From Pelotomaculum isophthalicicum JI (GTDB lineage: Bacteria > Bacillota > Desulfotomaculia > Desulfotomaculales > Pelotomaculaceae): DNA of 64,000 bases. The DNA lies in NCBI RefSeq assembly GCF_029478095.1, contig NZ_JAKOAV010000007.1, positions 62,001 to 126,000 of the forward strand, read 5' to 3'. Positions 1 to 64,000 of the stretch are shown piece by piece. Below the pieces are notes generated by a model. It did not search any database. It was not told the origin of the DNA and was given only the letters and a program-made list of their open reading frames with translations. The position numbers and the translations under genes are program-made. Numbering within the stretch: the first letter of the stretch is position 1; every line of letters begins with the position of its first letter.

Positions 1-2
1 GG

Positions 3-1082
3 GTTTACCACGATGCCACTGGGAATATTCTAAACGGTTCTGTGATAACAGTGGAGGAGGGTGTCAGGGACAGCAACAGGCAGGATCTGGTGCTTACCAT
101 TGACGCCCGTATTCAGCAGGTTGTGGAAAGTGTGATGGACAATAGGTCGATCAAGGGCGCGGTGGTCGTGATGGAGGCGGGCACGGGAGATTTGCTTGCC
201 ATGGCAGGCCGCCCGGCCTTCCACCCGGCGCAGGTGGAAGATTATTTACGAAAAGGCGGCGAGGAGCGGTTTTTTGACCATTGTACCGCTCTCTATCAGC
301 CCGGTTCTATTTTTAAAATTGTAGTTGCCGCGGCTGCTTTGGAGGAAGGTGTCGCCGGCGCCGGCAGTTTGTTAACCTGCGGCGGGGCAAAAGATAATTT
401 AATCCATTGCTGGAATGACGCGGGACATGGCAATATTACTTTTTCCCGTGCCTTTGCCGAATCCTGTAATCCTGCGTTCGCCAGGATTGGCTTAAGCCTC
501 GGCGCGCAAAAAATAATTGAATATGCCCGAAAACTGGGTTTGGATAACCAGTCTGTCACAGGTTACCCGGTACCGGTTGACCGGCGCGAGGATCTGAGCC
601 TGATTGCGGCGCCGTACAATTTGGTGAACAGCAGTATTGGCCAGGGGCCTGTGCTGGTTAGTCCCGTTCAAGTCGCGGCCATGATGAACGCGGTCATTTC
701 CGGCGGCGTTTACCGGGCGCCGCGTCTTGTAAAAGAAGTGCGTAAAAGCGGCGGAGAGGCGGCCAGAGAATTCAATTCAGAACCCGGCTGCCAGGCAATC
801 CGTCCTGATACCGCCGCTGTACTGCGTGAATTATTGGAACTGGCAACTGACGAGGGTGTCGCGAAAGGGTCCTTAGTGCCGGTTTTCGGGAGCGCCGGCA
901 AGACGGGATCAGCGCAAACCGGCGACATGAAACATTCGGTGAACGCCTGGTTTACCGGCTATGCCCCGCGAATCAATCCACGTTATATTGTCACCGTCTT
1001 AGTTGAAGACGGCGCCAGCGGTAGTGAATCAGCCGCGCCGGTTTTCCGGGAAATAATGGAACAGATCTTGCGTTTTGATTAA
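3..1082 (+). CDS. Penicillin-binding protein, transpeptidase domain (5' end outside window)
   Basis: This is the C-terminal part of a class B-type penicillin-binding protein, which cross-links peptidoglycan stem peptides on the outer face of the membrane. The frame is open from base 3 with no stop, so the gene begins outside the window; the GTG at 42 is only an internal codon. The three penicilloyl-transferase motifs are present in order: SIFK (catalytic Ser codon near 306), SCN (near 462) and KTGS (Lys codon at 900). The dimerisation and membrane-anchor parts are missing, and 359 residues remain against the 550-700 usual for PBP2/SpoVD/FtsI-like proteins. Which subclass it belongs to cannot be decided from this part. 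A hairpin lies about 125 bases downstream of the stop. Confidence 0.9.
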   Translation, partial: VYHDATGNILNGSVITVEEGVRDSNRQDLVLTIDARIQQVVESVMDNRSIKGAVVVMEAGTGDLLAMAGRPAFHPAQVEDYLRKGGEERFFDHCTALYQPGSIFKIVVAAAALEEGVAGAGSLLTCGGAKDNLIHCWNDAGHGNITFSRAFAESCNPAFARIGLSLGAQKIIEYARKLGLDNQSVTGYPVPVDRREDLSLIAAPYNLVNSSIGQGPVLVSPVQVAAMMNAVISGGVYRAPRLVKEVRKSGGEAAREFNSEPGCQAIRPDTAAVLRELLELATDEGVAKGSLVPVFGSAGKTGSAQTGDMKHSVNAWFTGYAPRINPRYIVTVLVEDGASGSESAAPVFREIMEQILRFD

Positions 1083-1207
1083 GCGTTAGCATTCAGCAAA
1101 CCTGACAATTGAGGGCATGGCGTTGCCCATAGCGAACGACCCATTTTAAGCGCCAGTAATATCAGTCTGCGAGTAGGAGTAACCGGACTTCAATAATTGT
1201 GGATAAA

Positions 1208-1245
1208 CGACTTATGGGCTTATTAAGCAGCGTGCCCACAAGTCG
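1208..1245. other. Inverted repeat in the intergenic region after the PBP gene
   Basis: The arms CGACTTATGGGC and GCCCACAAGTCG can form an 11-pair stem with one mismatch around a 14-base loop. No U-run follows on either strand, so it is not a standard terminator. Read on the minus strand, the surrounding bases resemble the 'GCCCATAGGTCACTTATCC' motif found near 43400 and 52773. It may therefore be a fragment of that repeat family. Confidence 0.5.
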
Positions 1246-1291
1246 TCGAAACCACCTTTTCAGCGCTGCTAGTCCTATCTGAAACGAGCCG

Positions 1292-1525
1292 TTAAGAGAG
1301 CATTTTCTCCAGCTCATTGCGATTAAAACCTACCACTACCTGGCTGCCCATGGTAACTGTCGGCACGGCCATCCGCCCGGTCTTCCTGATCATTTCGTCC
1401 CTGGCGCGCTCATCAGCCGCGACGTTGATTTCTTTGTAATTTACCCCTTTGCCTGAAAGAAACTCTTTCACATGGTTGCAATGGGGTCAAGTGGGTGTTG
1501 TGTAAACAGTTACATTTTTCTCCAA
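1292..1525 (-). CDS. Glutaredoxin-like selenoprotein (in-frame TGA at the redox site)
   Basis: This is a small thiol-redox protein of the glutaredoxin/NrdH/YruB kind. It starts at a TTG (1525-1523) behind a strong AGGAGGG (1540-1534) and would be 77 residues if the TGA at 1489-1487 is read as selenocysteine. The active site is then T-P-T-U-P-H-C, where relatives have CPHC or CPYC, so the TGA falls exactly on the nucleophilic Cys. The rest of the fold is intact: a K-E-F-L-S helix, A-V-P-T-V with the cis-Pro, and G-F-N before the last helix. A hairpin fitting a bacterial SECIS lies directly after the TGA (separate entry). Selenocysteine glutaredoxins are known in anaerobic Firmicutes. A nonsense mutation is the alternative, but the intact downstream frame and the hairpin argue against it. 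Automatic gene callers would miss this gene. Confidence 0.8.
1444..1489 (-). promoter_or_regulatory. Putative bacterial SECIS element
   Basis: Read on the minus strand after UGA (1489-1487), UGAAAG (1470-1465) pairs with CUUUCA (1459-1454) around the loop AGUUU. CCCC (1486-1483) could close an outer stem with GGGG (1447-1444). The apical-loop G is 24 bases after the UGA, inside the 16-37 base window described for bacterial SECIS elements, and is followed by U as SelB binding requires. Fold and spacing were worked out by eye. Confidence 0.7.
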
Positions 1526-1712
1526 TATTTATTCCCTCCTGTATTCTTTCTTTTTAGTTTCAATGATTGCAATAAGAAATATACACAGTATTTCTGACAA
1601 TTGCTGTATGGTGTATCGCAGTAACCTTTTCAGTCACCTTCCCATATCATGCTTTAGGTGTATTGTTGGCAAAATAGAAGCAGTTTGGCAAAGGCTGAAA
1701 AGAGGTAAAAAT

Positions 1713-3131
1713 GTGGCAAAAAAAGCTGAGCCAGTGTTAATCATCGGCGCCGGGGTAGCGGGAGGAGTCGTGGCTGATGTTCTTGGCCAAAGTCTAAACA
1801 AGGATTTGAAACCTGTTGGTTTTATTGACGATGATCTCAAAAAACAAAAATTAGTGCTGCATGGTTTACCGGTTTTAGGAACCAGGGATGACATCCTGAC
1901 GATTGTTCGCGGTTACGATATTAAAAAAATTATTATCGCGATACCTTCAGCTTCAGGCCGGGTTATCTGCCAGATCATTGAAAAATGCCATCAGAGCAAA
2001 GCGCATTTAAAAATTCTTCCGGGTTTCTACGATCTGATTACAGGTAAGATAAAAATAAGCAAAATCAGGGATATTGAGGTAAGCGACCTGCTTGGCCGGG
2101 AGCCTGTAACTCTGGATGTGGAGCGGATAGCCGGGTATCTGACCAACCAAAGCGTGCTGGTTACCGGCGCCGGGGGTTCTATCGGCTCCGAACTGAGCCG
2201 TCAGGTTGCGAAATTTTCACCTGGACAATTAATTTTGTTGGGGCGCGGGGAGAACAGTATCTATGAAATTAATCTTGAGTTGAGGGAAAATTTTCAAGGT
2301 TTGCAACTCATCCCTGAAATAGGTGATATTAAAGATCGGGCGCGTATGAGGCGGATATTTGATAGATACAGGCCAAACGTGGTATTTCACGCTGCCGCCC
2401 ATAAGCATGTTTTATTTATGGAACAGTGTCCGGAAGAAGCGGTGAAAAATAATATTACCGGTACGAGAATCTTGGCTGAATCGGCCTGCCGGGTGGGTAC
2501 CGGCGCCTTTATCCTGATCTCGTCGGATAAAGCGGTAAATCCTGCGAGCATTATGGGAGCTTCAAAACGCGTGGCGGAAATGGTTATTCAGAGAATGAAC
2601 GAAAGGGGAAAAACTCGTTTTGCCGCTGTACGTTTCGGCAATGTTTTGGGTAGCCGGGGCAGTGTAATACCGTTGTTTAAGAGGCAAATTGCCCGTGGCG
2701 GTCCGGTAACCGTTACCCATCCGGATATGGAGCGTTATTTTATGACTACCGCTGAGGCGGCGCAACTGGTTATCCAGGCGGGTGTTCTAGCTAAAGGCGG
2801 AGAGATATTTATTCTGGATATGGGTAATCCGGTGAAGATTCTTGATTTAGCCAAAAAACTGATTAGCCTTTCAGGTTTCGAGCCTGAAAAAGACATACCG
2901 ATCTGTTTTACCGGCATTAACCCTGGCGAAAAATTAGTTGAGCAGTTAGTAGGCGAGGGCGAGAGAACCATACCCACCGAGCATGAAAGAATCTTCGCCA
3001 TATCTGAAGGCAAGCAGGACTTCGATCTTTTGGAAGCCTCTCTCAATGTTTTGGAAAGTCCGGGTTTTCCTTACCGGGAACATGAAATAATTCTTTTACT
3101 GCAAAAATTAATTCCTGGTTTTAGAAAATAA
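1713..3131 (+). CDS. Nucleotide-sugar 4,6-dehydratase, FlaA1/CapD/WbpM family (soluble form)
   Basis: It probably converts a UDP-N-acetylhexosamine to the 4-keto-6-deoxy sugar, an early step toward amino-deoxy sugars. The first domain is a Rossmann-like sensor (L-I-I-G-A-G-V-A-G, then V-G-F-I-D-D-D), followed by the extended SDR domain with TGAGGSIGSEL. In the catalytic helix (I-M-G-A-S-K-R-V-A-E) Met sits where classic SDRs have Tyr, as is usual in WbpM/FlaA1 proteins. GTG at 1713 with AGAGGT just upstream is preferred over ATG at 1563, which would add 50 unrelated residues. The product is then 472 residues and lacks the four N-terminal membrane helices of long CapD proteins. It opens the polysaccharide locus, 23 bases before the dehydrogenase gene. 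Confidence 0.85.
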   Translation: MAKKAEPVLIIGAGVAGGVVADVLGQSLNKDLKPVGFIDDDLKKQKLVLHGLPVLGTRDDILTIVRGYDIKKIIIAIPSASGRVICQIIEKCHQSKAHLKILPGFYDLITGKIKISKIRDIEVSDLLGREPVTLDVERIAGYLTNQSVLVTGAGGSIGSELSRQVAKFSPGQLILLGRGENSIYEINLELRENFQGLQLIPEIGDIKDRARMRRIFDRYRPNVVFHAAAHKHVLFMEQCPEEAVKNNITGTRILAESACRVGTGAFILISSDKAVNPASIMGASKRVAEMVIQRMNERGKTRFAAVRFGNVLGSRGSVIPLFKRQIARGGPVTVTHPDMERYFMTTAEAAQLVIQAGVLAKGGEIFILDMGNPVKILDLAKKLISLSGFEPEKDIPICFTGINPGEKLVEQLVGEGERTIPTEHERIFAISEGKQDFDLLEASLNVLESPGFPYREHEIILLLQKLIPGFRK

Positions 3132-3154
3132 TCACTTGGGATGGTGTCTTCCAA

Positions 3155-4501
3155 ATGGGAAAATACAGAGAACAAGGGGAATACCCGGAGGAAAAATTAA
3201 AAGAAAAAATATATAACCGGTCGGCAAAAGTTGCGGTAATCGGCTTGGGCTACGTTGGCCTGCCGCTGGCGGTTGAACAGGCTAGAATTGGATTTTCGGT
3301 GATGGGTATAGACAAAGATATAAAAAAGGTGGAACAGATAAACAAAGGAAAGAATTATATTCAGGACGTTCCTGAAGATGTTCTGTTTTCCGTGGTGGAA
3401 AATGGGAAATTAAGCGCATATCATCATTTTGACCTGCTTAAAGAAGCCGACATTGTCATTATTTGCGTGCCGACCCCTTTGAAATCGATGAACCAACCGG
3501 ATCTTTCGTTCGTTATTTCAGCAACCAGGGAAATAGCCGATCAGGTCAAAACAAACCGGCTAATTTGTTTGGAAAGCACCACTTTTCCGGGAACAACCCA
3601 GGAAGTGATTCTGCCTATTCTGGAATCAACAGGCCACACTGTTGGCAAGGACTTTTTTTTAGCTTTTTCCCCGGAAAGGGTTGACCCTGGCAACAAGCGT
3701 TACACTACCAGGGATATCTCGAAAGTGATCGGAGGAGTCACTCCCTCGTGCCGGGACGTGGCATGCGCTTTTTACAGCCAGAGCCTGAAGCAGGTAGTAC
3801 CGGTATCCTCCCCTGCGGCCGCGGAAATGACCAAAATATTCGAAAACACCTACCGGTCTGTCAATATTGCTCTGGTTAACGAGTTCATGATCCTCTGTGA
3901 CCGGATGGGTCTTGATATCTGGGAAGTTGTGGATGCCGCGGCTACCAAGCCCTTTGGCATTCAAACCTTTTATCCCGGTCCCGGGGTGGGAGGGCATTGC
4001 ATACCTGTCGACCCTGTTTATTTGTCCTGGAAGGCCAAAGATTATAATTTTTATACCCGTTTTATAGACCTTGCCGGAGAAATAAACATGCAAGCGTCAG
4101 AGTATGTTGTGCAGAAATTAGCCACCACTCTTAATAAACAAAGAAAATGTTTAAATGGGTCTAAAATATTAGTCCTTGGTGTCGCTTATAAGAAAGATAT
4201 TGATGACATAAGAGAGTCGCCGGCTTTGAAAATTATCGATTTGTTGCAAAAGAATCAAGCTGAGGTGGTTTATCACGACCCCTATGTACCGGTATTGAAA
4301 CTCCCCGGTATAAAGGAAAGATATATGCGAAGTTTAAAACTTACGCAAGAAGAATTAGTCAGTGCAGACTGTGTTTTGATCATAACCGACCATTCCATTA
4401 TTGACTACCAGTGGGTGGTGGAGCACGCAAAACTCGTTCTGGACGCGCGCAATGCAACGAAAAACTTGACAGATGGTAAGGGAAAAATAGTAAAAATATA
4501 G
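3155..4501 (+). CDS. UDP-N-acetyl-hexosamine 6-dehydrogenase (WbpA/WecC family)
   Basis: This NAD-dependent nucleotide-sugar dehydrogenase performs the two-step oxidation of C6 to a uronic acid, most likely on UDP-GlcNAc or UDP-ManNAc. The NAD-binding start is V-I-G-L-G-Y-V-G-L-P-L-A. The central domain has F-S-P-E-R-V-D-P-G-N and E-N-T-Y-R. The catalytic Cys lies in G-V-G-G-H-C-I-P-V-D-P, and the C-terminal UDP-binding domain follows. At 448 residues the length is normal. With the 3-dehydrogenase, aminotransferase, N-acetyltransferase and 2-epimerase genes at 36-53 kb it could supply the first step of a diacetamido-mannuronic acid pathway. It follows the dehydratase gene by 23 bases and is probably in the same operon. 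The exact substrate cannot be read from sequence. Confidence 0.88.
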   Translation: MGKYREQGEYPEEKLKEKIYNRSAKVAVIGLGYVGLPLAVEQARIGFSVMGIDKDIKKVEQINKGKNYIQDVPEDVLFSVVENGKLSAYHHFDLLKEADIVIICVPTPLKSMNQPDLSFVISATREIADQVKTNRLICLESTTFPGTTQEVILPILESTGHTVGKDFFLAFSPERVDPGNKRYTTRDISKVIGGVTPSCRDVACAFYSQSLKQVVPVSSPAAAEMTKIFENTYRSVNIALVNEFMILCDRMGLDIWEVVDAAATKPFGIQTFYPGPGVGGHCIPVDPVYLSWKAKDYNFYTRFIDLAGEINMQASEYVVQKLATTLNKQRKCLNGSKILVLGVAYKKDIDDIRESPALKIIDLLQKNQAEVVYHDPYVPVLKLPGIKERYMRSLKLTQEELVSADCVLIITDHSIIDYQWVVEHAKLVLDARNATKNLTDGKGKIVKI

Positions 4502-4507
4502 TTAAAT

Positions 4508-4627
4508 AAATAGGAGTCAGGAGTCAGAAGTCAGGAGTCAGAATAATTTTTAGGGACCAAGGGTTTAAAAACCCTAAAGGAATGCAAAAAATCCCTACTG
4601 ACTACTGAATACTGACTACTTGAATAG
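4508..4627. repeat. AGTCAG-type MITE-like element 1 (core A)
   Basis: The left arm is AGTCAG-type units (GGAGTCAGGAGTCAGAAGTC...), the right arm is their inverse (CTGACTACTGAATACTGAC), and a core of about 70 bases lies between. The core holds the palindrome AGGGTTTAAAAACCCT and matches the cores at 6768-6936 and, inverted, 26117-26243. It lies between two transcription units. Confidence 0.8.
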
Positions 4628-4656
4628 TAACAAACTCAATTCCGGGAGGTGCGATC

Positions 4657-5964
4657 ATCAAAAGTACAGTTTTATCCTTGATAATAATTGGGATTGTGAC
4701 AGGCGCTTTTACAAATGATTACATAATAACAGTGCCAATCGCTATTTTATATAGTGCCATAGTTTTATTTGTCGCCGGAATATTTGAGGTTCCGGTGAAG
4801 GATAGGATGTTTCTGTTCAGGCTGGCGCTGGGTGCGGTTTTAATCAGGTTTCTTTTCATTCTGGCCACGCATAGTTTTGACACGGCTTTTATCAATTACG
4901 TAAATTCTTCAGACGCGCTTTATTATGAGTATATGGGCAGGCAGATCGCAGACGCCTGGCGTGACGGCACGACCTTCGCGGTGCCTACTGGAAATTACGG
5001 TTACTTCTACTGGAACGGCCTGATTTATTACCTGGCGGGTTATAAGCCGGACTTGATCCGTATATTAAACAGCATTACATCTGTTTGTATTGGGTTAAAT
5101 TTATATTTTATTTCATTGAAACTAAGCGGAGCGAAAGCGGCAAGAATAAGTTTCGCGCTTGCCGCTTTTTTCCCTTCGGCTATTCTATGGTCATCCTTGA
5201 ATTTAAAAGATAGTTTGATTATTTTTCTTATAACATTGATCGTTAGAAAGAATATTGAGTTGATGGAAAAATTTCAGCTTGGAAAGGTCCTTTTTATGTC
5301 CCTGCTGCTGATGGCGCTCATCTCGCTGCGGTTTTATATAGGGATATTGCTTGCCATTTGTATAAGCCTTTCCTATATTCTTACCGCCACGAAATTCCAC
5401 TGGTGGCAGAGAATCGCCTACACCCTGGCTATTTTTTTAATCGCTGGTTTAGCTCTGCAACAAATGGGATACGGCTTTATGGGAAAGGATTATGTGTTCA
5501 GTCAGAGCATTGAAACGATTGGAGAGCAACACGAAAAAGGGGCTTATGGTCAGGGTGCTTTCGCCGGTGACGTTAGTTTTGATTCTTACTCTGAAGCACT
5601 AAAATATTTGCCTATAGGCATATTTTATTTTCTTTTCGGCCCCCTGCCCTGGCAGTCTGTCGGCCCGATCCGGATCATTACGTTGCCGGAGATGATCTTC
5701 TTATACTATTTATATAATTATTTCAGAGTTGGAATAAAAAATCTCTGGCAGACCCAACGGGGCGCTTGCTTGTTTTTGCTGGTTTTAATCATATGTTTCG
5801 GTTTGATTTACAGTCTTGGTTCATCCAATATCGGAGGCCTTTACCGTGTTCGCCTGCAAGTAATAATGATTGCTTTTATTGCAATCAGCGAAGGTATGCA
5901 AAACAGCTGGGTATTGGCAAGAATATTCGGGCGTCTGACCGGTAAGAAGTATCTTCTAAAATAG
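4657..5964 (+). CDS. Polytopic membrane protein, GT-C glycosyltransferase or polymerase-like
   Basis: This integral membrane protein has about ten hydrophobic segments. An early outward loop carries S-S-D-A-L-Y-Y-E-Y-M, with an acidic residue placed as in GT-C enzymes that use polyprenyl-phosphate sugars, and a later stretch reads F-P-S-A-I-L-W-S-S-L-N-L-K-D-S. It could be a GT39/ArnT-like transferase or a Wzy-like polymerase; no family is assigned with confidence. The start is unusual. A strong GGGAGGT (4644-4650) stands 6 bases before ATC (4657), which opens I-K-S-T-V-L-S in frame, while the first conventional start, TTG at 4678, is 28 bases from that site. ATC initiation, or a mutated ATG, is inferred. 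It sits between element 1 and the deacetylase gene. Confidence 0.6.
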   Translation: MKSTVLSLIIIGIVTGAFTNDYIITVPIAILYSAIVLFVAGIFEVPVKDRMFLFRLALGAVLIRFLFILATHSFDTAFINYVNSSDALYYEYMGRQIADAWRDGTTFAVPTGNYGYFYWNGLIYYLAGYKPDLIRILNSITSVCIGLNLYFISLKLSGAKAARISFALAAFFPSAILWSSLNLKDSLIIFLITLIVRKNIELMEKFQLGKVLFMSLLLMALISLRFYIGILLAICISLSYILTATKFHWWQRIAYTLAIFLIAGLALQQMGYGFMGKDYVFSQSIETIGEQHEKGAYGQGAFAGDVSFDSYSEALKYLPIGIFYFLFGPLPWQSVGPIRIITLPEMIFLYYLYNYFRVGIKNLWQTQRGACLFLLVLIICFGLIYSLGSSNIGGLYRVRLQVIMIAFIAISEGMQNSWVLARIFGRLTGKKYLLK

Positions 5965-5986
5965 ACAGGGGCGGGGTGTTTTCCAG

Positions 5987-6763
5987 ATGAGGAAAGGATT
6001 AATAATTGCCTATCACAGGGTAAACTCCAGCGGGAAGGACCCTATGGCCGTCTCAGTTGAAAACTTCCAGGCTCAAATGAAATATTTCCACGAGAGAGGA
6101 TACTCATCATTAACCCTGGCTGACTATTCCAACATGATAAATCAGAATGATTTGCCAAAAAAATCGTTGGTTATTACTTTTGATGACGGTTACCGCGATA
6201 ATTACCTTTTTGCCTTTCCTACCCTGAAACTCTACGGTTTCCGCGCTACAATTTTTTTGACAGTGGATTTTATAGGCACTAGTGATACCTTCCCCATGGA
6301 TAAAAATAAATGGGACAAAATTAATGATGAAGATTTGCCGCTAAGCTGGGAACAAGTCCTTGAGATGAAGAAATACGGTGTGGAATTTGGGTCACATACC
6401 TGTTCCCACTGGCACCTGGATGAATTGCCGGAAAAAGAATTAATCAAAGAATTAGTTGATTCAAAACGCTGTCTGGAAGAAAACCTTCAATCAACTGTGA
6501 CGAGTTTTTGTTATCCTTCGGGACGTTTCAATCAGAGAGTTAAAGAAGCCGTCTGTCAGGCGGGTTACCTGGCGGCTGTGGTGACTCCAAGACTTAGACA
6601 GGTTGATGAAGATATATACAGTTTAAAAAGAATCGGAATTTATTCCAACGATACCGATTGGCGGTTTCGTTTAAAAACCTCGCCTTATTTTGCCGCTTTC
6701 AGAGATTCCGGACTGCTATATCAATTAAAGAATTACATACCACGGGTAATTTTACAACCATAA
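5987..6763 (+). CDS. Polysaccharide deacetylase family protein (NodB domain)
   Basis: A carbohydrate esterase family 4-type enzyme that would remove N- or O-acetyl groups from a glycan. The first motif is T-F-D-D-G-Y-R-D-N, with both aspartates of the catalytic/metal pair. The metal histidines are in G-S-H-T-C-S-H (HxxxH), and F-C-Y-P-S-G-R-F-N supplies the later conserved motif. There is no clear signal peptide: the N-terminus begins M-R-K-G-L-I-I-A-Y-H-R-V, typical of the deacetylases found inside glycosyltransferase clusters. It is 258 residues long. It follows the membrane protein by 22 bases and ends just before element 2, so the two genes probably form a short unit. It may edit the polymer or a lipid-linked intermediate at the membrane; the acceptor is unknown. 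Confidence 0.85.
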   Translation: MRKGLIIAYHRVNSSGKDPMAVSVENFQAQMKYFHERGYSSLTLADYSNMINQNDLPKKSLVITFDDGYRDNYLFAFPTLKLYGFRATIFLTVDFIGTSDTFPMDKNKWDKINDEDLPLSWEQVLEMKKYGVEFGSHTCSHWHLDELPEKELIKELVDSKRCLEENLQSTVTSFCYPSGRFNQRVKEAVCQAGYLAAVVTPRLRQVDEDIYSLKRIGIYSNDTDWRFRLKTSPYFAAFRDSGLLYQLKNYIPRVILQP

Positions 6764-6767
6764 CTAA

Positions 6768-6936
6768 TCAGGAGTCAGAAGTCAGGAGTCAGGAGTCAGA
6801 ATAATTTTGGGTACAACTCAAGGGTTTAAAAACCCAACAAGTATGCAAGAAATTCCTACTGAACTATGACAACTGATTACTAACTACTAATTAGTCAATT
6901 CTGACTACTGACTCCTGATTTCTGAATACCTAAATA
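6768..6936. repeat. AGTCAG-type MITE-like element 2 (core A)
   Basis: Left-arm units GGAGTCAGAAGTCAGGAGTC are followed by core A with GGGTTTAAAAACCC, then a longer right arm containing CTGACTACTGACTCCTGAT. The core matches element 1 and the inverse of element 6, with small differences. Confidence 0.8.
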
Positions 6937-6955
6937 AATTTTGGGGTGTACATAG

Positions 6956-8062
6956 TTGAGAGTATTATTTTTACCGACAGCGTCTTGGAATGACCCGCCC
7001 AGCAGGTACAGAATACACCAGTACCTGGATTACCTGAGAGGGCAGGGGATCGTTGCTGATTGTAAAGCTGGAGTATCTGATTATATATATGCCAGGTTCA
7101 CCCCTTATAAAGGAATTCTTGCCAAAGCTGTCTTTTTCGGGCTTTCGTTACTTTCCCGCATTCTGGCTTGCTTTATAATCTGGCGTTACAACGCTGTATT
7201 TATCCAGCGGTTGGTGCTGCCGCACGTCTATCCTCTACCTGAAATGCTAATCTGTTTAGTTGCCGGCCTGCTGGGCAAAAGAATAATCTTTGATTTTGAC
7301 GACGCAATTTTCGCCACGTCACCGCACCGCAAACGGACTCTGGTGGAAAAATTCACCGACAGCAACAGAGTAGCCAGGATATTAGCCAGGTGCGACGCTG
7401 TAATTGCCGGGAACGCATACCTGGCGGACTATGCCAGGATTTATAACAGTAATGTGGCAATTATCCCTACATCTATTGACCTGTCCAGATATCCGGTAAA
7501 AAAGGTTGCCGAAAAAAAGCCGGGTGAACCGTATGTAATAGGCTGGATTGGCATGCCCGGATCGTTGCCCTATTTGAATATTTTAAAACCTGTTTTTCAG
7601 GAAATTGGCATAAGATATAAGATTCTGATCCGGATTATCGGCGGGCAAAATTACGAGTGTCCAGGGGTTCGGGTAGAGCACATCCCCTGGTCTTTAAAAG
7701 ATGAAGTCAGCCAGATTCTTACTTTTGACATGGGAGTAATGCCCCTTTTTGAAAGCGAGGAAGCCCGGGGAAAATGCGGGCTGAAGTTGCTTCAATACAT
7801 GGCTGCGGGAGTTCCCGCGGTGGCTTCACCTGTCAGCGCCAATAATGAGATTATAACCGATGGAATAAACGGTTATCTGGCCGGTTCACCAGAAGAGTGG
7901 GCGGAAAAATTACGCGCTTTGATTCATTCAACCCAGCTACGGTTGGAGATGGGGAGGCGTGGTAGAGATACCGTTGAACAACGTTTTTCCATAAGAGCTA
8001 ATTTACCGAAGTTAATACAGGTAATCACTTCAGAAAATGCTGCATTAATAACTGAATTATAA
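6956..8062 (+). CDS. Glycosyltransferase family 4 protein
   Basis: A GT-B fold retaining glycosyltransferase that transfers a sugar from a nucleotide donor to a growing lipid-linked glycan at the cytoplasmic face. The N-terminal domain opens M-R-V-L-F-L-P-T. The C-terminal domain has V-I-G-W-I-G-M-P-G and the donor-site stretch C-G-L-K-L-L-Q-Y-M-A-A-G-V-P, typical of the GT4 subgroup in which the classic EX7E is altered. The TTG start at 6956 follows GGGGTG at normal spacing, giving 368 residues. It lies directly after repeat element 2 and 42 bases before an acetyltransferase gene. Donor and linkage cannot be predicted. Confidence 0.85.
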   Translation: MRVLFLPTASWNDPPSRYRIHQYLDYLRGQGIVADCKAGVSDYIYARFTPYKGILAKAVFFGLSLLSRILACFIIWRYNAVFIQRLVLPHVYPLPEMLICLVAGLLGKRIIFDFDDAIFATSPHRKRTLVEKFTDSNRVARILARCDAVIAGNAYLADYARIYNSNVAIIPTSIDLSRYPVKKVAEKKPGEPYVIGWIGMPGSLPYLNILKPVFQEIGIRYKILIRIIGGQNYECPGVRVEHIPWSLKDEVSQILTFDMGVMPLFESEEARGKCGLKLLQYMAAGVPAVASPVSANNEIITDGINGYLAGSPEEWAEKLRALIHSTQLRLEMGRRGRDTVEQRFSIRANLPKLIQVITSENAALITEL

Positions 8063-8104
8063 TAGTTTAATGATTTTTAGCGGCTTGGTCGGGAGGTTCG
8101 GTTT

Positions 8105-8761
8105 ATGTGGAGGTTTCTCGGAAAATGGCTTTACCGGATATTGCATGATACTTATGAGAAATTTCTTGAGATAGAGAAAAGAAAACAGTTTGACAGGGCT
8201 AAGAAGCAGGGCTTGGTAACAGTAGGTAAATATACCTACGGGACCCCGACGATCATAAGTTTCCCCGGTGATATAAACAAGGTATCGATCGGTTCATATT
8301 GCTCCATAGCGGACGGTGTAACAATTCTTGTCGGAGGTAATCACCGGGTTGACTGGATAACCACTTTTCCTATCCGGCTTATGTTTGAACTTGTAAAAGA
8401 ACCGGATGAAGGCGTGGTAGCATCAAAGGGCGACGTGATCATCGGTTCCGATGTTTGGATTGGGAATGGGGCTACGATCTTATCTGGTGTGGAAATTGGA
8501 TCCGGGGCTGTGATCGGGGCGCGGGCGGTTGTCACAAAATCGGTTCCCCCTTACGCAATTGTAGTGGGGAATCCCGGTAAAGTTGTTAAAAAGAGATTTT
8601 CAGAAAGTCAGATCAAGCGGTTGCTGGAAATATGCTGGTGGGAATGGCCTCCCGAAGTTATTGCGGCAAATGTGGGTATGCTTTGCAGTGGCGATGTGGA
8701 AAAGTTTTGCAGTCTTTATTGTCCGGACGTTGACAGGGAAAATGGGACACCTCCTGAATAG
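8105..8761 (+). CDS. Hexapeptide-repeat O-acetyltransferase (CatB/Vat-like, LbH fold)
   Basis: A left-handed beta-helix acyltransferase that uses acetyl-CoA to acetylate a sugar hydroxyl. Hexapeptide turns run through the middle (V-S-I-G-S-Y-C-S-I-A, then V-I-I-G-S-D-V-W-I-G-N-G-A-T-I). The catalytic His is in G-G-N-H-R-V-D-W, and the end of the coil shows the xenobiotic-acetyltransferase pattern A-I-V-V-G-N-P-G-K-V-V-K-K. Its 218 residues are typical. ATG at 8105 follows GGGAGG. It sits between a glycosyltransferase and an Amj-type flippase gene, so the likely acceptor is a sugar of this polymer or its lipid-linked repeat unit. Confidence 0.85.
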   Translation: MWRFLGKWLYRILHDTYEKFLEIEKRKQFDRAKKQGLVTVGKYTYGTPTIISFPGDINKVSIGSYCSIADGVTILVGGNHRVDWITTFPIRLMFELVKEPDEGVVASKGDVIIGSDVWIGNGATILSGVEIGSGAVIGARAVVTKSVPPYAIVVGNPGKVVKKRFSESQIKRLLEICWWEWPPEVIAANVGMLCSGDVEKFCSLYCPDVDRENGTPPE

Positions 8762-8818
8762 GGATGTCCTTTTGGACACCCATGAAGGTACAACTCCTTG
8801 GGCAGGACGGAGGGAAAA

Positions 8819-9682
8819 ATGGACCGTCTCTTACTGGTAACAGCAATAACGGTATTTATTCACCTGATCATCACGTTAAACTACTCAATACGGTTGGCCG
8901 GATTACGAACGAGGCGGTTGCTTACCGCAATTTCTATTTTTAATGTGATCTACCTTTCTGCCAGCGTGTCCAATGTAATTCAGGCTCCCTTAATGACGTC
9001 GATTGTAGAGCATTCCATAAAGGCAGGTATAGGGCAGGCGGGAGTGGAGATTCCCGCCGGCCAACTGATCTACCAGGATGCTTATAAAGAGCAACTGGTT
9101 TTACTGGAGCATAAGATGCGGCTGGTCATTTTGGCGTCAACTGTGGGATCTATGCTTGGAGCATTCATGATTCCGGCTGTGGTGCGTGTTTTTATCAGGG
9201 CGATCCGGATTTTTGAAGAAGTGGGCTCGGTGCCATTGACATTAATCAAGATTTTTTTTTCTTTGCCATGGCGGCGAATCGGCGCAGCTTGGCCGCAATA
9301 CAGTTCGCTCATACACCTATTTAAACAAAAATTGACAATTTCAAAGAATCTTTTGTTGGCGAATATTATTATGACCGGGTTTTATACTACCGGGGTACTT
9401 TCCGCTCTTTACGCCGGCGTCATGTACCCGGATTTTCGTTCTACGGCTACATCGCTTTCAGTAATAATAAATGGAGCAGCCATTTTAATAGGGGCTGTGA
9501 TGTTGGAACCTACTTTATCGTCCATTACCGACCAGGTGCTATGCGGGGTCAGGAGTGAGACTGATATCAAACAAATGACTATATGCATGGTGTTGACCCG
9601 CCTGTTAGGCACACTCTTTGCCCAGGTGATCTTTTTGCCCTGTGCTTACCTTATAAAATATTTTGCGCAACTCCTGGTATAG
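8819..9682 (+). CDS. Amj-family lipid-linked glycan flippase (DUF2837), copy 1
   Basis: This membrane protein matches the Amj/YdaH family, which in Bacillus subtilis can replace MurJ as lipid II flippase. It has about six hydrophobic segments, the N-terminal pattern Y-S-I-R-L-A-G-L-R-T-R-R, and the conserved N-I-I-M-T-G-F-Y-T-T-G-V-L-S-A-L-Y-A-G. Copy 2 at 17822 is strikingly similar along its whole length (the same F-Y-T-T-G-V-L-S-A-L-Y-A-G and F-R-[ST]-T-A-T motifs). ATG at 8819 follows GGAGGG and is preferred to the upstream in-frame TTG at 8798, giving 287 residues. Its place inside a polysaccharide locus suggests that it flips the lipid-linked repeat unit. That role is inferred and has not been described for this locus. 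Confidence 0.85.
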   Translation: MDRLLLVTAITVFIHLIITLNYSIRLAGLRTRRLLTAISIFNVIYLSASVSNVIQAPLMTSIVEHSIKAGIGQAGVEIPAGQLIYQDAYKEQLVLLEHKMRLVILASTVGSMLGAFMIPAVVRVFIRAIRIFEEVGSVPLTLIKIFFSLPWRRIGAAWPQYSSLIHLFKQKLTISKNLLLANIIMTGFYTTGVLSALYAGVMYPDFRSTATSLSVIINGAAILIGAVMLEPTLSSITDQVLCGVRSETDIKQMTICMVLTRLLGTLFAQVIFLPCAYLIKYFAQLLV

Positions 9683-9770
9683 GAGCCAGTAGTCAGTATT
9701 CAGTATTCAGTAGTGAGAATAAGAGAATGGTTTTCTTTACTGAACGGATTAAAAGTTCTGACTACTTATT
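9682..9770. repeat. AGTCAG-type MITE-like element 3 (core B)
   Basis: The left arm CCAGTAGTCAGTATTCAGTA is followed by a short core (GAGAATAAGAGAATGG...) and the right arm GTTCTGACTACTT. The core resembles those at 18718 and 30756 more than core A. Confidence 0.7.
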
Positions 9771-9788
9771 TTCGGAGGTAAACAGTTA

Positions 9789-11186
9789 TTGAAAATTATC
9801 CTTACAGTTCATCAGTTCCTCCCTGAGTTTTTTGCCGGTACGGAAATATTGACCTATGATACGGCAAAAGAATTGCAGAAACGCGGCCATCAGGTCGAAT
9901 TATGGACCGGTTTTCCCCTTAATATGGAATTATGTAAAAATAAACACTTCGATAATTATCTTTATGATGGTATTTTCGTGCAACGATTTTACCATTATTA
10001 TAAACAATCAATCTCGCTAAATAAATTGTGGGAGTTTGAATATAACAATAAAATCTTTAGTGAATATTTCAGTGATTTATTAAAAAGTAAACGGCCTGAC
10101 ATCGTCCACGCTTTTCATTTAGGCAACTTGTCTGCTTCTCTTATAACTGAATGTGTGAAACTTAACATTCCCACTGTTTTTACTGCGACAGACTTCTGGG
10201 CTGTTTGCCCCAAATGTCAACTGCGCTTAGCAGATAATTCAATATGTGAAGGACCCGGAGCGAACAGCATGAATTGCTTTGCTCATATGTTGAATAGAAG
10301 TTATTTAAATCTAATGCCATGTTGGTTGTTTAAATCATTGATATGGTTAGCGAAACAAGGCTGGTGTCCGGAAAAGCGATATTTGCCGTTATTGCGCGCG
10401 GTGGTATCGAGAGCAGATTTTCTAAAAAAAACGATAAATCATATAGACAGAATTCTTGTGCCCACTCATTTATTGAAACAGGTTTTGCAAAGACATGGTT
10501 TTGAGCTTAATAAAATACGTTACGTGCCTTATGGAATCAATTTAAATAATATTGAAGAACAACGTTTAAAAACTGCCGGTGCAAAGGTTCGTTTGGGTTT
10601 TATCGGTACAGTTGCCGAACATAAGGGGGTTCATGTTTTATTAGAGGCAGTTCGTTTACTGCCAAAGGATATTCCAATTGAAATATTTATATATGGAAAA
10701 CTGGAAGAAGTGCCTGAGTACACAGCGTGCCTAAAAGAGATTGCCGGCGGTGACGGGCGGATACATTTTTGCGGCACTTTTCCAAGTCATGAAATTGGTG
10801 TTGTTTTTTCCCAAATAGATTGTTTAGTAGTACCGTCTATTTGGTATGAAAATACGCCGTTAGTTATTTACTCCGCACAAGCGACTAACACACCCGTTAT
10901 CGCGACAAACCTTGGTGGCATGTCAGAAGTGATTCAGCATGAAAAAAACGGCTTGTTGTTTGAAAAAGGGGATACGGCACAATTAGCTCATTTAATAATG
11001 CGTTTATGCCGGGACCGTAATCTTCTTCCAGCTCTTTCGGCAAAGGCGGTGAAACCAAAATCGATTCCCGCTTATGTGAATGAACTGGAAGAATATTACG
11101 GTGAAATACTAGCGGAAAAAGCTTTGAGATATGATTCCATGGTAGACGGTGTGAAAATTTATGAGGAGGTGCCATCAGGGATTTGA
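9789..11186 (+). CDS. Glycosyltransferase family 4 protein with altered EX7E motif
   Basis: A GT-B glycosyltransferase of 465 residues. The N-terminal acceptor domain has F-F-A-G-T-E-I-L-T-Y. A Cys-rich insert follows (V-C-P-K-C-Q-L-R-L plus further Cys), as in a GT4 subgroup found in polysaccharide clusters. The donor domain has G-F-I-G-T-V-A-E-H-K-G-V-H-V-L and W-Y-E-N-T-P-L-V-I-Y-S-A. In relatives the last stretch normally ends I-E-A; here the second Glu of EX7E is Ser, so activity or donor handling may differ. TTG at 9789 follows GGAGG at normal spacing. This gene and the next three are markedly more AT-rich than the flanks, suggesting separate acquisition. It overlaps the next gene by four bases. 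Confidence 0.85.
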   Translation: MKIILTVHQFLPEFFAGTEILTYDTAKELQKRGHQVELWTGFPLNMELCKNKHFDNYLYDGIFVQRFYHYYKQSISLNKLWEFEYNNKIFSEYFSDLLKSKRPDIVHAFHLGNLSASLITECVKLNIPTVFTATDFWAVCPKCQLRLADNSICEGPGANSMNCFAHMLNRSYLNLMPCWLFKSLIWLAKQGWCPEKRYLPLLRAVVSRADFLKKTINHIDRILVPTHLLKQVLQRHGFELNKIRYVPYGINLNNIEEQRLKTAGAKVRLGFIGTVAEHKGVHVLLEAVRLLPKDIPIEIFIYGKLEEVPEYTACLKEIAGGDGRIHFCGTFPSHEIGVVFSQIDCLVVPSIWYENTPLVIYSAQATNTPVIATNLGGMSEVIQHEKNGLLFEKGDTAQLAHLIMRLCRDRNLLPALSAKAVKPKSIPAYVNELEEYYGEILAEKALRYDSMVDGVKIYEEVPSGI

Positions 11187-12127
11187 AAGCGCTTAGATGC
11201 ACGGTTTTAGGCGCGAACGGTTTCATTGGCGGCTATCTCTGCAAAGAATTAGTTGCATTGACTGATCAAGTTAATGCTTTCGACTGTGTTTTTAATAATA
11301 AATTATTGAATGAGTTAGCGGGGAAAATACATCTCTACCCGGGCGATATCTCAAACGATTTCTCTTTGGAAGAGGTTATAAGCAATACCGATATTCTTTT
11401 TCATCTTGCTTATACCACCACACCGTCCACATCGGACGCGGACATCATCTATGATATTACCTCGAATTTAATCAGTACCATAAAAATACTAATTATGTGT
11501 GTAAAGCATAAAGTAAAGAAAATAATATTTCCTTCCTCCGGCGGCACAGTATATGGAATTCATTCGGCTGATACAGCGATAAAGGAGGATTTTGCCACTC
11601 ACCCAATCTCTTCTTACGGAGCAACCAAAGTTGCTATTGAAAAATACCTTTATATTTTTGAAAAAAAGTATGGACTTAAATATATAATCCTTCGATTGGC
11701 CAATCCGTATGGCCCCAAATTTACCGGCTTCTCGCAAGGGGTTATTCCTGCTTTTATTAGATATATATTGGATGGAAAACCCTTATATGTTTGGGGAAAT
11801 GGTGAAGTAATCAGAGATTACATATACATTGACGACGTAATTTCCGCCTTTGTTAAGTCAATCAATTATCAAGGGGAAGAACGGTTGTTTAATATTGGTT
11901 CCGGTGTTGGACTTAGTATCAATCAATTGATTAATATACTGGAACGCTGTGAGGGGAAAAAGTTAACTGTAAATTACCAAAAGCCAAGGACTTGTGATGT
12001 TCCTTCTGTTTATTTGGATATCAGCAAGGCTAAAGAGCATTTGAATTGGTTTCCGGTGGTGGATATTGAAAATGGCATTAGAATGACTTATGAATATATG
12101 AAACAGTATTTGCACGTGATTAATTAA
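11183..12127 (+). CDS. NAD-dependent epimerase/dehydratase (extended SDR)
   Basis: A nucleotide-sugar-modifying extended short-chain dehydrogenase of 314 residues. The NAD-binding motif G-A-N-G-F-I-G-G-Y is near the N-terminus, S-S-G-G-T-V-Y-G marks the catalytic Ser strand, S-Y-G-A-T-K-V-A carries the Tyr-Lys pair, and R-L-A-N-P-Y-G-P-K follows. The pattern is that of UDP-glucose 4-epimerase or related C4-epimerase/reductase enzymes, but substrate and product are not certain. TTG at 11183 follows GGAGG. The four-base overlap with the preceding glycosyltransferase gene indicates translational coupling. The coding sequence is AT-rich like its neighbours. Confidence 0.83.
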   Translation: MKALRCTVLGANGFIGGYLCKELVALTDQVNAFDCVFNNKLLNELAGKIHLYPGDISNDFSLEEVISNTDILFHLAYTTTPSTSDADIIYDITSNLISTIKILIMCVKHKVKKIIFPSSGGTVYGIHSADTAIKEDFATHPISSYGATKVAIEKYLYIFEKKYGLKYIILRLANPYGPKFTGFSQGVIPAFIRYILDGKPLYVWGNGEVIRDYIYIDDVISAFVKSINYQGEERLFNIGSGVGLSINQLINILERCEGKKLTVNYQKPRTCDVPSVYLDISKAKEHLNWFPVVDIENGIRMTYEYMKQYLHVIN

Positions 12128-12150
12128 CTAATCTGAAAGAGGATGTTGTA

Positions 12151-13011
12151 ATGAAAATAATAAAAATAATAATGTGGCGCATTAATTTTATAATAGCCAA
12201 GATTAGCGGCAGTTTGAAAAGGTTAGGGTGGATGCAAGTATTTAAAATTATTCTAAATAAACCAATTGTAAAGCCGGTTGCTTTTTCATTAATTATGCAA
12301 GATAAAGAGACTAGTATTGGTTTATACAAAAGTGATTTCTTTCCTGATTTATGGATACCATTGCAAAAAAACCCCGGGCTGGATGTAGACCAATATTTAT
12401 TTAAATATGATTTATACCACAACACATACATAGGTGACTTGATTTCCAGGGGAGACACTGTAATCGATTGTGGAGGGTATATTGGTTTATTTACTTTGTG
12501 GTGTCTGAAAAAAGGCGCTAAACGGGTTATTGTGTTCGAACCCGAGAAAAGGAACTATGAGTGTTTAAGACGCAACCTTTCATCCTACATCGATTCCGGC
12601 AAAGTGCTCCTTATTGGCAAGGGAGTATGGAGCACGGGTGGCAGTATGGGCTTGAGGCTTACCGAGAGCGGGGTGGGGCATTCTCTGCTGAGTGGAGTTG
12701 AAGCAATTGATTCAACTCCCATTGAGGTAGTTGAAATAGATACAGTGATTCAAGACCTTGTACCGAATGAAAGAATTGGTTTTATTAAAATGGACGTCGA
12801 GGGGGCCGAACGGGAAGCTCTTATTGGAGCAAAAGGAGCTATTGCCAGGGACAAACCAAAAATGTTTATTTGCTCTTACCACCTGCCTGACGATCCTCAG
12901 GTAATAACTAATATCGTGATGGAAACACAACCAGATTATCGGGTGGATTATACCGGATTCGCTTCTAATGACAGGGGATTTATTCAGGAGCAGGGAGTTG
13001 TTTTTACATGA
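12151..13011 (+). CDS. FkbM-family methyltransferase
   Basis: An S-adenosylmethionine-dependent methyltransferase of the FkbM family, which usually O-methylates sugars in surface glycans. The SAM-binding motif is V-I-D-C-G-G-Y-I-G-L-F-T-L. The acidic residue after strand 2 is in I-V-F-E-P-E-K-R-N-Y-E, and the FkbM signature I-G-F-I-K-M-D-V-E-G-A-E-R-E-A-L is present. The first 80 residues are a hydrophobic/basic extension without recognised motifs. ATG at 12151 follows GAAAGAGGATG. It overlaps the next methyltransferase gene by four bases (ATGA), so both are probably made together. The methylated sugar is unknown. Confidence 0.87.
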   Translation: MKIIKIIMWRINFIIAKISGSLKRLGWMQVFKIILNKPIVKPVAFSLIMQDKETSIGLYKSDFFPDLWIPLQKNPGLDVDQYLFKYDLYHNTYIGDLISRGDTVIDCGGYIGLFTLWCLKKGAKRVIVFEPEKRNYECLRRNLSSYIDSGKVLLIGKGVWSTGGSMGLRLTESGVGHSLLSGVEAIDSTPIEVVEIDTVIQDLVPNERIGFIKMDVEGAEREALIGAKGAIARDKPKMFICSYHLPDDPQVITNIVMETQPDYRVDYTGFASNDRGFIQEQGVVFT

Positions 13012-13733
13012 TCAAAAAAATGATAAAAAAGCAAAAATACAGCCCGTCCTGGTGGGGAGTGTTTTTTAATCCATATTTCATCACCCGCCGCTGTTTATTT
13101 CAGGGTATACGCGCATTGACGGCGAAGATTGCAGGGGATGGAGTTAGCCGGTGGCTTGACGTGGGCTGTGGGGAGCGGCCTTATGAATATCTGTTTAATG
13201 TGAAAGAGTACATCGGTATTGATGTTGAAGAAAGTGGGCATCATCCTGACGCAAAGTATTGCGACATCTTCTTTGATGGAATGAACATACCGTTTCCATC
13301 GGAATCCTTTGACGGGATTGTTTGTACCCAGGTGCTGGAGCACGTTTTGCATAGTAAAGAATTATTGAGAGAAATGACGCGTGCTTTAAAGCCGGGGGGG
13401 CATCTCCTTCTGACCGCTCCTTTTGTATGGGAAGAACACGAACAGCCATATGATTTTACCCGCTTTACCAGATTCGGTATGATGGATATGATCACCCGTT
13501 CCGGATTTGAAGTTGTTGAGCAAAACCAAACGGCCGGGTATTTTGGGGCTTTAGCCCAAATGGCTTCATCTTACTTGTATAGTGCGGCCGCCAGGCGCAG
13601 TAATTTATGGAATATGATTGTGACTGCTTTTTTGTGCGCTCCTGTGCAAATCTTGGGGCTGCTTTTGCAAAAGTTATTGCCGAGGAATAACAATTTGTAC
13701 CTGGACCATATTATACTGGCTAGGAAGATATAG
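13008..13733 (+). CDS. Class I SAM-dependent methyltransferase
   Basis: A Methyltransf_11-type enzyme of 241 residues. Motif I is W-L-D-V-G-C-G-E-R-P-Y. The second acidic position is in I-G-I-D-V-E-E-S-G, and F-D-G-I-V-C-T-Q-V-L-E-H-V gives motif IV. The post-motif L-K-P-G-G-H-L-L-L-T-A-P-F is typical of methyltransferases in lipopolysaccharide and capsule clusters. The C-terminus carries a hydrophobic stretch (about residues 200-225) that may contact the membrane. ATG at 13008 overlaps the end of the FkbM gene. It is the last intact gene before a stretch of broken genes. The acceptor is unknown. Confidence 0.85.
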   Translation: MIKKMIKKQKYSPSWWGVFFNPYFITRRCLFQGIRALTAKIAGDGVSRWLDVGCGERPYEYLFNVKEYIGIDVEESGHHPDAKYCDIFFDGMNIPFPSESFDGIVCTQVLEHVLHSKELLREMTRALKPGGHLLLTAPFVWEEHEQPYDFTRFTRFGMMDMITRSGFEVVEQNQTAGYFGALAQMASSYLYSAAARRSNLWNMIVTAFLCAPVQILGLLLQKLLPRNNNLYLDHIILARKI

Positions 13734-13857
13734 TGGAAGGAAAAGGTCTCATTGAAAATGGTGGAGATTCCTTTACCATATCGTTTTTTTTTCTTATGAA
13801 ACATGCGGGGTTTCCCGGTGGAGCAAAAGGAGCCGCCGCTGGGTTCTCCGGTTATCT

Positions 13858-14212
13858 CAGAAAGGTTTTCTCGGAAAAGTTGCTGACTTTATCAAGGAAC
13901 GTGTTTTTAAAATTCGCCCGACCCTGTATCGGGTTAAGATAAATAACGCCCCAAGTCCCCGGCATCCCAATAGTTATTCATATAATCGCCAATACCTTTG
14001 TCGGCGGCTCCACCCAGTTGATTACCGATTTAATTGAACACATTGGGCACAAGTATAATATGGAAGTAGTCACAGAGGCTCTTCCAATGGATGGATTTCA
14101 TAAAGGGATGGTTTTTCATGACTTTTCCCATTTGAGGACAAGCGAGGAAATGGCCGGATTTTTGAAAAAGGCCATAATGAAACAGTCGAAAATAGCCATA
14201 ACCATCAATTGC
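13858..14212 (+). pseudogene. Remnant of a family 4 glycosyltransferase
   Basis: Two coding stretches in different frames read together like the N-terminus of a GT4 enzyme. The first reads G-F-L-G-K-V-A-D-F-I-K-E-R-V-F-K-I. The second reads V-I-H-I-I-A-N-T-F-V-G-G-S-T-Q-L and continues E-H-I-G-H-K-Y-N-M-E-V-V-T. The frame changes near 13955. Coding similarity stops around 14212, where the IS200/IS605-like segment begins. No donor domain remains, so the gene is dead. It was probably cut by a mobile element insertion. Confidence 0.65.
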
Positions 14213-14217
14213 TGGGC

Positions 14218-14395
14218 TACATACTTGTATAGCACAGACAGACTAAGAATCTGTCCTCCTTTTGCCCCAAGACCAGCATTTAACCCTATCCCCTGCGAGG
14301 CTGAAAGCGGGGTATTGCCTTTTGGCAAGCAAGTAATTTTACCCCTATGGGGCTTAATCAAGCCACCGGCTAAGCCAGTGGTCATGACTAGAGGG
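14218..14395 (+). mobile_element. IS200/IS605-type end or non-autonomous relic
   Basis: The segment ends with the hairpin CCACCGGCTAAGCCAGTGG (14363-14381), which has an 8-pair stem with one mismatch and a TAA loop. It closely resembles the subterminal hairpins of IS200/IS605 and TnpB-encoding elements ('CCACCGGCTTAGCCGGTGG'). No complete TnpA or TnpB gene is present. The segment separates a glycosyltransferase remnant from a recombinase remnant. Both boundaries are approximate. Confidence 0.5.
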
Positions 14396-14429
14396 GGAAT
14401 TGATTTATTGAGTCAGAAAGATTGCTGTT

Positions 14430-14730
14430 GAGCGAAATCGCGATTTAGTTGATTTTTGTAAAGGTACTGGTTTTAGGAGGTGCGAGTTCAAGGTTGTAAG
14501 GCCATCTGATGTATACGAGAAAAATAATAAATTAATGGTACATGTTGAACGTGGCAAAGGCGGTCGGCCACATGAGGTAACTGTGTGTGAAAACATATCG
14601 TGACCGGCATCCGGATGAGAAGATTTTTGAGCGTATACCGGTTCGTGCTGATATACATAGTTATCGACGTAAGTATGCGAAGGAGCGGTATCGTGAGTTG
14701 ACAGGTCGGGAGTATGAGAAAATTTTCTAA
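14430..14730 (+). pseudogene. Tyrosine recombinase (integrase) remnant, frameshifted
   Basis: The first part (14430-14603) has the core arm-I region with the catalytic-Arg motif G-T-G-F-R-R-C-E-F, then V-H-V-E-R-G-K-G-G-R-P-H-E-V, and stops at TGA (14601). The second part (14587-14730), in another frame, has R-A-D-I-H-S-Y-R-R-K-Y-A, containing the HxxR motif of the family. The N-terminal domain and the final Tyr region are absent or unrecognisable. It is a broken integrase and cannot be functional as it stands. It marks past integration events here. Confidence 0.65.
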
Positions 14731-15115
14731 AGAATATAAGTTGCGGGAATTTTACCTTAATAGTTAAAGAGAATAAAATAGTTGAATATGATTTTTTGAT
14801 TAAAAAAAGGAAATAAAGAAATAGAATATTTTAAGCTGACCGAGGGACGGAAGCTAAGAACCGATGTTTATTTGGTTTTTACTTCTGTTTTTTTAATTTA
14901 AATCTAGGTGTTGGCCCTATACCAGCATAGCTTGAATCAGATGCAAAGTCGTTTCCAGTTATTAACTATACTAGCAGTGTATTTAATTTCAAGTTCCGGA
15001 AGCATGTTACGCCAACATAAACTATAAGTAAAACTGTATCACTATTAACTTATGAAGTTTGTTTTACAAGTTATCGGTTCATTATTTAAATTAATTATAC
15101 GAGGAGGAAAAAGCG
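14731..15115. other. AT-rich intergenic stretch, no gene recognised
   Basis: About 385 bases between the recombinase remnant and the secreted amidase-like gene. It is AT-rich with no convincing reading frame, repeat element or RNA fold. It ends with GAGGAGG (15102-15108), the ribosome binding site of the next gene. Confidence 0.5.
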
Positions 15116-15742
15116 TTGATAAAAAAAACTATAATTAGTATAAATATTATTCTTAGTATTTTAAGCATGTTTGTATCGTTACCTGCTATGGCTTATAATA
15201 GAACTAATGCTATTAATTATGCTGAAAGTTATGCAGTAAATCCAAATTCAAATTACCGTTACTATGGTTCAAGTGGCGATTGCACGAATTTTACATCCCA
15301 ATGCTTATATGCAGGTGGCGAAAGCATGGTAACAGGAACCCAAGATTCTTATTACGTATGGTGGTATAATAACTTTTCAACTCCTTGGACATGGGATGAT
15401 GTCTGTGCATATAACTGGTCACTTGCCTCACGTTCCTATGATTGGCAAACTCAAAATTCGAGTCCTACACGTGGCCAGTTAAAGGGGACATATCCTGGAA
15501 CAACCTCGGTTCCCTATCCGTCTGGTGTTTCTGCTGGAGATTTATTCTATTATGATTGGTATGGTTATGGTGAAATTGATCATTCTTCAATATATGTTTG
15601 TAATGGTACAGATCCTGATAGCGGGTATTCTGGAGCGCTCATTGACCAGCATAGTAATAATGTAGCACATGAAATATGGTCTTTATCCTATAGAAATACA
15701 GATAGAAACACTACAACAATTTATTGCGTTCATATGTATTAA
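15116..15742 (+). CDS. Secreted Amidase_6-domain protein
   Basis: A secreted protein of 208 residues matching the 'putative amidase domain' family of Firmicutes (cysteine peptidase/amidase-like). TTG at 15116 follows GAGGAGG. A signal peptide spans residues 1-26 (M-I-K-K-T...S-L-P-A-M-A). The mature part begins Y-N-R-T-N-A-I-N-Y-A-E-S-Y-A. The catalytic Cys is in G-D-C-T-N-F-T-S-Q-C-L, and the His is probably in G-E-I-D-H-S-S-I-Y. Such proteins may act on peptidoglycan or its peptides. The gene is much more AT-rich than the locus average and stands among mobile-element remnants, so recent transfer is likely. It is followed by a second secreted-protein gene 27 bases on. Confidence 0.82.
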   Translation: MIKKTIISINIILSILSMFVSLPAMAYNRTNAINYAESYAVNPNSNYRYYGSSGDCTNFTSQCLYAGGESMVTGTQDSYYVWWYNNFSTPWTWDDVCAYNWSLASRSYDWQTQNSSPTRGQLKGTYPGTTSVPYPSGVSAGDLFYYDWYGYGEIDHSSIYVCNGTDPDSGYSGALIDQHSNNVAHEIWSLSYRNTDRNTTTIYCVHMY

Positions 15743-15769
15743 TTAATATTAAACTAGGAGGATAGAATA

Positions 15770-16345
15770 ATGATGAAAAATAAATTATTTATTTGTACAC
15801 TAAGTGTTGTTATAACTTGTTTGTTATTAATAGGTTCTCAAAAGGCATATAGTGCAATAAATGAAAAAAATATTAATGATTTAATAAGTAAGTACGAAAC
15901 ATGGACAGTGAGAATGTTAATACCAGATAATGATAATTTAGGGAAGACAACTAAGACACCTGATTCTGTCAAGAGTGCAATAAGACAAAGGGAACAAAAA
16001 AATGTTGATGAACTCTTCTCCACTGAGAAGTCTAATGTAATGAAAGATAAGGTTGATAGCGCTCTTAATAGTAGGGAAGTACTTGATGACGTTGATGGTG
16101 GAGTTGTAAACATAGTTATTAAACAATGTAATATTAAAGATGACACGGCTCTAGTAGAAGCCCAAGTTACTAAGTATATTACAGATATTGTGAATAAAGA
16201 TGGTAAGTCTTATAAAAACAGGGTTCAATCCACTGATATGAAAAAATACAATTGTATTAGAGAAAATGGTAAATGGGTTATAGACAATGTTGGCGGACAA
16301 AAAGACTTTGATTCAGTTAAGGTTGATTTGCAACCAATCGAGTAA
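15770..16345 (+). CDS. Secreted protein of unknown function, partner of the amidase-like protein
   Basis: The product is 191 residues with a clear signal peptide (basic M-M-K-N-K, hydrophobic stretch to about residue 28, cleavage after A-Y-S-A). The mature part is charged and Lys/Asp-rich. A late segment (V-N-I-V-I-K-Q-C-N-I-K-D-D-T-A-L-V-E-A-Q-V) followed by N-G-K-W-V-I-D-N looks like the NTF2-like or Amidase_6-associated N-terminal domain seen in Firmicutes. No catalytic motif is visible. ATG at 15770 follows AGGAGG. The 27-base gap after the amidase-like gene and the shared AT-rich composition suggest an acquired pair. A terminator lies about 70 bases downstream. Confidence 0.75.
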   Translation: MMKNKLFICTLSVVITCLLLIGSQKAYSAINEKNINDLISKYETWTVRMLIPDNDNLGKTTKTPDSVKSAIRQREQKNVDELFSTEKSNVMKDKVDSALNSREVLDDVDGGVVNIVIKQCNIKDDTALVEAQVTKYITDIVNKDGKSYKNRVQSTDMKKYNCIRENGKWVIDNVGGQKDFDSVKVDLQPIE

Positions 16346-16412
16346 AACATGTCACTATGAAGTAGTAAATTTAAAATTATTAAATATAGTTGAAAAAGTT
16401 TTAATTAATTTG

Positions 16413-16441
16413 CTTCAGGTAAATCCTGAAGTTTTTATTTT
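16413..16441 (+). terminator. Rho-independent terminator
   Basis: CTTCAGG pairs with CCTGAAG around TAAAT and is followed by TTTTTATTTT. It ends the amidase-like two-gene unit. Confidence 0.85.
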
Positions 16442-16579
16442 GGGTAGGATTACCATAGGTGTAACCCGCAGGAAGTTATTAACTGAAGACTGCCCTATAA
16501 TTAACACATCAATAAGGTGATGATGGCTTTCCAGTGGAGGATAGACAGATTAAGTTCAAATATCCAAGATGATGGCTAA

Positions 16580-16676
16580 AGGCATGCCCCAATATAAAAT
16601 TAAGTTCACCGAGCTACTCATACTTCATCTTTCCCCAGAAGGACTCCATTGGAGCATTATCCCAACAACCTCAGTA
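16580..16676 (-). mobile_element. IS3-family transposase fragment
   Basis: Read on the minus strand, 16670-16614 encodes G-C-W-D-N-A-P-M-E-S-F-W-G-K-M-K-Y-E followed by a stop. This is the signature around the third catalytic acidic residue of IS3/IS150-type transposases. Nothing else of the element is recognisable, so it is a relic. The remaining bases between 16442 and 16580 show no gene. Confidence 0.75.
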
Positions 16677-16677
16677 G

Positions 16678-17676
16678 TTACAAAAATATTTTGATTTTTG
16701 AGGTGTGCTTTCTAAAGTAATCAAATAATGTAAGGAACGGGCCTGCAATTGACTTTATATATGATACCGGTACTGTTATTTTCTTTTGAATATGGCTGCG
16801 CTTTTTGATTGTGCGGGGGAGAATTTTTATAATATTGTAGTACAATTTTATAATCGTTTTAATATCCCTGGTTTTAATAAAATATAAAAAAGTGGAGTAT
16901 GTGTGTAGTAACAAAAAAGTAGTGATAATGTGCCCGAGTAATTTCACCGGCATGTTTTTCAGGTGAACGCAAATAATATTTCTTTGCATCCAAATGAAAC
17001 GTTTTGCCGGAATCTGGCTGGAGGTTGCCTGGATCATGTGGTAAACGATTGCTGTAGGTACGTATAAGCATTTATAACCCATTAGTTGAGCGCGCACACC
17101 TATATCTATGTCTTCATAATAGGCAAAAAAATCCTCATCAAAAAACCCTACCTTTTCAAACATTTCCTTACGATAAATCGCTGCTCCGGCACAAGCGGAA
17201 AATAAATATCTGGGCTGGTCATATTGCCCGGTATCAAGCTCATCTCTTCCGACAGTATGTCCGTAGTAACAAAGCATGTCGCCGGCGTTGTCGATTAGAT
17301 TCCTATTGAAATAATTCATCATTTTCGAGGCGCAAAAACCAACGTCAGTGTTTTCATTAAGCGCTTTAACAAGCTCACCCAGCCATGCCGGGTCGGCTTC
17401 TGTATCGTTATTCAGCAAAGCGACATATTTGCCCCGGGCAGATTTAATCCCACAGTTGACGGCCACGCAAAATCCTTTATTGGTCTGTAACTTATAAATC
17501 CTGACTTCCGGGTAGAAAGATTCGACGAACCTGTCGGAGCCATCGGATGACCCGTTGTCTACCACTATTACTTCGAAGTCCCGGTATGTTTGGCGCTTTA
17601 GGGATGATAGACAGATTTCCAGCAGGTCACGGCCATTCCAGTTTGGTATTATGACAGATGTTTCTGGTGTCGACAT
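16678..17676 (-). CDS. Glycosyltransferase family 2 protein
   Basis: A GT-A fold glycosyltransferase, rhamnosyltransferase-like, of 332 residues. The nucleotide-sugar site is V-I-I-P-N-W-N-G-R-D, then V-V-D-N-G-S-S-D-G-S. The metal motif is N-N-D-T-E (DxD-like), preceded by A-L-L. The acceptor-side stretch F-D-E-D-F-F-A-Y-Y-E-D-I-D-I-G-V-R is typical of the WcaA/RfbN group and holds the catalytic base. A hydrophobic segment near residues 245-265 and a basic C-terminus suggest membrane contact. It is alone on the minus strand beside the IS3 relic and diverges from the second Amj gene, so it is probably a separate insertion into the locus. Confidence 0.88.
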   Translation of the reverse strand: MSTPETSVIIPNWNGRDLLEICLSSLKRQTYRDFEVIVVDNGSSDGSDRFVESFYPEVRIYKLQTNKGFCVAVNCGIKSARGKYVALLNNDTEADPAWLGELVKALNENTDVGFCASKMMNYFNRNLIDNAGDMLCYYGHTVGRDELDTGQYDQPRYLFSACAGAAIYRKEMFEKVGFFDEDFFAYYEDIDIGVRAQLMGYKCLYVPTAIVYHMIQATSSQIPAKRFIWMQRNIICVHLKNMPVKLLGHIITTFLLLHTYSTFLYFIKTRDIKTIIKLYYNIIKILPRTIKKRSHIQKKITVPVSYIKSIAGPFLTLFDYFRKHTSKIKIFL

Positions 17677-17821
17677 AATTCACAACCTTTCATGGGATCA
17701 GACTTCTAATTATTCACATAGTAATAATGAAGGGCGATTTTATTGATATTGATAGCGGTCTGTTGAGTGTCAATTTAGGGTTTTGCTAATATATTAAGAA
17801 TATATTTAGTCGGGGGTAAGT

Positions 17822-18697
17822 ATGGAGCGGTTTTTGATTGTCATTACTCTGACAGTGATTATCCATCTGATAAGCACTTTAGCCTATTCAGTCCGGTTGG
17901 CCGGGGTGCGTACGCAGCGGCTGCTTACTGCATTTTCTCTGTATAACATAATTTACCTTGCGGCAAGTTTTTCCAATAACATACAGACCCCTTTGTTAAC
18001 TTCCATTGTAGAACACGGAATTAACGCGGGTGCGATGCAGGCTGGTTTAAATGTACCTGTCGAGCAAGTGGTTTCCCATGCGGCGTATCAGGGTCAATTG
18101 ACCTTGCTCGCGGAGCAAATTCGTCTGGTTATTGCGGCAGCCACTTTGGGCACTTTGGGAGGAGCATTCTTAGTTCCGCCTTTCGTAAGCATTTTTGTAA
18201 AAGCAATCCGGCTTTTTGAAGAAACGGGCTCGACGCTTCGTACGTTTATTAACCTTGCTATTTCCTGTCTGCCTTGGCGCTTACGTCCGAAAAGACTGCA
18301 TTTTGGGGCTTATTGCACTTTATTAAAACAGATAATCAGGCAGAAGATAAAAATACCTAAAAATTTCTTGTTGGCGAATGTTATTGTTACCGGGTTTTAT
18401 ACGACTGGTGTACTCTCAGCCCTTTATGCCGGTGCTATGTTTCCTGATTTCCGGACAACGGCCACTACGCTTTCAATGGTTGTCAACGGCTTTGCCACCA
18501 TCCTGGGAACAATGGTGGTGGAACCGACAGCGTCATCCATCACTGATGAGGCGCTACGCGGGGACAGGGATGAAGCGGACGTTAAACAAATGGCCTTCTA
18601 CATGGCATTAACACGCCTAGCCGGAACCGTTTTGGCCCAGGCGCTTTTTTTGCCGGGCGCGTATTTTATTAAGTTTATCGCACAACTACTGGCATAA
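17822..18697 (+). CDS. Amj-family lipid-linked glycan flippase (DUF2837), copy 2
   Basis: A paralogue of the protein at 8819, 291 residues, with about six hydrophobic segments. Shared patterns include Y-S-V-R-L-A-G-V-R-T-Q-R-L-L-T-A, T-S-I-V-E-H-G-I, the charged loop A-I-R-L-F-E-E-T-G-S and the signature V-T-G-F-Y-T-T-G-V-L-S-A-L-Y-A-G. In B. subtilis, Amj flips lipid II and covers loss of MurJ. ATG at 17822 follows GGGGGTAAGT. It is flanked by two minus-strand transcription units and followed by repeat element 4, so it is a single-gene unit. It could be either the housekeeping Amj or a dedicated flippase for the polymer. Confidence 0.87.
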   Translation: MERFLIVITLTVIIHLISTLAYSVRLAGVRTQRLLTAFSLYNIIYLAASFSNNIQTPLLTSIVEHGINAGAMQAGLNVPVEQVVSHAAYQGQLTLLAEQIRLVIAAATLGTLGGAFLVPPFVSIFVKAIRLFEETGSTLRTFINLAISCLPWRLRPKRLHFGAYCTLLKQIIRQKIKIPKNFLLANVIVTGFYTTGVLSALYAGAMFPDFRTTATTLSMVVNGFATILGTMVVEPTASSITDEALRGDRDEADVKQMAFYMALTRLAGTVLAQALFLPGAYFIKFIAQLLA

Positions 18698-18717
18698 AAA
18701 GTTATCCGGCACTACTT

Positions 18718-18827
18718 AAGGGTCAGAAGTCAGTAGTCAGTAGTCAGTAATCAGGTTGCCAGAATGATAGAAAGGTTTAGCGCTTTGGATAATTCTGAAT
18801 TCTGACTACTGAATTCTGAATGCCTAA
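18718..18827. repeat. AGTCAG-type MITE-like element 4 (core B)
   Basis: The left arm GTCAGAAGTCAGTAGTCAGT is followed by a core with AGAATGATAGAAAGGTTTAG, then the right arm TTCTGAATTCTGACTACTGA. It matches element 7 (30756) in core and arms. It lies at the convergent junction between copy 2 of Amj and the acetylation genes. Confidence 0.8.
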
Positions 18828-18836
18828 ATAATAACA

Positions 18837-19970
18837 TTAATCCAATAGTTTACCTTTAATAATTTCCTGTGCAACCAATCCGGCCGCTATTTCTGCGCCT
18901 TCACCATTCCAGTGGGTATCATCAAAGTAATAAACATCTCTGCCTTCTCTGATTTCATTTCTGAATGGATCAATCAGATTTATAGCGATTACGTTGTTCT
19001 TCTGGAGTTCACTTGTCAGGCGCTCAATAAAATGTGGATCTTTTTTTGTTTTTTGTTCTTCAACAATTTCATCATAATAAGCGTTAAATTTATCAGGAAC
19101 GGCAAGGAAAATGAGTGTTATACCTTTTGCCTTAAGTTGCTCATTGATATAAGAAATAAACGCGACCGGTTGACATACATCTTCAAAATCCCCTGTTTTA
19201 TTGAAGGAAACCAGATCGTCCTGGAAAAACATCAGATCTCTGCCGTTCTTCAGTTTCACTATGTCAACTTTATCGAGTACCGGTTTGCCGGTAATGTTAT
19301 ACGATAAATTATTTACTAAAAACTTAATATTAGAAGAATTTACCACTGCCAGTTGTTTGTGAGAAGTATTTTTCTTACCCCAATTTTCTTCGTATTCATT
19401 TTTCTTCTTTGATGCTGAATAATAAAAATCAACTTTCCCTATGTTGAAACTATCGTTATTAATATTTCTTTCAACGGATTCCCACACCAGGACCTTTGCG
19501 TTTTTCATAAGATCACCCTGTAAAAAAGAAAAAGGATCCAAGACACCATTGGCTGCCGCATTGTAACAGTTTATATTTAATTTGTTTTGCAACAACATCG
19601 AAAAACGTTCGTCATCATTATTGCATAGCATGAATGAGTCGCCGACGGTGAGCACCGGATATGTTAAATTATCGTTGTAATCTTTATTTAAGTATCCATT
19701 TTGATCTGATGTATCAACAACTTTGCGGCGAACACCCAGCCTGTATAGATATGAAAGTCGCGCTAAATCACCGAATGCCGTAACCTCAATATGTCTCTGC
19801 GGCTCGTGTCTGCCTGTATATGCTGATCTTTTGATAAACTTATCCGGCAAAGAAAGAGCTTCCCCCGTAAATCCATAAAGAATTATATGAAAAATTAAAA
19901 AAGAGATAATCGCTATCGTAAATACTTTTACAAAATATTTATAGGACAAGTTTCTCACCTGGCTTCTCAA
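18837..19970 (-). CDS. AlgX/AlgJ-like SGNH acetyltransferase-type protein
   Basis: This is probably the extracytoplasmic partner that attaches acetyl groups to the polymer delivered through the adjacent AlgI-like protein. A basic N-terminus is followed by a membrane anchor (about residues 13-33), then an SGNH-type domain with V-L-T-V-G-D-S-F-M (nucleophile Ser) and the C-terminal pair D-D-T-H-W-N-G-E-G-A (Asp and His), as in AlgX, AlgJ and DltD-like enzymes. It is 377 residues long. Its start overlaps the stop of the MBOAT gene by four bases, so the two are translationally coupled. The coding sequence is AT-rich. The acceptor is inferred, not shown. Confidence 0.82.
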   Translation of the reverse strand: MRSQVRNLSYKYFVKVFTIAIISFLIFHIILYGFTGEALSLPDKFIKRSAYTGRHEPQRHIEVTAFGDLARLSYLYRLGVRRKVVDTSDQNGYLNKDYNDNLTYPVLTVGDSFMLCNNDDERFSMLLQNKLNINCYNAAANGVLDPFSFLQGDLMKNAKVLVWESVERNINNDSFNIGKVDFYYSASKKKNEYEENWGKKNTSHKQLAVVNSSNIKFLVNNLSYNITGKPVLDKVDIVKLKNGRDLMFFQDDLVSFNKTGDFEDVCQPVAFISYINEQLKAKGITLIFLAVPDKFNAYYDEIVEEQKTKKDPHFIERLTSELQKNNVIAINLIDPFRNEIREGRDVYYFDDTHWNGEGAEIAAGLVAQEIIKGKLLD

Positions 19971-21343
19971 AATTGAAAATATAAAAATTCACTGGGGTTG
20001 TTAATCATTGTCAGAGAAATGAGGGCAATCAGGATCGTAAAGACCAGCCATTTTGTGTTCGGCCTGATGTTATTTGCCAGGTATATGGAGTTCGGCAGTA
20101 GGTTAACGGCAATTACGGCGAGTATAATAAAAAAGATTTCAATTTTTGTCGCGTATTCAGGATGGAAATCAATTCCGTTTAAGCCAACGCAGCCTTTTAG
20201 TATGTTGAACGCTGTTTTTATATCTTTTGCCCTAAAGAATATCCAGGCCACAACCACGGCGATAAATGTGACGGTTCTTGCTATAAACCAATTAATTTTA
20301 ATTTTTGTGGACCTGAATTCATGGTTGATACATAAGTAAATACCGTGCAAACCTCCCCATATTACGAAAGTCCAGCCTGCTCCGTGCCATAAACCGCCCA
20401 ATAGCATTGTTATCATTAAATTAATATATTTCCTGAGCTTGCCTAGCCTGTTTCCACCAAGTGGAATATATAAATAATCTTTTAGGAATCTTGATAAGGT
20501 CATGTGCCACGTGCGCCAGAAATCTATGATATTGTTTGACTTATAGGGAGAATTAAAGTTATACGGCATCTTGATATTAAACATATAGGCCAAGCCCAAC
20601 GCCATATCTGTATAGCCGGAAAAGTCAAAGTAAATTTGCATTGTATAAGAAAGGGCGCCCGCCCAGGCTTCAATAAATGTCGGATGCTCAGCCAGGTCAA
20701 AAACCAAGGCTACATGAGGAGAAAAATAGTCTGCTATAATTACTTTTTTAAACAGCCCGATAAAAAATAACAGGATTCCGGTGGATATATTCAAGTAGTT
20801 CACTTTAAAAGTTTTTTCATCTTTGAACTGCGGGATGATCTCTTTGTGGTAAACTATCGGGCCTGCTATTAAATGAGGAAAAAACAGCACAAATAAACTG
20901 TAACTGATTAAGTTATACTTAATGTTTCTGTTTTTATATATATCAACTATGTAAGCTATTTGCGTAAAAGTAAAAAAAGAAATGGCCAAAGGCAAAACAA
21001 TGTTTAAGGAGCTTATGTTTGTTTGGAACATTTTATTGATATTATCAATGAAGAAATTGCAGTATTTATAATATGCAAGCAGTAACAGGTTGAAAGAAAC
21101 TCCCGCGATCAATATTTCCTTCCTACCCGTTCTGCATAATAAATGACCAGTCAGATAGTTTAGGCTGATACTGATCACTATTAAGATTGCATATCGATAA
21201 TTCCAGTAGCTATAGAAAACAAGAGACATCAGAACTAAGGATAATATCGCCGGAAGGTAAAGCTTTTTATTTGTGCAGAAATAAAAAATTACAATGGTTA
21301 ATGGCAAAAAGATAAATATAAATTCAAAACTGTTAAAAAGCAT
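19967..21343 (-). CDS. MBOAT-family O-acyltransferase (AlgI-like)
   Basis: A polytopic membrane-bound O-acyltransferase of 458 residues, about ten hydrophobic segments long. AlgI-type members move acetyl groups across the membrane for polysaccharide O-acetylation. Signatures are F-R-T-W-H-M-T-L-S-R-F-L-K-D-Y, the family stretch Y-I-P-L-G-G-N-R, and the catalytic His in G-G-L-W-H-G-A-G-W-T-F. The early F-D-F-S-G-Y-T-D-M-A motif is also present. It is paired with the SGNH protein directly downstream. The start at 21343 follows GGGAG. AT-rich composition and minus-strand orientation set this pair apart from the surrounding glycosyltransferase genes. Confidence 0.9.
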   Translation of the reverse strand: MLFNSFEFIFIFLPLTIVIFYFCTNKKLYLPAILSLVLMSLVFYSYWNYRYAILIVISISLNYLTGHLLCRTGRKEILIAGVSFNLLLLAYYKYCNFFIDNINKMFQTNISSLNIVLPLAISFFTFTQIAYIVDIYKNRNIKYNLISYSLFVLFFPHLIAGPIVYHKEIIPQFKDEKTFKVNYLNISTGILLFFIGLFKKVIIADYFSPHVALVFDLAEHPTFIEAWAGALSYTMQIYFDFSGYTDMALGLAYMFNIKMPYNFNSPYKSNNIIDFWRTWHMTLSRFLKDYLYIPLGGNRLGKLRKYINLMITMLLGGLWHGAGWTFVIWGGLHGIYLCINHEFRSTKIKINWFIARTVTFIAVVVAWIFFRAKDIKTAFNILKGCVGLNGIDFHPEYATKIEIFFIILAVIAVNLLPNSIYLANNIRPNTKWLVFTILIALISLTMINNPSEFLYFQF

Positions 21344-21377
21344 AAAAATCTCCCATTAATATATTAATTATTGAGTA

Positions 21378-21413
21378 AAAAATAAGGGAAAGCTAAACCA
21401 CTTCCCCTTATTT
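21378..21413 (-). terminator. Rho-independent terminator for the rhodanese genes
   Basis: On the minus strand AAATAAGGGGAAG pairs with CTTTCCCTTATTT (13 pairs, one G-U) around TGGTTTAG, followed by T-rich sequence. It starts a few bases after the stop of the 21417-22430 gene. Confidence 0.8.
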
Positions 21414-21416
21414 CAC

Positions 21417-22430
21417 TTATTTTACGGGTTTTACTACTAATTGTTGTTCACCGTATTCTAGCACCAATTCCCTTTCGACCCACTCACTAAAACCGCCGTC
21501 GTAGTTCTTGACATTAGAAAAGCCCATTAGCTCGTGTAGAACAAACCATACCAGAGAAGATTCCACTCCGTTGTTCGAATAAACCAGCACCTTTTTGTCC
21601 GGAGTCACTCCTTTGCTTGCCATTAGAACATTCAATTCCTGTATAGCCTTAAAAGTTTTATCCTCATTAAGAGTATCCAAAAGACTGATATTGACACTGG
21701 TGGGAATATGCCCTACCAAGTATTCATTTTTAGAACGGGTGTCAACAATGATAGTGCTTGGAGTATAGTTCAGAATCGCATCCACAACTTCTTCCAGGTT
21801 TGTGTATATGTTTGTATCCGCTTTTGCATAATTAAATGCAAAATTAGACGGCGTGATTATCGGCGCCGCCACGGCTGCCTCGAAACCTGCTTCTTTCCAC
21901 TTTTCGTACCCACCGTCCAGTATTTGAACCGGGTTGTCGCAGCCATAGGCTTTTAATATCCAGTAGATACGCGCCTGTAATCCGTCGTTGCCATAAAGCA
22001 CGATCTTCTTCTGGCTGTTTATCCCTTTGTCCCCCAAAGTTTTTTGCACCTGATCCGGGGCGGCCAACCGGTCATTGTAGGCAGGATGTGTATACTCGGC
22101 ATGCAGGATGGGGATAGCGCCGGGAACATGACCAGCAGGGTAAGAATACGCGAAAACCTGAAAGCTTCTCCCGCGTGTATCAAGAATTGACACGTTCGGG
22201 TCACTGGTCATCTTGTTTAGCTCGTAAACGCTTATTACAGCGTCAGGATTGCTGTATTCAGAAATTTTGTCAGCGGCTAATTGCGCCGGATCTTTTTGCT
22301 TCGGCTGCACCACGGCCGGTTTTGAACTGCGGTACTGGCGTTTGCAGCTCGCCAGGGCAGTTAAGGAAATCGCGAAAATTAATATAGTCGCCAGACAGTA
22401 AATTAATATGGACAGACTTTTTTTATTCAT
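21417..22430 (-). CDS. Tandem rhodanese-domain lipoprotein, active-site Cys replaced by Ser
   Basis: An exported lipoprotein with two rhodanese domains, 337 residues. The signal peptide ends in the lipobox L-A-S-C (about residue 28). Domain 1 has D-T-R-G-R-S-F-Q-V and G-H-V-P-G-A-I-P. Domain 2 has D-T-R-S-K-N-E-Y and G-H-I-P-T-S-V-N. In active sulfurtransferases the loop after the last strand starts with Cys; here it is V-Y-S-N-N-G-V-E-S-S, so the sulfur-carrying Cys is Ser. The neighbouring paralogue keeps Cys at this place. It is therefore probably not a thiosulfate sulfurtransferase and may bind or regulate instead. The start at 22430 follows GGAGGGA. Its role beside the polysaccharide genes is unknown. 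Confidence 0.85.
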   Translation of the reverse strand: MNKKSLSILIYCLATILIFAISLTALASCKRQYRSSKPAVVQPKQKDPAQLAADKISEYSNPDAVISVYELNKMTSDPNVSILDTRGRSFQVFAYSYPAGHVPGAIPILHAEYTHPAYNDRLAAPDQVQKTLGDKGINSQKKIVLYGNDGLQARIYWILKAYGCDNPVQILDGGYEKWKEAGFEAAVAAPIITPSNFAFNYAKADTNIYTNLEEVVDAILNYTPSTIIVDTRSKNEYLVGHIPTSVNISLLDTLNEDKTFKAIQELNVLMASKGVTPDKKVLVYSNNGVESSLVWFVLHELMGFSNVKNYDGGFSEWVERELVLEYGEQQLVVKPVK

Positions 22431-22480
22431 TGTCCCTCCCCATTTTCGTAAAGTTTTTTAGTAATAAGGTATGGAACTCC

Positions 22481-23497
22481 CTATTCACCGCTTTGGGTCT
22501 TTCGGTCCATCTTGAGCCACTCATTTAAGGAGCCGTCATAATTCTTCACATTTGGATACCCCAACAGTTGAGAAAAAGCAAACCAGACCAGTGAAGAGTC
22601 GACGCCGGAATCGCAATACACAATTATTTTTTTATCTGGGGTTATTTTTTTATTTTCAGCGAGGGCCTTCAAGTCAGAGGCAGACTTAAAAGTCAGGTCT
22701 TTGTTCAATAATTCCGCATAGAAAAAGTTTATGCTGCCGGGAATATGTTTGTATAAATATTCGTCTCTGCTCCGGGTGTCCACGATAACATTATTCGGGT
22801 TGCCGATTGCCGCTTCTACTTCATTTAGAGTTGCCAGCAACTCCATTTTTGATCTCGCTAAATCAAATTCGAATGTATCAGGCGGGCGGACAGAGTTTGC
22901 GGACGTAATATCGTAGCCTGCTTCTTTCCACTTATCCAAGCCGCCGTCCAGAATTTTTACGTTATCGTAGCCATACATCCGCATGGCCCAAAATAGTCGT
23001 GCCTGTAATCCGTCATTGCCATATAGGACAACGGTGCTTTCATTGTCGGCTCCCAGCCCGCCGAGAACATCTTGTAATTGTGGCGGTGTCGCTATCCTGT
23101 CGGTATATTTGGGGTGGGTATAGCTTTCATGCAATATGGGCACTGCCCCTGGTATATGACCGTACCGGTAAGATTTTAGGAAAACTTCATAGCTCCTGCC
23201 GCGTGTGTCAAGGGTAAATATGCTGGTATCGTAAATTTTTTGATTTAATTCGTAAACGCTGATTAGGGCTTCAGGATGCGCATAGCCGGCTATTTTTTCT
23301 GCGGCAGCCTGGCGATCCGCCGGGTCTTCTTTTTTTTCTTCAACAACCGGAGGAGTGATAACAGCTTGCTTGCGACTACATCCTCCCAGTAAGCAAGCTC
23401 CGGTGATCACATTAATGAACATTAAGAACAATACAGCCGAAAAGAAAAGTCTCCCAAAGGCAGCTCGCAACATACTTCTATTTAATTTTATTGACAT
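22481..23497 (-). CDS. Tandem rhodanese-domain lipoprotein (thiosulfate sulfurtransferase-like)
   Basis: A paralogue of the downstream gene, 338 residues, with a signal peptide and the lipobox L-G-G-C (about residue 39). Domain 1 (D-T-R-G-R-S-Y-E-V, G-H-I-P-G-A-V-P) and domain 2 (D-T-R-S-R-D-E-Y, H-I-P-G-S-I-N-F) match TST-type sulfurtransferases. The catalytic loop is V-Y-C-D-S-G-V-D-S-S, with the sulfur-accepting Cys. It would act outside the membrane on an unknown sulfur donor and acceptor. The AGGAGG site lies about 27 bases before the ATG, with GTTCTCTTGAGAAC between; folding this repeat would shorten the gap. A second ATG nine codons in is an alternative start. It is in an operon with the Ser variant, 50 bases apart. 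Confidence 0.87.
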   Translation of the reverse strand: MSIKLNRSMLRAAFGRLFFSAVLFLMFINVITGACLLGGCSRKQAVITPPVVEEKKEDPADRQAAAEKIAGYAHPEALISVYELNQKIYDTSIFTLDTRGRSYEVFLKSYRYGHIPGAVPILHESYTHPKYTDRIATPPQLQDVLGGLGADNESTVVLYGNDGLQARLFWAMRMYGYDNVKILDGGLDKWKEAGYDITSANSVRPPDTFEFDLARSKMELLATLNEVEAAIGNPNNVIVDTRSRDEYLYKHIPGSINFFYAELLNKDLTFKSASDLKALAENKKITPDKKIIVYCDSGVDSSLVWFAFSQLLGYPNVKNYDGSLNEWLKMDRKTQSGE

Positions 23498-23727
23498 AAA
23501 TAACCGGTTCTCAAGAGAACTCTTGCACCTCCTTTCTAGCCCGTAAGCGGTATCTATGAATTCTCAGGAATAGCATATGAAATTTTGATATTAGAAGTTA
23601 CAATTCATCAAACAATGGATAATTGGCGCATTTTGCTATCACAAGCCCGGTTTACCCGACATAAGATAACACGAAGCGTGTGCTGGAGATGTGATGGAAA
23701 TTACGCAAGGGATGGGGACCGCAATTC

Positions 23728-24630
23728 ATGTTATTGGCTGGAGTGTTGGGGAACGTGTGGTTTTGGGCATTAATTGCAAACGCCATTATCACCGCTATTT
23801 TTCTTATTATTGCTTTAGCCTATATGGAAGCGGGGGGAAAGGCGAAATCCAAGTGGTTGACCTTGACATTTTGTTCACTGGTAGTGATGGTATCGTTAAT
23901 CATTATGAAACCCAAGCCGAACAAGGAAGAAGTACAGTATTTGCCGGTGTCTCCCGCAGTCACGGAAAACGTGGATAAACAGAAGGACACAGCCCCCAAA
24001 AAAAGCGCTGCAAATTCCACCAGTTCTACTGGCAGTTCGTCCGGTGAAAAGTCACAAAGTACGTCGGGCAAAAATCAGGGAACGCAGGGGCAGACTAAGG
24101 TTTCCCAAGAAAAAAACGGCGGTGAGTCAGGAACAAATAGTACGACGGAAAATAAAAAGACCGCGCCAACTATACAAGACCAGCTTAACGACTCCCTTAA
24201 AAAGAAAAGTAATGACAATATATACAAAGATCCTGTCCTTGAAGAAATATTGGACCTGAAACAACGTGCGGAAGAAGGCAGCGAAGAAACCGCTTCGGAA
24301 GAGCTCCCGGAAAATTCCTCTGAACAGCAGCCTGGCGGCGCCGGCTCCTCCGCGGAGGGGCAGAAGGATGTTCAAAATACAGATACCGGCAGTAGGAAAG
24401 ATTTAATAAAACAGTTGAGTAGTCAAAAAGTAGTTAAGGCAAAGGTTCTGGTGTCATCCCTTAATGTCAGAGATAAGGGAAGCATGGATGGTAATGTTAT
24501 CGGATCGTTAAATACAGGCGATATTGTGGAGGTTATAGATAATACCGTAATTGGTGAGTGGGTCAATGTAAAGTTGAACTCCGGGCAAAAGGGGTGGGTA
24601 ATTAGGAAGAATTTAGAAATATTGCAGTAA
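23728..24630 (+). CDS. Membrane-anchored protein with C-terminal bacterial SH3 domain
   Basis: The product is 300 residues. Two N-terminal hydrophobic segments (about residues 8-30 and 42-60) are followed by a long low-complexity Ser/Thr/Gln/Glu-rich linker (about 70-230). A C-terminal SH3b domain (about 233-300) has S-S-L-N-V-R-D-K-G-S-M-D-G-N-V-I-G and G-W-V-I-R-K-N-L. SH3b domains usually bind peptidoglycan or glycans, so it may tether something to the wall. The ATG at 23728 has only a weak ribosome site (GGGATGGGGACC), so the start is uncertain. It lies upstream of the CpsC/CpsD-like genes and may be co-transcribed with them, although a short repeat arm intervenes. Confidence 0.7.
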   Translation: MLLAGVLGNVWFWALIANAIITAIFLIIALAYMEAGGKAKSKWLTLTFCSLVVMVSLIIMKPKPNKEEVQYLPVSPAVTENVDKQKDTAPKKSAANSTSSTGSSSGEKSQSTSGKNQGTQGQTKVSQEKNGGESGTNSTTENKKTAPTIQDQLNDSLKKKSNDNIYKDPVLEEILDLKQRAEEGSEETASEELPENSSEQQPGGAGSSAEGQKDVQNTDTGSRKDLIKQLSSQKVVKAKVLVSSLNVRDKGSMDGNVIGSLNTGDIVEVIDNTVIGEWVNVKLNSGQKGWVIRKNLEILQ

Positions 24631-24635
24631 ATAAT

Positions 24636-24662
24636 AGTACTGACTACTTGAATAGTAACATC
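24636..24662. repeat. AGTCAG-type half element (element 5)
   Basis: Only a right-arm sequence is present (TACTGACTACTTGAATAGTA). It is nearly identical to the right end of element 1 (CTACTTGAATAGTAACA). It lies just before the ribosome site of the CpsC-like gene. Confidence 0.6.
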
Positions 24663-24688
24663 TGCAATTTGTCTAAGGGGGAAAGGTG

Positions 24689-25381
24689 ATGAAGCTAAAG
24701 GAACTCGGGAGAATATTGGGAGAGTTGAAACTGGTCTTGGTTCTGGTGCCCGTTGTGGCAATGCTGACAAGCGCCATAATCAATTTATTTGTATTGACGC
24801 CTGTTTATGAGTCAACAACAACAATAATAGTGCTAAGAGACCAGATGACCCCGTATTCCGAGATAAACATTAATACGATCACATTAAATCAAAGGCTGGT
24901 AAGGACTTACAGCGAACTGGCAAAAAGCCGTTCCGTAGCTGAAGAAGTCATTAATAATAATAATTTGAGTTATACCCCCGGGGAGTTAAGCGCGAAGATC
25001 AAAGTTGAATTGGCCGGCGATACTGAGGTGCTGAAAATTACAGCAGGTGATTCCAACCCTTCAATTGCGGCATTAATCGCCAATGGAGTCGCCCAGGCGC
25101 TTTCCGGCAAAGTTTACAAAGTCATGAATGTTAAAAATATACAGGTGCTTGATCCTGCCGTGCCGTCAGGAACTCCGGTTAGCCCTAAATCTGTATTAAA
25201 TATTTTAGTTGCTGGTATTCTCGGTCTTGTAATAACGGTGGCAATCATTTTTGTCAGGGAATATCTTGACGATACCATCAGGTATCCTGAAGAGATAGAA
25301 AGCTTACTGAAGCTGTCTGTGTTGGGAATGATACCTGCGGCCACTCTCCAAACAGGTGACGGAAGGGGAGTTAAAGTTTGA
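24689..25381 (+). CDS. Wzz/CpsC-type chain-length determinant (tyrosine kinase adaptor)
   Basis: A membrane protein with two transmembrane segments (about residues 15-37 and 175-195) enclosing an extracellular Wzz domain that begins T-P-V-Y-E-S-T-T-T-I-I-V. It ends with a short basic cytoplasmic tail. This is the Gram-positive adaptor form that works with a separate CpsD-type kinase in regulating polymer length and export. The following gene overlaps by four bases (GTTTGAGC junction), fitting the usual CpsC-CpsD pair. ATG at 24689 follows GGGGGAAAGGTG; the GTG three bases upstream is also possible. The product is 230 residues. A second Wzz-like protein is encoded at 49939. Confidence 0.87.
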   Translation: MKLKELGRILGELKLVLVLVPVVAMLTSAIINLFVLTPVYESTTTIIVLRDQMTPYSEININTITLNQRLVRTYSELAKSRSVAEEVINNNNLSYTPGELSAKIKVELAGDTEVLKITAGDSNPSIAALIANGVAQALSGKVYKVMNVKNIQVLDPAVPSGTPVSPKSVLNILVAGILGLVITVAIIFVREYLDDTIRYPEEIESLLKLSVLGMIPAATLQTGDGRGVKV

Positions 25382-26106
25382 GCAGTTTTGAACTGGTTAC
25401 TTACAACCAGCCCCGGGCTTTTATAACAGAGTCTTTTCGGACTCTACGGGCAAATCTTCAGTTTTTTGAGGTGGGGGATTCATTAAAAGCGATCTTGCTG
25501 GCCGGGGGAGGGTTCGGAGAAGGGACTTCTTTTATGACAGCCAACCTTGGTGTCGTTTTCGCGCAAACCGGCCAAAAGGTTATTGTTGTTGACTGCGACC
25601 TGCGTAAACCACAGCAGCATTTAATTTTTAACGTGGATAATAACTCCGGTTTGACAAATATTTTATTAGAATTCAAAGAACCTGAAGATGTTATCAAGGA
25701 CCTTCCAATAGCCGGATTAAAAATATTAACCGCAGGCCCGCCTTCTGCCAACCCGACTGAATTGCTAGGCAAAAACAAGATGCGCCAGTTAATCGCAAGC
25801 CTGAAAGAAAAGGCTGATGTAATCCTATTGGATGCGCCTCCGTTAGCGGTTGTGGCCGATGCCGCCGTTTTGTCAAAGGCGGTGGACGGTGTGTTGATGG
25901 TGGTAAGAGCGATGGTTGCCTCTCATGATTCGGTAGTTAGGACCAAGGAGATGTTAACAAACGCCAGAGCAAGGATCCTTGGCGTAGCTTTAAATTGTGC
26001 CAGAATGAATGAAGCTGTTGAGAATTATCAATCACACTACGCGAATAAAGAGAAAATCATTAAAAAAGAGACGGAGATTAAAAAGAAGGCGCCTGTCAAA
26101 AAGTAA
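25378..26106 (+). CDS. CpsD/CapB-type tyrosine kinase-like protein with degenerate Walker A
   Basis: A bacterial tyrosine kinase-family P-loop protein of 242 residues. In active members the P-loop reads P-G-E-G-K-S/T. Here it is G-G-F-G-E-G-T-S-F, so the phosphate-binding Lys is missing. Walker A' (V-I-V-V-D-C-D-L-R-K-P) and Walker B-like V-I-L-L-D-A-P-P are intact. N-terminal S-F-R-T-L-R-A-N-L-Q matches the kinase oligomerisation region. The C-terminal tail has only two tyrosines (Y-Q-S-H-Y) and then Lys/Glu repeats, unlike Tyr-rich tails. It may keep nucleotide-dependent assembly but have weak or no kinase activity; that is inference. TTG at 25378 overlaps the CpsC-like stop. Confidence 0.85.
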   Translation: MSSFELVTYNQPRAFITESFRTLRANLQFFEVGDSLKAILLAGGGFGEGTSFMTANLGVVFAQTGQKVIVVDCDLRKPQQHLIFNVDNNSGLTNILLEFKEPEDVIKDLPIAGLKILTAGPPSANPTELLGKNKMRQLIASLKEKADVILLDAPPLAVVADAAVLSKAVDGVLMVVRAMVASHDSVVRTKEMLTNARARILGVALNCARMNEAVENYQSHYANKEKIIKKETEIKKKAPVKK

Positions 26107-26116
26107 ATTGTTATTT

Positions 26117-26243
26117 AAGTAGTCAGAATTCAGAATTCAGTAGAAATTCCTTGCATTCCTTTAGAGTTTTTAAACCCTTGAGTTGTACCCAAAAATTATT
26201 CTGACTACTGAATACTGACTACTGACTACTGGCTACTAAGTAG
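26117..26243. repeat. AGTCAG-type MITE-like element 6 (core A, inverted)
   Basis: The left arm AGTAGTCAGAATTCAGAATT is followed by the reverse complement of core A (TTTTTAAACCCTTGAGTTGT...) and a right arm of repeated CTGACTACTGA units. Its core matches elements 1 and 2 in the opposite orientation. Confidence 0.85.
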
Positions 26244-26277
26244 TTCAGCAAATTATATTAAAGCTGGTGGTTCTCGA

Positions 26278-27222
26278 ATGAGTACTTTTCTGGTCACCGG
26301 AGGGGGGGGCTTCATTGGTTCTAACCTAACCATCGCTCTGGTTGAGCAAGGCCATAAGGTAAAGGTTTTGGATAATTTTTCTACCGGCAGCCTGGACAAT
26401 TTGACGCCGGTTTTGAATGAAATAGCGGTGCATAAAGGGGATCTGCGAAACCTTAATGATGTCCGGCAGGCTGTTAAGGGAGTTGATGCAGTTTTTCACC
26501 AGGGCGCGTTGCCGTCAGTGCCGAGGTCGGTGGCAGACCCATTGACGACCAGTGAAGTTAATATTAACGGGACACTGAATATTTTTCAGGCCTCCAGGGA
26601 TGCCGGCGTCAGGAGAGTGGTCTATGCTTCCTCATCTTCTGTTTATGGTGTCAATGATATCCTTCCAAAAGTTGAAAGTATGACTCCCTGCCCAATGTCG
26701 CCTTATGCGGCTACCAAACTTGCCGGGGAAGTATTCGGAAGGATTTTTTATGAGCTGTATGGTTTGGAAACAGTGGGACTGAGGTATTTTAACGTTTTTG
26801 GTCCGCGGCAAAACCCAAAATCAGAGTATGCCGCGGTTATTCCCCGGTTTATCAAAGCATTGTTGGATAAAACGCCGCCGGTAGTATACGGTGACGGAGA
26901 GCAGTCCCGGGATTTTACTTTCGTTGACGATGTTGTCCAGGCAAATCTTTTGTCCTGGCGGGCGGCGGGAGTTGCCGGGAAAGTTGTCAATATCGCCGGT
27001 GGCAACAGAATTACTTTGAATGGGTTATTGAATGTTTTAAAGGGAATTACCGGCTCGCAAATGGAGGCAATATATTCTGAAGCACGGCCGGGTGATGTAA
27101 AGCACTCAATGGCGAGCATAGAAAAAGCTTCCGGTCTACTCGGTTTTTCTCCAAAAACCAGTTTAGAAAAAGGATTAAGGTCAACAGTTGAATGGTTAAA
27201 AAACATAGTGCGCCCCGGGTAA
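26278..27222 (+). CDS. NAD-dependent UDP-sugar epimerase (GalE/WbpP-like SDR)
   Basis: An extended SDR of 314 residues that probably epimerises C4 of a UDP-hexose or UDP-N-acetylhexosamine (or its uronate). The NAD motif is T-G-G-G-G-F-I-G-S-N-L, with H-Q-G-A-L-P-S-V-P-R-S and S-S-S-S-V-Y-G-V-N. The catalytic pair is in P-Y-A-A-T-K-L-A-G-E, and R-Y-F-N-V-F-G-P-R-Q lies in the substrate region. S-V-P-R-S and F-N-V-F-G-P-R-Q are typical of WbpP/TviC-type and uronate 4-epimerases. ATG at 26278 follows GGTGGTTCTCGA. The downstream glycosyltransferase gene starts inside its last 31 bases, so they are translationally coupled. Confidence 0.87.
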   Translation: MSTFLVTGGGGFIGSNLTIALVEQGHKVKVLDNFSTGSLDNLTPVLNEIAVHKGDLRNLNDVRQAVKGVDAVFHQGALPSVPRSVADPLTTSEVNINGTLNIFQASRDAGVRRVVYASSSSVYGVNDILPKVESMTPCPMSPYAATKLAGEVFGRIFYELYGLETVGLRYFNVFGPRQNPKSEYAAVIPRFIKALLDKTPPVVYGDGEQSRDFTFVDDVVQANLLSWRAAGVAGKVVNIAGGNRITLNGLLNVLKGITGSQMEAIYSEARPGDVKHSMASIEKASGLLGFSPKTSLEKGLRSTVEWLKNIVRPG

Positions 27223-28376
27223 TTCATGTAACCACAATCGGTATAACTTCTTACCGGGCTCTGCTGGCTCAATGCAGGTACTTCCGCCAGAAAGGTGTTG
27301 AGGTGGGGTTTGTTTTCAGCCCTTCCCCAGAGGGTGAGATGCTGCGTCAATTGGGATTCCCGGTAGAGGAGATTTATATCGACAGAAAGATTAATATCTG
27401 GTCAGATTCGAGGTCGATATATAAATTGCTCCGTTATTTCCGGACCGTAAGACCGGATATTGTCCATACCCATACTTCCAAGGCGGGAGTAGTGGGCAGG
27501 GTGGCTGCCAGACTCGCGGGTGTTCCCAACATCATTCACACAGTACATGGATTTCCCTTTCACCCGGGAATGCCAAAGCTTAAACGATGGGTCTATGAGC
27601 AAATTGAGAGACGAATGGCCGGGATCACGGACTTCATGCTGTCCCAAAGTGAAGAGGATGTTGTTAACGCTTCTAATATGGGTATTAAGCCGCGTAAGGG
27701 TGATTTGCTGCACATTGGCAACGGTGTTGACCTGGCTGAATTTGATCCGGACGAATATTCCTCCGGGCGGAGATTCCGTGTCAGGGAAAGACTGGCAATC
27801 GGTGAAAAAGAGCCGGTAATTACGATGATCGGCCGCATTAATCAGGAAAAAGGATACCATGATTTGGTCGATGCGCTGCAAACGGTTAGGGATATTCCGT
27901 GGCAGGCTCTTTTTATCGGCCCTGACGAGGGTTTTTTGTCCATCTTAACTCAGCAAATTAATAGTTGCGAATTACAAGACCGAATCGGGATTTTGGGACC
28001 GCGGAGTGATATTGCCGACTTGCTGGCGGTGACGGATATTTACGTGCTCCCTTCTTACCGTGAGGGGTTGCCCCGCTCCCTGATCGAAGCCCAGGCCATG
28101 GCTTTGCCCTGCGTAGCTACTAATATCAGGGGATGCCGGGAGGTTGTTGAAGAAGGTGTGACAGGATTTCTGATAACGCCGGGAGACAGCGAAACTATGG
28201 GCGGGGTTTTGCGCAAGCTGCTGCTGGATCCCGGGCTTCGCCTGCGAATGGGTCAGGAGGGGCGGAAGCGGGTGCGCCGGTATTTCGATGAAGCTGAGGT
28301 GAGCCGGAAGGTTATGTCCGTTTATGAGGAAGTCTTGAAATATGAAAAAAATTCTTATTATCATAAGCAACTTTAA
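27192..28376 (+). CDS. Glycosyltransferase family 4 protein
   Basis: A GT-B retaining glycosyltransferase of 394 residues, of the WcaA/PglA-like group. Acceptor-domain motifs are H-T-H-T-S-K-A-G-V-V-G-R-V-A-A-R and H-T-V-H-G-F-P-F-H. The donor domain has V-I-T-M-I-G-R-I-N-Q-E-K-G-Y-H-D and the complete EX7E in Y-R-E-G-L-P-R-S-L-I-E-A-Q. H-T-H-T-S-K-A-G is common in N-acetyl-galactosaminyl- or uronic-acid-adding enzymes that act early, but the donor is not determined. ATG at 27192 overlaps the epimerase gene by 31 bases, and its own end overlaps the next glycosyltransferase by 35 bases, so three genes run together. Confidence 0.88.
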   Translation: MVKKHSAPRVIHVTTIGITSYRALLAQCRYFRQKGVEVGFVFSPSPEGEMLRQLGFPVEEIYIDRKINIWSDSRSIYKLLRYFRTVRPDIVHTHTSKAGVVGRVAARLAGVPNIIHTVHGFPFHPGMPKLKRWVYEQIERRMAGITDFMLSQSEEDVVNASNMGIKPRKGDLLHIGNGVDLAEFDPDEYSSGRRFRVRERLAIGEKEPVITMIGRINQEKGYHDLVDALQTVRDIPWQALFIGPDEGFLSILTQQINSCELQDRIGILGPRSDIADLLAVTDIYVLPSYREGLPRSLIEAQAMALPCVATNIRGCREVVEEGVTGFLITPGDSETMGGVLRKLLLDPGLRLRMGQEGRKRVRRYFDEAEVSRKVMSVYEEVLKYEKNSYYHKQL

Positions 28377-29481
28377 CGGAGTGGGAGGAGCGGAGACAGC
28401 AACCTACCGTTTCTTAAATAAAGTAGATAGAAATATATTCAAAATTGATGTTTGTTTTTTTGGTTTTGAAGATGATTTTGTATTGTCGGTGAAAAGAATA
28501 GTTAACCAGGTTTTTTGTATTGATGCAAAAAAATGTGGTCTTATCTCAACGTATTTTAAGTTACTCAAATTAATAAAAGCTGAGAAATACGATATTTTGC
28601 ATACGCATCTGGCCTTAGCGGACATTTATGGTCTTTTTTTAGGCTTCTTCACTCCTGTAAAACTGATCAGTACCGAGCACAATCTTTCGGACCGGAGAAA
28701 AGTAACAACGCTGGGACGTATTTATTACCGCCTGGCCAAATGGAGGACCAATCATTTTGTGGGGGTATCCAGTAAGATTATACACTGGTTAAAAACTATT
28801 GGAGTACCCGAAAAGAAGCTTGTTTTGATCCCAAATCCCATAGAACTTAATGAGATACGCAAAGGAGTCTTTTCAAAAAGAGATTTTTGCGAGTACTCCC
28901 ACTGGCCTGATGATTCCATTATTGTAGGGACAGTAGCGAATTTTAGACCGGTAAAAGGTTTGAGCTACCTGATCGATAGTATAAAAATCTTAACAGAAGC
29001 AGGCTTTAATGTGAGACTGGTTATTATCGGTGATGGGCCGGAGCGGGGAAACCTTGAAAATCAGATCCGGGCGAACCAGCTAACCGGGCATGTGCGATTA
29101 CTAGGGTTTAGAAAAGATATCAGGGATTTGCTGCCTTTGTTTGATTTGTATGTTTCACCGTCACTCATGGAGGGATTTGGCATATCTATTGTTGAGGCAA
29201 TGTCTTGCGGGGTGCCGGTGGTGGCCACGGAAGTGGGTGGAGTAACTGATTTTTTGAAGCATATGAAAAACTCTTACCTCGTAAAGCCGGGGGATCCCCA
29301 TGCTTTGGCTGAAGGTATCAGTTATCTGATTAATAATAAAACCGAAGCTGTCAAGTTTAGCGCATGTGCCTATAACGACGCACATCATTATGAGACAGAC
29401 GACTTAGTGAAGTATCTGGAGAAATTGTATATGGGGGATGCTCATAATTTTCGCTGCGCAGGCGGCATTAATGACCTGTAG
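28342..29481 (+). CDS. Glycosyltransferase family 4 protein
   Basis: A GT-B glycosyltransferase of 379 residues. The start M-K-K-I-L-I-I-I-S-N-F-N-G-V-G-G-A-E leads the acceptor domain, and H-T-H-L-A-L-A-D-I-Y-G marks the conserved His region. The donor domain has V-G-T-V-A-N-F-R-P-V-K-G-L-S-Y-L and the full EX7E in M-E-G-F-G-I-S-I-V-E-A-M. ATG at 28342 follows TGAGGAAG and overlaps the end of the preceding glycosyltransferase, so the gene is translationally coupled. The sequence is intact with no unusual residues. Donor and linkage remain unknown. Confidence 0.88.
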   Translation: MKKILIIISNFNGVGGAETATYRFLNKVDRNIFKIDVCFFGFEDDFVLSVKRIVNQVFCIDAKKCGLISTYFKLLKLIKAEKYDILHTHLALADIYGLFLGFFTPVKLISTEHNLSDRRKVTTLGRIYYRLAKWRTNHFVGVSSKIIHWLKTIGVPEKKLVLIPNPIELNEIRKGVFSKRDFCEYSHWPDDSIIVGTVANFRPVKGLSYLIDSIKILTEAGFNVRLVIIGDGPERGNLENQIRANQLTGHVRLLGFRKDIRDLLPLFDLYVSPSLMEGFGISIVEAMSCGVPVVATEVGGVTDFLKHMKNSYLVKPGDPHALAEGISYLINNKTEAVKFSACAYNDAHHYETDDLVKYLEKLYMGDAHNFRCAGGINDL

Positions 29482-29532
29482 GCTTATCACGGGTAGATGA
29501 TGATGGGGGTATGTTTTTTGGCTGGAACAGTA

Positions 29533-30153
29533 ATGAATAGTGAACTAAGCAGGTTATTTTACCAAAGGAATGAAGAGCTTTTTCGAGAGGGTGAGTGGCA
29601 CCGTGAGATAAAGAGTTTAGACCTGGATTTTAGAAATAAAACCGTCCTTGATCTCGCGGCCGGAACGGGCCACTGGGAAGAAGTTTTTCTGTCCCTGGGC
29701 GCTGGTAAAGTAATTTGGCAGGACCTTTCCGAATTTTTTTACGAGAAAGCGAAACGCAGGCTGCAGGGCTGTGATAATGTGGAATTTCTATTGGGAGACA
29801 TGATGTCTATTCCTCTGGAAAACGAATCGGTTGATTTTGTTCTGTGCAGGGACTCCATTTTCCATTCCCCAAGTGAAAAAAGAACAGTAGCCGAGGTTTA
29901 TCGCGTACTTAAGGAAAATGGATATTTTTACTTAACCTTCCGTAACTGGCGCAGGATCTTTAGGGAACCTTTAACCTGGAAGTCACCATTGAAGCTATTA
30001 TCCCCATACATTTACAGAATTACCGAAAAAAAATTAATTCATACGGTCTTCACCTCGGAAGGCTTTATCTTGTCATGCCTAAAAAAATGTGGTTATAAGA
30101 TTGAGAGAGTGAGCCGGGTAGATTCAGTTTCTTTAATCCTTGCGCGTAAATAG
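29533..30153 (+). CDS. SAM-dependent methyltransferase (Methyltransf_11/25)
   Basis: A class I methyltransferase of about 206 residues. SAM motif I is V-L-D-L-A-A-G-T-G-H-W-E-E. The acidic partner is in I-W-Q-D-L-S-E, F-L-L-G-D-M-M-S-I-P gives motif III, and the F-V-L-C-R-D-S-I-F-H stretch is motif IV. ATG at 29533 is chosen because family members begin shortly before the first helix; an ATG at 29497 would add 12 residues, and neither has a strong ribosome site. The last 50 residues are basic and hydrophobic. The methylated target, sugar or lipid, cannot be inferred. Confidence 0.8.
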   Translation: MNSELSRLFYQRNEELFREGEWHREIKSLDLDFRNKTVLDLAAGTGHWEEVFLSLGAGKVIWQDLSEFFYEKAKRRLQGCDNVEFLLGDMMSIPLENESVDFVLCRDSIFHSPSEKRTVAEVYRVLKENGYFYLTFRNWRRIFREPLTWKSPLKLLSPYIYRITEKKLIHTVFTSEGFILSCLKKCGYKIERVSRVDSVSLILARK

Positions 30154-30180
30154 CGGGATAGACAAGGCCGGGTGATTTAA

Positions 30181-30756
30181 ATAAAAAGAAGGATTCGATA
30201 TATAGTTATATTTTTTAGCTTTCTTCTTATTGGGATAATTATATTTTTTGCCAACCCCCCGTGGGCGTTACTGGCAAAACTATTAGTCATTGATGACAAG
30301 CCCGAGAAAGTAGATGTACTGGTAGTCCTCGAGGGTGATTCGGAAAGGGATCTCTACGCGGTGCAGCTTTATAAGCTAGGCCTGGCGCCAAAAATAATCA
30401 TATCTGGTTGTGGCGGTGAGCAGAAGGCAAAAGTAGTTGTCAACGCGGGTGTTAGGGAAAGGGATATTTTAGTCGATGGCAAATCCGAAAGCACTTATCA
30501 GAATGCCGTTTATTCCAAGGATATTGTAACCGCTCAAAATTTCAAGTCTGCCATTATCATTACTTCGCCGTACCACATGAGGAGAACCAAGCTGGTATTC
30601 GGAAGGATATTCAGAAATACCGGCGTGAAACTGCTTTACTGTTCGACCAAGGACTCAGGATTTAATGTGGATGGGCAGTGCAAAAGCGATATTGACAGGC
30701 AGATAGTCCGAAGCGAGTATATAAAACTGATTTATTACTGGTTCAGGTATTGGTAG
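30181..30756 (+). CDS. YdcF/SanA-like DUF218 membrane protein (non-AUG start)
   Basis: The product is about 191 residues. A hydrophobic N-terminal anchor is followed by a DUF218 domain with D-V-L-V-V-L-E-G-D-S, I-I-I-S-G-C-G-G-E, E-S-T-Y-Q-N-A-V-Y-S and the active-site-like T-S-P-Y-H-M-R-R-T. DUF218 proteins are tied to envelope homeostasis, but their chemistry is not settled. The in-frame stop TAA lies just upstream (30178-30180), and no ATG, GTG or TTG precedes the anchor. The codon ATA at 30181 (then K-R-R-I-R-Y) is correctly spaced behind GGGTGA, so ATA initiation or a mutated ATG is inferred. GTG at 30361 would lose the anchor and first strand. Confidence 0.7.
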   Translation: MKRRIRYIVIFFSFLLIGIIIFFANPPWALLAKLLVIDDKPEKVDVLVVLEGDSERDLYAVQLYKLGLAPKIIISGCGGEQKAKVVVNAGVRERDILVDGKSESTYQNAVYSKDIVTAQNFKSAIIITSPYHMRRTKLVFGRIFRNTGVKLLYCSTKDSGFNVDGQCKSDIDRQIVRSEYIKLIYYWFRYW

Positions 30757-30833
30757 AGCCAGTAGTCAGGAATCAGTAGTCAGGATGAGAGAACGGTTAT
30801 CGCCTTGAGGTATTCTGAATTCTGACTACTTGA
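30756..30833. repeat. AGTCAG-type MITE-like element 7 (core B)
   Basis: The left arm CCAGTAGTCAGGAATCAGTA is followed by a core with GATGAGAGAACGGTTATCGC and the right arm TTCTGAATTCTGACTACTTG. Its core matches element 4. It lies between two genes of the same orientation. Confidence 0.8.
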
Positions 30834-30847
30834 AAGGGTGGCATATA

Positions 30848-31909
30848 GTGGGAAGTTATTATGTGCTGGGTTTGCGTGATAAGGATCAGTGGCTGCGGGA
30901 GCTGGGTTATATAAAGGAGTTGAGTCCGGATCTTCATTACACGCCCGAATACTGCGGATTATTCAAGGAATCGGGGGAAGTCCGGCTTTTCGTCTACAAA
31001 GAAGGAGGCGACTCTGTTGTTTATCCTTTTCTGCTCAGGAAGGTGAATTTAATCCCGGGCCTGGAAGGCAAACTTGAGCAGGACCTGTACGATGTTACCA
31101 GCCCTTATGGTTATGGAGGGCCGTTGGCCTCTCCGTCAGCCGGTGAAGGTGTATGGGGCAACTTTCACCTGTGTTTCACGGATTATTGCGCCAGGAACCG
31201 TATCGTCAGCGAGTTTATCCGGTTCCACCCTTTATTGGGAAATCACCGCTTACTATTAAACAACTTGGAAGTCGAAAGGGTTTCCTCAGTAATCTGCGTA
31301 GATCTCAGAAGAACTAATGAAGAAATATGGACTGGGTATGAGCGCAATAACCGCAAAAACATAAATAAAGCTTACCGGGAAGGTCTTGAAGTGATCCTTG
31401 AAGATACGCCGTCGCACTTTTCCGATTTTATTTCGATTTACCACCATACGCTTTTTCGAAACCAGGCCAGTGAATTTTACTTCTTTAACAGCGATTTTTA
31501 TGAATATATACATAAAGAATTAAAGAGTAACTTTTTGTATGCTCACACCTCGAAAAACGGCCAAATTATTTCCACTGAGCTGCTCTTGTTTAATAAAACT
31601 TATATTCATTCATTTCTAGGAGGGACTTTAGAACAATTTTATGAGTACCGGCCGAACAATATATTAAAACATGAAGTAATCAAGTGGGCAAAAGACAGGG
31701 GCATCAGCTATTTTTTACTTGGCGGGGGGTACCGTGAGGGTGACGGTATTTATTGCTATAAACATTCTTTCTCCCGCGATGGTGTGTTGGATTTCTACAT
31801 CGGGAAAAAGGTGCATAACCATGGAGCGGTAAGCATGCTGGAAAATATGATGGCGACAAAAGTCCCACGGGAAAGCGACAGTTATTTCCCCGGTTACCGG
31901 AGGTACTAG
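30848..31909 (+). CDS. FemAB/GNAT-like acyltransferase
   Basis: The protein belongs to the GNAT-fold 'CelD/BioF2 or FemX-like' group, 353 residues from the GTG at 30848, which follows AGGGTGG; TTG at 30830 is the alternative. Visible features are W-T-G-Y-E-R-N-N-R-K-N-I-N-K-A-Y-R, the central helix pattern of FemAB proteins, F-L-Y-A-H-T-S-K-N-G-Q-I-I-S-T-E-L on a GNAT strand, and F-L-L-G-G-G-Y-R-E-G-D-G-I near the end. Members in polysaccharide clusters are thought to add an acyl or amino-acid group to a sugar, often an amino sugar. It is followed after two bases by the priming transferase gene. The donor (aminoacyl-tRNA or acyl-CoA) is unknown. Confidence 0.75.
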   Translation: MGSYYVLGLRDKDQWLRELGYIKELSPDLHYTPEYCGLFKESGEVRLFVYKEGGDSVVYPFLLRKVNLIPGLEGKLEQDLYDVTSPYGYGGPLASPSAGEGVWGNFHLCFTDYCARNRIVSEFIRFHPLLGNHRLLLNNLEVERVSSVICVDLRRTNEEIWTGYERNNRKNINKAYREGLEVILEDTPSHFSDFISIYHHTLFRNQASEFYFFNSDFYEYIHKELKSNFLYAHTSKNGQIISTELLLFNKTYIHSFLGGTLEQFYEYRPNNILKHEVIKWAKDRGISYFLLGGGYREGDGIYCYKHSFSRDGVLDFYIGKKVHNHGAVSMLENMMATKVPRESDSYFPGYRRY

Positions 31910-31911
31910 AG

Positions 31912-32511
31912 ATGAAAAGGGCATTTGACCTGATTGGCTCTTTACTGATCCTGGCGCTCATCAGCCCGCTGCTTTTGGCGGTAGCGCTGGCGATAAAAAT
32001 AACTTCGCCGGGTCCGGTCATCTTTAAACAAAAGCGTCTGGGGCGACAAGGGAAAATATTTTATTTGTATAAATTCCGGAGCATGATTCCCAACGCCGAG
32101 AAAACCGGCTCCGGGATGTTTGTGGAGAAAGATGACCCACGCATAACCAAAATAGGTAAGTTCCTTAGAAAGACCAGCATTGATGAACTGGCGCAGCTTT
32201 TTAACGTGCTGCGCGGTGAAATGAGCCTGGTCGGCCCACGGCCCGCCCCCCTGCACCACCTCAGCAAGTATGACGAAAGGCAGCGGAAAAGGCTCGACGT
32301 TAAGCCCGGCATAACCGGCTGGGCACAGGTTAACGGCCGCTTAGCCATTTACTGGCCCGAGCGTATCGAATTGGATGTCTGGTATGTTGAGCATTATTCG
32401 TTCTGGCTGGACATAAAGATATTAGTCAGAACCGTCGCCGTGGTTTTGTTCCGCCACGGCGGAACCGCCAGGGCGGATCGTAAAGAGGTAGACCCGTTTA
32501 TGAAAATGTAA
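31912..32511 (+). CDS. Undecaprenyl-phosphate sugar phosphotransferase (short PglC-type)
   Basis: A priming enzyme that moves a sugar-1-phosphate from UDP-sugar to undecaprenyl phosphate at the inner membrane face, starting the repeat unit. The 199-residue form has one reentrant/membrane helix (about residues 9-30), then F-K-Q-K-R-L-G-R-Q-G-K and Y-K-F-R-S-M. The catalytic pair D-D-P-R-I-T-K-I-G is followed by L-R-K-T-S-I-D-E-L-A-Q and V-G-P-R-P-A-P, and K-P-G-I-T-G-W-A-Q-V-N-G-R ends the core. This is the monotopic phosphoglycosyl transferase family. It is the only priming transferase seen in the window. It follows the acyltransferase gene by two bases and precedes repeat element 8. Confidence 0.92.
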   Translation: MKRAFDLIGSLLILALISPLLLAVALAIKITSPGPVIFKQKRLGRQGKIFYLYKFRSMIPNAEKTGSGMFVEKDDPRITKIGKFLRKTSIDELAQLFNVLRGEMSLVGPRPAPLHHLSKYDERQRKRLDVKPGITGWAQVNGRLAIYWPERIELDVWYVEHYSFWLDIKILVRTVAVVLFRHGGTARADRKEVDPFMKM

Positions 32512-32518
32512 TTCATTA

Positions 32519-32613
32519 AGGAGTCAGAATTCAGGAGTCAGGAGTCAGAATATTAAAAGATGAAAAACTTTTATTATTTATTCTGAGTACTGAATCCTGA
32601 CTACTGACTACTA
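32519..32613. repeat. AGTCAG-type MITE-like element 8
   Basis: The left arm GGAGTCAGAATTCAGGAGTC is followed by a short AT-rich core (ATTAAAAGATGAAAAACTTT) and the right arm GAATCCTGACTACTGACTAC. The core differs from A and B. Confidence 0.75.
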
Positions 32614-32632
32614 ATGCAATGGAGGATTACAG

Positions 32633-33574
32633 GTGAGGCTTAAAGGGCGTAAGGTTTTAGTGACGGGGGGAGCCGGTTTTTTAGGCTCCCACTTATGTGA
32701 AAAGCTGCTCGCGGAAGGAGCGGAGGTGCATGTGCTGGATGTGTTTACTTCCGGCAGGGCCGCTAATCTGGGCGCGTTATCAGGGCAAATCAACCTTGTT
32801 AACGGTGATATCGCCAGCGCGGATTCAGTCTTAAAGGCCGTGGGGAACACCGATACGATTGTTCACCTGGCTTTTCCCCTGGCCTTGCGCGAGCGGTCAA
32901 TTGAAACTCCGGTTATAACAGGTATTTTGACCGGCCTTCTAAATTTGATCAAGGCAGCCCTTGCCCGTGACGCTTTGCTGATTTATACTTCGTCGATTGC
33001 TGTTTACGGGAATGGAAGATATGTTCCTATTGATGAAAACCACCCTTTGGAGCCTGTCCTGATACACGGCGCCGTAAAATTGGCCGGCGAAAACTTCTGC
33101 CGCACACTTGCCGGAAGCAATGGACTGCGAACGGTCATCCTCCGGGTGGCGGATATTTATGGCCCACGTAACACCAGGATCAGTGTGCCGATAAAATTCT
33201 TGCTCCAGGCTATGGCAAACGAGCCAATAACGGTATATGGGGATGGTTCCGACAGCCGCTCTTATACATTCGTTGCCGACTTTACCGAAGCGGTTGTCTT
33301 AAGCATGATCCGGCCTGAAGCAACCGGTGATGTTTTTAATGTTGGAAGTGATGAGTGTGTGTCCATGTGTGAACTAGCTTCTAACATTAGGGGAATTGTG
33401 GGAAGCGCCAGCCCGGTCCTCTTTCAGGACAGTCCGGCCGCCGGACGCAGGCTGTTTATTGACAACCGGAAATCAAAAGAGGTACTTGGCTTTAAACCGG
33501 CGTTTAGAATTGCCGAAGGGCTCGCTATAACTCACCGCTGGCTTAAAGATAACCCGGAATATTATCATTTGTAA
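32633..33574 (+). CDS. NAD-dependent epimerase/dehydratase (extended SDR)
   Basis: An extended SDR of 313 residues acting on a nucleotide sugar. The NAD motif is T-G-G-A-G-F-L-G-S-H-L. The Ser strand is Y-T-S-S-I-A-V-Y-G-N-G, and R-V-A-D-I-Y-G-P-R-N lies in the substrate lobe. The usual Y-x-x-x-K position reads I-H-G-A-V-K-L-A-G-E, so the catalytic Tyr of the SDR family is His here while Lys is kept. That change would be expected to alter or abolish normal SDR chemistry. GTG at 32633 follows GGAGG. The 3' end overlaps the convergent DUF3307 gene by ten bases. Confidence 0.82.
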   Translation: MRLKGRKVLVTGGAGFLGSHLCEKLLAEGAEVHVLDVFTSGRAANLGALSGQINLVNGDIASADSVLKAVGNTDTIVHLAFPLALRERSIETPVITGILTGLLNLIKAALARDALLIYTSSIAVYGNGRYVPIDENHPLEPVLIHGAVKLAGENFCRTLAGSNGLRTVILRVADIYGPRNTRISVPIKFLLQAMANEPITVYGDGSDSRSYTFVADFTEAVVLSMIRPEATGDVFNVGSDECVSMCELASNIRGIVGSASPVLFQDSPAAGRRLFIDNRKSKEVLGFKPAFRIAEGLAITHRWLKDNPEYYHL

Positions 33575-33891
33575 AATAGTGCCACAAGTATGGTGGCGAT
33601 GTGCAAAAGCTGATCAGTAATATTGACCGGATGCAATTTGGATAGTGATGAGGCAAAAAGGCGAATCTTGAGAAAATCGATTGTAAAATGTGTAGCAAAT
33701 AGAAAAAAGAGTTTCCATATTGAAAAAAAACCAGTTAAAATCAAGGCGAGGCTGATTACGAGCGCCCAAGACAAGGCGTGGGCGGCAAGCGCCATGATTT
33801 TTTTCCTTTTATAGGCAGCTAAACGGGTTAGCTGGAGAAAAAAATCAGCGAAGACATGTCCTGCCATTAGCAGGATTAAAATTGAAAACAT
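33565..33891 (-). CDS. DUF3307 family membrane protein
   Basis: A small integral membrane protein of 108 residues with three to four hydrophobic segments. The N-terminal pattern G-H-V-F-A-D-F-F-L-Q, the central A-A-H-A-L-S-W-A and the later F-A-T-H-F-T-I-D-F-L-K match DUF3307, a family of unknown function with conserved His and Asp inside the membrane. The start at 33891 follows GGAGGG on the minus strand. It converges on the epimerase gene with a ten-base overlap. The link to polysaccharide production is only by position. Confidence 0.82.
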   Translation of the reverse strand: MFSILILLMAGHVFADFFLQLTRLAAYKRKKIMALAAHALSWALVISLALILTGFFSIWKLFFLFATHFTIDFLKIRLFASSLSKLHPVNITDQLLHIATILVALFYK

Positions 33892-34072
33892 AATTACCCT
33901 CCCGGCGCCGTATAATTAACTATATTCAAAAAAAGTTTTTTGGATTCTGGAAAGTGCAAGCTGTTTTTAAACAGACCATGTAACACTTTCTATTATCGGG
34001 GAGCGGGATTAAAAAGGTTGCCAGGGGATGTTGATGAAGTCACAGCAGCTGCATCATAAATGATCTTTAACG

Positions 34073-34108
34073 AACCGTGGAGAGGTAATTCTATCCGCGG
34101 TTATTTTT
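34073..34108 (+). terminator. Terminator-like hairpin upstream of the small helical-hairpin gene
   Basis: AACCGTGGA pairs with TCCGCGGTT (nine pairs, one G-U) around GAGGTAATTCTA and is followed by ATTTTT. No plus-strand gene ends just before it, so it could be a leader attenuator for the gene at 34179. No known riboswitch was recognised in 33892-34072. Confidence 0.6.
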
Positions 34109-34178
34109 CATAAAAACTACTTTGCATCGATAATGTTTTTATTTTTTTTGGGAAAAATCTTATGGGGGAGATTAGGCT

Positions 34179-34358
34179 GTGGATAATGAAGAGATATTAA
34201 ACACTTGTAGTGATTTATTAGATAAATTAACAGTAGTTAAAGGATACCTTCAATTAAGTACTGAGCGTAAGAAGGTTGATTATTCTTTATTATTGTTGCA
34301 AGAAATCAATGAGATACAAATACTGGTATATAAAATGATTGATACATTAAAGAAATAG
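34179..34358 (+). CDS. Small Spo0B/HisKA-like helical-hairpin protein without phospho-His
   Basis: A 59-residue all-helical protein starting at GTG (34179) behind GGGGGAG (34163-34169). The segment C-S-D-L-L-D-K-L-T-V-V-K-G-Y-L-Q-L lines up with the dimerisation helix of Spo0B (recalled as R-H-D-W-M-N-K-L-Q-L-I-K-G-N-L-S-L) and with the H-boxes of sporulation kinases, but the phospho-accepting His is Ser. A second helix (L-L-L-L-Q-E-I-N-E-I-Q-I-L-V-Y-K-M-I) completes the hairpin; there is no ATPase domain. It lies 128 bases before a Spo0F-like receiver gene. It may bind that receiver without transferring phosphate; this is inference. The alignment was made by eye. Confidence 0.65.
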   Translation: MDNEEILNTCSDLLDKLTVVKGYLQLSTERKKVDYSLLLLQEINEIQILVYKMIDTLKK

Positions 34359-34486
34359 AAGGCAATTCTTCTCCGGTTCTAAATAGTTGGAATTTTGGAA
34401 CTATTTTTAGTTAGAGGATTTCAGGAAGTAATAACGAATATTAAATTAAATAATAATTGTTAAATTATACCATTGGGGAGGACATT

Positions 34487-34888
34487 ATGTCTCAATCTTC
34501 ACAATATCTGCTTATTGTTGATGATAACGTCGGGGTGTGCCGTCTTTTGTTTGAGTTGTTCAGCGATGAGGGGTATATTGTTGAGACGGCGCTAAGCGGC
34601 GCGGAAGCGCTCCGGATAGTTTGCGGCAGAACACCTTCGCTGATCCTTCTCGATGTTAAAATGCCAGGTATGAGCGGTCTGGAGACATTGGATAAAATTA
34701 AAGAAATCGTACCGGATATACCGGTAGTGATGATGACCGCGTACACTGAGCTGGACACGATAATGGCGGCCCAAAAGGATGGTTTGATCCAACATTATTT
34801 AGGCAAGCCTTTCGACTTGGATGATATTCGCCGTTTAGTCAAGAAAATTCTGCTCGACAGAGAGTGCGAGCAAAAGGTAACCGGTTAA
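34487..34888 (+). CDS. Spo0F-like stand-alone response regulator receiver
   Basis: A single receiver domain of 133 residues with no output domain. Acidic pocket residues are in L-L-I-V-D-D-N, the phospho-accepting Asp is in L-I-L-L-D-V-K-M-P-G-M, the switch Thr in V-M-M-T-A-Y-T-E-L-D and the Lys in L-G-K-P-F-D-L-D-D-I. The stretch M-T-A-Y-T-E-L-D-T-I followed by K-P-F-D-L-D-D-I-R closely resembles Spo0F. ATG at 34487 follows GGGGAGG; the upstream TTG at 34457 lacks such a site. Its stop overlaps the next gene's start (TAATG), so it is translationally coupled to the C5-epimerase gene. It could relay phosphate in a sporulation-type phosphorelay or control polymer modification. Confidence 0.85.
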   Translation: MSQSSQYLLIVDDNVGVCRLLFELFSDEGYIVETALSGAEALRIVCGRTPSLILLDVKMPGMSGLETLDKIKEIVPDIPVVMMTAYTELDTIMAAQKDGLIQHYLGKPFDLDDIRRLVKKILLDRECEQKVTG

Positions 34889-35844
34889 TGTCTTTGCAGA
34901 ATACTGGTTTAATGCTCATGCGCTGGCTGTCAATAGTATCCGGCAGGAGTTATTACCACCAAGAACAGCCGCTTGGCAAATTCTATCAGCCTGGTGGTGT
35001 TCTTGGTTATTTTAATGACTTGACAGCTAAGATAAAATGGAGGGGGCCGGTTTCAAAGGGTGGTTTTCCTTTGAACAGAACGGCTAATGGAAGCCTTGTT
35101 ATTATTCCCACGACCATAGCGCAAAAAGCTTTGGGACATTATGACAGTTGGTTGCTTGGCGGGGACCGCCGAAACCTGGATGACTTTATGATGCTTGCCG
35201 GTTGGCTGCGTGAGCACCAGGATGCGGAAGGCGGGTGGCCGATATGGCCACTACTGGGTATGTCCGGTATTTCCCATTACTCAGCAATGGTTCAAGGTGA
35301 GGCTGTTTCGGTGGCAGTGCGGGCGTATCTGCATGATCCGGAACATGCGTGGATAAGAGTGGCGGAAAACGCTGCCAGGCTAATGTTAAAACCAGTTATG
35401 GAGGGCGGGACCGCCCGGTACACGCCGGAAGGTCTTGTACTTGAGGAATATCCCTCAAAGAACCCGAACACCATCCTCAATGGGTGGTGTTTTGCTCTTT
35501 ATGGCTTGTACGATTTAAAGCTTACAAAAACATGTTTGTCTTTTGATATCGAAAAGGCGCTTAACGACACACTCCGAGCCCTGAGCATTTACTTGCCACG
35601 TTATGACGCCGGTTACTGGTCTTACTATGACACCTTGAGCAGCCTTTCCAGCCCGTTTTATCACAAATTGCACATCGCGCAGCTGCTGGCGATAGAAAAA
35701 ACATTCCCCGAGTTTGAGGCGGCAGCCCGTTTCTACCGTGTTAAATTTGAGCGCCAGTGGTCATGGAGCATAAACAGGTTTAGAGCAGTAGTAAAAAAAG
35801 GAATGCAGAAGATTTGTCACCCGCCTGAATGTATAATTCGATGA
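34888..35844 (+). CDS. D-glucuronyl C5-epimerase family protein
   Basis: The product is 318 residues and matches the C-terminal (alpha/alpha) barrel domain of D-glucuronyl C5-epimerases, which turn glucuronate into iduronate within a polymer. Typical stretches are G-V-L-G-Y-F-N-D-L-T-A-K, the central I-L-N-G-W-C-F-A-L-Y-G-L-Y-D, and Y-D-A-G-Y-W-S-Y-Y-D with the catalytic-region tyrosines. There is no signal peptide, so it would act in the cytoplasm or on lipid-linked intermediates, or be exported some other way. The ATG at 34888 overlaps the receiver gene's stop. A terminator follows at 35871. Bacterial members often lie in exopolysaccharide clusters; substrate use here is not proven. Confidence 0.83.
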   Translation: MSLQNTGLMLMRWLSIVSGRSYYHQEQPLGKFYQPGGVLGYFNDLTAKIKWRGPVSKGGFPLNRTANGSLVIIPTTIAQKALGHYDSWLLGGDRRNLDDFMMLAGWLREHQDAEGGWPIWPLLGMSGISHYSAMVQGEAVSVAVRAYLHDPEHAWIRVAENAARLMLKPVMEGGTARYTPEGLVLEEYPSKNPNTILNGWCFALYGLYDLKLTKTCLSFDIEKALNDTLRALSIYLPRYDAGYWSYYDTLSSLSSPFYHKLHIAQLLAIEKTFPEFEAAARFYRVKFERQWSWSINRFRAVVKKGMQKICHPPECIIR

Positions 35845-35870
35845 AATATAAACAAACAGAGAAGCGCTTG

Positions 35871-35908
35871 CCGGATCCTTTTTAGCATAGATCCGGTTAT
35901 TTTATTTC
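35871..35908 (+). terminator. Rho-independent terminator
   Basis: CCGGATC pairs with GATCCGG around CTTTTTAGCATA and is followed by TTATTTTATTT. A second small hairpin (AGTGGCC-TTTG-GGCCACT, 35925-35942) follows. They end the receiver/C5-epimerase unit. Confidence 0.8.
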
Positions 35909-36020
35909 TCGATATTTGTGGCTAAGTGGCCTTTGGGCCACTAATGACTGTGGAACGATTTAATAAAGAAATTCATAGGATAAAGCATAGACGATTAAAG
36001 ACATACAGGGGAGAGATTCT

Positions 36021-37151
36021 TTGAAGATCGCCACAGTAGTTGGTACCCGCCCCCAGTTTATCAAAGCGATGATGGTTTCCAAAGCCGTCAGGAAAAATCA
36101 TGATGAGATATTGATTCACACCGGTCAGCATTGCGATGCGAATATGTCGCAGGTGTTCTTCTCCGGACGGGGCTGTCCCGCGCCGGATTATTATATTGAC
36201 GCCGGACTGGCCGCGCCGGGGCGGCAACTGGCTAAGATGTTCGACGGGCTGAAGGCCGTGTTTGAATGGGAGAAGCCTGACGTCGTTGTTGTTTACGGTG
36301 ACTCCCGCTCCACCCTGGCCGGGGCGCTGGCGGCTTCAAAAACAGGCATACCCTTGGCGCATGTTGAAGCCGGCTTGCGCTGCGGCAAGCGGGCCATGCC
36401 GGAGGAATTTATCAGGGAATTAACCGATTATCTGTCTGCCATATTGTTTTGCCCTTCTGAAATAGCGGTGCGCAACCTTAATAAGGAAGGGATTATCAAT
36501 GGCAACGGCGCGGCTTCCGGCAAGGAAACTGATACGGTTCGGTTTAGGGGTTCAATTATCGTTAATGTCGGGGATGTCATGTATGACGCTTTGCAGGAGT
36601 GCCTGAACAATGGTAATTGCTCACCGCCATCGGCGGCAGGCCGGCTTCCGGAACCCGGAGAGTACCTTCTAGCCACTGTGCACCGGGCGGAAAACGCTGA
36701 TAAAAAGGAGCGGCTGTCAGTTATTCTGGAAAGCCTCGTTACGCTGGGAGAAAAGGTTGTATTTCCGGTGCACCCCCGCACTATGAAGAGAATCAGCGAG
36801 TTTAACCTGGGTGGTTATCTGGCCCATCCTAATATGGTTGTGATTGATCCGGCAGGCTATGATGAGATGATTTGGCTTTGCAAAAACGCCAGGAAAATAA
36901 TTACTGACTCCGGTGGTGTGCAAAAAGAGGCTTTTTATCTGAGAGTGCCTTGCATAACTTTACGGGAAGAGACCGAGTGGACGGAAACAGTTGAAAGGGG
37001 CTGCAACGTGCTGGTGGGCTGTGATCGGCGGCTAATCCTGGAGGCTGTCGGAGCTTCCGCGCGCGGCGACTGGTCCGGCAGCCCATACGGGCAGGGAAAC
37101 GCCTCGTGGTTGATCTCCCGGTTGCTGGAGGAATATTTTTGCCCAAGGTAG
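36021..37151 (+). CDS. wecB: UDP-N-acetylglucosamine 2-epimerase, non-hydrolysing (WecB/WbpI family)
   Basis: It inverts C2 of UDP-GlcNAc-type sugars, giving UDP-ManNAc or, in WbpI-type enzymes, the diacetamido-mannuronate. The product is 376 residues. The N-terminus has V-V-G-T-R-P-Q-F-I-K-A. The middle has V-V-V-Y-G-D-S-R-S-T-L-A and H-V-E-A-G-L-R-C-G. The C-terminal half has A-T-V-H-R-A-E-N and T-D-S-G-G-V-Q-K-E-A, the UDP-binding and catalytic segment. TTG at 36021 follows GGGGAGA. It starts a long GC-rich run of genes, and the next gene begins inside its last 13 bases. Which of the two UDP substrates is used cannot be read from sequence. Confidence 0.9.
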   Translation: MKIATVVGTRPQFIKAMMVSKAVRKNHDEILIHTGQHCDANMSQVFFSGRGCPAPDYYIDAGLAAPGRQLAKMFDGLKAVFEWEKPDVVVVYGDSRSTLAGALAASKTGIPLAHVEAGLRCGKRAMPEEFIRELTDYLSAILFCPSEIAVRNLNKEGIINGNGAASGKETDTVRFRGSIIVNVGDVMYDALQECLNNGNCSPPSAAGRLPEPGEYLLATVHRAENADKKERLSVILESLVTLGEKVVFPVHPRTMKRISEFNLGGYLAHPNMVVIDPAGYDEMIWLCKNARKIITDSGGVQKEAFYLRVPCITLREETEWTETVERGCNVLVGCDRRLILEAVGASARGDWSGSPYGQGNASWLISRLLEEYFCPR

Positions 37152-38323
37152 TCATGGTGGTGAACAGCGATTACCGGTACGACGCCAGGGTGCAGAAAGA
37201 GGCTGCCGCCCTTGGCATGGCGGGGTATAGTATAACTGTTTTCTCCCTGGCCATGGATGTCCGGCGTGAGCAAAACGTAATGGGCGTAAGAGTGCTGAAC
37301 CCCACTACTGGAAGGATGGCCTGGTTTCCTTACAAGTTGTCTTACCTGAAAGCCTATTGGCAGATAATACGCGCGCTGTTGCGCGAGAAAGCGGATGTAT
37401 GGCACGGGCACGACCTGGATATGCTGCCCTTCGTGTTTATTGCCGCGAAGCTCAAGGGGGGCAAACTTGTATATGATTCCCACGAACTCTGGCATGGATA
37501 CGACTGGCCCGGCCGCGGCGGCAGGCGGGGTTTGTTGCGGCGCCTGCTTTGGCAAGGCTGGCTGTGGCTGGAAAAGGCGCTGGCAAAGCATTGTCATTTG
37601 ATAATCACCGTCAACGAAAGCTGTGCCCGGGAAATAGCCCGAATACTGGGGGTTCGGCCACCGCTGGCGCTGAGAAACTGTGTTGACCCCGCAGAATCGG
37701 CAGGTCCCGCGGGCAGCCTGCGGGGAGCGCTGGGGCTCGGCCATAATGAACTGTTGGTTGTGTATACAGGTAAACTGCAAAAAGGGCGCGGCTTGGAAAA
37801 TTTGTTCAAAGCCTGGGCCGGTTTGCCCGCTGACCGCCACCTGGCTATAATCGGCCAGGGGCCGCTTGAAGGCAGCCTGAGAGATTTCGCGCTTAGCGCC
37901 GGGCTAAAAAATGTTTATTTCCTGCCGCCGGTAAATGCGTTGGAATTGCCGGGATATATCCGCGGAGCCACCCTGGGAGTGGTCTTAATTGAGGACACTG
38001 ATCAAAGCAAGCGCTATTCCCTGCCGAACAAGCTGCTTGAATTTATCGCCGCGGGCGTACCGGTGCTGGCGTCGAAACTGCCGGAGATAAGCCGGCTGGT
38101 GGATGAATATCAAGTAGGTGTTTTGGCGGACCCCGGAGACAGCGCAAATATCAGGAAATCTATGAGCGAACTGCTGGACGACGCGGAAAAGCTGCACTTC
38201 TTGAGACTGAATACCTTGAAAGCCAGAATGAGTTTGACATGGCGGAAAGAAGCGGGTTTGTTAATCAGTGAATACTCAAAAATTACCTGTGGCGGCAAGC
38301 AAGAACAGTCCCCACTTGCCTAA
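37139..38323 (+). CDS. Glycosyltransferase family 4 protein
   Basis: A GT-B glycosyltransferase of 394 residues. The acceptor domain has D-Y-R-Y-D-A-R-V-Q-K-E-A-A-A-L and W-H-G-H-D-L-D-M-L-P-F. The donor domain has V-V-Y-T-G-K-L-Q-K-G-R-G-L-E-N and S-L-P-N-K-L-L-E-F-I-A-A-G-V-P; as is usual in this subgroup, the first Glu of EX7E is replaced and the last is kept. TTG at 37139 follows GGAGGAATATT and overlaps the wecB stop; the longer in-frame ATG at 37106 would add 11 unrelated residues. Its 3' end overlaps the polymerase-like gene. Coding is GC-rich, like its neighbours to 43 kb. Confidence 0.87.
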   Translation: MPKVVMVVNSDYRYDARVQKEAAALGMAGYSITVFSLAMDVRREQNVMGVRVLNPTTGRMAWFPYKLSYLKAYWQIIRALLREKADVWHGHDLDMLPFVFIAAKLKGGKLVYDSHELWHGYDWPGRGGRRGLLRRLLWQGWLWLEKALAKHCHLIITVNESCAREIARILGVRPPLALRNCVDPAESAGPAGSLRGALGLGHNELLVVYTGKLQKGRGLENLFKAWAGLPADRHLAIIGQGPLEGSLRDFALSAGLKNVYFLPPVNALELPGYIRGATLGVVLIEDTDQSKRYSLPNKLLEFIAAGVPVLASKLPEISRLVDEYQVGVLADPGDSANIRKSMSELLDDAEKLHFLRLNTLKARMSLTWRKEAGLLISEYSKITCGGKQEQSPLA

Positions 38324-39581
38324 GAATTGTCCCCAATTGCTTATGGCTGCTTTAACAGTGGGGACCCTGGCAGGTATGGCCGGGGTTAGGTGGCCTGTCC
38401 TCATGACAGGCAGTTTCCTGGTGTTTCTTACTTGTCCATTGGCGCCGGAAGTCTTGGGATTTTTCACCGGAGGCGGCCTTTATCTGGTTGGCAGGACCCT
38501 GGACATTGGGCATGAGGCTCTGCTTTATTTTAATGCGGGCGCGTTCTTACTTCCAATATTTTCTCTTGTTGTTCGTTTGCTGTATAAAAAAAGAGCTTAC
38601 GCCCTGACTGCTGTATTCGGACTTTGGGAATTATGGGCCATGCTGGGTCTTGGTTTGTTAATGCTGGTCCGCCTGCCGGACAGCTTGTTCGAAGAATATG
38701 GAGCGCAGAAAATAAAGTATTACCTGGTTAACAACGCTGTCAGTTTTTTTAGCCCGGTGCTGGCTTCAGCAGTCTGGGGCAAAACAGGCCTTTGCCGCTT
38801 CCTGAAAGGGGTCTTCTTGGGCGGCTTGGCCTTGACCATGTATTTTTGGGTAAGTAAGTCTTACCTTGATTTGCCTTTAAATATTTATGCCGTGCTTAAT
38901 TTTAATCCTATTGAGCTAAGCAGGTTGATTGGCTTGTTCATCCTTCTGTTGGTGATAGGCAGGGGGGTTGCAGTTCCTCATCCGCTTACGCTCTTCCTGG
39001 TTACAGCCGCAAGCGCCGCCATGATTCTGCTCGGTGCCCGGGGACCCGCCCTGGCGCTGGTTATTGCCCTGCTCTGCGGGGGTATAGTGGCGAGTCGCCG
39101 GGAGTTTCGCCTGCTGCCGGCCCTGGTTGTCTCTCTGTTTGTTCTGATAGCTGTTTATGTTTCCTCCCACTACTGGTTTTCACCGGATTTTTTCAGTTTA
39201 GCGGATAACGGCAGGTGGCAACTTTACCAGGCCGCTTTAACGGCATTTGGGCAGAACCCGGTGATGGGCGCCGGAACGGGATCTTTCGCCGGTATTTCAC
39301 CAGAGCCGGGAATTTATTACCCGCACAACTTGTTTTTGGAATCGGCGGCGGAACTGGGGTTTCCAGGTCTGGCGCTGTCCTTGATGTTTGTGTTCGCTCC
39401 TTTGGCGCGGCTGGTATTATGGCGGAAGAAAACTAAAGGGACTGCCCTTGCCGTTTCGTTGCTGGTATTTTGCCTGTTGAACGCCATGCTTAGCGGGGAT
39501 ATTCCTGGGAATTACCTGCTCTGGCTTGCCGCGGGGGTAGCGGCTTCTTTGGCCATGACAGATCCGGAGAGATGTCGGTGA
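38268..39581 (+). CDS. O-antigen polymerase/ligase-like membrane protein (Wzy/WaaL type)
   Basis: A polytopic protein of up to 437 residues with about ten or more hydrophobic segments. Near residues 310-365 it shows the O-antigen ligase pattern: N-G-R-W-Q-L-Y-Q-A-A-L, N-P-V-M-G-A-G-T-G-S-F, then Y-P-H-N-L-F-L-E-S-A-A-E-L-G. This R/H pair region is typical of Wzy_C family proteins, which polymerise repeat units or join them to an acceptor. The ATG at 38268 lies within the previous gene (56-base overlap); a start further in, near the first membrane segment, is also possible. It is the best polymerase candidate in the locus. Confidence 0.85.
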   Translation: MNTQKLPVAASKNSPHLPKNCPQLLMAALTVGTLAGMAGVRWPVLMTGSFLVFLTCPLAPEVLGFFTGGGLYLVGRTLDIGHEALLYFNAGAFLLPIFSLVVRLLYKKRAYALTAVFGLWELWAMLGLGLLMLVRLPDSLFEEYGAQKIKYYLVNNAVSFFSPVLASAVWGKTGLCRFLKGVFLGGLALTMYFWVSKSYLDLPLNIYAVLNFNPIELSRLIGLFILLLVIGRGVAVPHPLTLFLVTAASAAMILLGARGPALALVIALLCGGIVASRREFRLLPALVVSLFVLIAVYVSSHYWFSPDFFSLADNGRWQLYQAALTAFGQNPVMGAGTGSFAGISPEPGIYYPHNLFLESAAELGFPGLALSLMFVFAPLARLVLWRKKTKGTALAVSLLVFCLLNAMLSGDIPGNYLLWLAAGVAASLAMTDPERCR

Positions 39582-40774
39582 AAATTTTAATGATCTCCGG
39601 CGCAAAAGCTGGGGTTTCCACAGGCGAGATCATACATACGCTGGAAATGGCGGGGGGGTTGGCCGGCGCAGGCGCCCGGGTGACTTTGGCGCTGCGGGGG
39701 AAATACCGCGGACCAGGCCGGCAGGGTGTGAATGTTGTTGGTTTACCGGTTATGAAAAACAAGTACCTCGACGGGCTGCTCAGACCGGTACTGGTATGTA
39801 TGGCAGCTTTGTTTTTAATTCTGCGGGTAGGTTACGACGCTGTGTATATACGTGACAGCATCTATGAAATGCCCGTGGTTTGGCTGCTTAAGCTGTTGGG
39901 TCAGTTCACGCTCCTGGAGTTAAACACGGTGTCGTCTGAAGACCTGCGCGCTAAAGGCAGGACCCGGTGGAAACAGGCTGTAGCCGGATGGGCGCAGCGA
40001 AAGGCTTGTTTTTCCGCTGCCCTGGTCCTGCCGGTTACTTCTAGTCTGGCCGGGTGGCTGGCCGGGCAGGGAGTGCCCGCCGAAAAAGTAACAGTGGTAG
40101 CCAATGGGGCCAACCCATATTTATACCGCCCGGTTGAACAAAAGGATGCCCTGGCGCGGCTGGGTCTGGACCCGTTCAAACAGTATCTCTGTTTTGCCGG
40201 CAACTTGGCGGCCTGGCAAGGCGGAGGAATAGTTGTTGAAGCCTTTGACAGAATAGCCGGTCTTTGCCGGGACGCTATGCTGCTGATTATCGGGGACGGA
40301 CCGGAAAGGGAAGCGCTGGAGGTACAGGTGCGCTCCAAGGGGCTTGCCGGCAGGGTGCTTTTCACCGGCCGGGTGCCGTATAACCGGGTGCCCATTTATC
40401 TGAGCGCCTGTGTCGCCGGGATCGGCGGGGGTTGGTATGGAGAAAACATGACCTTAAAAAGGAGATTTTGTCGCAGCGGCAGTTCCGCCTTGAAGTTTTA
40501 TTCTTATCTGGCTTGCAGCCTGCCGGTAGTTGTACCGGATATTGCCGATCTGTCAGATATAGTGCGGCTGACCGGCTGTGGACTAGTGGTGGAGCCCGAC
40601 CGGGTGGGAAGCCTGGCGGCAGCGTTGACAGCCATGCTGGAGTATCCGCTTGCATGGGCGGAAGCCGGGCGCAGGGGCAGATACTTTATTGAAAAGGAAG
40701 CTGCTTGGGAACACCGGGCTTCCCGGATAATCTCGCTAGTGAATAGAACCAGGCGCCGGAAAGGCAGGTGGTAA
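39572..40774 (+). CDS. Glycosyltransferase family 4 protein with altered donor-site Glu
   Basis: A GT-B glycosyltransferase of 400 residues. The acceptor domain has G-V-S-T-G-E-I-I-H-T-L-E-M and L-L-E-L-N-T-V-S-S-E-D. The donor domain has L-C-F-A-G-N-L-A-A-W-Q-G-G and L-I-I-G-D-G-P-E-R-E-A. The usual S-x-L-K-x-x-E-Y-L-A segment reads S-A-L-K-F-Y-S-Y-L-A-C-S-L-P, so the conserved Glu is Ser. ATG at 39572 overlaps the polymerase-like gene by ten bases. It is GC-rich and in a chain of overlapping genes. The Ser change may alter donor binding or catalysis. Confidence 0.85.
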   Translation: MSVKILMISGAKAGVSTGEIIHTLEMAGGLAGAGARVTLALRGKYRGPGRQGVNVVGLPVMKNKYLDGLLRPVLVCMAALFLILRVGYDAVYIRDSIYEMPVVWLLKLLGQFTLLELNTVSSEDLRAKGRTRWKQAVAGWAQRKACFSAALVLPVTSSLAGWLAGQGVPAEKVTVVANGANPYLYRPVEQKDALARLGLDPFKQYLCFAGNLAAWQGGGIVVEAFDRIAGLCRDAMLLIIGDGPEREALEVQVRSKGLAGRVLFTGRVPYNRVPIYLSACVAGIGGGWYGENMTLKRRFCRSGSSALKFYSYLACSLPVVVPDIADLSDIVRLTGCGLVVEPDRVGSLAAALTAMLEYPLAWAEAGRRGRYFIEKEAAWEHRASRIISLVNRTRRRKGRW

Positions 40775-41991
40775 TCATTACAAAAAAATTAATGTACCTG
40801 ACCGTCACCGCGCCTCTTGGGCGGCCGGAAGCTTTTTTAATCCCGGAGATGAACTGCCTGGCCGCGCACGGGGTCGATCTCACCATCATACCTGTCCGGC
40901 CGGCCGGGTCACTGGCACACAAGGACGGGAACGGCCCTTTCCTCAAAACTATTGTTTCCGGGCCATGGAGCTTGGCAGTTTGGCGTTCGACAGTAACGTG
41001 GCTGCTCAGGGCTCCCTTGCAGGTGGCCGGCTTGTTGTGTCTGCTGTTAAAAGGCGGGAGCTTCACTAACAAAGTAAAAAACCTGCTGCTGCTTCCCAAG
41101 GGCATGTTCATCGCTGAGAAGGTTCAGTCCCTGGGAATAACCCATATTCACGCCCACTGGGCGTCCACTCCTTCAACCTGTGCCCTGGTGGCTTCCGCCT
41201 TGACCGGTGTCGGCTGGAGCTTTACCGCCCACCGTTGGGATATCAAGAACAACAACCTCCTGCCGGAGAAAGTACGAAGATGTTCCTTTGTGCGGGTTAT
41301 TTCGTCCCGTGGTCTTAAGCAGGTGACTAAAATCATAGGCCGGGAAGAAGAAAGGAAAAGGGTTATTCTGAGTCCGTTAGGGGTGGATGTGCCTCCGGAA
41401 TTACCGCAAAAGCGCCGCCCGGGCAGGGGCAAGCCCATTATTGGGGCCGTTGGCAGCCTCACGGCGGTAAAGGGCCACCGTTACCTGCTTCATGCCTGCC
41501 GGCTGCTGGCAGACAGGGGAGTGGACTTCCGGTGCCTGATTGTCGGGGACGGGCCGGAACGGGGCAGCCTGTCGCGTTTGGCTGACAGGTTAAAGCTTGG
41601 CGGTATTGTTTTCTTGGTCGGCGCGCTATCACATGACCGAGTGCTGCGCATGCTCAGGTCGGGCATTTTTAACCTGCTGGCGCATCCCAGCGTGGAAACG
41701 CCTGGCGGCGCTCATGAGGGGGTGCCGGTGGCTGTGATGGAGTCCATGGCTGGCGGAGTACCGGTAGTTGTCACGGGAACCGGCAGTGTAACGGACCTTG
41801 TCGACCACGATACCGGTGTGATTGTTCCCCCGGAAAACCCGTCCGCTCTTGCGCTGGCCATCGAGAGTCTGCTTAGTGACCCGGACAGGGCCAGAGCGCT
41901 GGCGATAGCGGCCCACCGCAGGGTCGGGGAAAAGTTTGAGCTGAGCGCAAACGTTCATGTTTTACTTGGCATGATGGATGTCATACCGTAA
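40768..41991 (+). CDS. Glycosyltransferase family 4 protein (WcaL/AmsK-like)
   Basis: A GT-B glycosyltransferase of 407 residues resembling the colanic-acid WcaL group. The early part has F-L-I-P-E-M-N-C-L-A and I-T-H-I-H-A-H-W-A-S-T-P. The acceptor-site stretch F-T-A-H-R-W-D-I follows. The donor domain has G-A-V-G-S-L-T-A-V-K-G-H-R-Y-L and a complete EX7E in H-E-G-V-P-V-A-V-M-E-S-M. G-A-H-E-G-V-P is characteristic of this subgroup. GTG at 40768 overlaps the previous gene by seven bases. WcaL-type enzymes usually add galactose or glucose late in the unit, but the donor is unproven here. Confidence 0.88.
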   Translation: MVIITKKLMYLTVTAPLGRPEAFLIPEMNCLAAHGVDLTIIPVRPAGSLAHKDGNGPFLKTIVSGPWSLAVWRSTVTWLLRAPLQVAGLLCLLLKGGSFTNKVKNLLLLPKGMFIAEKVQSLGITHIHAHWASTPSTCALVASALTGVGWSFTAHRWDIKNNNLLPEKVRRCSFVRVISSRGLKQVTKIIGREEERKRVILSPLGVDVPPELPQKRRPGRGKPIIGAVGSLTAVKGHRYLLHACRLLADRGVDFRCLIVGDGPERGSLSRLADRLKLGGIVFLVGALSHDRVLRMLRSGIFNLLAHPSVETPGGAHEGVPVAVMESMAGGVPVVVTGTGSVTDLVDHDTGVIVPPENPSALALAIESLLSDPDRARALAIAAHRRVGEKFELSANVHVLLGMMDVIP

Positions 41992-42001
41992 GGAGCGCGA
42001 T

Positions 42002-43246
42002 ATGCCAAGCACATTTGAACGAACCCTTTGGATTATTAATCATCACGCCGCAGGTCCCGGCAGGCATGAGAGTCTGGGGAGGGAACTGTCCGCCCGGGGC
42101 TGGATGGTGAAGCTGTTTGCAGCCAGTTTTATTCACAATGTCTTCACCGAACAAAAAAAATACCCCCCGGGTTGCCATTACCTCGATGAAACAGTGAGGG
42201 GCGTCAGCCGGGTTTGGATTCAGACTCCGCCGTACTATGACAATAGCTTATCCAGGTTGATCAACCACCTGGCTTTTACCTGCAGGGCGGCTTGGCTGGG
42301 GCGCAAACTGGACGCGCCTGAAGTTATCATCGGTTCTTCCACCCACCTGTTCGCCGGATTATCGGCATATTACCTCGCCAGAAAATATAATATTCCTTTT
42401 GTTTTTGAAGTGAGGGACATCTGGCCCCAGTCGCTTGTAGACATTGGGGCACTAAGCAAGTTCAGTCCTCTGGCCGTGGGGATGGGTGCGCTGGAGAAAT
42501 TTTTATACCGGAGGGCTCATTTGATCATCAGTGTGCTGCCAGGTGGTAAGGAGCACATCGCCCGTTTTGGTATCGATCATAAAAAGGTGGTCCATATTCC
42601 CAACGGTGTCGACCTGGCCTGGTATGACAACTGTGCCCGCGAAGGTCGCCTGAACCCGGAGCTAACCGCTCTATTCCACCGGCTCAAAGGGCGGGTGATA
42701 TTCACTTATGCGGGTGCGCACGGATATGCCAATGGTCTGGAAACGGTGATAAAAGCTGCTGAAATACTGCACCGGGCCGGGATTGGCGGGATACATGTCT
42801 TAATGGTGGGTGACGGGCCGGATAAACCAGGACTGGTTAAGATGGCAGAGGACAATGGGCTGACTAATGTAACATTTATAAATACGCTGGAAAAAGTTCA
42901 GGTTCCAGTAATCCTAAAAAACACCGATGTGTGCCTGTTTCACCTGCGCAACAGCAAAGCGTACCGCTACGGTTTGAGTTCCAATAAGTTGTTTGACTAC
43001 ATGGCTGCGGCGCGCCCGATAATCGCTGCTGTAGAAAAAACCCCGAACCCGGAGTTTACCCGTTTCGGGCTGCATATACCCTCCGATGATTCTGTTATCC
43101 TGGCGGACGCAATGCTGCAAATGGCCGGTAAAACACCAGGCGCCAGGAAAGTTATGGGGGACCGCGCCCGTGCTTATGTGGAAAGATTTCACGATATATC
43201 GATGCTGGCCGGCAAGCTGGCGGAGGTCTTGGAGAGCTTGAAATAA
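42002..43246 (+). CDS. Glycosyltransferase family 4 protein (WbuB-like)
   Basis: A GT-B glycosyltransferase of 414 residues like WbuB/FnlD-adjacent fucosaminyl-type transferases. The N-terminus has W-I-I-N-H-H-A-A-G-P-G-R-H-E. The middle has F-E-V-R-D-I-W-P-Q-S-L, typical of this subgroup. The donor domain has F-T-Y-A-G-A-H-G-Y-A-N-G-L-E and Y-G-L-S-S-N-K-L-F-D-Y-M-A-A-A-R-P. ATG at 42002 follows AAGGAGCG; the longer in-frame ATG at 41978 lies inside the previous gene and lacks a ribosome site. It closes the GC-rich glycosyltransferase run and is followed by repeat element 9. A donor such as an N-acetyl-amino-deoxy sugar is suggested by family only. Confidence 0.88.
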   Translation: MPSTFERTLWIINHHAAGPGRHESLGRELSARGWMVKLFAASFIHNVFTEQKKYPPGCHYLDETVRGVSRVWIQTPPYYDNSLSRLINHLAFTCRAAWLGRKLDAPEVIIGSSTHLFAGLSAYYLARKYNIPFVFEVRDIWPQSLVDIGALSKFSPLAVGMGALEKFLYRRAHLIISVLPGGKEHIARFGIDHKKVVHIPNGVDLAWYDNCAREGRLNPELTALFHRLKGRVIFTYAGAHGYANGLETVIKAAEILHRAGIGGIHVLMVGDGPDKPGLVKMAEDNGLTNVTFINTLEKVQVPVILKNTDVCLFHLRNSKAYRYGLSSNKLFDYMAAARPIIAAVEKTPNPEFTRFGLHIPSDDSVILADAMLQMAGKTPGARKVMGDRARAYVERFHDISMLAGKLAEVLESLK

Positions 43247-43490
43247 ACCAGTAGTCAGTAGTCAGTATTCAATACAGTAGACAAACTTACAACGCGGCTC
43301 ATATTCGGCCCATATAATCGGGACATTCCTCATTTATCCTCGGGCTCATTCGCTCTTTGAATTAAGCCTCAAAATCACCGCTAATGTAAGCCCATAGGTC
43401 ACTTATCCAGTGTAACCAAGGAAAGTGTATCCCCCTTCCGGTTATACTCGTGGTATTCTGACTACTGACTACTGACTACTGACTACTGCA
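43247..43490. repeat. AGTCAG-type MITE-like element 9 with a long core
   Basis: The arms are CCAGTAGTCAGTAGTCAGTA and a four-fold CTGACTACTGA run, enclosing about 190 bases. The interior includes a copy of a second repeat (from about 43371: TCAAAATCACCGCTAATGTA, then AGCCCATAGGTCACTTATCC) that is also present at 52756. No gene was recognised in the rest of 43247-43582. Confidence 0.75.
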
Positions 43491-43519
43491 ATATTTTACC
43501 ACCAGGAAACTTACGAATA

Positions 43520-43527
43520 TTGTCGAA
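43520..43527 (+). promoter_or_regulatory. Possible Spo0A box (TTGTCGAA)
   Basis: TTGTCGAATTT upstream of the secreted-protein gene matches the core TGTCGAA of Spo0A binding sites. It is a single short match with no promoter elements confirmed beside it. Confidence 0.35.
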
Positions 43528-43582
43528 TTTTACGTTAACTGGGAACGGGACAAGCTTCCAGAATACTGCCGGGAGGTATGCG

Positions 43583-45157
43583 ATGAAAAAAAAGCGCGGG
43601 TCTTTCTATCTTAGTTTGATTTTAATTTTTTGTTTGTTATGTGTCATTGTGCCGGCCATGCCCGCCGGGGCGGTCGATTCCAATGAATTGCTTCAGATGT
43701 TTACCAGACTGGACACTGTGAACAACGGAAACTGGTTTAAGGATGCCAACAATGACAACGCGCAACTGGCCTGGGGTGAAAGCTATGTTATGGACGCTTA
43801 TTTAACTATGTATGAGGCTACGGGCGACACTAATTATTTAGACAAGTTCATTGCCCACGGCAAAGGAGTTTTAGCCCAGCGGGACATCTCCCGCGGTGTC
43901 ACGGATTACCGGGGCTTAAGTTTGCCTGCCTGGCGCAACGGCAGCTACACCTTGAACGGGAAATATGCTATTTTTGCCGCGCATACAGGCATGATCACTT
44001 ATCCCATGGCCAAGTTCGCCGCTATTGTCACCAGGACTTCATCCTTGCAAAAGTACCTGAGCGACAGGGATTTGTTCCTGCAAGCGGCTAAAGACGCGGT
44101 GGCCGTTCATGATGACGAATGGGTGGACGAGGGCAGTACCGGCTATTACAAATTTCGCAATGACATGCCGTACAAGCAGGCGGGCGCGAAACTGCCCTTT
44201 AACCAGTACCTGGCCATGGCCAGGACAGAGTTGATGATTTATAACTCCACCGGTGAAACCCAATACCAGGACAGGGCGAAGAAAATGCTGCAGCATTTTA
44301 AAAACAATTTGGCTTTAGACCAAGGCGCCAATAGCTACAACTGGCGGTATTCTCTTGATAACTCGTCTTATGAGGATACCGGCCACGCCATTATCGACAT
44401 AGACGCGGCGTATCAGGGATACGCGGCCGGCGTGGTTTTTAACGCCACCGACATGGACAGGTTCGCCAATACCGGCGCCAAAAAAGTGATCAAGTCTGAC
44501 GGCAGCATTGCTGACGACATAATGGGCGGGGGCGCCACCCAGTACCCCTGGTTCATCGGTTTATGGTCAGCCTACGGTCAATTTGCTCCCGTGATCACAG
44601 ACACTGCCTACAAAAAGCTGTCGGCAACCACTTCCGGCGGCGCAACCGGCCTGCTGGCAGCGGCCATGTTGAATAAGGCCAACGCGCAGCCCGGTTACCG
44701 CATTGGGGGAATCCAACCCCCTCCACCGGTGGACAACCCTCCGGCGGGGGAGTTGGTTAAAAACGGCGATTTCAGCCAGGGTAAAGCTGAATGGACGGGC
44801 GCTGACGTGGTGATAAAAACGGAAACCAACGGAAATAAGTACGGCAGCGCCAAGTATGGGTGGTATTTCTACCAGTATGTTCCCGTAGAGGCCGGAGCTA
44901 AATACACTTTAAGCGCCAGGAGCCGGAAAGGCAACGCCGTCACCGAAGCCAGGATAGCCTACTTCTTTTATGACGCTGCCGGCAAGCAGTTGTCCAGCGG
45001 CAGCATTTTATACAAACATAAGGGCGCGGGATGGGAGCAGATTCCGGCTCAAACAGTGGCTGCGCCGGCCGGAGCGGCTAAGATACAAATCAAGTTGCTG
45101 GTTAACGGTGGTACAGGCACGCATGATTTCGACGATGTATCTATGAAAAAAGTTTGA
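43583..45157 (+). CDS. Secreted (alpha/alpha)-barrel-like polysaccharide-active protein with C-terminal CBM
   Basis: An exported protein of 524 residues. The signal peptide (M-K-K-K-R-G, hydrophobic stretch, A-G-A-V-D) ends near residue 32. The main domain is helix-rich with repeated turns (A-W-G-E-S-Y-V-M-D-A-Y-L-T-M-Y-E-A-T-G-D; H-T-G-M-I-T-Y-P-M-A-K-F-A), like six-hairpin glycosidases, lyases or C5-epimerases. A Pro-rich linker (P-P-P-P-V-D-N-P-P) leads to a C-terminal carbohydrate-binding module with N-G-D-F-S-Q-G-K-A-E-W-T. It probably cuts or modifies the secreted polymer. ATG at 43583 follows GGGAGG; the upstream GTG/TTG options lack a site. The precise activity is not determined. Confidence 0.75.
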   Translation: MKKKRGSFYLSLILIFCLLCVIVPAMPAGAVDSNELLQMFTRLDTVNNGNWFKDANNDNAQLAWGESYVMDAYLTMYEATGDTNYLDKFIAHGKGVLAQRDISRGVTDYRGLSLPAWRNGSYTLNGKYAIFAAHTGMITYPMAKFAAIVTRTSSLQKYLSDRDLFLQAAKDAVAVHDDEWVDEGSTGYYKFRNDMPYKQAGAKLPFNQYLAMARTELMIYNSTGETQYQDRAKKMLQHFKNNLALDQGANSYNWRYSLDNSSYEDTGHAIIDIDAAYQGYAAGVVFNATDMDRFANTGAKKVIKSDGSIADDIMGGGATQYPWFIGLWSAYGQFAPVITDTAYKKLSATTSGGATGLLAAAMLNKANAQPGYRIGGIQPPPPVDNPPAGELVKNGDFSQGKAEWTGADVVIKTETNGNKYGSAKYGWYFYQYVPVEAGAKYTLSARSRKGNAVTEARIAYFFYDAAGKQLSSGSILYKHKGAGWEQIPAQTVAAPAGAAKIQIKLLVNGGTGTHDFDDVSMKKV

Positions 45158-45185
45158 TTTAGTTTTATGCCAATATTGAGTTGCG

Positions 45186-45220
45186 AGCCGCCTGTTGTTT
45201 AAAGGGCGGCTTAATTTATT
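45186..45220 (+). terminator. Rho-independent terminator
   Basis: AGCCGCC pairs with GGCGGCT around TGTTGTTTAAAG and is followed by TAATTTATT. It lies 29 bases after the secreted-protein stop. Confidence 0.7.
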
Positions 45221-45429
45221 GCTAGCGCTCGAACAATTATAGAGGCCGAACATGAGGTGCGTTGTATACCCAAAGGTTCCCATCGGAAAATTTGTTCTTG
45301 TTGTGATTAACCTTACGACAACAAATGATAAATTATTACATATTTTATTATAAACAGCAGGAAAATTTTAATAATTATAGAAGTATCGATTTACTTGGGT
45401 TTAATCATATAAACCGGGGAAGGATTCTT

Positions 45430-46485
45430 ATGGCTATACTTATTGTTGATGACTCATCAGACAGCAGGCTGTTAATTGAATATATTTTAAAGTCGGCAGG
45501 TTACACTGATGTGCTAACCGCGGAATCGGCCCAAGAAGCCTTTAATCTTCTCGGCATGGGTAATTCACGGAGTGATGAAACGGATTTTGATTTAATCGTG
45601 ATGGATATTGTCATGCCCGGTACGGACGGCATTGAAGCATGCCGTTTAATAAAAGAGCATGAACATCTGCAGGATATTCCTGTCATCATGGTAACTGCTA
45701 ATTACGATATTGATAACCTGCAGTCAGCTTTTTCCGCCGGGGCGATGGACTATATCACGAAGCCGCTGAATAAGGTGGAGTTGCTGGCGCGCGTGCGCTC
45801 GGCATTAAGACTTAAACACGAGACGGACAGGCGGAAAGCGCGCGAGGTGGAGTTGCTGGCGCGCGTGCGCTCGGCATTAAGACTTAAACACGAGACGGAC
45901 AGGCGGAAAGCGCGCGAGGAGGAGTTGCTGGAGGTAACGCGACAACTGGAAGAAGCAAATCAGAACCTGCGCCGGCTCTCTTTTTTAGATGGCCTCACCG
46001 GTATCGCCAACCGGCGTCATTTTGATGAAATATTATTGAATGAATGGAACCGCGCGGTGCGTGATGCCATGCCGCTATCCTTAGTAATTCTTGATATAGA
46101 TTTTTTTAAAAACTATAATGACACTTATGGTCATCAGACCGGTGACGACTGTTTGAAGCATGTGGCGGGCTGTCTGAGCGGTCTCTTAAAACGGCCCGGG
46201 GATCTGGCGGCCCGCTACGGCGGCGAGGAATTTGCGGCTATCCTGCCAAACACGGATATGCAAGGGGCTGCAGCAATGGCGGAGATGCTGCGCAGCGGTA
46301 TTGAGGCGCTGCAAATTCCTCATGCCAGTTCGTCTGTCAGCGCGTTTGTCACGGTAAGCGCCGGTGTGGCATCTACCGTACCTCTACAAGCCGGCTCCCC
46401 GGAAGAATTGCTGGCGGCGGCTGACAAAGCGCTCTACCAGGCAAAGCAAAGCGGCAGGAACAGAGTGGTATTGGGGAAATTATAA
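45430..46485 (+). CDS. Response regulator diguanylate cyclase (REC-coiled coil-GGDEF)
   Basis: It makes cyclic di-GMP from two GTP under control of receiver phosphorylation. The receiver (about residues 1-125) has I-L-I-V-D-D-S, phospho-Asp in I-V-M-D-I-V-M-P-G and K-P-L-N. The linker (about 116-180) contains an exact 24-residue tandem duplication (E-L-L-A-R-V-R-S-A-L-R-L-K-H-E-T-D...). The GGDEF domain (about 180-351) has R-Y-G-G-E-E-F, an active signature, with R-P-G-D five residues before it, a match for the inhibitory I-site. ATG at 45430 follows GGGGAAGG; the longer TTG/ATG options upstream are AT-rich. The histidine kinase gene begins three bases after its stop, so the two may form one pathway. 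Confidence 0.9.
   Translation: MAILIVDDSSDSRLLIEYILKSAGYTDVLTAESAQEAFNLLGMGNSRSDETDFDLIVMDIVMPGTDGIEACRLIKEHEHLQDIPVIMVTANYDIDNLQSAFSAGAMDYITKPLNKVELLARVRSALRLKHETDRRKAREVELLARVRSALRLKHETDRRKAREEELLEVTRQLEEANQNLRRLSFLDGLTGIANRRHFDEILLNEWNRAVRDAMPLSLVILDIDFFKNYNDTYGHQTGDDCLKHVAGCLSGLLKRPGDLAARYGGEEFAAILPNTDMQGAAAMAEMLRSGIEALQIPHASSSVSAFVTVSAGVASTVPLQAGSPEELLAAADKALYQAKQSGRNRVVLGKL
45775..45918 (+). repeat. Exact 72-bp tandem duplication inside the diguanylate cyclase gene
   Basis: 45775-45846 and 45847-45918 are identical, each encoding V-E-L-L-A-R-V-R-S-A-L-R-L-K-H-E and then T-D-R-R-K-A-R-E. The reading frame is kept. Perfect identity suggests a recent duplication. It lengthens the linker helix between the receiver and GGDEF by 24 residues. 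Confidence 0.95.
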
Positions 46486-46488
46486 GAG

Positions 46489-47232
46489 ATGAAAGACTCT
46501 GATAAGACCAAAAAACAGCTGATCAATGAATTAAATGAAATGAAGAGAAAAGTTGCCGGTTTAAAAACGCCGCAGCAGGTGGAAGAAAAACTTACCTGGC
46601 TGGCTTCTATGGTGGAGTTCTCAAATGACGCGATTGTCGGGATGAGTCTTGAGGGTATTATTTTTAGCTGGAACTCGGGAGCGGAGAGAATCTACGGATA
46701 CAAGGCGGATGAAGTCATTGGCCGCCCTGTGTTTATCCTCGCGCCCAGTTACGGCGAAATAACAAGTAACCTTGAACGAATCAAGTTGGGGGAAAGGGTC
46801 GATTACTACGAAACCGTGCGCGTCAGAAAAGATTTTAGGCAGATTCAGGTTTCTTTGACTATATCCCCGATTAGAGACGCTTCAGGTAAAGTAATTGGCG
46901 CTTCAACCATAGCCCGTGATATTACCGGACAAAAGTTGATTGAAGAGAAACTGCGAACTAGTGAAGCGCGTTTCAGGGCGGTTTTCGAGGGCACGTCCGT
47001 GGGAATAACGTTAATCGACAGGGAAGGACGGCTTGTCGAAAGCAACCCGGCACTGCAGGAAATGCTCGGTTACAACGGCCAGGAACTGGCCAATATGGTT
47101 TTTGCCGAGCTCATTTACCCGGATGATAAAGTAAATTTCATTGAAATGTTTAACGATCTGTGGGCAGGCAGACAGGATAGCTATCAGATGGAAAAACGCT
47201 ATGCCCGGAAGGTGGCAGGCTGGTTTGGGTGA
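46489..47232 (+). CDS. Hybrid histidine kinase, N-terminal PAS part (separated by frameshift)
   Basis: The first 247 codons of what should be one sensor kinase. A short coiled coil is followed by PAS domain 1 (about residues 35-145: [22 protein letters not shown]) and PAS domain 2 (about 160-240: [12 protein letters not shown]). At about 47211 the expected coding for A-R-K-D-G-R-L-V-W-V becomes A-R-K-V-A-G-W-F-G and stops. One lost base (GAT to GT) explains it, because relatives read K-D-G-R-x-V-W-V. ATG at 46489 is three bases after the diguanylate cyclase stop. It is either a pseudogene or an assembly error. Confidence 0.85.
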
Positions 47233-48944
47233 GTATTAATTTCTCACTGGCCCACGACAACTTGAATGAGCCTTTGTTTATCATCGGCGTGGTGGACGAC
47301 GTTACTGAGCGAAAGCGGGTAGAGGAGGCCATGCAGCAGGCCAAAGAGGCTGCGGAAGCCGCCAATAAGGCGAAAAGTGAATTTCTGGCCAGCATGAGCC
47401 ATGAAATCCGCACGCCGATGAACGCGATTATCGGGATGGCCGAACTGCTTGGTGAAACACACCTGACTTCCGAGCAGCAAAAATATATCGTAACTTTCAG
47501 GTCGGCGGGTGAAACACTGTTAAACTTGATCAATGACATCCTCGATCTTTCCAGGGTCGAGGTGGGCCATTACGAGCTTGAAAGTATTGGTTTTAATCTT
47601 AGTAATGTGATAGAAAAAACCTGCGAAGTAATGGCTATCCGCACGCATGAAAAGGGGGTTGAGTTGGTCTGCCAGCTCATGCCCGATGTGCCCGTGGAAC
47701 TGGTCGGGGACCCCGGCCGCTTACGCCAAATTATCATCAACCTGATTGGGAACGCCATAAAATTTACCGATAAAGGCGAGGTATTGTTAAAAGTTGAGCT
47801 TGCGGACAAGCAACCGCCCTTCTCCACGGGACAAGACATGCGGGAATGCCGGTTGCTTTTTACTGTCAGCGATACCGGCATCGGAATACCGCCGGAAAAG
47901 CTGGACGTTATTTTTGAATGGTTTACTCAAGCGGACTCTTCCACCACCCGGAAATACGGAGGTACCGGACTGGGTCTAACCATTGCCAAGAGGCTCGTGG
48001 AATTGATGGGCGGACGCATCTGGGTGGAAAGTGAAGTGGGAAAGGGGAGCACCTTTTACTTTACCATCCGCTTCACTGTTCAATCAGGGCAATCTAAGGC
48101 AGAAAGATTACCGGTTGTAGATATTAAAGGGGTAAAAACACTTATTATTGATGACAATGCAACTAACCGCTTGATTCTAAAAGAAACCCTCACCGCTTGG
48201 GGCGCGATTGTGGAAGAGGCGGAAGCCGGTCTAGCTGGCCTGGCCGAATTGAAAAAGGCGAAAAAGGCGGGTTTTCCGTACAACCTTGTATTGCTTGACT
48301 GCCGTATGCCGGTGATGGACGGGTTCGAGGTGGCGGAAAAAATTCATAACGATCCCGGCCTTGCGGGTGTGACGGTAATGATGTTAACGTCGGACATGCG
48401 CATCGGTAATATGGAGCGGTACCGGGAACTGGGGATCTCTTCTTGCCTCGTTAAGCCGGTTAAACGTTCAGATTTAAGAAACGCGATTGAAACCGCCATG
48501 GGCCAAGTGAAACTGCCAAAAGAAAAAAGTGAGCCTGATGAGACAACAACGGTTTTTGCGGACCAGCGCGCCTTACGGATTCTCCTGGTGGAAGATTCCC
48601 CGGATAACCAGTTGCTGGTCCAGGCATACTTGAAGAAGACCGCCTATCAAATTGAGATTGCCGAAAATGGTGAAATAGCCGTTGAGAAGTTTAAGTCGGG
48701 AAAATACGACTTGGTCCTGATGGATATGCAAATGCCCGTGATGGATGGGTATACGGCCACAAGGACTATTAGGAAATGGGAAGCGGAGAACCGCCTGGCG
48801 CCGACTCCGGTGGTCGCTCTGACGGCTTACGCGCTAAAAGAAGACGCGCGAAAGAGCCTTGATGCGGGATGTACGGCCCACTTGACCAAACCGGTCAAGA
48901 AGTCGATATTGTTGGAGACTATCAGGGAGTACTCTCAGGGTTAA
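47229..48944 (+). CDS. Hybrid histidine kinase, catalytic and receiver part (separated by frameshift)
   Basis: This carries the rest of the sensor kinase: end of PAS 2 ([14 protein letters not shown]), a coiled coil, and HisKA with [13 protein letters not shown] (phospho-His). The ATPase has [14 protein letters not shown] and G-G-T-G-L-G-L-T. Two receivers follow: L-L-D-C-R-M-P and V-L-M-D-M-Q-M-P, both with phospho-Asp. The GTG at 47229 begins inside a coding sequence rather than behind a ribosome site, which supports a frameshift rather than two genes. If expressed as one chain it would be about 818 residues. A natural partner would be the receiver-GGDEF protein just upstream. A terminator lies at 48995. 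Confidence 0.88.
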
Positions 48945-48994
48945 TATCCGGACCTGAATAAGACAGGTGATAAATGAATATTTCATGGATGCAA

Positions 48995-49018
48995 CCGCCC
49001 CGGTGGGCGGCTTTTTAT
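48995..49018 (+). terminator. Rho-independent terminator
   Basis: CCGCCC pairs with GGGCGG around CGGT and is followed by CTTTTTATT. It lies about 50 bases after the kinase stop. Confidence 0.85.
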
Positions 49019-49190
49019 TACGCATCACTAATAAAGGTGTGTCCCTTTCTTGCTGCTTAGTGATGAGCTGCGTTTATACCCATAGTTACTATTTGCTCCT
49101 TTATTTCGTCACCAAACGCAAGCCGCCGTAATATTATAATCGTAATACTGTCAAAAGAAATAACAAGGTGAGGTGGGGATCGGATAATAG

Positions 49191-49922
49191 ATGAACTTTA
49201 TTCACCCGGGCGCGACAATCGGCGCGAACTGTGCCATCGGTTTTTTTTCGGTGATTAGCGAGGGCGCCTTTATTGGCTCCGGCACGTCCATAGGCAATAA
49301 TGTTACCGTTTACCCGGAGACATACGTTGGCGAAAACTGCTTGGTTGGTGACAACTGCGTCATCGGCAAGCAGCCTCATCCGGCTAAAACCAGTACAAAC
49401 CGCTTGAGTGCTCCTTTACACCCCTTGCGGGTAGGGCCGGGCAGCATACTTGGCAGCGGAGTGGTGCTTTATGCGGGGACCAGCCTGGACGAGGAGGTGA
49501 TGGTCGGGGATATGGCCTCAGTTAGAGAGCTGTGTCTGGTTGGCAGCCGGGTAATTATCGGCCGCGGTGTGGTTTTGGAGAACGATGTGACGGTGGGGGA
49601 TTATGCTAAAATCCAGACCGGCGCATACCTGACGGCGCATACCATGGTCGGCGCGGGCGCTTTCATAGCGCCTATGGTTGTTACTGCCAACGACAATTAC
49701 ATGGGGAGGACGGAAGAACGGTTTGCCAAAATTAAAGGGCCAAGAATCGGAGAAAACGCCAGAGTAGGAGCCGGGGCGGTTATTTTGCCGGGTGTGGCGG
49801 TTGCCGCCGAAACCTTTGTCGCCGCCGGCGCGCTGGTTACAAAAGATACCCTTCCAGGAATTGTTGTGGCGGGCTGTCCTGCAAGGTTCATCAGGGATGT
49901 TCCAAAGAGTGAAAAGCGGTAA
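49191..49922 (+). CDS. Hexapeptide-repeat N-acetyltransferase (WbpD/WlbB-like)
   Basis: A left-handed beta-helix acetyltransferase of 243 residues. Repeats begin at the N-terminus (H-P-G-A-T-I-G-A-N-C-A-I-G) and run almost throughout. The segment A-P-M-V-V-T-A-N-D-N-Y-M-G-R-T, then I-K-G-P-R-I-G-E-N-A-R-V-G-A-G, matches the WbpD/WlbB type that acetylates the 3-amino group of UDP-2-acetamido-3-amino-glucuronate. It is longer than the roughly 190-residue P. aeruginosa form because of an extra N-terminal coil. ATG at 49191 follows AGGTGGGGAT. Beside the 3-dehydrogenase and aminotransferase genes it fits one pathway. Confidence 0.8.
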   Translation: MNFIHPGATIGANCAIGFFSVISEGAFIGSGTSIGNNVTVYPETYVGENCLVGDNCVIGKQPHPAKTSTNRLSAPLHPLRVGPGSILGSGVVLYAGTSLDEEVMVGDMASVRELCLVGSRVIIGRGVVLENDVTVGDYAKIQTGAYLTAHTMVGAGAFIAPMVVTANDNYMGRTEERFAKIKGPRIGENARVGAGAVILPGVAVAAETFVAAGALVTKDTLPGIVVAGCPARFIRDVPKSEKR

Positions 49923-49938
49923 GGGGGTGGAAGAATTA

Positions 49939-50547
49939 TTGGATAATATTGACCTTCCCACACTGATTAAAGAAAGATTATTCCTGGTGCTGGCGACGAT
50001 CATCGTTGCATTGACCGCCGGAGGATTGGTATGCATGATTTTACCGGCAAAGTACCAGGCCAATACAATTTTACGGCTCAGTCAGCCAGAAAACGGTTTT
50101 GCCGGTGATACCGGCGCCAATCGTATGGACTATAACAGTTTGATGATGTACCGCCAACTGGCGAGAACTTACTGTGAACTGGCGGAAAGTGAGCAGGTGC
50201 TGCAAAAGCTGTCCGAACGGGTTGAGCGTAAATTAAGTCCCGGTGACCTGAGGCGGATGGTTACTGTACGGAAAGTAAAAGACCTGGAACTGCTTGAGAT
50301 CCTGGTAAGAGACACCGACCCCTACCGGGCGGCGTTTATTGCCGGCAGCCTGGCCACGCTTTTACAGCAGGAGGAGAAGGAAGCGTGGAAGATGAACAAC
50401 CTGCGGATAATCATACCGGCTTCCCCCGATGAGCGCCGTGTGGGACCGAACATTTTCTTGTGTATGCTTGCCGCCGGTCTGGCCGGAATGCTAGTATCCT
50501 TCATACTTGTGGCTGTCATGGGATACCTGCGACTATGGCGGGAATAA
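49939..50547 (+). CDS. Wzz/CpsC-type chain-length determinant, second copy
   Basis: A membrane protein of about 202 residues with two transmembrane segments (about residues 16-38 and 175-197) around a Wzz domain beginning P-A-K-Y-Q-A-N-T-I-L-R-L. It ends with a very short cytoplasmic tail (L-R-L-W-R-E), so unlike the copy at 24689 no partner kinase is encoded beside it. TTG at 49939 is chosen because GGGGGTGG stands eight bases before it; GTG at 49927 is too close. The stop overlaps the oxidoreductase start by 13 bases. Two Wzz-like proteins in one locus suggest two glycan systems or one duplicated function. Confidence 0.8.
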   Translation: MDNIDLPTLIKERLFLVLATIIVALTAGGLVCMILPAKYQANTILRLSQPENGFAGDTGANRMDYNSLMMYRQLARTYCELAESEQVLQKLSERVERKLSPGDLRRMVTVRKVKDLELLEILVRDTDPYRAAFIAGSLATLLQQEEKEAWKMNNLRIIIPASPDERRVGPNIFLCMLAAGLAGMLVSFILVAVMGYLRLWRE

Positions 50548-51554
50548 AGTTCGGAATTGCCGGTTGCGGCCGTATAGCGAGAGTGCATGCTAATGAAATC
50601 GTAGCATTACCCCAGGCGGAACTGGTGGCGGTTAATGATATTGACCCATTTGTTTTAAAGAATTTTGCCTCTTATTACAACGTTAAAGGCTATCGTGATT
50701 ATAAAAAGATGCTGGAAGAGCGGGATCTTGATGTTGTTGTTATCTGCACTCCGAGCGGCCTGCACGCAAAAATGGGTATTTTGGCTGCCCGGTCGGGCAA
50801 ACACGTGTTGGTGGAAAAACCGCTGGCATTGAGCCTGTCGGATGCCGACATGCTGGTAAACACCTGCGAGAAAGCAGGAGTAATTCTTTCGGTGGTTATG
50901 CAAAAGCGTTTTAACCGGTTCTTTCAAATACTTAAATCAGCTATAGATGATGGGAGATTTGGGAAATTGAGTCACGCCACCGCCACGGTGCGGTGGAATC
51001 GTGACGAGGCGTATTTTTTAAACAACCCCTGGCGGGGCAAGAGGGCGGAGGATGGCGGGGTGATGATGAACCAGGCTATACACATTGTCGATATTCTTTC
51101 GTGGTTGATGGGCAGCGTCGAGTCGGTTTTCGCCTACACTGCCACGCGTTGCCGCCCTATTGAAACTGAGGATGTCGGAGTTGCGGTATTAAAGTTTGGA
51201 AGCGGAGCCCTGGGGACAATCGAAGCCGCGACTACTGTTTATCCGCGGAACCTGGAACAGACAATCGCTGTTTTCGGGGAAAGGGGAACGGTTGTGATAG
51301 GTGGGGAAAAAGCCGATACGGTAATGACCTGGCGGTTCAGTGAGACAAGAGAAGAAGATCAGATGGTGTGCCTAAAAGAGGAGGCAAAATGTTACATGGA
51401 ACCAGGTCACCAGGCTGTTTTACAGGATATGGTGAAAGCAATCCTAACCGGCGGCCGGCCTGTTGTCGATGGCCGCGAAGGGAGAAAGGCGCTGGAAATC
51501 GTACTCGGAATATATCGCTCTGCCGAGACAGGGATGCCGGTAAATTTTAGATGA
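50535..51554 (+). CDS. Gfo/Idh/MocA-family oxidoreductase (WbpB/WlbA-like 3-dehydrogenase)
   Basis: An NAD-dependent oxidoreductase of 339 residues. The Rossmann start is F-G-I-A-G-C-G-R-I-A-R-V-H. The conserved E-K-P-L-A-L-S is present, and the C-terminal domain has G-G-V-M-M-N-Q-A-I-H-I-V-D with the catalytic Gln/His region. In WbpB/WlbA, a member of this family oxidises C3 of UDP-GlcNAc-uronate. The aminotransferase and N-acetyltransferase neighbours favour that reading. ATG at 50535 lies inside the end of the Wzz-like gene; the longer in-frame ATG at 50460 would add unrelated residues. A repeat element follows before the aminotransferase gene. Confidence 0.85.
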   Translation: MAGIKFGIAGCGRIARVHANEIVALPQAELVAVNDIDPFVLKNFASYYNVKGYRDYKKMLEERDLDVVVICTPSGLHAKMGILAARSGKHVLVEKPLALSLSDADMLVNTCEKAGVILSVVMQKRFNRFFQILKSAIDDGRFGKLSHATATVRWNRDEAYFLNNPWRGKRAEDGGVMMNQAIHIVDILSWLMGSVESVFAYTATRCRPIETEDVGVAVLKFGSGALGTIEAATTVYPRNLEQTIAVFGERGTVVIGGEKADTVMTWRFSETREEDQMVCLKEEAKCYMEPGHQAVLQDMVKAILTGGRPVVDGREGRKALEIVLGIYRSAETGMPVNFR

Positions 51555-51570
51555 AAGTTACTACTTAAGG

Positions 51571-51601
51571 GTCTGTAGCCAGTAGTCAGTAGTCAGTAGA
51601 A
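51571..51601. repeat. AGTCAG-type half element (element 10)
   Basis: Only a left arm is present (GTAGCCAGTAGTCAGTAGTC), followed by AGAAAGAATTATTTTAGGG. It lies between the oxidoreductase and aminotransferase genes. Confidence 0.7.
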
Positions 51602-51630
51602 AGAATTATTTTAGGGAAGGTGCCTTAAAG

Positions 51631-52752
51631 ATGAATGTGCCTCTTTCGTCTCCCGACATTGGCCAGCGGGAACGGGAATTGGTTAATGCAGTGCTTGACA
51701 GCAATATTCTCAGTATTGGCCCCCAAGTAGAACAGTTTGAACGGATGGTGGCGGATTATCTGGGAGTAAAAGAAGCTGTGGCGGTAAACAGCGGGACCAG
51801 CGGACTCCATTTGGCAGTGCGTGGGTTGGGTATCAGCGCGGGTGACGAGGTGATTACTTCCCCTTTTAGTTTTGTCTCCTCCAGCAATTGCATGCTCTAT
51901 GAAAATGCCCGGCCGGTGTTTGTCGATATTGATCCCTTGACGTTAAATATAGACCCGGAAAAGATAGAAGCAAAAATAACATCTAGAACCAGGGCTATTC
52001 TTCCCGTGCACGTCTTTGGCAGACCGGCGGACATGGGGCGCATCATGGAAGTAGCCCGGCAGTACCGGCTAGCTGTAATTGAAGATGCCTGTGAAGCTAT
52101 CGGCGCCCGCTATCGCGAAAAAATGGTGGGCAGCGAGAGTGACGCGGCAGTGTTCGCCTTTTATCCCAACAAACAGATAACAACCGGTGAAGGAGGGGTT
52201 ATTTCAACCAACAACAGCGACTTGGCTGGCTTGTGCCGGAGTATGCGCAACCAGGGAAGGAACAGTGTGGGCGGTTGGTTCAATCACTGCCGGTTGGGTT
52301 ATAATTACCGTTTGGATGAATTAAGCGCGGCGCTTGGTGTAGCTCAAATGGAGTATCTTGACGAGATCCTGGCCAAGCGGGAAGCAGTAGCAATGGCTTA
52401 TAACGCTAGACTGGAGCGTCTGGAAGGGGTTGCGCTTCCTTATCTGGAGCCAGGGATAAAGATAAGCTGGTTTGTGTATGTAGTGCGACTGGCGCCGGGC
52501 ATCGACCGGGACCGGGTTATGGCGTACCTGCAGGGGAATGGCGTTGATTGCAGGCCATACTTTCAGCCAATCCACTTGCAGCCATTTTATCAGGAGAAAT
52601 TTGGTTACCAATCAGGTGATTTTCCAAATACAGAGTTTGTTGCTTCCTCAACACTGGCGCTGCCCTTTTTCAATAACATTACAGAAAAACAATTGGATTA
52701 TGTGGTTGAAGTGCTGACCGAAGCGATACGTCTGGATGCAAAAGGCAGTTGA
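51631..52752 (+). CDS. DegT/DnrJ/EryC1 sugar aminotransferase (WbpE/WlbC-like)
   Basis: A PLP-dependent aminotransferase of 373 residues that adds an amino group to a keto nucleotide sugar. The N-terminal P-L-S-S-P-D-I-G-Q-R-E is followed by N-S-G-T-S-G-L-H-L-A-V. PLP contacts are in V-I-E-D-A-C-E-A-I-G-A. The Lys forming the PLP imine is in F-Y-P-N-K-Q-I-T-T-G-E-G-G. The family end Y-F-Q-P-I-H-L-Q-P-F-Y is present. ATG at 51631 follows AGGGAAGGTG. With the neighbouring oxidoreductase and acetyltransferase it would install the 3-amino group of a diacetamido-uronic acid. It is the last gene of the locus before a bidirectional terminator. Confidence 0.88.
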   Translation: MNVPLSSPDIGQRERELVNAVLDSNILSIGPQVEQFERMVADYLGVKEAVAVNSGTSGLHLAVRGLGISAGDEVITSPFSFVSSSNCMLYENARPVFVDIDPLTLNIDPEKIEAKITSRTRAILPVHVFGRPADMGRIMEVARQYRLAVIEDACEAIGARYREKMVGSESDAAVFAFYPNKQITTGEGGVISTNNSDLAGLCRSMRNQGRNSVGGWFNHCRLGYNYRLDELSAALGVAQMEYLDEILAKREAVAMAYNARLERLEGVALPYLEPGIKISWFVYVVRLAPGIDRDRVMAYLQGNGVDCRPYFQPIHLQPFYQEKFGYQSGDFPNTEFVASSTLALPFFNNITEKQLDYVVEVLTEAIRLDAKGS

Positions 52753-52755
52753 TCA

Positions 52756-52822
52756 TCAAAATCGCCGCGTACGTATGCCCAAAGGTCACTTATTCACAAA
52801 TAACGGAAAGTATAATTTCCTG
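52756..52822. repeat. Second intergenic repeat family, copy near the aminotransferase gene
   Basis: TCAAAATCGCCGCGTACGTA, then TGCCCAAAGGTCACTTATTC and AATAACGGAAAGTATAATTTCC, align with the interior of element 9 (43371-43436). A partial inverted relative lies near 1200. Confidence 0.65.
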
Positions 52823-52824
52823 CG

Positions 52825-52853
52825 AAAAAAGCCGGTTAGTTACCGGCTTTTTT
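52825..52853. terminator. Bidirectional terminator
   Basis: AAAAAAGCCGGT pairs with its inverse ACCGGCTTTTTT around TAGTT-type loop bases, giving a U-run on both strands. It serves the polysaccharide genes from the left and the 52836-53417 gene from the right; it covers the latter's last codons. Confidence 0.85.
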
Positions 52854-53417
52854 CACTCCATTAAATAACGGGGATTGATCTGTTTTCGTTTTTTCCGTTA
52901 CATTTACGTCAACGTCAACATCCGCGGGTATTTCGTAAATAATCCGGTTGTTCTCAGTAAGAAGCAGTTTTGGCGGTTGATCCGGTGTGTTCCCATTCAA
53001 AGTGATATCGATGACTTTGTACTTTGTCGTAGACTTTGTCACGACCATTTCCACATCTCCCAGTTTAACAATATCACCAACTTTGCTTCCAGCGGCAATT
53101 GAGTTTGTGCTTTTAACAGTCGATGCAGGCGTAGAGGTTGGTGCAGGATTTGGGATTGCGCTTGTGGCTGCCGGAGTAGTCTGATTTGCCGCTGATTGAG
53201 TGCTGTTAGTGCTTTGAGCGCCGGCTGAATTCGCCTGAGTCGATTTGTCGGTTTTCCCTGCTTTTTGCAAGTCTTCAATTTGCTTGGCATAGGCCTGCTT
53301 ACTTGTTTCCATTTCTTTAGAATTAGCGCTTGCCCCTCTCCATAAATAGACCCCAATTATGATGACAAAACCCAGGCACGCCAGCAATCCGATTAATTGA
53401 ATCTCTTTTTTACTCAA
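52836..53417 (-). CDS. Membrane-anchored protein of unknown function
   Basis: The product is 193 residues with no recognised domain. The N-terminus has one transmembrane segment (about residues 8-26, L-I-G-L-L-A-C-L-G-F-V-I-I-I-G-V). A charged coiled-coil-like stretch (30-58) and a Ser/Thr/Ala/Pro-rich linker (58-105) follow. The small C-terminal domain starts G-S-K-V-G-D-I-V-K-L-G-D-V-E-M-V-V-T and ends in D-V-D-V-D-V-N-V. The layout resembles an exported protein held to the membrane with an outer beta domain. The start at 53417 follows AAAGGAGGTG on the minus strand. Divergent from the amidase gene; function not assigned. Confidence 0.75.
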   Translation of the reverse strand: MSKKEIQLIGLLACLGFVIIIGVYLWRGASANSKEMETSKQAYAKQIEDLQKAGKTDKSTQANSAGAQSTNSTQSAANQTTPAATSAIPNPAPTSTPASTVKSTNSIAAGSKVGDIVKLGDVEMVVTKSTTKYKVIDITLNGNTPDQPPKLLLTENNRIIYEIPADVDVDVNVTEKTKTDQSPLFNGVKKAGN

Positions 53418-53552
53418 TAATGTCTAACACCTCCTTTTAATCCCTTAATTGAATAAGACCAGGAGCCTATTGAATATTTTATTCAGCAGTCAAAGAAGTG
53501 TGCAAGGATTGCTGAGAATGAATACTTTGTAAGTAGCTGTATTCAAAATGTA

Positions 53553-53581
53553 TTGACTTGACTAAAATTCTTTGCTAAAAT
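53553..53581 (+). promoter_or_regulatory. Sigma-A-type promoter for the amidase gene
   Basis: TTGACT (53553-53558) and TAAAAT (53576-53581) are separated by exactly 17 bases. The position, about 90 bases before the amidase start, is plausible. Confidence 0.7.
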
Positions 53582-53673
53582 AACAGTACACTTGTTCGCA
53601 GGGTAAATTTTCATGATTGACCACTGGTTGTATATACAATAAATAAATGTTAAATTTGTGAGGTGTTCTTTCA

Positions 53674-54414
53674 ATGATAAAGCTGGTATTGGATCCGGGG
53701 CATGGGGGGAAGGACCCGGGTGCTGTCGGCAATGGACTTGTAGAAAAAAATTTAAATCTTGAATTGAGTATGCGGGTAGCCGGGAAATTGGCTGATTACG
53801 ATGCAGCTGTAACCTTGACCAGAAGTTTCGATACTGATCTTAGCCTGGATGAACGATGCGATATCGCCAACAATCTGGGAGCGGATTTATTTTGTTCTTT
53901 ACATACAAATTCCGGTGGAGGCACCGGATTTGAAAGTTTTATTCACACAAGTGCCGGAACAAAAACTGAAAGCATACGCAATGTCATTCACGATATGATG
54001 GCTGACTATTACAATTCTGTCGGTTTCCGGGATAGGGGCAAAAAGCGTGCAGATTTTGCCGTTCTACGTAATACGGTCATGCCGGCTGTTTTGCTGGAAA
54101 ACTTCTTTATTGACAACCCAAAGGATGCCGTGATATTGAAAGATGTTATTTTTTTTGACAGGTTGGCCGAAGTAATTGCCGGTGGTATAGTTAAAGCGCT
54201 GGGGGTACCATTAAAGTCGCCTCAACCGCATGGTGAACAGGGCTCTTCTATTACAACTCCGTTCACCTACCAGTCTATGACTCCCGGCCAAGACTTTTTT
54301 AGTGAAATTGCCAGGCTCAAGGCAGAAGGTTGGCTTAATGGTGAGCACCAGCCGGACGATCCGGTTACCTGGGGGGAACTGGCGGCTGTAATTAACAGAC
54401 TTAGAGATAGGTAG
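53674..54414 (+). CDS. N-acetylmuramoyl-L-alanine amidase (Amidase_3)
   Basis: A zinc enzyme that splits the MurNAc-L-Ala bond of peptidoglycan. The catalytic domain (about residues 1-175) has L-D-P-G-H-G-G-K-D-P-G (Zn His), E-K-N-L-N-L-E-L (Zn Glu), C-S-L-H-T-N-S (Zn His) and the catalytic Glu in V-L-L-E-N-F-F-I-D-N. The C-terminus (about 205-246: I-A-R-L-K-A-E-G-W-L-N-G) resembles an S-layer-homology-type module, as in endolysins and spore-lysis amidases. There is no signal peptide, which is usual for phage or spore-released enzymes. ATG at 53674 follows GAGGTG. A promoter lies about 90 bases upstream and a terminator follows. It stands alone. Confidence 0.88.
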   Translation: MIKLVLDPGHGGKDPGAVGNGLVEKNLNLELSMRVAGKLADYDAAVTLTRSFDTDLSLDERCDIANNLGADLFCSLHTNSGGGTGFESFIHTSAGTKTESIRNVIHDMMADYYNSVGFRDRGKKRADFAVLRNTVMPAVLLENFFIDNPKDAVILKDVIFFDRLAEVIAGGIVKALGVPLKSPQPHGEQGSSITTPFTYQSMTPGQDFFSEIARLKAEGWLNGEHQPDDPVTWGELAAVINRLRDR

Positions 54415-54436
54415 TATTGTGACAGAATATAATGAT

Positions 54437-54462
54437 AAGCCCCGCGAGATGCTGCGGGGCTT
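54437..54462. terminator. Bidirectional terminator
   Basis: AAGCCCCGC pairs with GCGGGGCTT around GAGATGCT. It lies between the convergent amidase and DUF3892 genes and is followed by ATTT-rich sequence. Confidence 0.85.
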
Positions 54463-54464
54463 AT

Positions 54465-54680
54465 TTAAAATGTGGGCAAGTTGTCTAGATTGTTTGCTTC
54501 GATGTTGTCGGGGTTGCTCCTAAGGTATTCTTTACCGCTCCTTGCTTTTGCCACATTGACTCCTTCAATCTTACCGTCTCTGGCCATCATGATTGCCTCA
54601 TCTATACTATATACGTTGTTGTTGATCATAACATCAGTGATATCGCCCTGCGCATTTTTTTTAACCTTATCAATTTTCAT
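54465..54680 (-). CDS. DUF3892 family protein
   Basis: A 71-residue cytoplasmic protein matching DUF3892, a family of unknown function common in Firmicutes. The typical pattern is I-D-K-V-K-K-N-A-Q-G-D-I-T-D-V, then the helix S-I-D-E-A-I-M-M-A-R-D-G-K-I-E-G-V and R-S-G-K-E-Y-L-R-S-N-P-D. The start follows GGAGGGATAATAA on the minus strand. It diverges from the glucosaminidase-like gene. No function can be inferred. Confidence 0.82.
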   Translation of the reverse strand: MKIDKVKKNAQGDITDVMINNNVYSIDEAIMMARDGKIEGVNVAKARSGKEYLRSNPDNIEANNLDNLPTF

Positions 54681-54756
54681 TTATTATCCCTCCTGGTTTT
54701 AGTATGCCCGGGAGTAAAAACAATAGTCATCTATGGGGTTTTGGACTTAATTTATG

Positions 54757-54765
54757 TGGTATAAT
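54757..54765 (+). promoter_or_regulatory. Extended -10 promoter element
   Basis: TGGTATAAT (TGn directly before TATAAT) lies 47 bases before the ATG at 54812. No good -35 hexamer is seen at 17 bases. Its place supports 54812 rather than 54704 as the real start of the next gene. Confidence 0.55.
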
Positions 54766-54811
54766 TAACCAAGTTAACCTAACGCAACAGTTTGGCCGGG
54801 AGAAAGAGAAA

Positions 54812-55978
54812 ATGCAAGCAGTACTGGAATGTTTAAACAAAAAGCAGGTAATGAGAAACGAAGACATTTTTGTCCTGCGTGATTATATTGCCAAAAAGTA
54901 TCCCGATTCCGGTATCAATGAACGGGCTAAAATTCTAGCAAATGCCGTACATAAAGTAATTGACAGGTATCTTCAAGAGTTCAATGAGAAGTACAGGTCT
55001 CAGATTAAATTCAACTTGTTGCGAAGAGCCGTTTCAAAGAATTACTACGGACTTAACGAAGATGATATCTTTAAGATTTGTATTGCAATTCATAATCACG
55101 AGGAAGATTATACGGAGGCACTTACAAAGTGGGTAAATAACCGGCAAGAAATCCCTGTTGCCAGAGAGACACTAATAGAGTTCGTTAATAAAGTGCGCCG
55201 GTATGCCGGCGATAAACTGGAGCATGATTGGAGTCTCATCCTGGAGTACCTGAACAGCGTGGAAATTGAACCGGAGAAGCGTCATCTTCTGTCAAAACTC
55301 GATCTAACAAAATATATATCCTTGTTATTAGAAAGAATTGCCGGGGTTTTGCCATATGTTTCCGGTTTGTTGTCCAAAAATAAGTTCTACCAGGCTATGA
55401 CAGCTTTCTTACTCATGTCTGTTTTCCTTACGGTGCAGCCTCTGAAAAACTTGCCGCCGTCGGTTCCCCAGATAGTGGTATCCAATAGCGCGGCGGTTTC
55501 AAAAACCAGGGCTCATCAGCCTGTAACACAACCTGAAATACTTACTGATGATTTGTTGTATAAAGAAGTCAATAATTCCAGGTTAAAACAATCATTGGTT
55601 AACAGAAATTCAATCCTTGCGGAAGAGCCCTATTTCTCAGTAATTATCCAGTCAGCAAAAGAATTTAACATCAACCCCATTTTTCTTTTTGCCATAGCAG
55701 GGCAGGAGCAGTCCCTTGTGCCCAGGCAGGACAAGGAAGCCGTTTTAATCGCTAACAACCCGTTCAATGTTTATCATAGCTGGGTCGAGTACAATACAAA
55801 TATTCAGGATTCGGCCAGGATCGCTTCGATTACTATATCAAATTTACTCTGGACAAAACCGGAAGCAGTCGATCCCGTAACGTGGATCAACCAACATTAT
55901 TGTGAAGATGAGCAGTGGCGGTACGGCGTCAGTTGGTTTTTTAAAAATCTCAGCAATGAAGTGCAAGGAGAGGGGTAA
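54812..55978 (+). CDS. Membrane protein with C-terminal glucosaminidase-like domain
   Basis: The product is 388 residues. The N-terminal 190 residues are charged and helical without a recognised family. A single transmembrane segment lies near residues 190-210 (M-T-A-F-L-L-M-S-V-F-L-T-V). The outer C-terminal domain has F-S-V-I-I-Q-S-A-K-E-F-N-I-N-P, then F-A-I-A-G-Q-E-Q-S, N-N-P-F-N-V-Y and later A-R-I-A-S-I-T-I-S-N-L-L. These match the lysozyme-like glucosaminidase fold, with Glu in A-G-Q-E-Q-S as the likely acid. ATG at 54812 follows GGGAGAAAGAG. It is probably a cell-wall enzyme with an inner regulatory part; the substrate is unproven. Confidence 0.75.
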   Translation: MQAVLECLNKKQVMRNEDIFVLRDYIAKKYPDSGINERAKILANAVHKVIDRYLQEFNEKYRSQIKFNLLRRAVSKNYYGLNEDDIFKICIAIHNHEEDYTEALTKWVNNRQEIPVARETLIEFVNKVRRYAGDKLEHDWSLILEYLNSVEIEPEKRHLLSKLDLTKYISLLLERIAGVLPYVSGLLSKNKFYQAMTAFLLMSVFLTVQPLKNLPPSVPQIVVSNSAAVSKTRAHQPVTQPEILTDDLLYKEVNNSRLKQSLVNRNSILAEEPYFSVIIQSAKEFNINPIFLFAIAGQEQSLVPRQDKEAVLIANNPFNVYHSWVEYNTNIQDSARIASITISNLLWTKPEAVDPVTWINQHYCEDEQWRYGVSWFFKNLSNEVQGEG

Positions 55979-55981
55979 ATC

Positions 55982-56683
55982 ATGATTAGCCCGATATGTA
56001 AATTAATCGTCGTGCCTGAATCTGGCGGGTTGCGGAGGGAGTAAGAAGGAAAATAGCAGCCAGCCTGCCGGCCAGCAAACCGCTGGCAAGGTGAACACAC
56101 AGTCTGATAACGATGAACCCCTTATAAGTCTTTTTGCCAAGGGCAAGAAGGTCGAAGGTTTATCCTTTGATTACACCATGACGTCAAAGGATCTTGTTAT
56201 GAGCGGGAAAATGTGGATTGAAGGAGAAAAAGTTAAAACTGAATCCACGGTAGTTTCTATTATTGACGGCAGCACGTCTTATACCTATTATCCCGATGAA
56301 AACAAGCGATGAAAATGGTTTTCGAAAAACAAGACAACAAACAATCGGAGAATCCTTTCGATTACGGCAAAGACATAGACACATCTCCGGACAAATACAA
56401 AGTGCTGGAAACGACGGTTTACGATGGAATCAAGTGTAAGGTTATCGCTGCTACAGGCGCTGATGGAAAGGACAATCTGAAAATGTGGGTGAGGGAAGAT
56501 TACGGCATTCCTATCCGTTTGGAAACAACAGGTGCCGATGGCAGCAAGACGGTTATTGAATATAAAAATATGACGGTAGAAAAACAACCGGCTAACACCT
56601 TCCGTCTACCCGCAGGTGTGACTGTAACCGATATGAGTCAAATGCTGAATAATCTGTCCAAAATACCCGGCTCCGGACAGTAA
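55982..56683 (+). pseudogene. Lipoprotein (LolA/outer-membrane sorting protein-like) with two frameshifts
   Basis: Read across two frame changes this is one lipoprotein of about 230 residues. The signal begins M-I-S-P-I-C-K-L-I-V-V (55982). Removing one C at 56015-56016 gives V-L-N-L-A-G-C, a proper lipobox (Cys codon 56031). The second part, in frame from 56031, ends T-Y-Y-P-D-E-N-K-R at 56312. The third part (56309-56683) begins M-K-M-V-F and continues A-T-G-A-D-G-K-D-N-L-K-M-W-V-R-E. Relatives read Y-P-D-x-N-K-A-M-K-M, so one base was lost near 56305. The protein resembles the beta-rich DUF4412/LolA-like group. The gene is broken unless these are sequencing errors. Confidence 0.7.
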
Positions 56684-56696
56684 ACAGATCGAAAAG

Positions 56697-56732
56697 AAGC
56701 TGCTTGAGTTAGACCTCAGGCAGCTTTTCTTT
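56697..56732 (+). terminator. Rho-independent terminator
   Basis: AAGCTGC...TTGAG pairs with CTCAG...GCAGCTT (about 12 pairs) around TTAGAC and is followed by TTCTTT. It lies just after the lipoprotein reading frame. Confidence 0.8.
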
Positions 56733-56781
56733 CGATCAGACATGGCTGTTGATAATCTATCAAGGACATTTGCAAATCTCA

Positions 56782-59136
56782 CTACTGTTTTTTGCTTGCT
56801 CCCCAACTGCCGGATGCCGTCATGGTACTGTTTCCGAAGGCGCCGTGGTAATTCCATGTTCCCTGCATGCTGTCGCCTTCCAGGGCCCCGTCAAACCTGA
56901 TGCTTTCTCCGCCTTCTTCTGCCTGAAGGCTGACCTGTCTACCCTGGAGGCTGCCGTTCAAGTTTATCGCGTGCGCGGTTCCCCCACCCTGAGCAATAAG
57001 CTGGAAATCACCGGCTATCGGGTCAATGTTTGCCTGACGCTCGTTAATGTTAAAGATCACCGTACCCTGCTTGACAGTTACATAAACATCCGGCGGCACG
57101 TTGTAAGTTTCCACTGTAAATGGTCCCGACCATTGCCCGGAAATGTCGGGAGCCAATCGTACCTTCCAACAGACCCCGCTGTCCAGCCTTTTCACGTGGA
57201 ATGCCGCGCTTTCTTCATACAGGGTCACAGGCCAGGTCAGACTTCCGTCGCTGGCGAGGTGCTGTTTGGAAAGACCGGCGAAACCTCCTGCTCCCTGCAT
57301 CTCAACCTGCACGTCGGTGCCGTCTTTACCCACGCCGGAGATCATAGCGGTTACTTTCCACTCCTTGGGGCCTCCCTCAGCCACTAAATCAATTTTGCCC
57401 GGAGCTGAAGCGGCATCCATAGTCAGGGCAGGGAGTCCTTTTTGTTGACGCAGGTCGTTGACCACCTTCAGCACCGCCCTGTCGACGGCCAGGATACCCT
57501 TCCCCAACTCTGGCGGGGCTAAGTTGCTGTGGTCCCCCACGGTTACGCCCGGCAGGGCGGTTTCAACAAGGATCTTCTTGATTTCCCCGGCGCTCAGCTT
57601 GGGATTGAGGGAGCGCAGCATGGCCGCGGCTGCCGTGACGTGGGGCGTAGCCATGCTGGTGCCCCCGTAGTCGTTGACGATGGTGGCGTCGTCACCTATT
57701 CCTTGCACAGACTGCTGACCGGGCGCGGCCAGGGTGACCTCAAAATTATTTGAGGTCATGTTGCTGCTGGGACATTTGGTGCCGTCGTTCATCACGTTGC
57801 CTACCGTGACCATGTTCGGCAGGGCAAGTCCGCTGGGGAAGCGGCATTCTCCGTTCAGCGCCTTGCCGTCGTTGCCCGCCGAGCAAACAAAGAGCACCTC
57901 GGGATGATCTTTGTTCATTTTTTCAAAAAACTTCTTATATGCTTTCGCTAAATCGGGGTCGGCGCTGCTGTTCCCCCAGGAGCAGTTGATAATAGTAGAT
58001 CCGCAGTCAATCTGTTTTTTCAGTGCCAGCAAGTCTCCTATTGCGTATGTGTACCCGTCATTCCACACGATCTTTGTGGGGTCATTCGGATCAGGTGTTG
58101 ACAACTGATCATTCCCGTATGGCGGTGCAAAATTATTGACCATGGAGACTTTAAGGTTTTTACCCAGCACCGAGGCCACGCCGGTCACCCCGCCGTTGTC
58201 CGGGTTAGCCGCTATTATTGTGGCTACACCTGTACCGTGGCTGCCAATGGGATCGTCGGCGCCGTTACTTTCCTTGTCTGGAGCCTTAAGTTCCCCGTTT
58301 TTGTCAGGAAAATCAAAACTAACCTTGCCGTCGAACTCGTTTTTCCCTTTGTAAAGCCCATTGTCCACAATTCCCACATGCACGTCGGATGTTTTGAAAC
58401 CAGCGGTCTGAATGATATTCCAGGCCCGCTGCACCCCTATTATTTCATAGCCCTTGCCCCGGTCACCTTCGTTGTATACCGGGGAATCCAGTGAACCACA
58501 CTGGGTACCTGCCACGCGGGTATCCATGAAGACTTGCTGATTGGGAAAGGCCAATTCAACCTTGCCGTCCTGCTTGGCTTTTATGATAGACTGCTGCAGT
58601 TCCGCCTCGGTCCTGGCCCCCGTCTCAATCTGGTACAGGTTCAGGTAGTTGAAATAGCCTACTACCTTGCCGCCCAGACCTGTAGCTACCTTGTCGGCAT
58701 CGCCGCGGCCGGTCCCGTCTTTCAGCACCACTACCAGCTGGTTTATGGGAACCTCTCCCCACTTGGCAGACTTGACTAGTGCCGACCGCTCGGCCAGCTT
58801 GACATCGGCCTTGCCCAAGCCAGTACCGATGGACGACAGCATCATTACAATAATTATTAGTAGGAAAAACACACCTGCGACTGCAAAACCAATTTTCAAG
58901 GCCCGTCTGGGGGGCTTGGGCGGTTTTACCTCCCGGGAGTGACCTTGTGGCTGAACCGGTTGGTTTGGCACGGAGCCAGTACCGGCGCCGCAACTGCCGC
59001 AATACGCGTCCCCTTCTTGAAGCGGCCGGCCGCAGTTGCCACAAAAATGTGGTCCCTTAGGTGGCTGCTCTTTGCCACAATAGGGGCAAAACTTACTCCC
59101 CTGATCAATTTCTAAATGGCAGTAAACGCAATTCAT
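56782..59136 (-). CDS. Zinc-ribbon, membrane-anchored subtilisin-like (S8) protease
   Basis: The product is 784 residues with a layered architecture. Two zinc ribbons occupy residues 3-50 (C-V-Y-C...C-P-Y-C; C-G-N-C...C-G-S-C), then a linker and a transmembrane helix (83-101). An I9-like propeptide region (about 130-205) leads to the S8 domain. The triad is D258 (G-I-V-D-N-G), H300 (G-S-H-G-T-G-V-A) and S494 (G-T-S-M-A-T-P-H), with the oxyanion Asn422 in S-A-G-N-D-G. About 250 residues of beta-rich C-terminal region of unknown function follow. The zinc ribbons would be cytoplasmic and the protease outside. Two further zinc-ribbon proteins are encoded directly upstream, suggesting a common partner. 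Confidence 0.87.
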   Translation of the reverse strand: MNCVYCHLEIDQGSKFCPYCGKEQPPKGPHFCGNCGRPLQEGDAYCGSCGAGTGSVPNQPVQPQGHSREVKPPKPPRRALKIGFAVAGVFFLLIIIVMMLSSIGTGLGKADVKLAERSALVKSAKWGEVPINQLVVVLKDGTGRGDADKVATGLGGKVVGYFNYLNLYQIETGARTEAELQQSIIKAKQDGKVELAFPNQQVFMDTRVAGTQCGSLDSPVYNEGDRGKGYEIIGVQRAWNIIQTAGFKTSDVHVGIVDNGLYKGKNEFDGKVSFDFPDKNGELKAPDKESNGADDPIGSHGTGVATIIAANPDNGGVTGVASVLGKNLKVSMVNNFAPPYGNDQLSTPDPNDPTKIVWNDGYTYAIGDLLALKKQIDCGSTIINCSWGNSSADPDLAKAYKKFFEKMNKDHPEVLFVCSAGNDGKALNGECRFPSGLALPNMVTVGNVMNDGTKCPSSNMTSNNFEVTLAAPGQQSVQGIGDDATIVNDYGGTSMATPHVTAAAAMLRSLNPKLSAGEIKKILVETALPGVTVGDHSNLAPPELGKGILAVDRAVLKVVNDLRQQKGLPALTMDAASAPGKIDLVAEGGPKEWKVTAMISGVGKDGTDVQVEMQGAGGFAGLSKQHLASDGSLTWPVTLYEESAAFHVKRLDSGVCWKVRLAPDISGQWSGPFTVETYNVPPDVYVTVKQGTVIFNINERQANIDPIAGDFQLIAQGGGTAHAINLNGSLQGRQVSLQAEEGGESIRFDGALEGDSMQGTWNYHGAFGNSTMTASGSWGASKKQ

Positions 59137-59184
59137 CAGGATCCCCTTCCAATATAATTTAACTGGTTAGTAGTTTTCCATTGA

Positions 59185-59742
59185 TTAGTACCGCGCTTTG
59201 CTTTTTAATAGTGAAGTGGTAAATTTCCAGCCGTTTGCCTTGACCACATCTTCTACAATGCTGCGGGTTTGGGCATAGTCCCAGTTATAGTCGATTATTT
59301 CCCCCCCAGGTCCAAAACCCGCTTCTCGCACCGTTCCGGATCTGGTGCGCCCATCGCTTTTATACTTTTCTATTTTGAATCCACCGAAAATTCCCATGCC
59401 AGCGCCGGTTTCCTTTAACATTTCCCAAAAGACTACCGTTCGCCCGGTTTCCTTAGCCAACAGGCTGGCCGAGTATTCCACCTTTTTTTTACCGACGCCC
59501 CAGTTGGCGTCGGCAAGAACGCTTTTAATTTCCAGGTCGGACTTGCCTGTGCGTTCCACGGCAAGTTGAGGATAAGCTGCCAGCGCCTGCTCTATGGCAT
59601 TTAATAGGGATTCTTTGTCGTTCGCCCTGATATGTCCGTCAACTGCCGGAGCCGGCTGCCCGGGTGCCGCCAGCTGTGTGCCGCACTGTCCGCAAAAGTG
59701 GTCACCGGGATTAACTTTATTTCCGCATTGACTACAAAACAT
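59185..59742 (-). CDS. Zinc-ribbon protein of unknown function
   Basis: The product is 185 residues. An N-terminal zinc ribbon spans residues 3-21 (C-S-Q-C-G-N-K...C-G-Q-C-G), then a Pro/Ala linker. The C-terminal domain (about 40-185) has I-E-Q-A-L-A-A-Y-P-Q-L and Y-S-A-S-L-L-A-K-E-T-G-R-T-V-V-F-W-E-M-L-K. It also carries a Gly-rich K-E-T-G-A-G-M-G-I-F-G-G-F-K stretch. No catalytic motif or membrane segment was recognised. The start at 59742 follows GGAGCG. It lies between the RDD and protease genes on the same strand. Confidence 0.78.
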   Translation of the reverse strand: MFCSQCGNKVNPGDHFCGQCGTQLAAPGQPAPAVDGHIRANDKESLLNAIEQALAAYPQLAVERTGKSDLEIKSVLADANWGVGKKKVEYSASLLAKETGRTVVFWEMLKETGAGMGIFGGFKIEKYKSDGRTRSGTVREAGFGPGGEIIDYNWDYAQTRSIVEDVVKANGWKFTTSLLKSKARY

Positions 59743-59860
59743 CTTCGCGCTCCTTAAACTCTTTTAAATGTCTTTCTGTAAGCCGCCATAGCAATCGATA
59801 AATTCTGCAAACCGCTGATTTTTAAAGTCTCCGTGCGTAATAATCGTATCCCGGAAGCGC

Positions 59861-60580
59861 TTATTCATCAAAATTATAGTTATTGTAATCGCCTACCTGG
59901 TTAAACTTCACCATGCCGCCTTCCACAACCAAGGTGTTGGCAACCCGGTCCCCCAGCCGTTGCTTCGTTTTCGATGACCATACCACTATGGCCCCGATCA
60001 GGTAGAAGAGAAAACCGTCAACCAGTCTCAATACCGTCCTAATCGCAGCGGCGCCAAAATCGCACCTGCTCCCGTCTGTCTTGACAACTTTGAGGCCCAC
60101 CAGCATTTTGCCGGGAGTCGCCCCCTTGGTGCCTTCAAAGATAAGATAGTATACGAAACCGATGACGCACATCAGGAAGAACGGTCCGCCGGTAAGCTCG
60201 AAACCACCGGAAGTCGCACTGCCGGACATCGCCGCCAGGAAGTAAGAAATAAAAAAGAATATAACGCAGTCAACAATGGTTGCGACTGCCCGCTTTCCGA
60301 CACCTGCACCCGTACCGGGGATGGTTGCCGCTCTGCTTTCCAGCAAGGCGGCCTGCCCCGTCTGTACCGGGGGTCTGAATTGAGCCGGGGGCGGTGAAGG
60401 AGCCCCTGCGCCGGCTGATGCCGCCTTAGTCCCACAGGCGGTGCAAAAAACTTGCCCATCGCTGATTTTTTGACCGCAATTGCCGCATACTTGCTGAGCA
60501 GGTTGCGCCTGCTGCTTGCCGCATGTAGGGCAAAACCTGCTGTCATTTGCTATCTCAGCACCGCAGGAATCACATATCAT
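59861..60580 (-). CDS. Zinc-ribbon RDD-family membrane protein
   Basis: The product is 239 residues. Two N-terminal zinc ribbons (about residues 3-20, C-D-S-C-G...C-P-T-C-G; and 32-49, C-G-N-C-G...C-T-A-C-G) are followed by a Pro/Ala-rich linker. The RDD domain (about 95-220) has G-K-R-A-V-A-T-I-V-D-C-V-I-F-F-F (Arg and Asp), about three membrane segments, and G-A-T-P-G-K-M-L-V-G-L-K-V. RDD proteins are membrane proteins, some linked to ion transport or envelope stress; the role here is unknown. The start at 60580 follows AGGAGAG. It shares its zinc-ribbon head with the two downstream proteins. Confidence 0.83.
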   Translation of the reverse strand: MICDSCGAEIANDSRFCPTCGKQQAQPAQQVCGNCGQKISDGQVFCTACGTKAASAGAGAPSPPPAQFRPPVQTGQAALLESRAATIPGTGAGVGKRAVATIVDCVIFFFISYFLAAMSGSATSGGFELTGGPFFLMCVIGFVYYLIFEGTKGATPGKMLVGLKVVKTDGSRCDFGAAAIRTVLRLVDGFLFYLIGAIVVWSSKTKQRLGDRVANTLVVEGGMVKFNQVGDYNNYNFDE

Positions 60581-60653
60581 AGCAATCTCTCCTATCTCAA
60601 TTTTTTAGAGTCATTCTCGTATCATATATTTGAACGTCCCAAATTACTAAAAT

Positions 60654-61520
60654 TTATTCTACGGTAAATGGTGTAGCGGCTTTAAGGACGCCGTCCACAT
60701 AAACTTTTATTTCGTAATAGCCCGTGGGCCACTGATCTGATTGCCTGGTAAATTTAAAGCCAACGTACCGCGAACCGCTTTGCGGATAGACCAATTCACT
60801 TGTGACGCTGGCTTGGCCGTGGTTGTAATCCAGCACTCCGGTAACCTCCTGCCCGGCCAGACCGTTCATTATTTTAGCTGAAGCGCAGATAAACGGTGAA
60901 AATGCGTTGATTGGCAGTTGTGACTCTCCGGCCTGTACGAACACTACCTGGCCGTTTGGGCCAAACTGTCTAGCCAGAAGAAGTTGTGTTTCCAGGTCAA
61001 GATCAGGCCCCACCAGCAACTGGTCCACTGTAGTGACATCATTGGAAGATACCGGCGCAGATTTGGTGATGATGACTGTTTGTGATTGCTCGTCCCAACC
61101 TACCCTGGCGCCCAGCGCCTCGGCGATAAACCTCACCGGCACCATGGTTCGTCCGTTGATCAGCAGCGGCGCCACGTCCGGGTAAAGAATGTTCCCGTTG
61201 ACGTAAATTCTGATATAACCCGTATCGTTGGGCGGCGGGCTGCCTTCATACTGTCCGCCTGAAGCGATGAGCACGGATAGAGTGGCTTCATCCCAATCCA
61301 CTGTACAGTCCAAAGCTTGGGCCACGAAGCGGACCGGCACCATAGTCCTTCCGTTGATGATCTGGGCGGGCACATCCGGCCTGAGCACGGTGTTGTTGAC
61401 CCTTATTGTTATTTCGCCGGCTTCGCCGGCGGCAAGACAGATACTTGGAATCAGCGCGAAAAGAGCAAGAATAGTAATCAGAAGAACGTGCTTCCCGTGC
61501 TTGATAAAGCCTTTTTTCAA
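60654..61520 (-). CDS. Secreted protein with copper amine oxidase-like N-terminal (stalk) domains
   Basis: An exported protein of 288 residues. The signal peptide (K-K-G-F-I-K-H-G-K-H, hydrophobic stretch, I-C-L-A-A-G) ends near residue 30. Two stalk-type repeats follow, each with I-N-G-R-T-M-V-P-V-R-F, then A-L-D-C-T-V-D-W-D in the first and A-L-G-A-R-V-G-W-D in the second. These repeats bind no copper themselves and are widespread cell-surface modules in Firmicutes. The C-terminal part (about 170-288) is beta-rich without a known domain. TTG at 61520 follows AAGGGGG; the longer ATG at 61574 would add a poor signal peptide. It may begin the zinc-ribbon gene cluster or stand alone. Confidence 0.83.
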   Translation of the reverse strand: MKKGFIKHGKHVLLITILALFALIPSICLAAGEAGEITIRVNNTVLRPDVPAQIINGRTMVPVRFVAQALDCTVDWDEATLSVLIASGGQYEGSPPPNDTGYIRIYVNGNILYPDVAPLLINGRTMVPVRFIAEALGARVGWDEQSQTVIITKSAPVSSNDVTTVDQLLVGPDLDLETQLLLARQFGPNGQVVFVQAGESQLPINAFSPFICASAKIMNGLAGQEVTGVLDYNHGQASVTSELVYPQSGSRYVGFKFTRQSDQWPTGYYEIKVYVDGVLKAATPFTVE

Positions 61521-61583
61521 TTGTCTTCCCCCTTTTCCCAAATTAAAATTGATAATTTGAAAACAACGTAACACTTTTAATTC

Positions 61584-61613
61584 AAAAAAAAATCACCCGA
61601 TCGGGTGATTTTG
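61584..61613 (-). terminator. Rho-independent terminator for the permease gene
   Basis: The palindrome AAATCACCCGATCGGGTGATTT (61591-61612) is followed on the minus strand by a run of T. It lies within three bases of the permease stop. Confidence 0.88.
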
Positions 61614-61614
61614 C

Positions 61615-62868
61615 CTACACAGTTTTTTTTGTGTAAAAGTTCAGCAATCTGAGAGTAAAATGAATTAAAATATACATGGATGAACTTGAAAATAACCCCA
61701 CCCCTGAGGCCATATACTGTGGGGGAGTTATTGCGGCCAGTCCTGTTCCTGCCGATACGGCCAGGATAGCCGGTATATTGACGGCTTGAGAGGGGACAGC
61801 TGTTTTCCTGACCAGCAGGAAGTCGGTTAATACGACCCCGATTAGCGGGGGGAAGATACAAGAAAGCAGCATCAGCCATGACTGGATTAGACCGGTCAGG
61901 CCGGCAACGGCCAAAGCAATCCCGGTCACCCCGCATAAAGCGGTGTTCTTCCAGCGGCCCAGGCGTGGAAGCGCGTTGGTCAAGGCCAAACCGGAAGAAT
62001 AAAGCACGGTGTGGTTTGTGGTCCAGTTCGCCAGTAAAATAAAAAGCAGCGCCGGAATACCCATGCCAAAGCTGTCAACAACCGTTACCGGGTTCCAGTC
62101 ACCTGTAGCCACAACTGACAGCATGCCCAGCAGCCCCAGCAGAAAAGAGATCAGAAAAGCACCTGGAAATGTGCCGAACCAGCTATCCCGGTTGCTTCTC
62201 GCGTACCTGGAAAAATCAGAAGCTACAAATGCTCCCGATATAAAACCGCCGATTACCAGGTCCATCCCTTGAGCGTAGCTAACGGCGCCCGTGGGTTGGT
62301 ATTGAAAGGCAGAGGGCAGAGCTGTCAGGGACAGCACTTTGATAGTCATCCAGATGCATAGGAGGCTAAGCAGTGGAGCGGACAACCAGGCCAGCAGCCT
62401 GATCCGTTGATAGCCCATCACTGCTGTGGAAGCGTTTAAGACGCCAACCAGTATGATCATAAAGAGAGGCGAGGAAAAACCGGTCGTTTCCTTAATGATC
62501 ATATCCAGTGCCTCGCCCGTCATGGCGGTCATCACAGCGTACCAGCCAAGTGTTGAAACCAGGAGGAAAGCCGTGGGAAACCATTGTCCCAAGGGATAGC
62601 CGAAAACCAGCCTGCCGTACATGACTGCCGGGCAGCCGGTTTTGGTACCGTAATAACCGCCCAGTACTATAAGCACGCCCACCACGAGATTGCCCCAAAA
62701 ATTTACGGAAACCGCTTCGCTCCATGACAAAGCCGGGATTAGCATGGCGCCGATAATAAAGGAAGGAAGACAGAGGCTAATATCACTCCAGATAATGAAC
62801 AGGTCAACCCATGTTGCCGTCCTTTCTGGTTTGGATACGGGGTCAAGCCCGAATTGTTCAATATACAT
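61615..62868 (-). CDS. NCS1-family nucleobase permease (CodB/cytosine permease-like)
   Basis: A polytopic permease of 417 residues with about 12 hydrophobic segments. N-terminal D-L-F-I-I-W-S-D-I-S-L-C-L-P is the usual NCS1 helix 1, followed by G-C-P-A-V-M-Y-G-R-L-V-F-G-Y-P-L-G, the family signature loop. S-D-F-S-R-Y-A-R-S in the middle is also conserved. NCS1 proteins import cytosine, purines, allantoin or hydantoins with Na+ or H+; the exact substrate cannot be told. The start at 62868 follows ATTATG-type AT-rich sequence without a strong ribosome site. It is divergent from the LuxR-type gene, so that regulator may control it. Confidence 0.85.
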   Translation of the reverse strand: MYIEQFGLDPVSKPERTATWVDLFIIWSDISLCLPSFIIGAMLIPALSWSEAVSVNFWGNLVVGVLIVLGGYYGTKTGCPAVMYGRLVFGYPLGQWFPTAFLLVSTLGWYAVMTAMTGEALDMIIKETTGFSSPLFMIILVGVLNASTAVMGYQRIRLLAWLSAPLLSLLCIWMTIKVLSLTALPSAFQYQPTGAVSYAQGMDLVIGGFISGAFVASDFSRYARSNRDSWFGTFPGAFLISFLLGLLGMLSVVATGDWNPVTVVDSFGMGIPALLFILLANWTTNHTVLYSSGLALTNALPRLGRWKNTALCGVTGIALAVAGLTGLIQSWLMLLSCIFPPLIGVVLTDFLLVRKTAVPSQAVNIPAILAVSAGTGLAAITPPQYMASGVGLFSSSSMYILIHFTLRLLNFYTKKTV

Positions 62869-62916
62869 AATGGTATAACCTTATTAAATTTTGGGTGTTA
62901 AAGGTAAAGACGCATA

Positions 62917-62927
62917 TTTTGTCGAAT
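62917..62927 (+). promoter_or_regulatory. Possible Spo0A box (TTTTGTCGAAT)
   Basis: The sequence matches the TGTCGAA core of Spo0A sites and lies between the divergent permease and LuxR-type genes. A similar match is at 43520. Evidence is only sequence similarity. Confidence 0.35.
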
Positions 62928-62952
62928 ATTACAATATATTCTCGGTCCCAGT

Positions 62953-63912
62953 ATGGATATCCTCTCTTCAGGAGAAAAAATTATGCTAAATGATCAGCAG
63001 TTTGAGGCTTACAATGCGCTGTTAAAGCAAATTTACGGTAACCGGGATATCGAGCAGCTTCGTTCAATTGTTCTCAGTCACTTGCCTCCGCTTGTCCCTT
63101 ACGACAGTGCCGCTTTTTTTCTGGTAGACCCAACGACGCATCATTTTTTAGAACCCTGCAACGTTGGACTCGATCTTAATAAACACAAACAATATCAAGA
63201 TTATTATGAGAGTCTTGATCTCTATAAAAAAGCTGTTTTTTCGAAAGGTTCCATCCCCCCTGTGGACCGCAGCTCTGATTACATGAACTATGCCGGGTGG
63301 GCGAAAAACGAACACCGTTGTGATTTCCTGCTGCCCCAAGGGATATATCACATTGCTTGTCTGCAAGTTCTTAACGGCGGATTTCTTCTTGGAGAAATTT
63401 CTTTACACAGAAGTGAGGGGTCGCCCGATTTTAGCGACAGCGAAATGGCTTTGCTTAAATCGTTGCACGACCACCTGAATAACGCTTTCCTGGAACATAA
63501 GCGGGATTCAGGCGCGATTGGGTTATGTGAAATGGACTGCAAGTATAATATAATTGACGCAAATATTCCGGCGCGGGAGATTTTACAGCAGCGTCTTGCC
63601 TCGGGACAAAGCGTTTACAGTTATTTGAAAGAGATTTGCCAGAGCCTGGTTAATAGCCGGAAGGCCAGGCCGATTACCGGCGCGTATTACTGGAATGGTA
63701 ATTTAAGTCTAAGAACCGGGTCGTATCCAATAAAAACAATTTTTTTGGAAGGTGAAGAAGGCAAGAAAGATATTACTTTTTTAAACATAATTCAGTTGGG
63801 GCATAATCACGGATTCATAAATACTCAGACTGCTTTCGGATTCGAATTAACCAAAAGAGAAATCGAAATAGCGGCCCTGGTGGCCAGGGGTAACACTAAC
63901 CTGGAAATCTGA
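62953..63912 (+). CDS. LuxR-type transcriptional regulator, C-terminal HTH disrupted
   Basis: The product is 319 residues as read. A GAF-like N-terminal sensing region (about residues 20-160: L-P-P-L-V-P-Y-D-S-A-A-F-F) and a middle region are followed by the start of a LuxR HTH (F-E-L-T-K-R-E-I-E-I-A-A-L-V-A-R-G-N-T-N-L-E-I) that ends at TGA. Beyond it, bases still encode pieces of the HTH (K-I-Y-I, K-Q-E-F-K-K-H) but with small deletions breaking the frame. The DNA-binding helix is thus lost or mis-sequenced. The start is taken at ATG 62953; an ATG at 62983 is possible. It probably regulated the divergent permease gene. Confidence 0.72.
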   Translation: MDILSSGEKIMLNDQQFEAYNALLKQIYGNRDIEQLRSIVLSHLPPLVPYDSAAFFLVDPTTHHFLEPCNVGLDLNKHKQYQDYYESLDLYKKAVFSKGSIPPVDRSSDYMNYAGWAKNEHRCDFLLPQGIYHIACLQVLNGGFLLGEISLHRSEGSPDFSDSEMALLKSLHDHLNNAFLEHKRDSGAIGLCEMDCKYNIIDANIPAREILQQRLASGQSVYSYLKEICQSLVNSRKARPITGAYYWNGNLSLRTGSYPIKTIFLEGEEGKKDITFLNIIQLGHNHGFINTQTAFGFELTKREIEIAALVARGNTNLEI

Positions 63913-64000
63913 AAAATATACATATTAAAGCAGGAATTTAAAAAACATTGTCGAATGAATGATAATAATAAATTCGATAAATGACCGTCAATAAAGGGCG

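Follow-up and report, generated by a model that had tools for sequence, protein, structure and literature searches.

A histidine-less DHp-like microprotein beside a Spo0F-like receiver in Pelotomaculum isophthalicicum: a candidate decoy in the sporulation phosphorelay

Sporulation phosphorelays are tuned by their kinases and by small inhibitors and phosphatases such as Sda, Rap and Spo0E. In a 64,000-nucleotide stretch of the Pelotomaculum isophthalicicum JI genome (hereafter the window; contig NZ_JAKOAV010000007.1, positions 62,001 to 126,000), a 59-codon open reading frame lies ahead of a stand-alone receiver gene. The original prediction, drawn by eye, described its product as a Spo0B- or sporulation-kinase-like hairpin with Ser in place of the phospho-accepting His, and proposed a decoy or adaptor that binds the receiver without passing phosphate. 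This raises the question of whether the frame is a genuine gene and, if so, what a hairpin of this kind could do beside a Spo0F-like receiver.

A short gene under purifying selection

The frame (confirmed on the forward strand, with an in-frame TAG two codons 5' of its GTG start) and its 128 bp gap to the receiver ATG (34487) are as first described (Table 1). An orthologue in the genome G019 is 90% identical and has the same flanking genes; the named relatives are Pelotomaculum MAGs. The two copies differ by 14 synonymous and 5 non-synonymous changes (dN/dS 0.057), and the gene is thus under purifying selection. Paralogues are present at G000:C18 (G000 being the genome of the window), G019:C210 and G019:C133, with homologues in G008, G005 and G017. 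The homologues in relatives on which the original prediction depended were therefore found, and since orthologues and paralogues occur in other genomes, the frame is more than a product of chance.

Table 1. Features of the mini gene and its neighbours in the window
Feature	Position	Strand	Basis or remark
DUF3307 membrane protein, upstream neighbour of the mini gene	33565..33891	-	Context
Strong Shine-Dalgarno-like GGGGGAG	34164..34170	+	8 nt 5' of the mini gene GTG; sequence
Putative stand-alone pseudo-DHp hairpin, class I, 59 aa, MDNEEILNTCSDLLDKLTVVKGYLQLSTERKKVDYSLLLLQEINEIQILVYKMIDTLKK	34179..34358	+	dN/dS, AlphaFold2, hhalign
Ser11 codon, position of the phospho-accepting His	34209..34211	+	Alignment column comparison
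Asp15 codon (H+4), Asn in kinases	34221..34223	+	Alignment; CrdS literature
Specificity stretch T18 V19 G22 Y23 Q25 L26 (H+7, +8, +11, +12, +14, +15), TVGYQL	34230..34256	+	Spo0F-kinase comparison
Stand-alone Spo0F-like receiver, 133 aa	34487..34888	+	Response_reg 1.3e-26; specificity residues NGVLELD (canonical QGxLExD)
D-glucuronyl C5-epimerase-like gene	34888..35844	+	PF06662 4.4e-32; ATG overlaps receiver stop (TAATG)

Regulatory signals around the gene are few. No exact Spo0A box was found near it, with the count at chance level, and predicted promoters and terminators there were also near chance level. A weak stem-loop between the mini gene and the receiver is not kept in the G019 orthologue. 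A PHROGs search returned no meaningful phage relative.

The receiver and the epimerase are probably co-translated, since the stop codon of the first overlaps the start codon of the second. From this gene position, a link between the mini/receiver pair and polysaccharide control can be proposed as a speculation. Elsewhere, the glycan cluster contains two pairs of similar genes, at 8798-9682 and 17822-18697 (membrane protein) and at 21417-22430 and 22481-23497 (lipoprotein-like tandem). Further along the window (45325-48944), next to a receiver-containing protein (386 aa) come a PAS protein and then a kinase whose H-box reads HEIRTPMN; the genes overlap at 47229-47232 and represent either two coupled genes or a frameshift-split kinase.

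Homology, fold and the missing histidine

The lone 59-mer has no useful match in Pfam or NCBIfam, and its homology is visible through a family profile only. Such profiles, built stepwise (A1, A3, A4), were run against 113 genomes from the order and 398 from the phylum. In hhalign, the class I profile (the window type) matched sporulation HisKA with a probability of 97.3% and a score of 55 (column-shuffled controls: mean 10, maximum 19), and Spo0B with 94.3% and a score of 39 (controls averaging about 10, maximum 15); Spo0B against HisKA scored 44.5 in the same test. HisKA (PF00512) matched 11 of 24 family members, the best at 5e-4, and SPOB_a matched four. When mini-only profiles were run across the phylum, most of the weaker matches were long ORFs whose H-box fell into the alignment, namely orphan sporulation kinases (HEIRNPLTxxKGFLQL) and Spo0B (RHDFLNHLQVIxGxLQL). 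The ungapped alignment S-D-L-L-D-K-L-T-V-V-K-G-Y-L-Q-L places Ser11 at the His of both, and the register originally chosen by eye was thus correct. These profile comparisons establish homology between the mini and the DHp hairpin (HisKA/SPOB_a) of sporulation kinases, with the mini closer to their HisKA than to Spo0B. The likeness first noted is borne out for the family by profile searches, and not for the 59-mer searched alone.

The predicted structure agrees with this reading. AlphaFold2 folds the 59-mer into the expected two-helix hairpin (helices 2-28 and 35-57, pLDDT 94.7). Several HK853 DHp chains were among the Foldseek matches, with E above 0.001, although generic helical hairpins dominated and no Spo0B was among the matches listed. 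Searching PDB sequences with the family profiles gave chance matches only, including one weak HK853 match (E 0.58). The modelled fold is compatible with a DHp, and is not specific on its own, hairpins being too common.

At least 32 of the order's 113 genomes encode small stand-alone relatives (<130 aa), as do G466 and G406 outside it. In total, 38 distinct proteins were recovered (30 clusters at 70%), nearly all within the order. Rather than a one-off, the window protein is thus one of about 38 of its kind, most encoded by solitary genes. Class I comprises 13 sequences with the pattern CS-x-L-[LF]-D-x-[LI]-T-[VI]-x-K-G-Y-L-x-L ... K-K-V-D-Y-S, and class II is marked by E-D-[LI]-[RK]-N-[HQ]-L-T-x-x-K-G-F-x-Q. 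Two other types carry ELxDKxTVIRGYAQ and LIDSMTIIKGYTQ. At L058:6041-6928 (G055:C31) and L283:3505-4174 (G060), two minis of different subclasses stand in same-strand tandem.

At the phospho-acceptor column, none of the 38 small proteins has His, which is present in all 22 long kinase or Spo0B ORFs that have the column. The residues found instead are S (14), E (10), N (4), Y (3), L (2), K (2), D, G and M. Although the search was seeded with His-less sequences, the same profiles freely retrieved His-bearing kinases, and a short relative with His ought therefore to have turned up too. The G019 orthologue of the window protein carries a His one residue after Ser11. As originally stated, the window protein also lacks an ATPase domain: no linked HATPase (CA) or CA-like domain is present, the frame stops at residue 59, and no kinase ORF adjoins it in the window.

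A second catalytic position has changed as well. H+4 is Asn in all 55 kinases and Spo0B proteins with a letter there; in the minis it is D (24), N (11) or E (3), and Asp is invariant across the 13 class I proteins. Class II-type minis combine E at the His site with D at H+1 and N at H+4. Phosphatase activity of the HisKA kinase CrdS requires the Asn at H+4, and its N375D variant had no significant activity (PMC3510030). Without the His and with Asp at H+4, class I is therefore predicted to be dead for both transfer and phosphatase activity, while class II minis could still be phosphatases.

This bears on the proposal that the hairpin dephosphorylates Spo0F~P-like receivers, as Spo0E or Rap does, which seems improbable overall and is likelier for class II. 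Its precedent is EnvZ domain A, an isolated DHp of similar size that acts on a receiver and was reported to be a phosphatase on its own (Zhu et al. 2000, as cited in PMC8971529), and the second subclass (E/D/N) keeps the residue required for HisKA phosphatase activity. However, the EnvZ activity is disputed, having not been reproduced in a later mammalian-cell study (PMC8971529), and domain A is engineered and retains its His, whereas the mini is a natural gene without one. The Asp at H+4 of the window protein also argues against phosphatase activity, as does the lack of a Spo0E-family match: no class I member (0 of 13) matched the Spo0E-like phosphatase family (PF09388) up to E 10. A Spo0E-like origin, considered for the S-x-x-x-D spacing (SQELD), was rejected as homology owing to the missing Pfam match and because the SQELD motif of Spo0E sits on the other helix.

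About equally improbable is that the hairpin has some other role, for instance as a partner of RNA, of the membrane or of a glycan enzyme, or that it is what remains of a decaying kinase. Most members are solitary, helical hairpins are a common fold, and the G107 mini (L056:1362-1634, G107:C127) has a tail resembling the last ATPase-domain motif of a kinase (VDSREGEGARLRIYIPL), which suggests that this member arose from a kinase by internal deletion. Against decay or an unrelated role stand the low dN/dS, the conservation of length and DHp-specific motifs across genera, and the recurrent pairing with Spo0F-like receivers.

Receivers, recognition residues and gene pairing

The window receiver retains its pocket and catalytic residues (DD, LLD, MMTA, KPF), is 59% identical to the other Spo0F-like receiver of the genome, and has a dN/dS of 0.164 against G019. 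The original prediction held that it closely resembles Spo0F. It is indeed a Spo0F-like paralogue, like Spo0F a REC-only protein, but not a member of the Spo0F clade proper: a tree of 50 rows places it apart from the 33-receiver clade to which B. subtilis Spo0F belongs (support 100/96) and whose checked members adjoin fba. The receivers next to minis, three in all, are each of the type outside this clade (DDN, not DDQ). Both clade and neighbourhood thus ruled out a canonical Spo0F identity, even though no fba-linked Spo0F exists in the genome.

Only two receivers of this genome have E below 1e-22 (the window receiver and G000:C2:30667-31050); neither is near fba, and the sole fba match of the genome has no adjoining receiver. 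The genome does encode Spo0A (two proteins above the cut-off) and a separate, canonical-looking Spo0B (a 224-aa SPOB_a protein, G000:C12). The same holds across the lineage, where Spo0A and Spo0B are present and no fba-linked Spo0F was found (G000:C7:19569-20474 and C2:30667-31050; G001, G008, G019). The phosphorelay of this lineage may therefore rely on a Spo0F-like protein that was relocated or replaced, for which the window receiver is a candidate. The second Spo0A-like protein above the family cut-off (G000:C68:626-1372) and a second SPOB_a-type frame of 182 residues (G000:C10:3613-3750) hint at a duplicated phosphorelay.

Adjacency of mini and receiver recurs. Three different loci have a mini immediately 5' of a Spo0F-like receiver: the window locus, G019:C210 (gap of 89 bp) and G049:C19 (4 bp), with counterparts of the window locus at G019:C155 and in G041. 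Since genomes of the order hold only one to four Spo0F-like receivers of comparable similarity, such repetition is unexpected by chance. The pair is nevertheless dissociable. G001, a genome from the same genus, keeps the receiver together with all flanks and has the mini cleanly deleted, leaving the start/stop region GGGAGATAGGGCTATGAATATTAAAAAAATAG (L154:4748-4779); the loss, at G001:C20, removes the coding region almost exactly, and the ribosome site, start and stop remain. In G008, a mini directly precedes the epimerase without a receiver, the receiver gene being absent between its usual neighbours (L206). The majority of mini loci are solitary and not beside a receiver. Sporulation kinases themselves are usually solitary genes.

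Two other class I loci (G087 and G019:C133) are near sporulation-type kinases, and a member of a further subclass in G052 adjoins one. These neighbours are in keeping with the decoy reading set out below, and also with a different target, in which the mini forms mixed DHp dimers with sporulation kinases or docks on their ATPase domain and blocks autophosphorylation, comparable to Sda. DHp domains are dimerisation domains, and the HisKA of orphan sporulation kinases is the closest homologue of the minis. This explanation is unlikely all the same, given that the three tightest pairings are with receivers rather than kinases and that class I retains receiver-recognition residues. Sda is a very small helical hairpin that controls the sporulation phosphorelay by binding the kinase; the mini shares its size and shape, but is homologous to the DHp itself, and no class I member (0 of 13) matched Sda (PF08970) up to E 10.

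The recognition residues can be compared with published kinases. Davidson et al. (2018) described six kinase specificity residues, which are TVGFQL in B. subtilis KinB and mostly TTGFQ followed by L or M in sporulation kinases of D. acetoxidans (PMC6136694). By our own reading of H+7, +8, +11, +12, +14 and +15, the 59-mer carries TVGYQL, and most minis have T-[VI]-G-[YF]-x-[LIM]. The G049 mini carries Leu instead of Gly at +11 and its adjoining receiver Asn instead of Gly at the second specificity position, a single case in which the two changes are possibly compensatory. The specificity columns were tried as a conservation hot spot and were not significantly above other helix-1 columns (permutation p 0.075).

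A candidate decoy and its relation to known systems

The reading that best fits these observations, to which we assign a probability of roughly one half, takes the 59-mer for a stand-alone DHp, catalytically dead and derived from a sporulation-type kinase, which is predicted to dock on the receiver as a decoy or reader. The decoy or adaptor originally proposed is thus the best fit, with His absent in 38 of 38 minis and TVGYQL retained. Most likely, the protein would dimerise into the usual four-helix bundle and dock, through the conserved DHp face, on the adjoining Spo0F-like receiver and possibly also on the other one of the genome. It would accept no phosphate, having no His, and with Asp at H+4 it is predicted not to hydrolyse it. 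By occupying the docking surface, it would lower phosphate flow among sporulation kinases, Spo0F-like receivers and Spo0B; alternatively, it may buffer or sense the state of the receiver. This reading is weakened by the many minis that are not beside receivers, by the receiver without a mini in G001 and the mini without a receiver in G008, by the modest p value of the specificity columns, and by the displaced His of the G019 orthologue.

Several known systems share parts of this design. Orphan sporulation kinases (KinA-E; Dtox_1918) have a homologous hairpin with the same H-box register and TVGFQL or TTGFQL at the specificity positions; unlike them, the mini lacks the phospho-His, the ATPase domain and the sensor, and has Asp for Asn at H+4. 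Spo0B contributes a dimerising DHp-like hairpin to the same phosphorelay, but the mini has neither its His nor its C-terminal ATPase-like domain, and is located in a glycan cluster rather than between rpmA/rplU and obg. Pseudo-kinases with an altered His are already known. For example, the Caulobacter protein DivL has Tyr for His and binds the single-domain receiver DivK~P, yet is neither an active kinase nor an active phosphatase (PMC4211667). It thus offers a precedent for receiver binding without chemistry by a DHp that lacks the His. DivL is a large PAS-DHp-CA protein, whereas the mini is a 59-residue hairpin only and its receiver binding is a prediction. No description of stand-alone His-less DHp microproteins was found in the openly accessible literature, which was the scope of the search.

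In summary, the minis form a previously unnamed family, invisible to Pfam and NCBIfam in the case of the window's own protein, whose members probably bind Spo0F-type receivers without handing on phosphate. More tentatively, and somewhat short of even odds, spore-formers of this order may use a family of 60-90 residue phospho-dead DHp proteins as dedicated receiver-binding Spo0 regulators. These would fall into two or more catalytic types, among them pure decoys with Ser/Asp and Glu/Asn proteins that could be kinase-free phosphatases. If the decoy reading is true, a receiver-docking domain that has been cut out, stripped of its His and kept under selection would add another control of phosphorelay flux. 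The minis would then be short natural competitors for Spo0F docking, and the role of DHp domains without a histidine would become directly testable on proteins of 59 residues.
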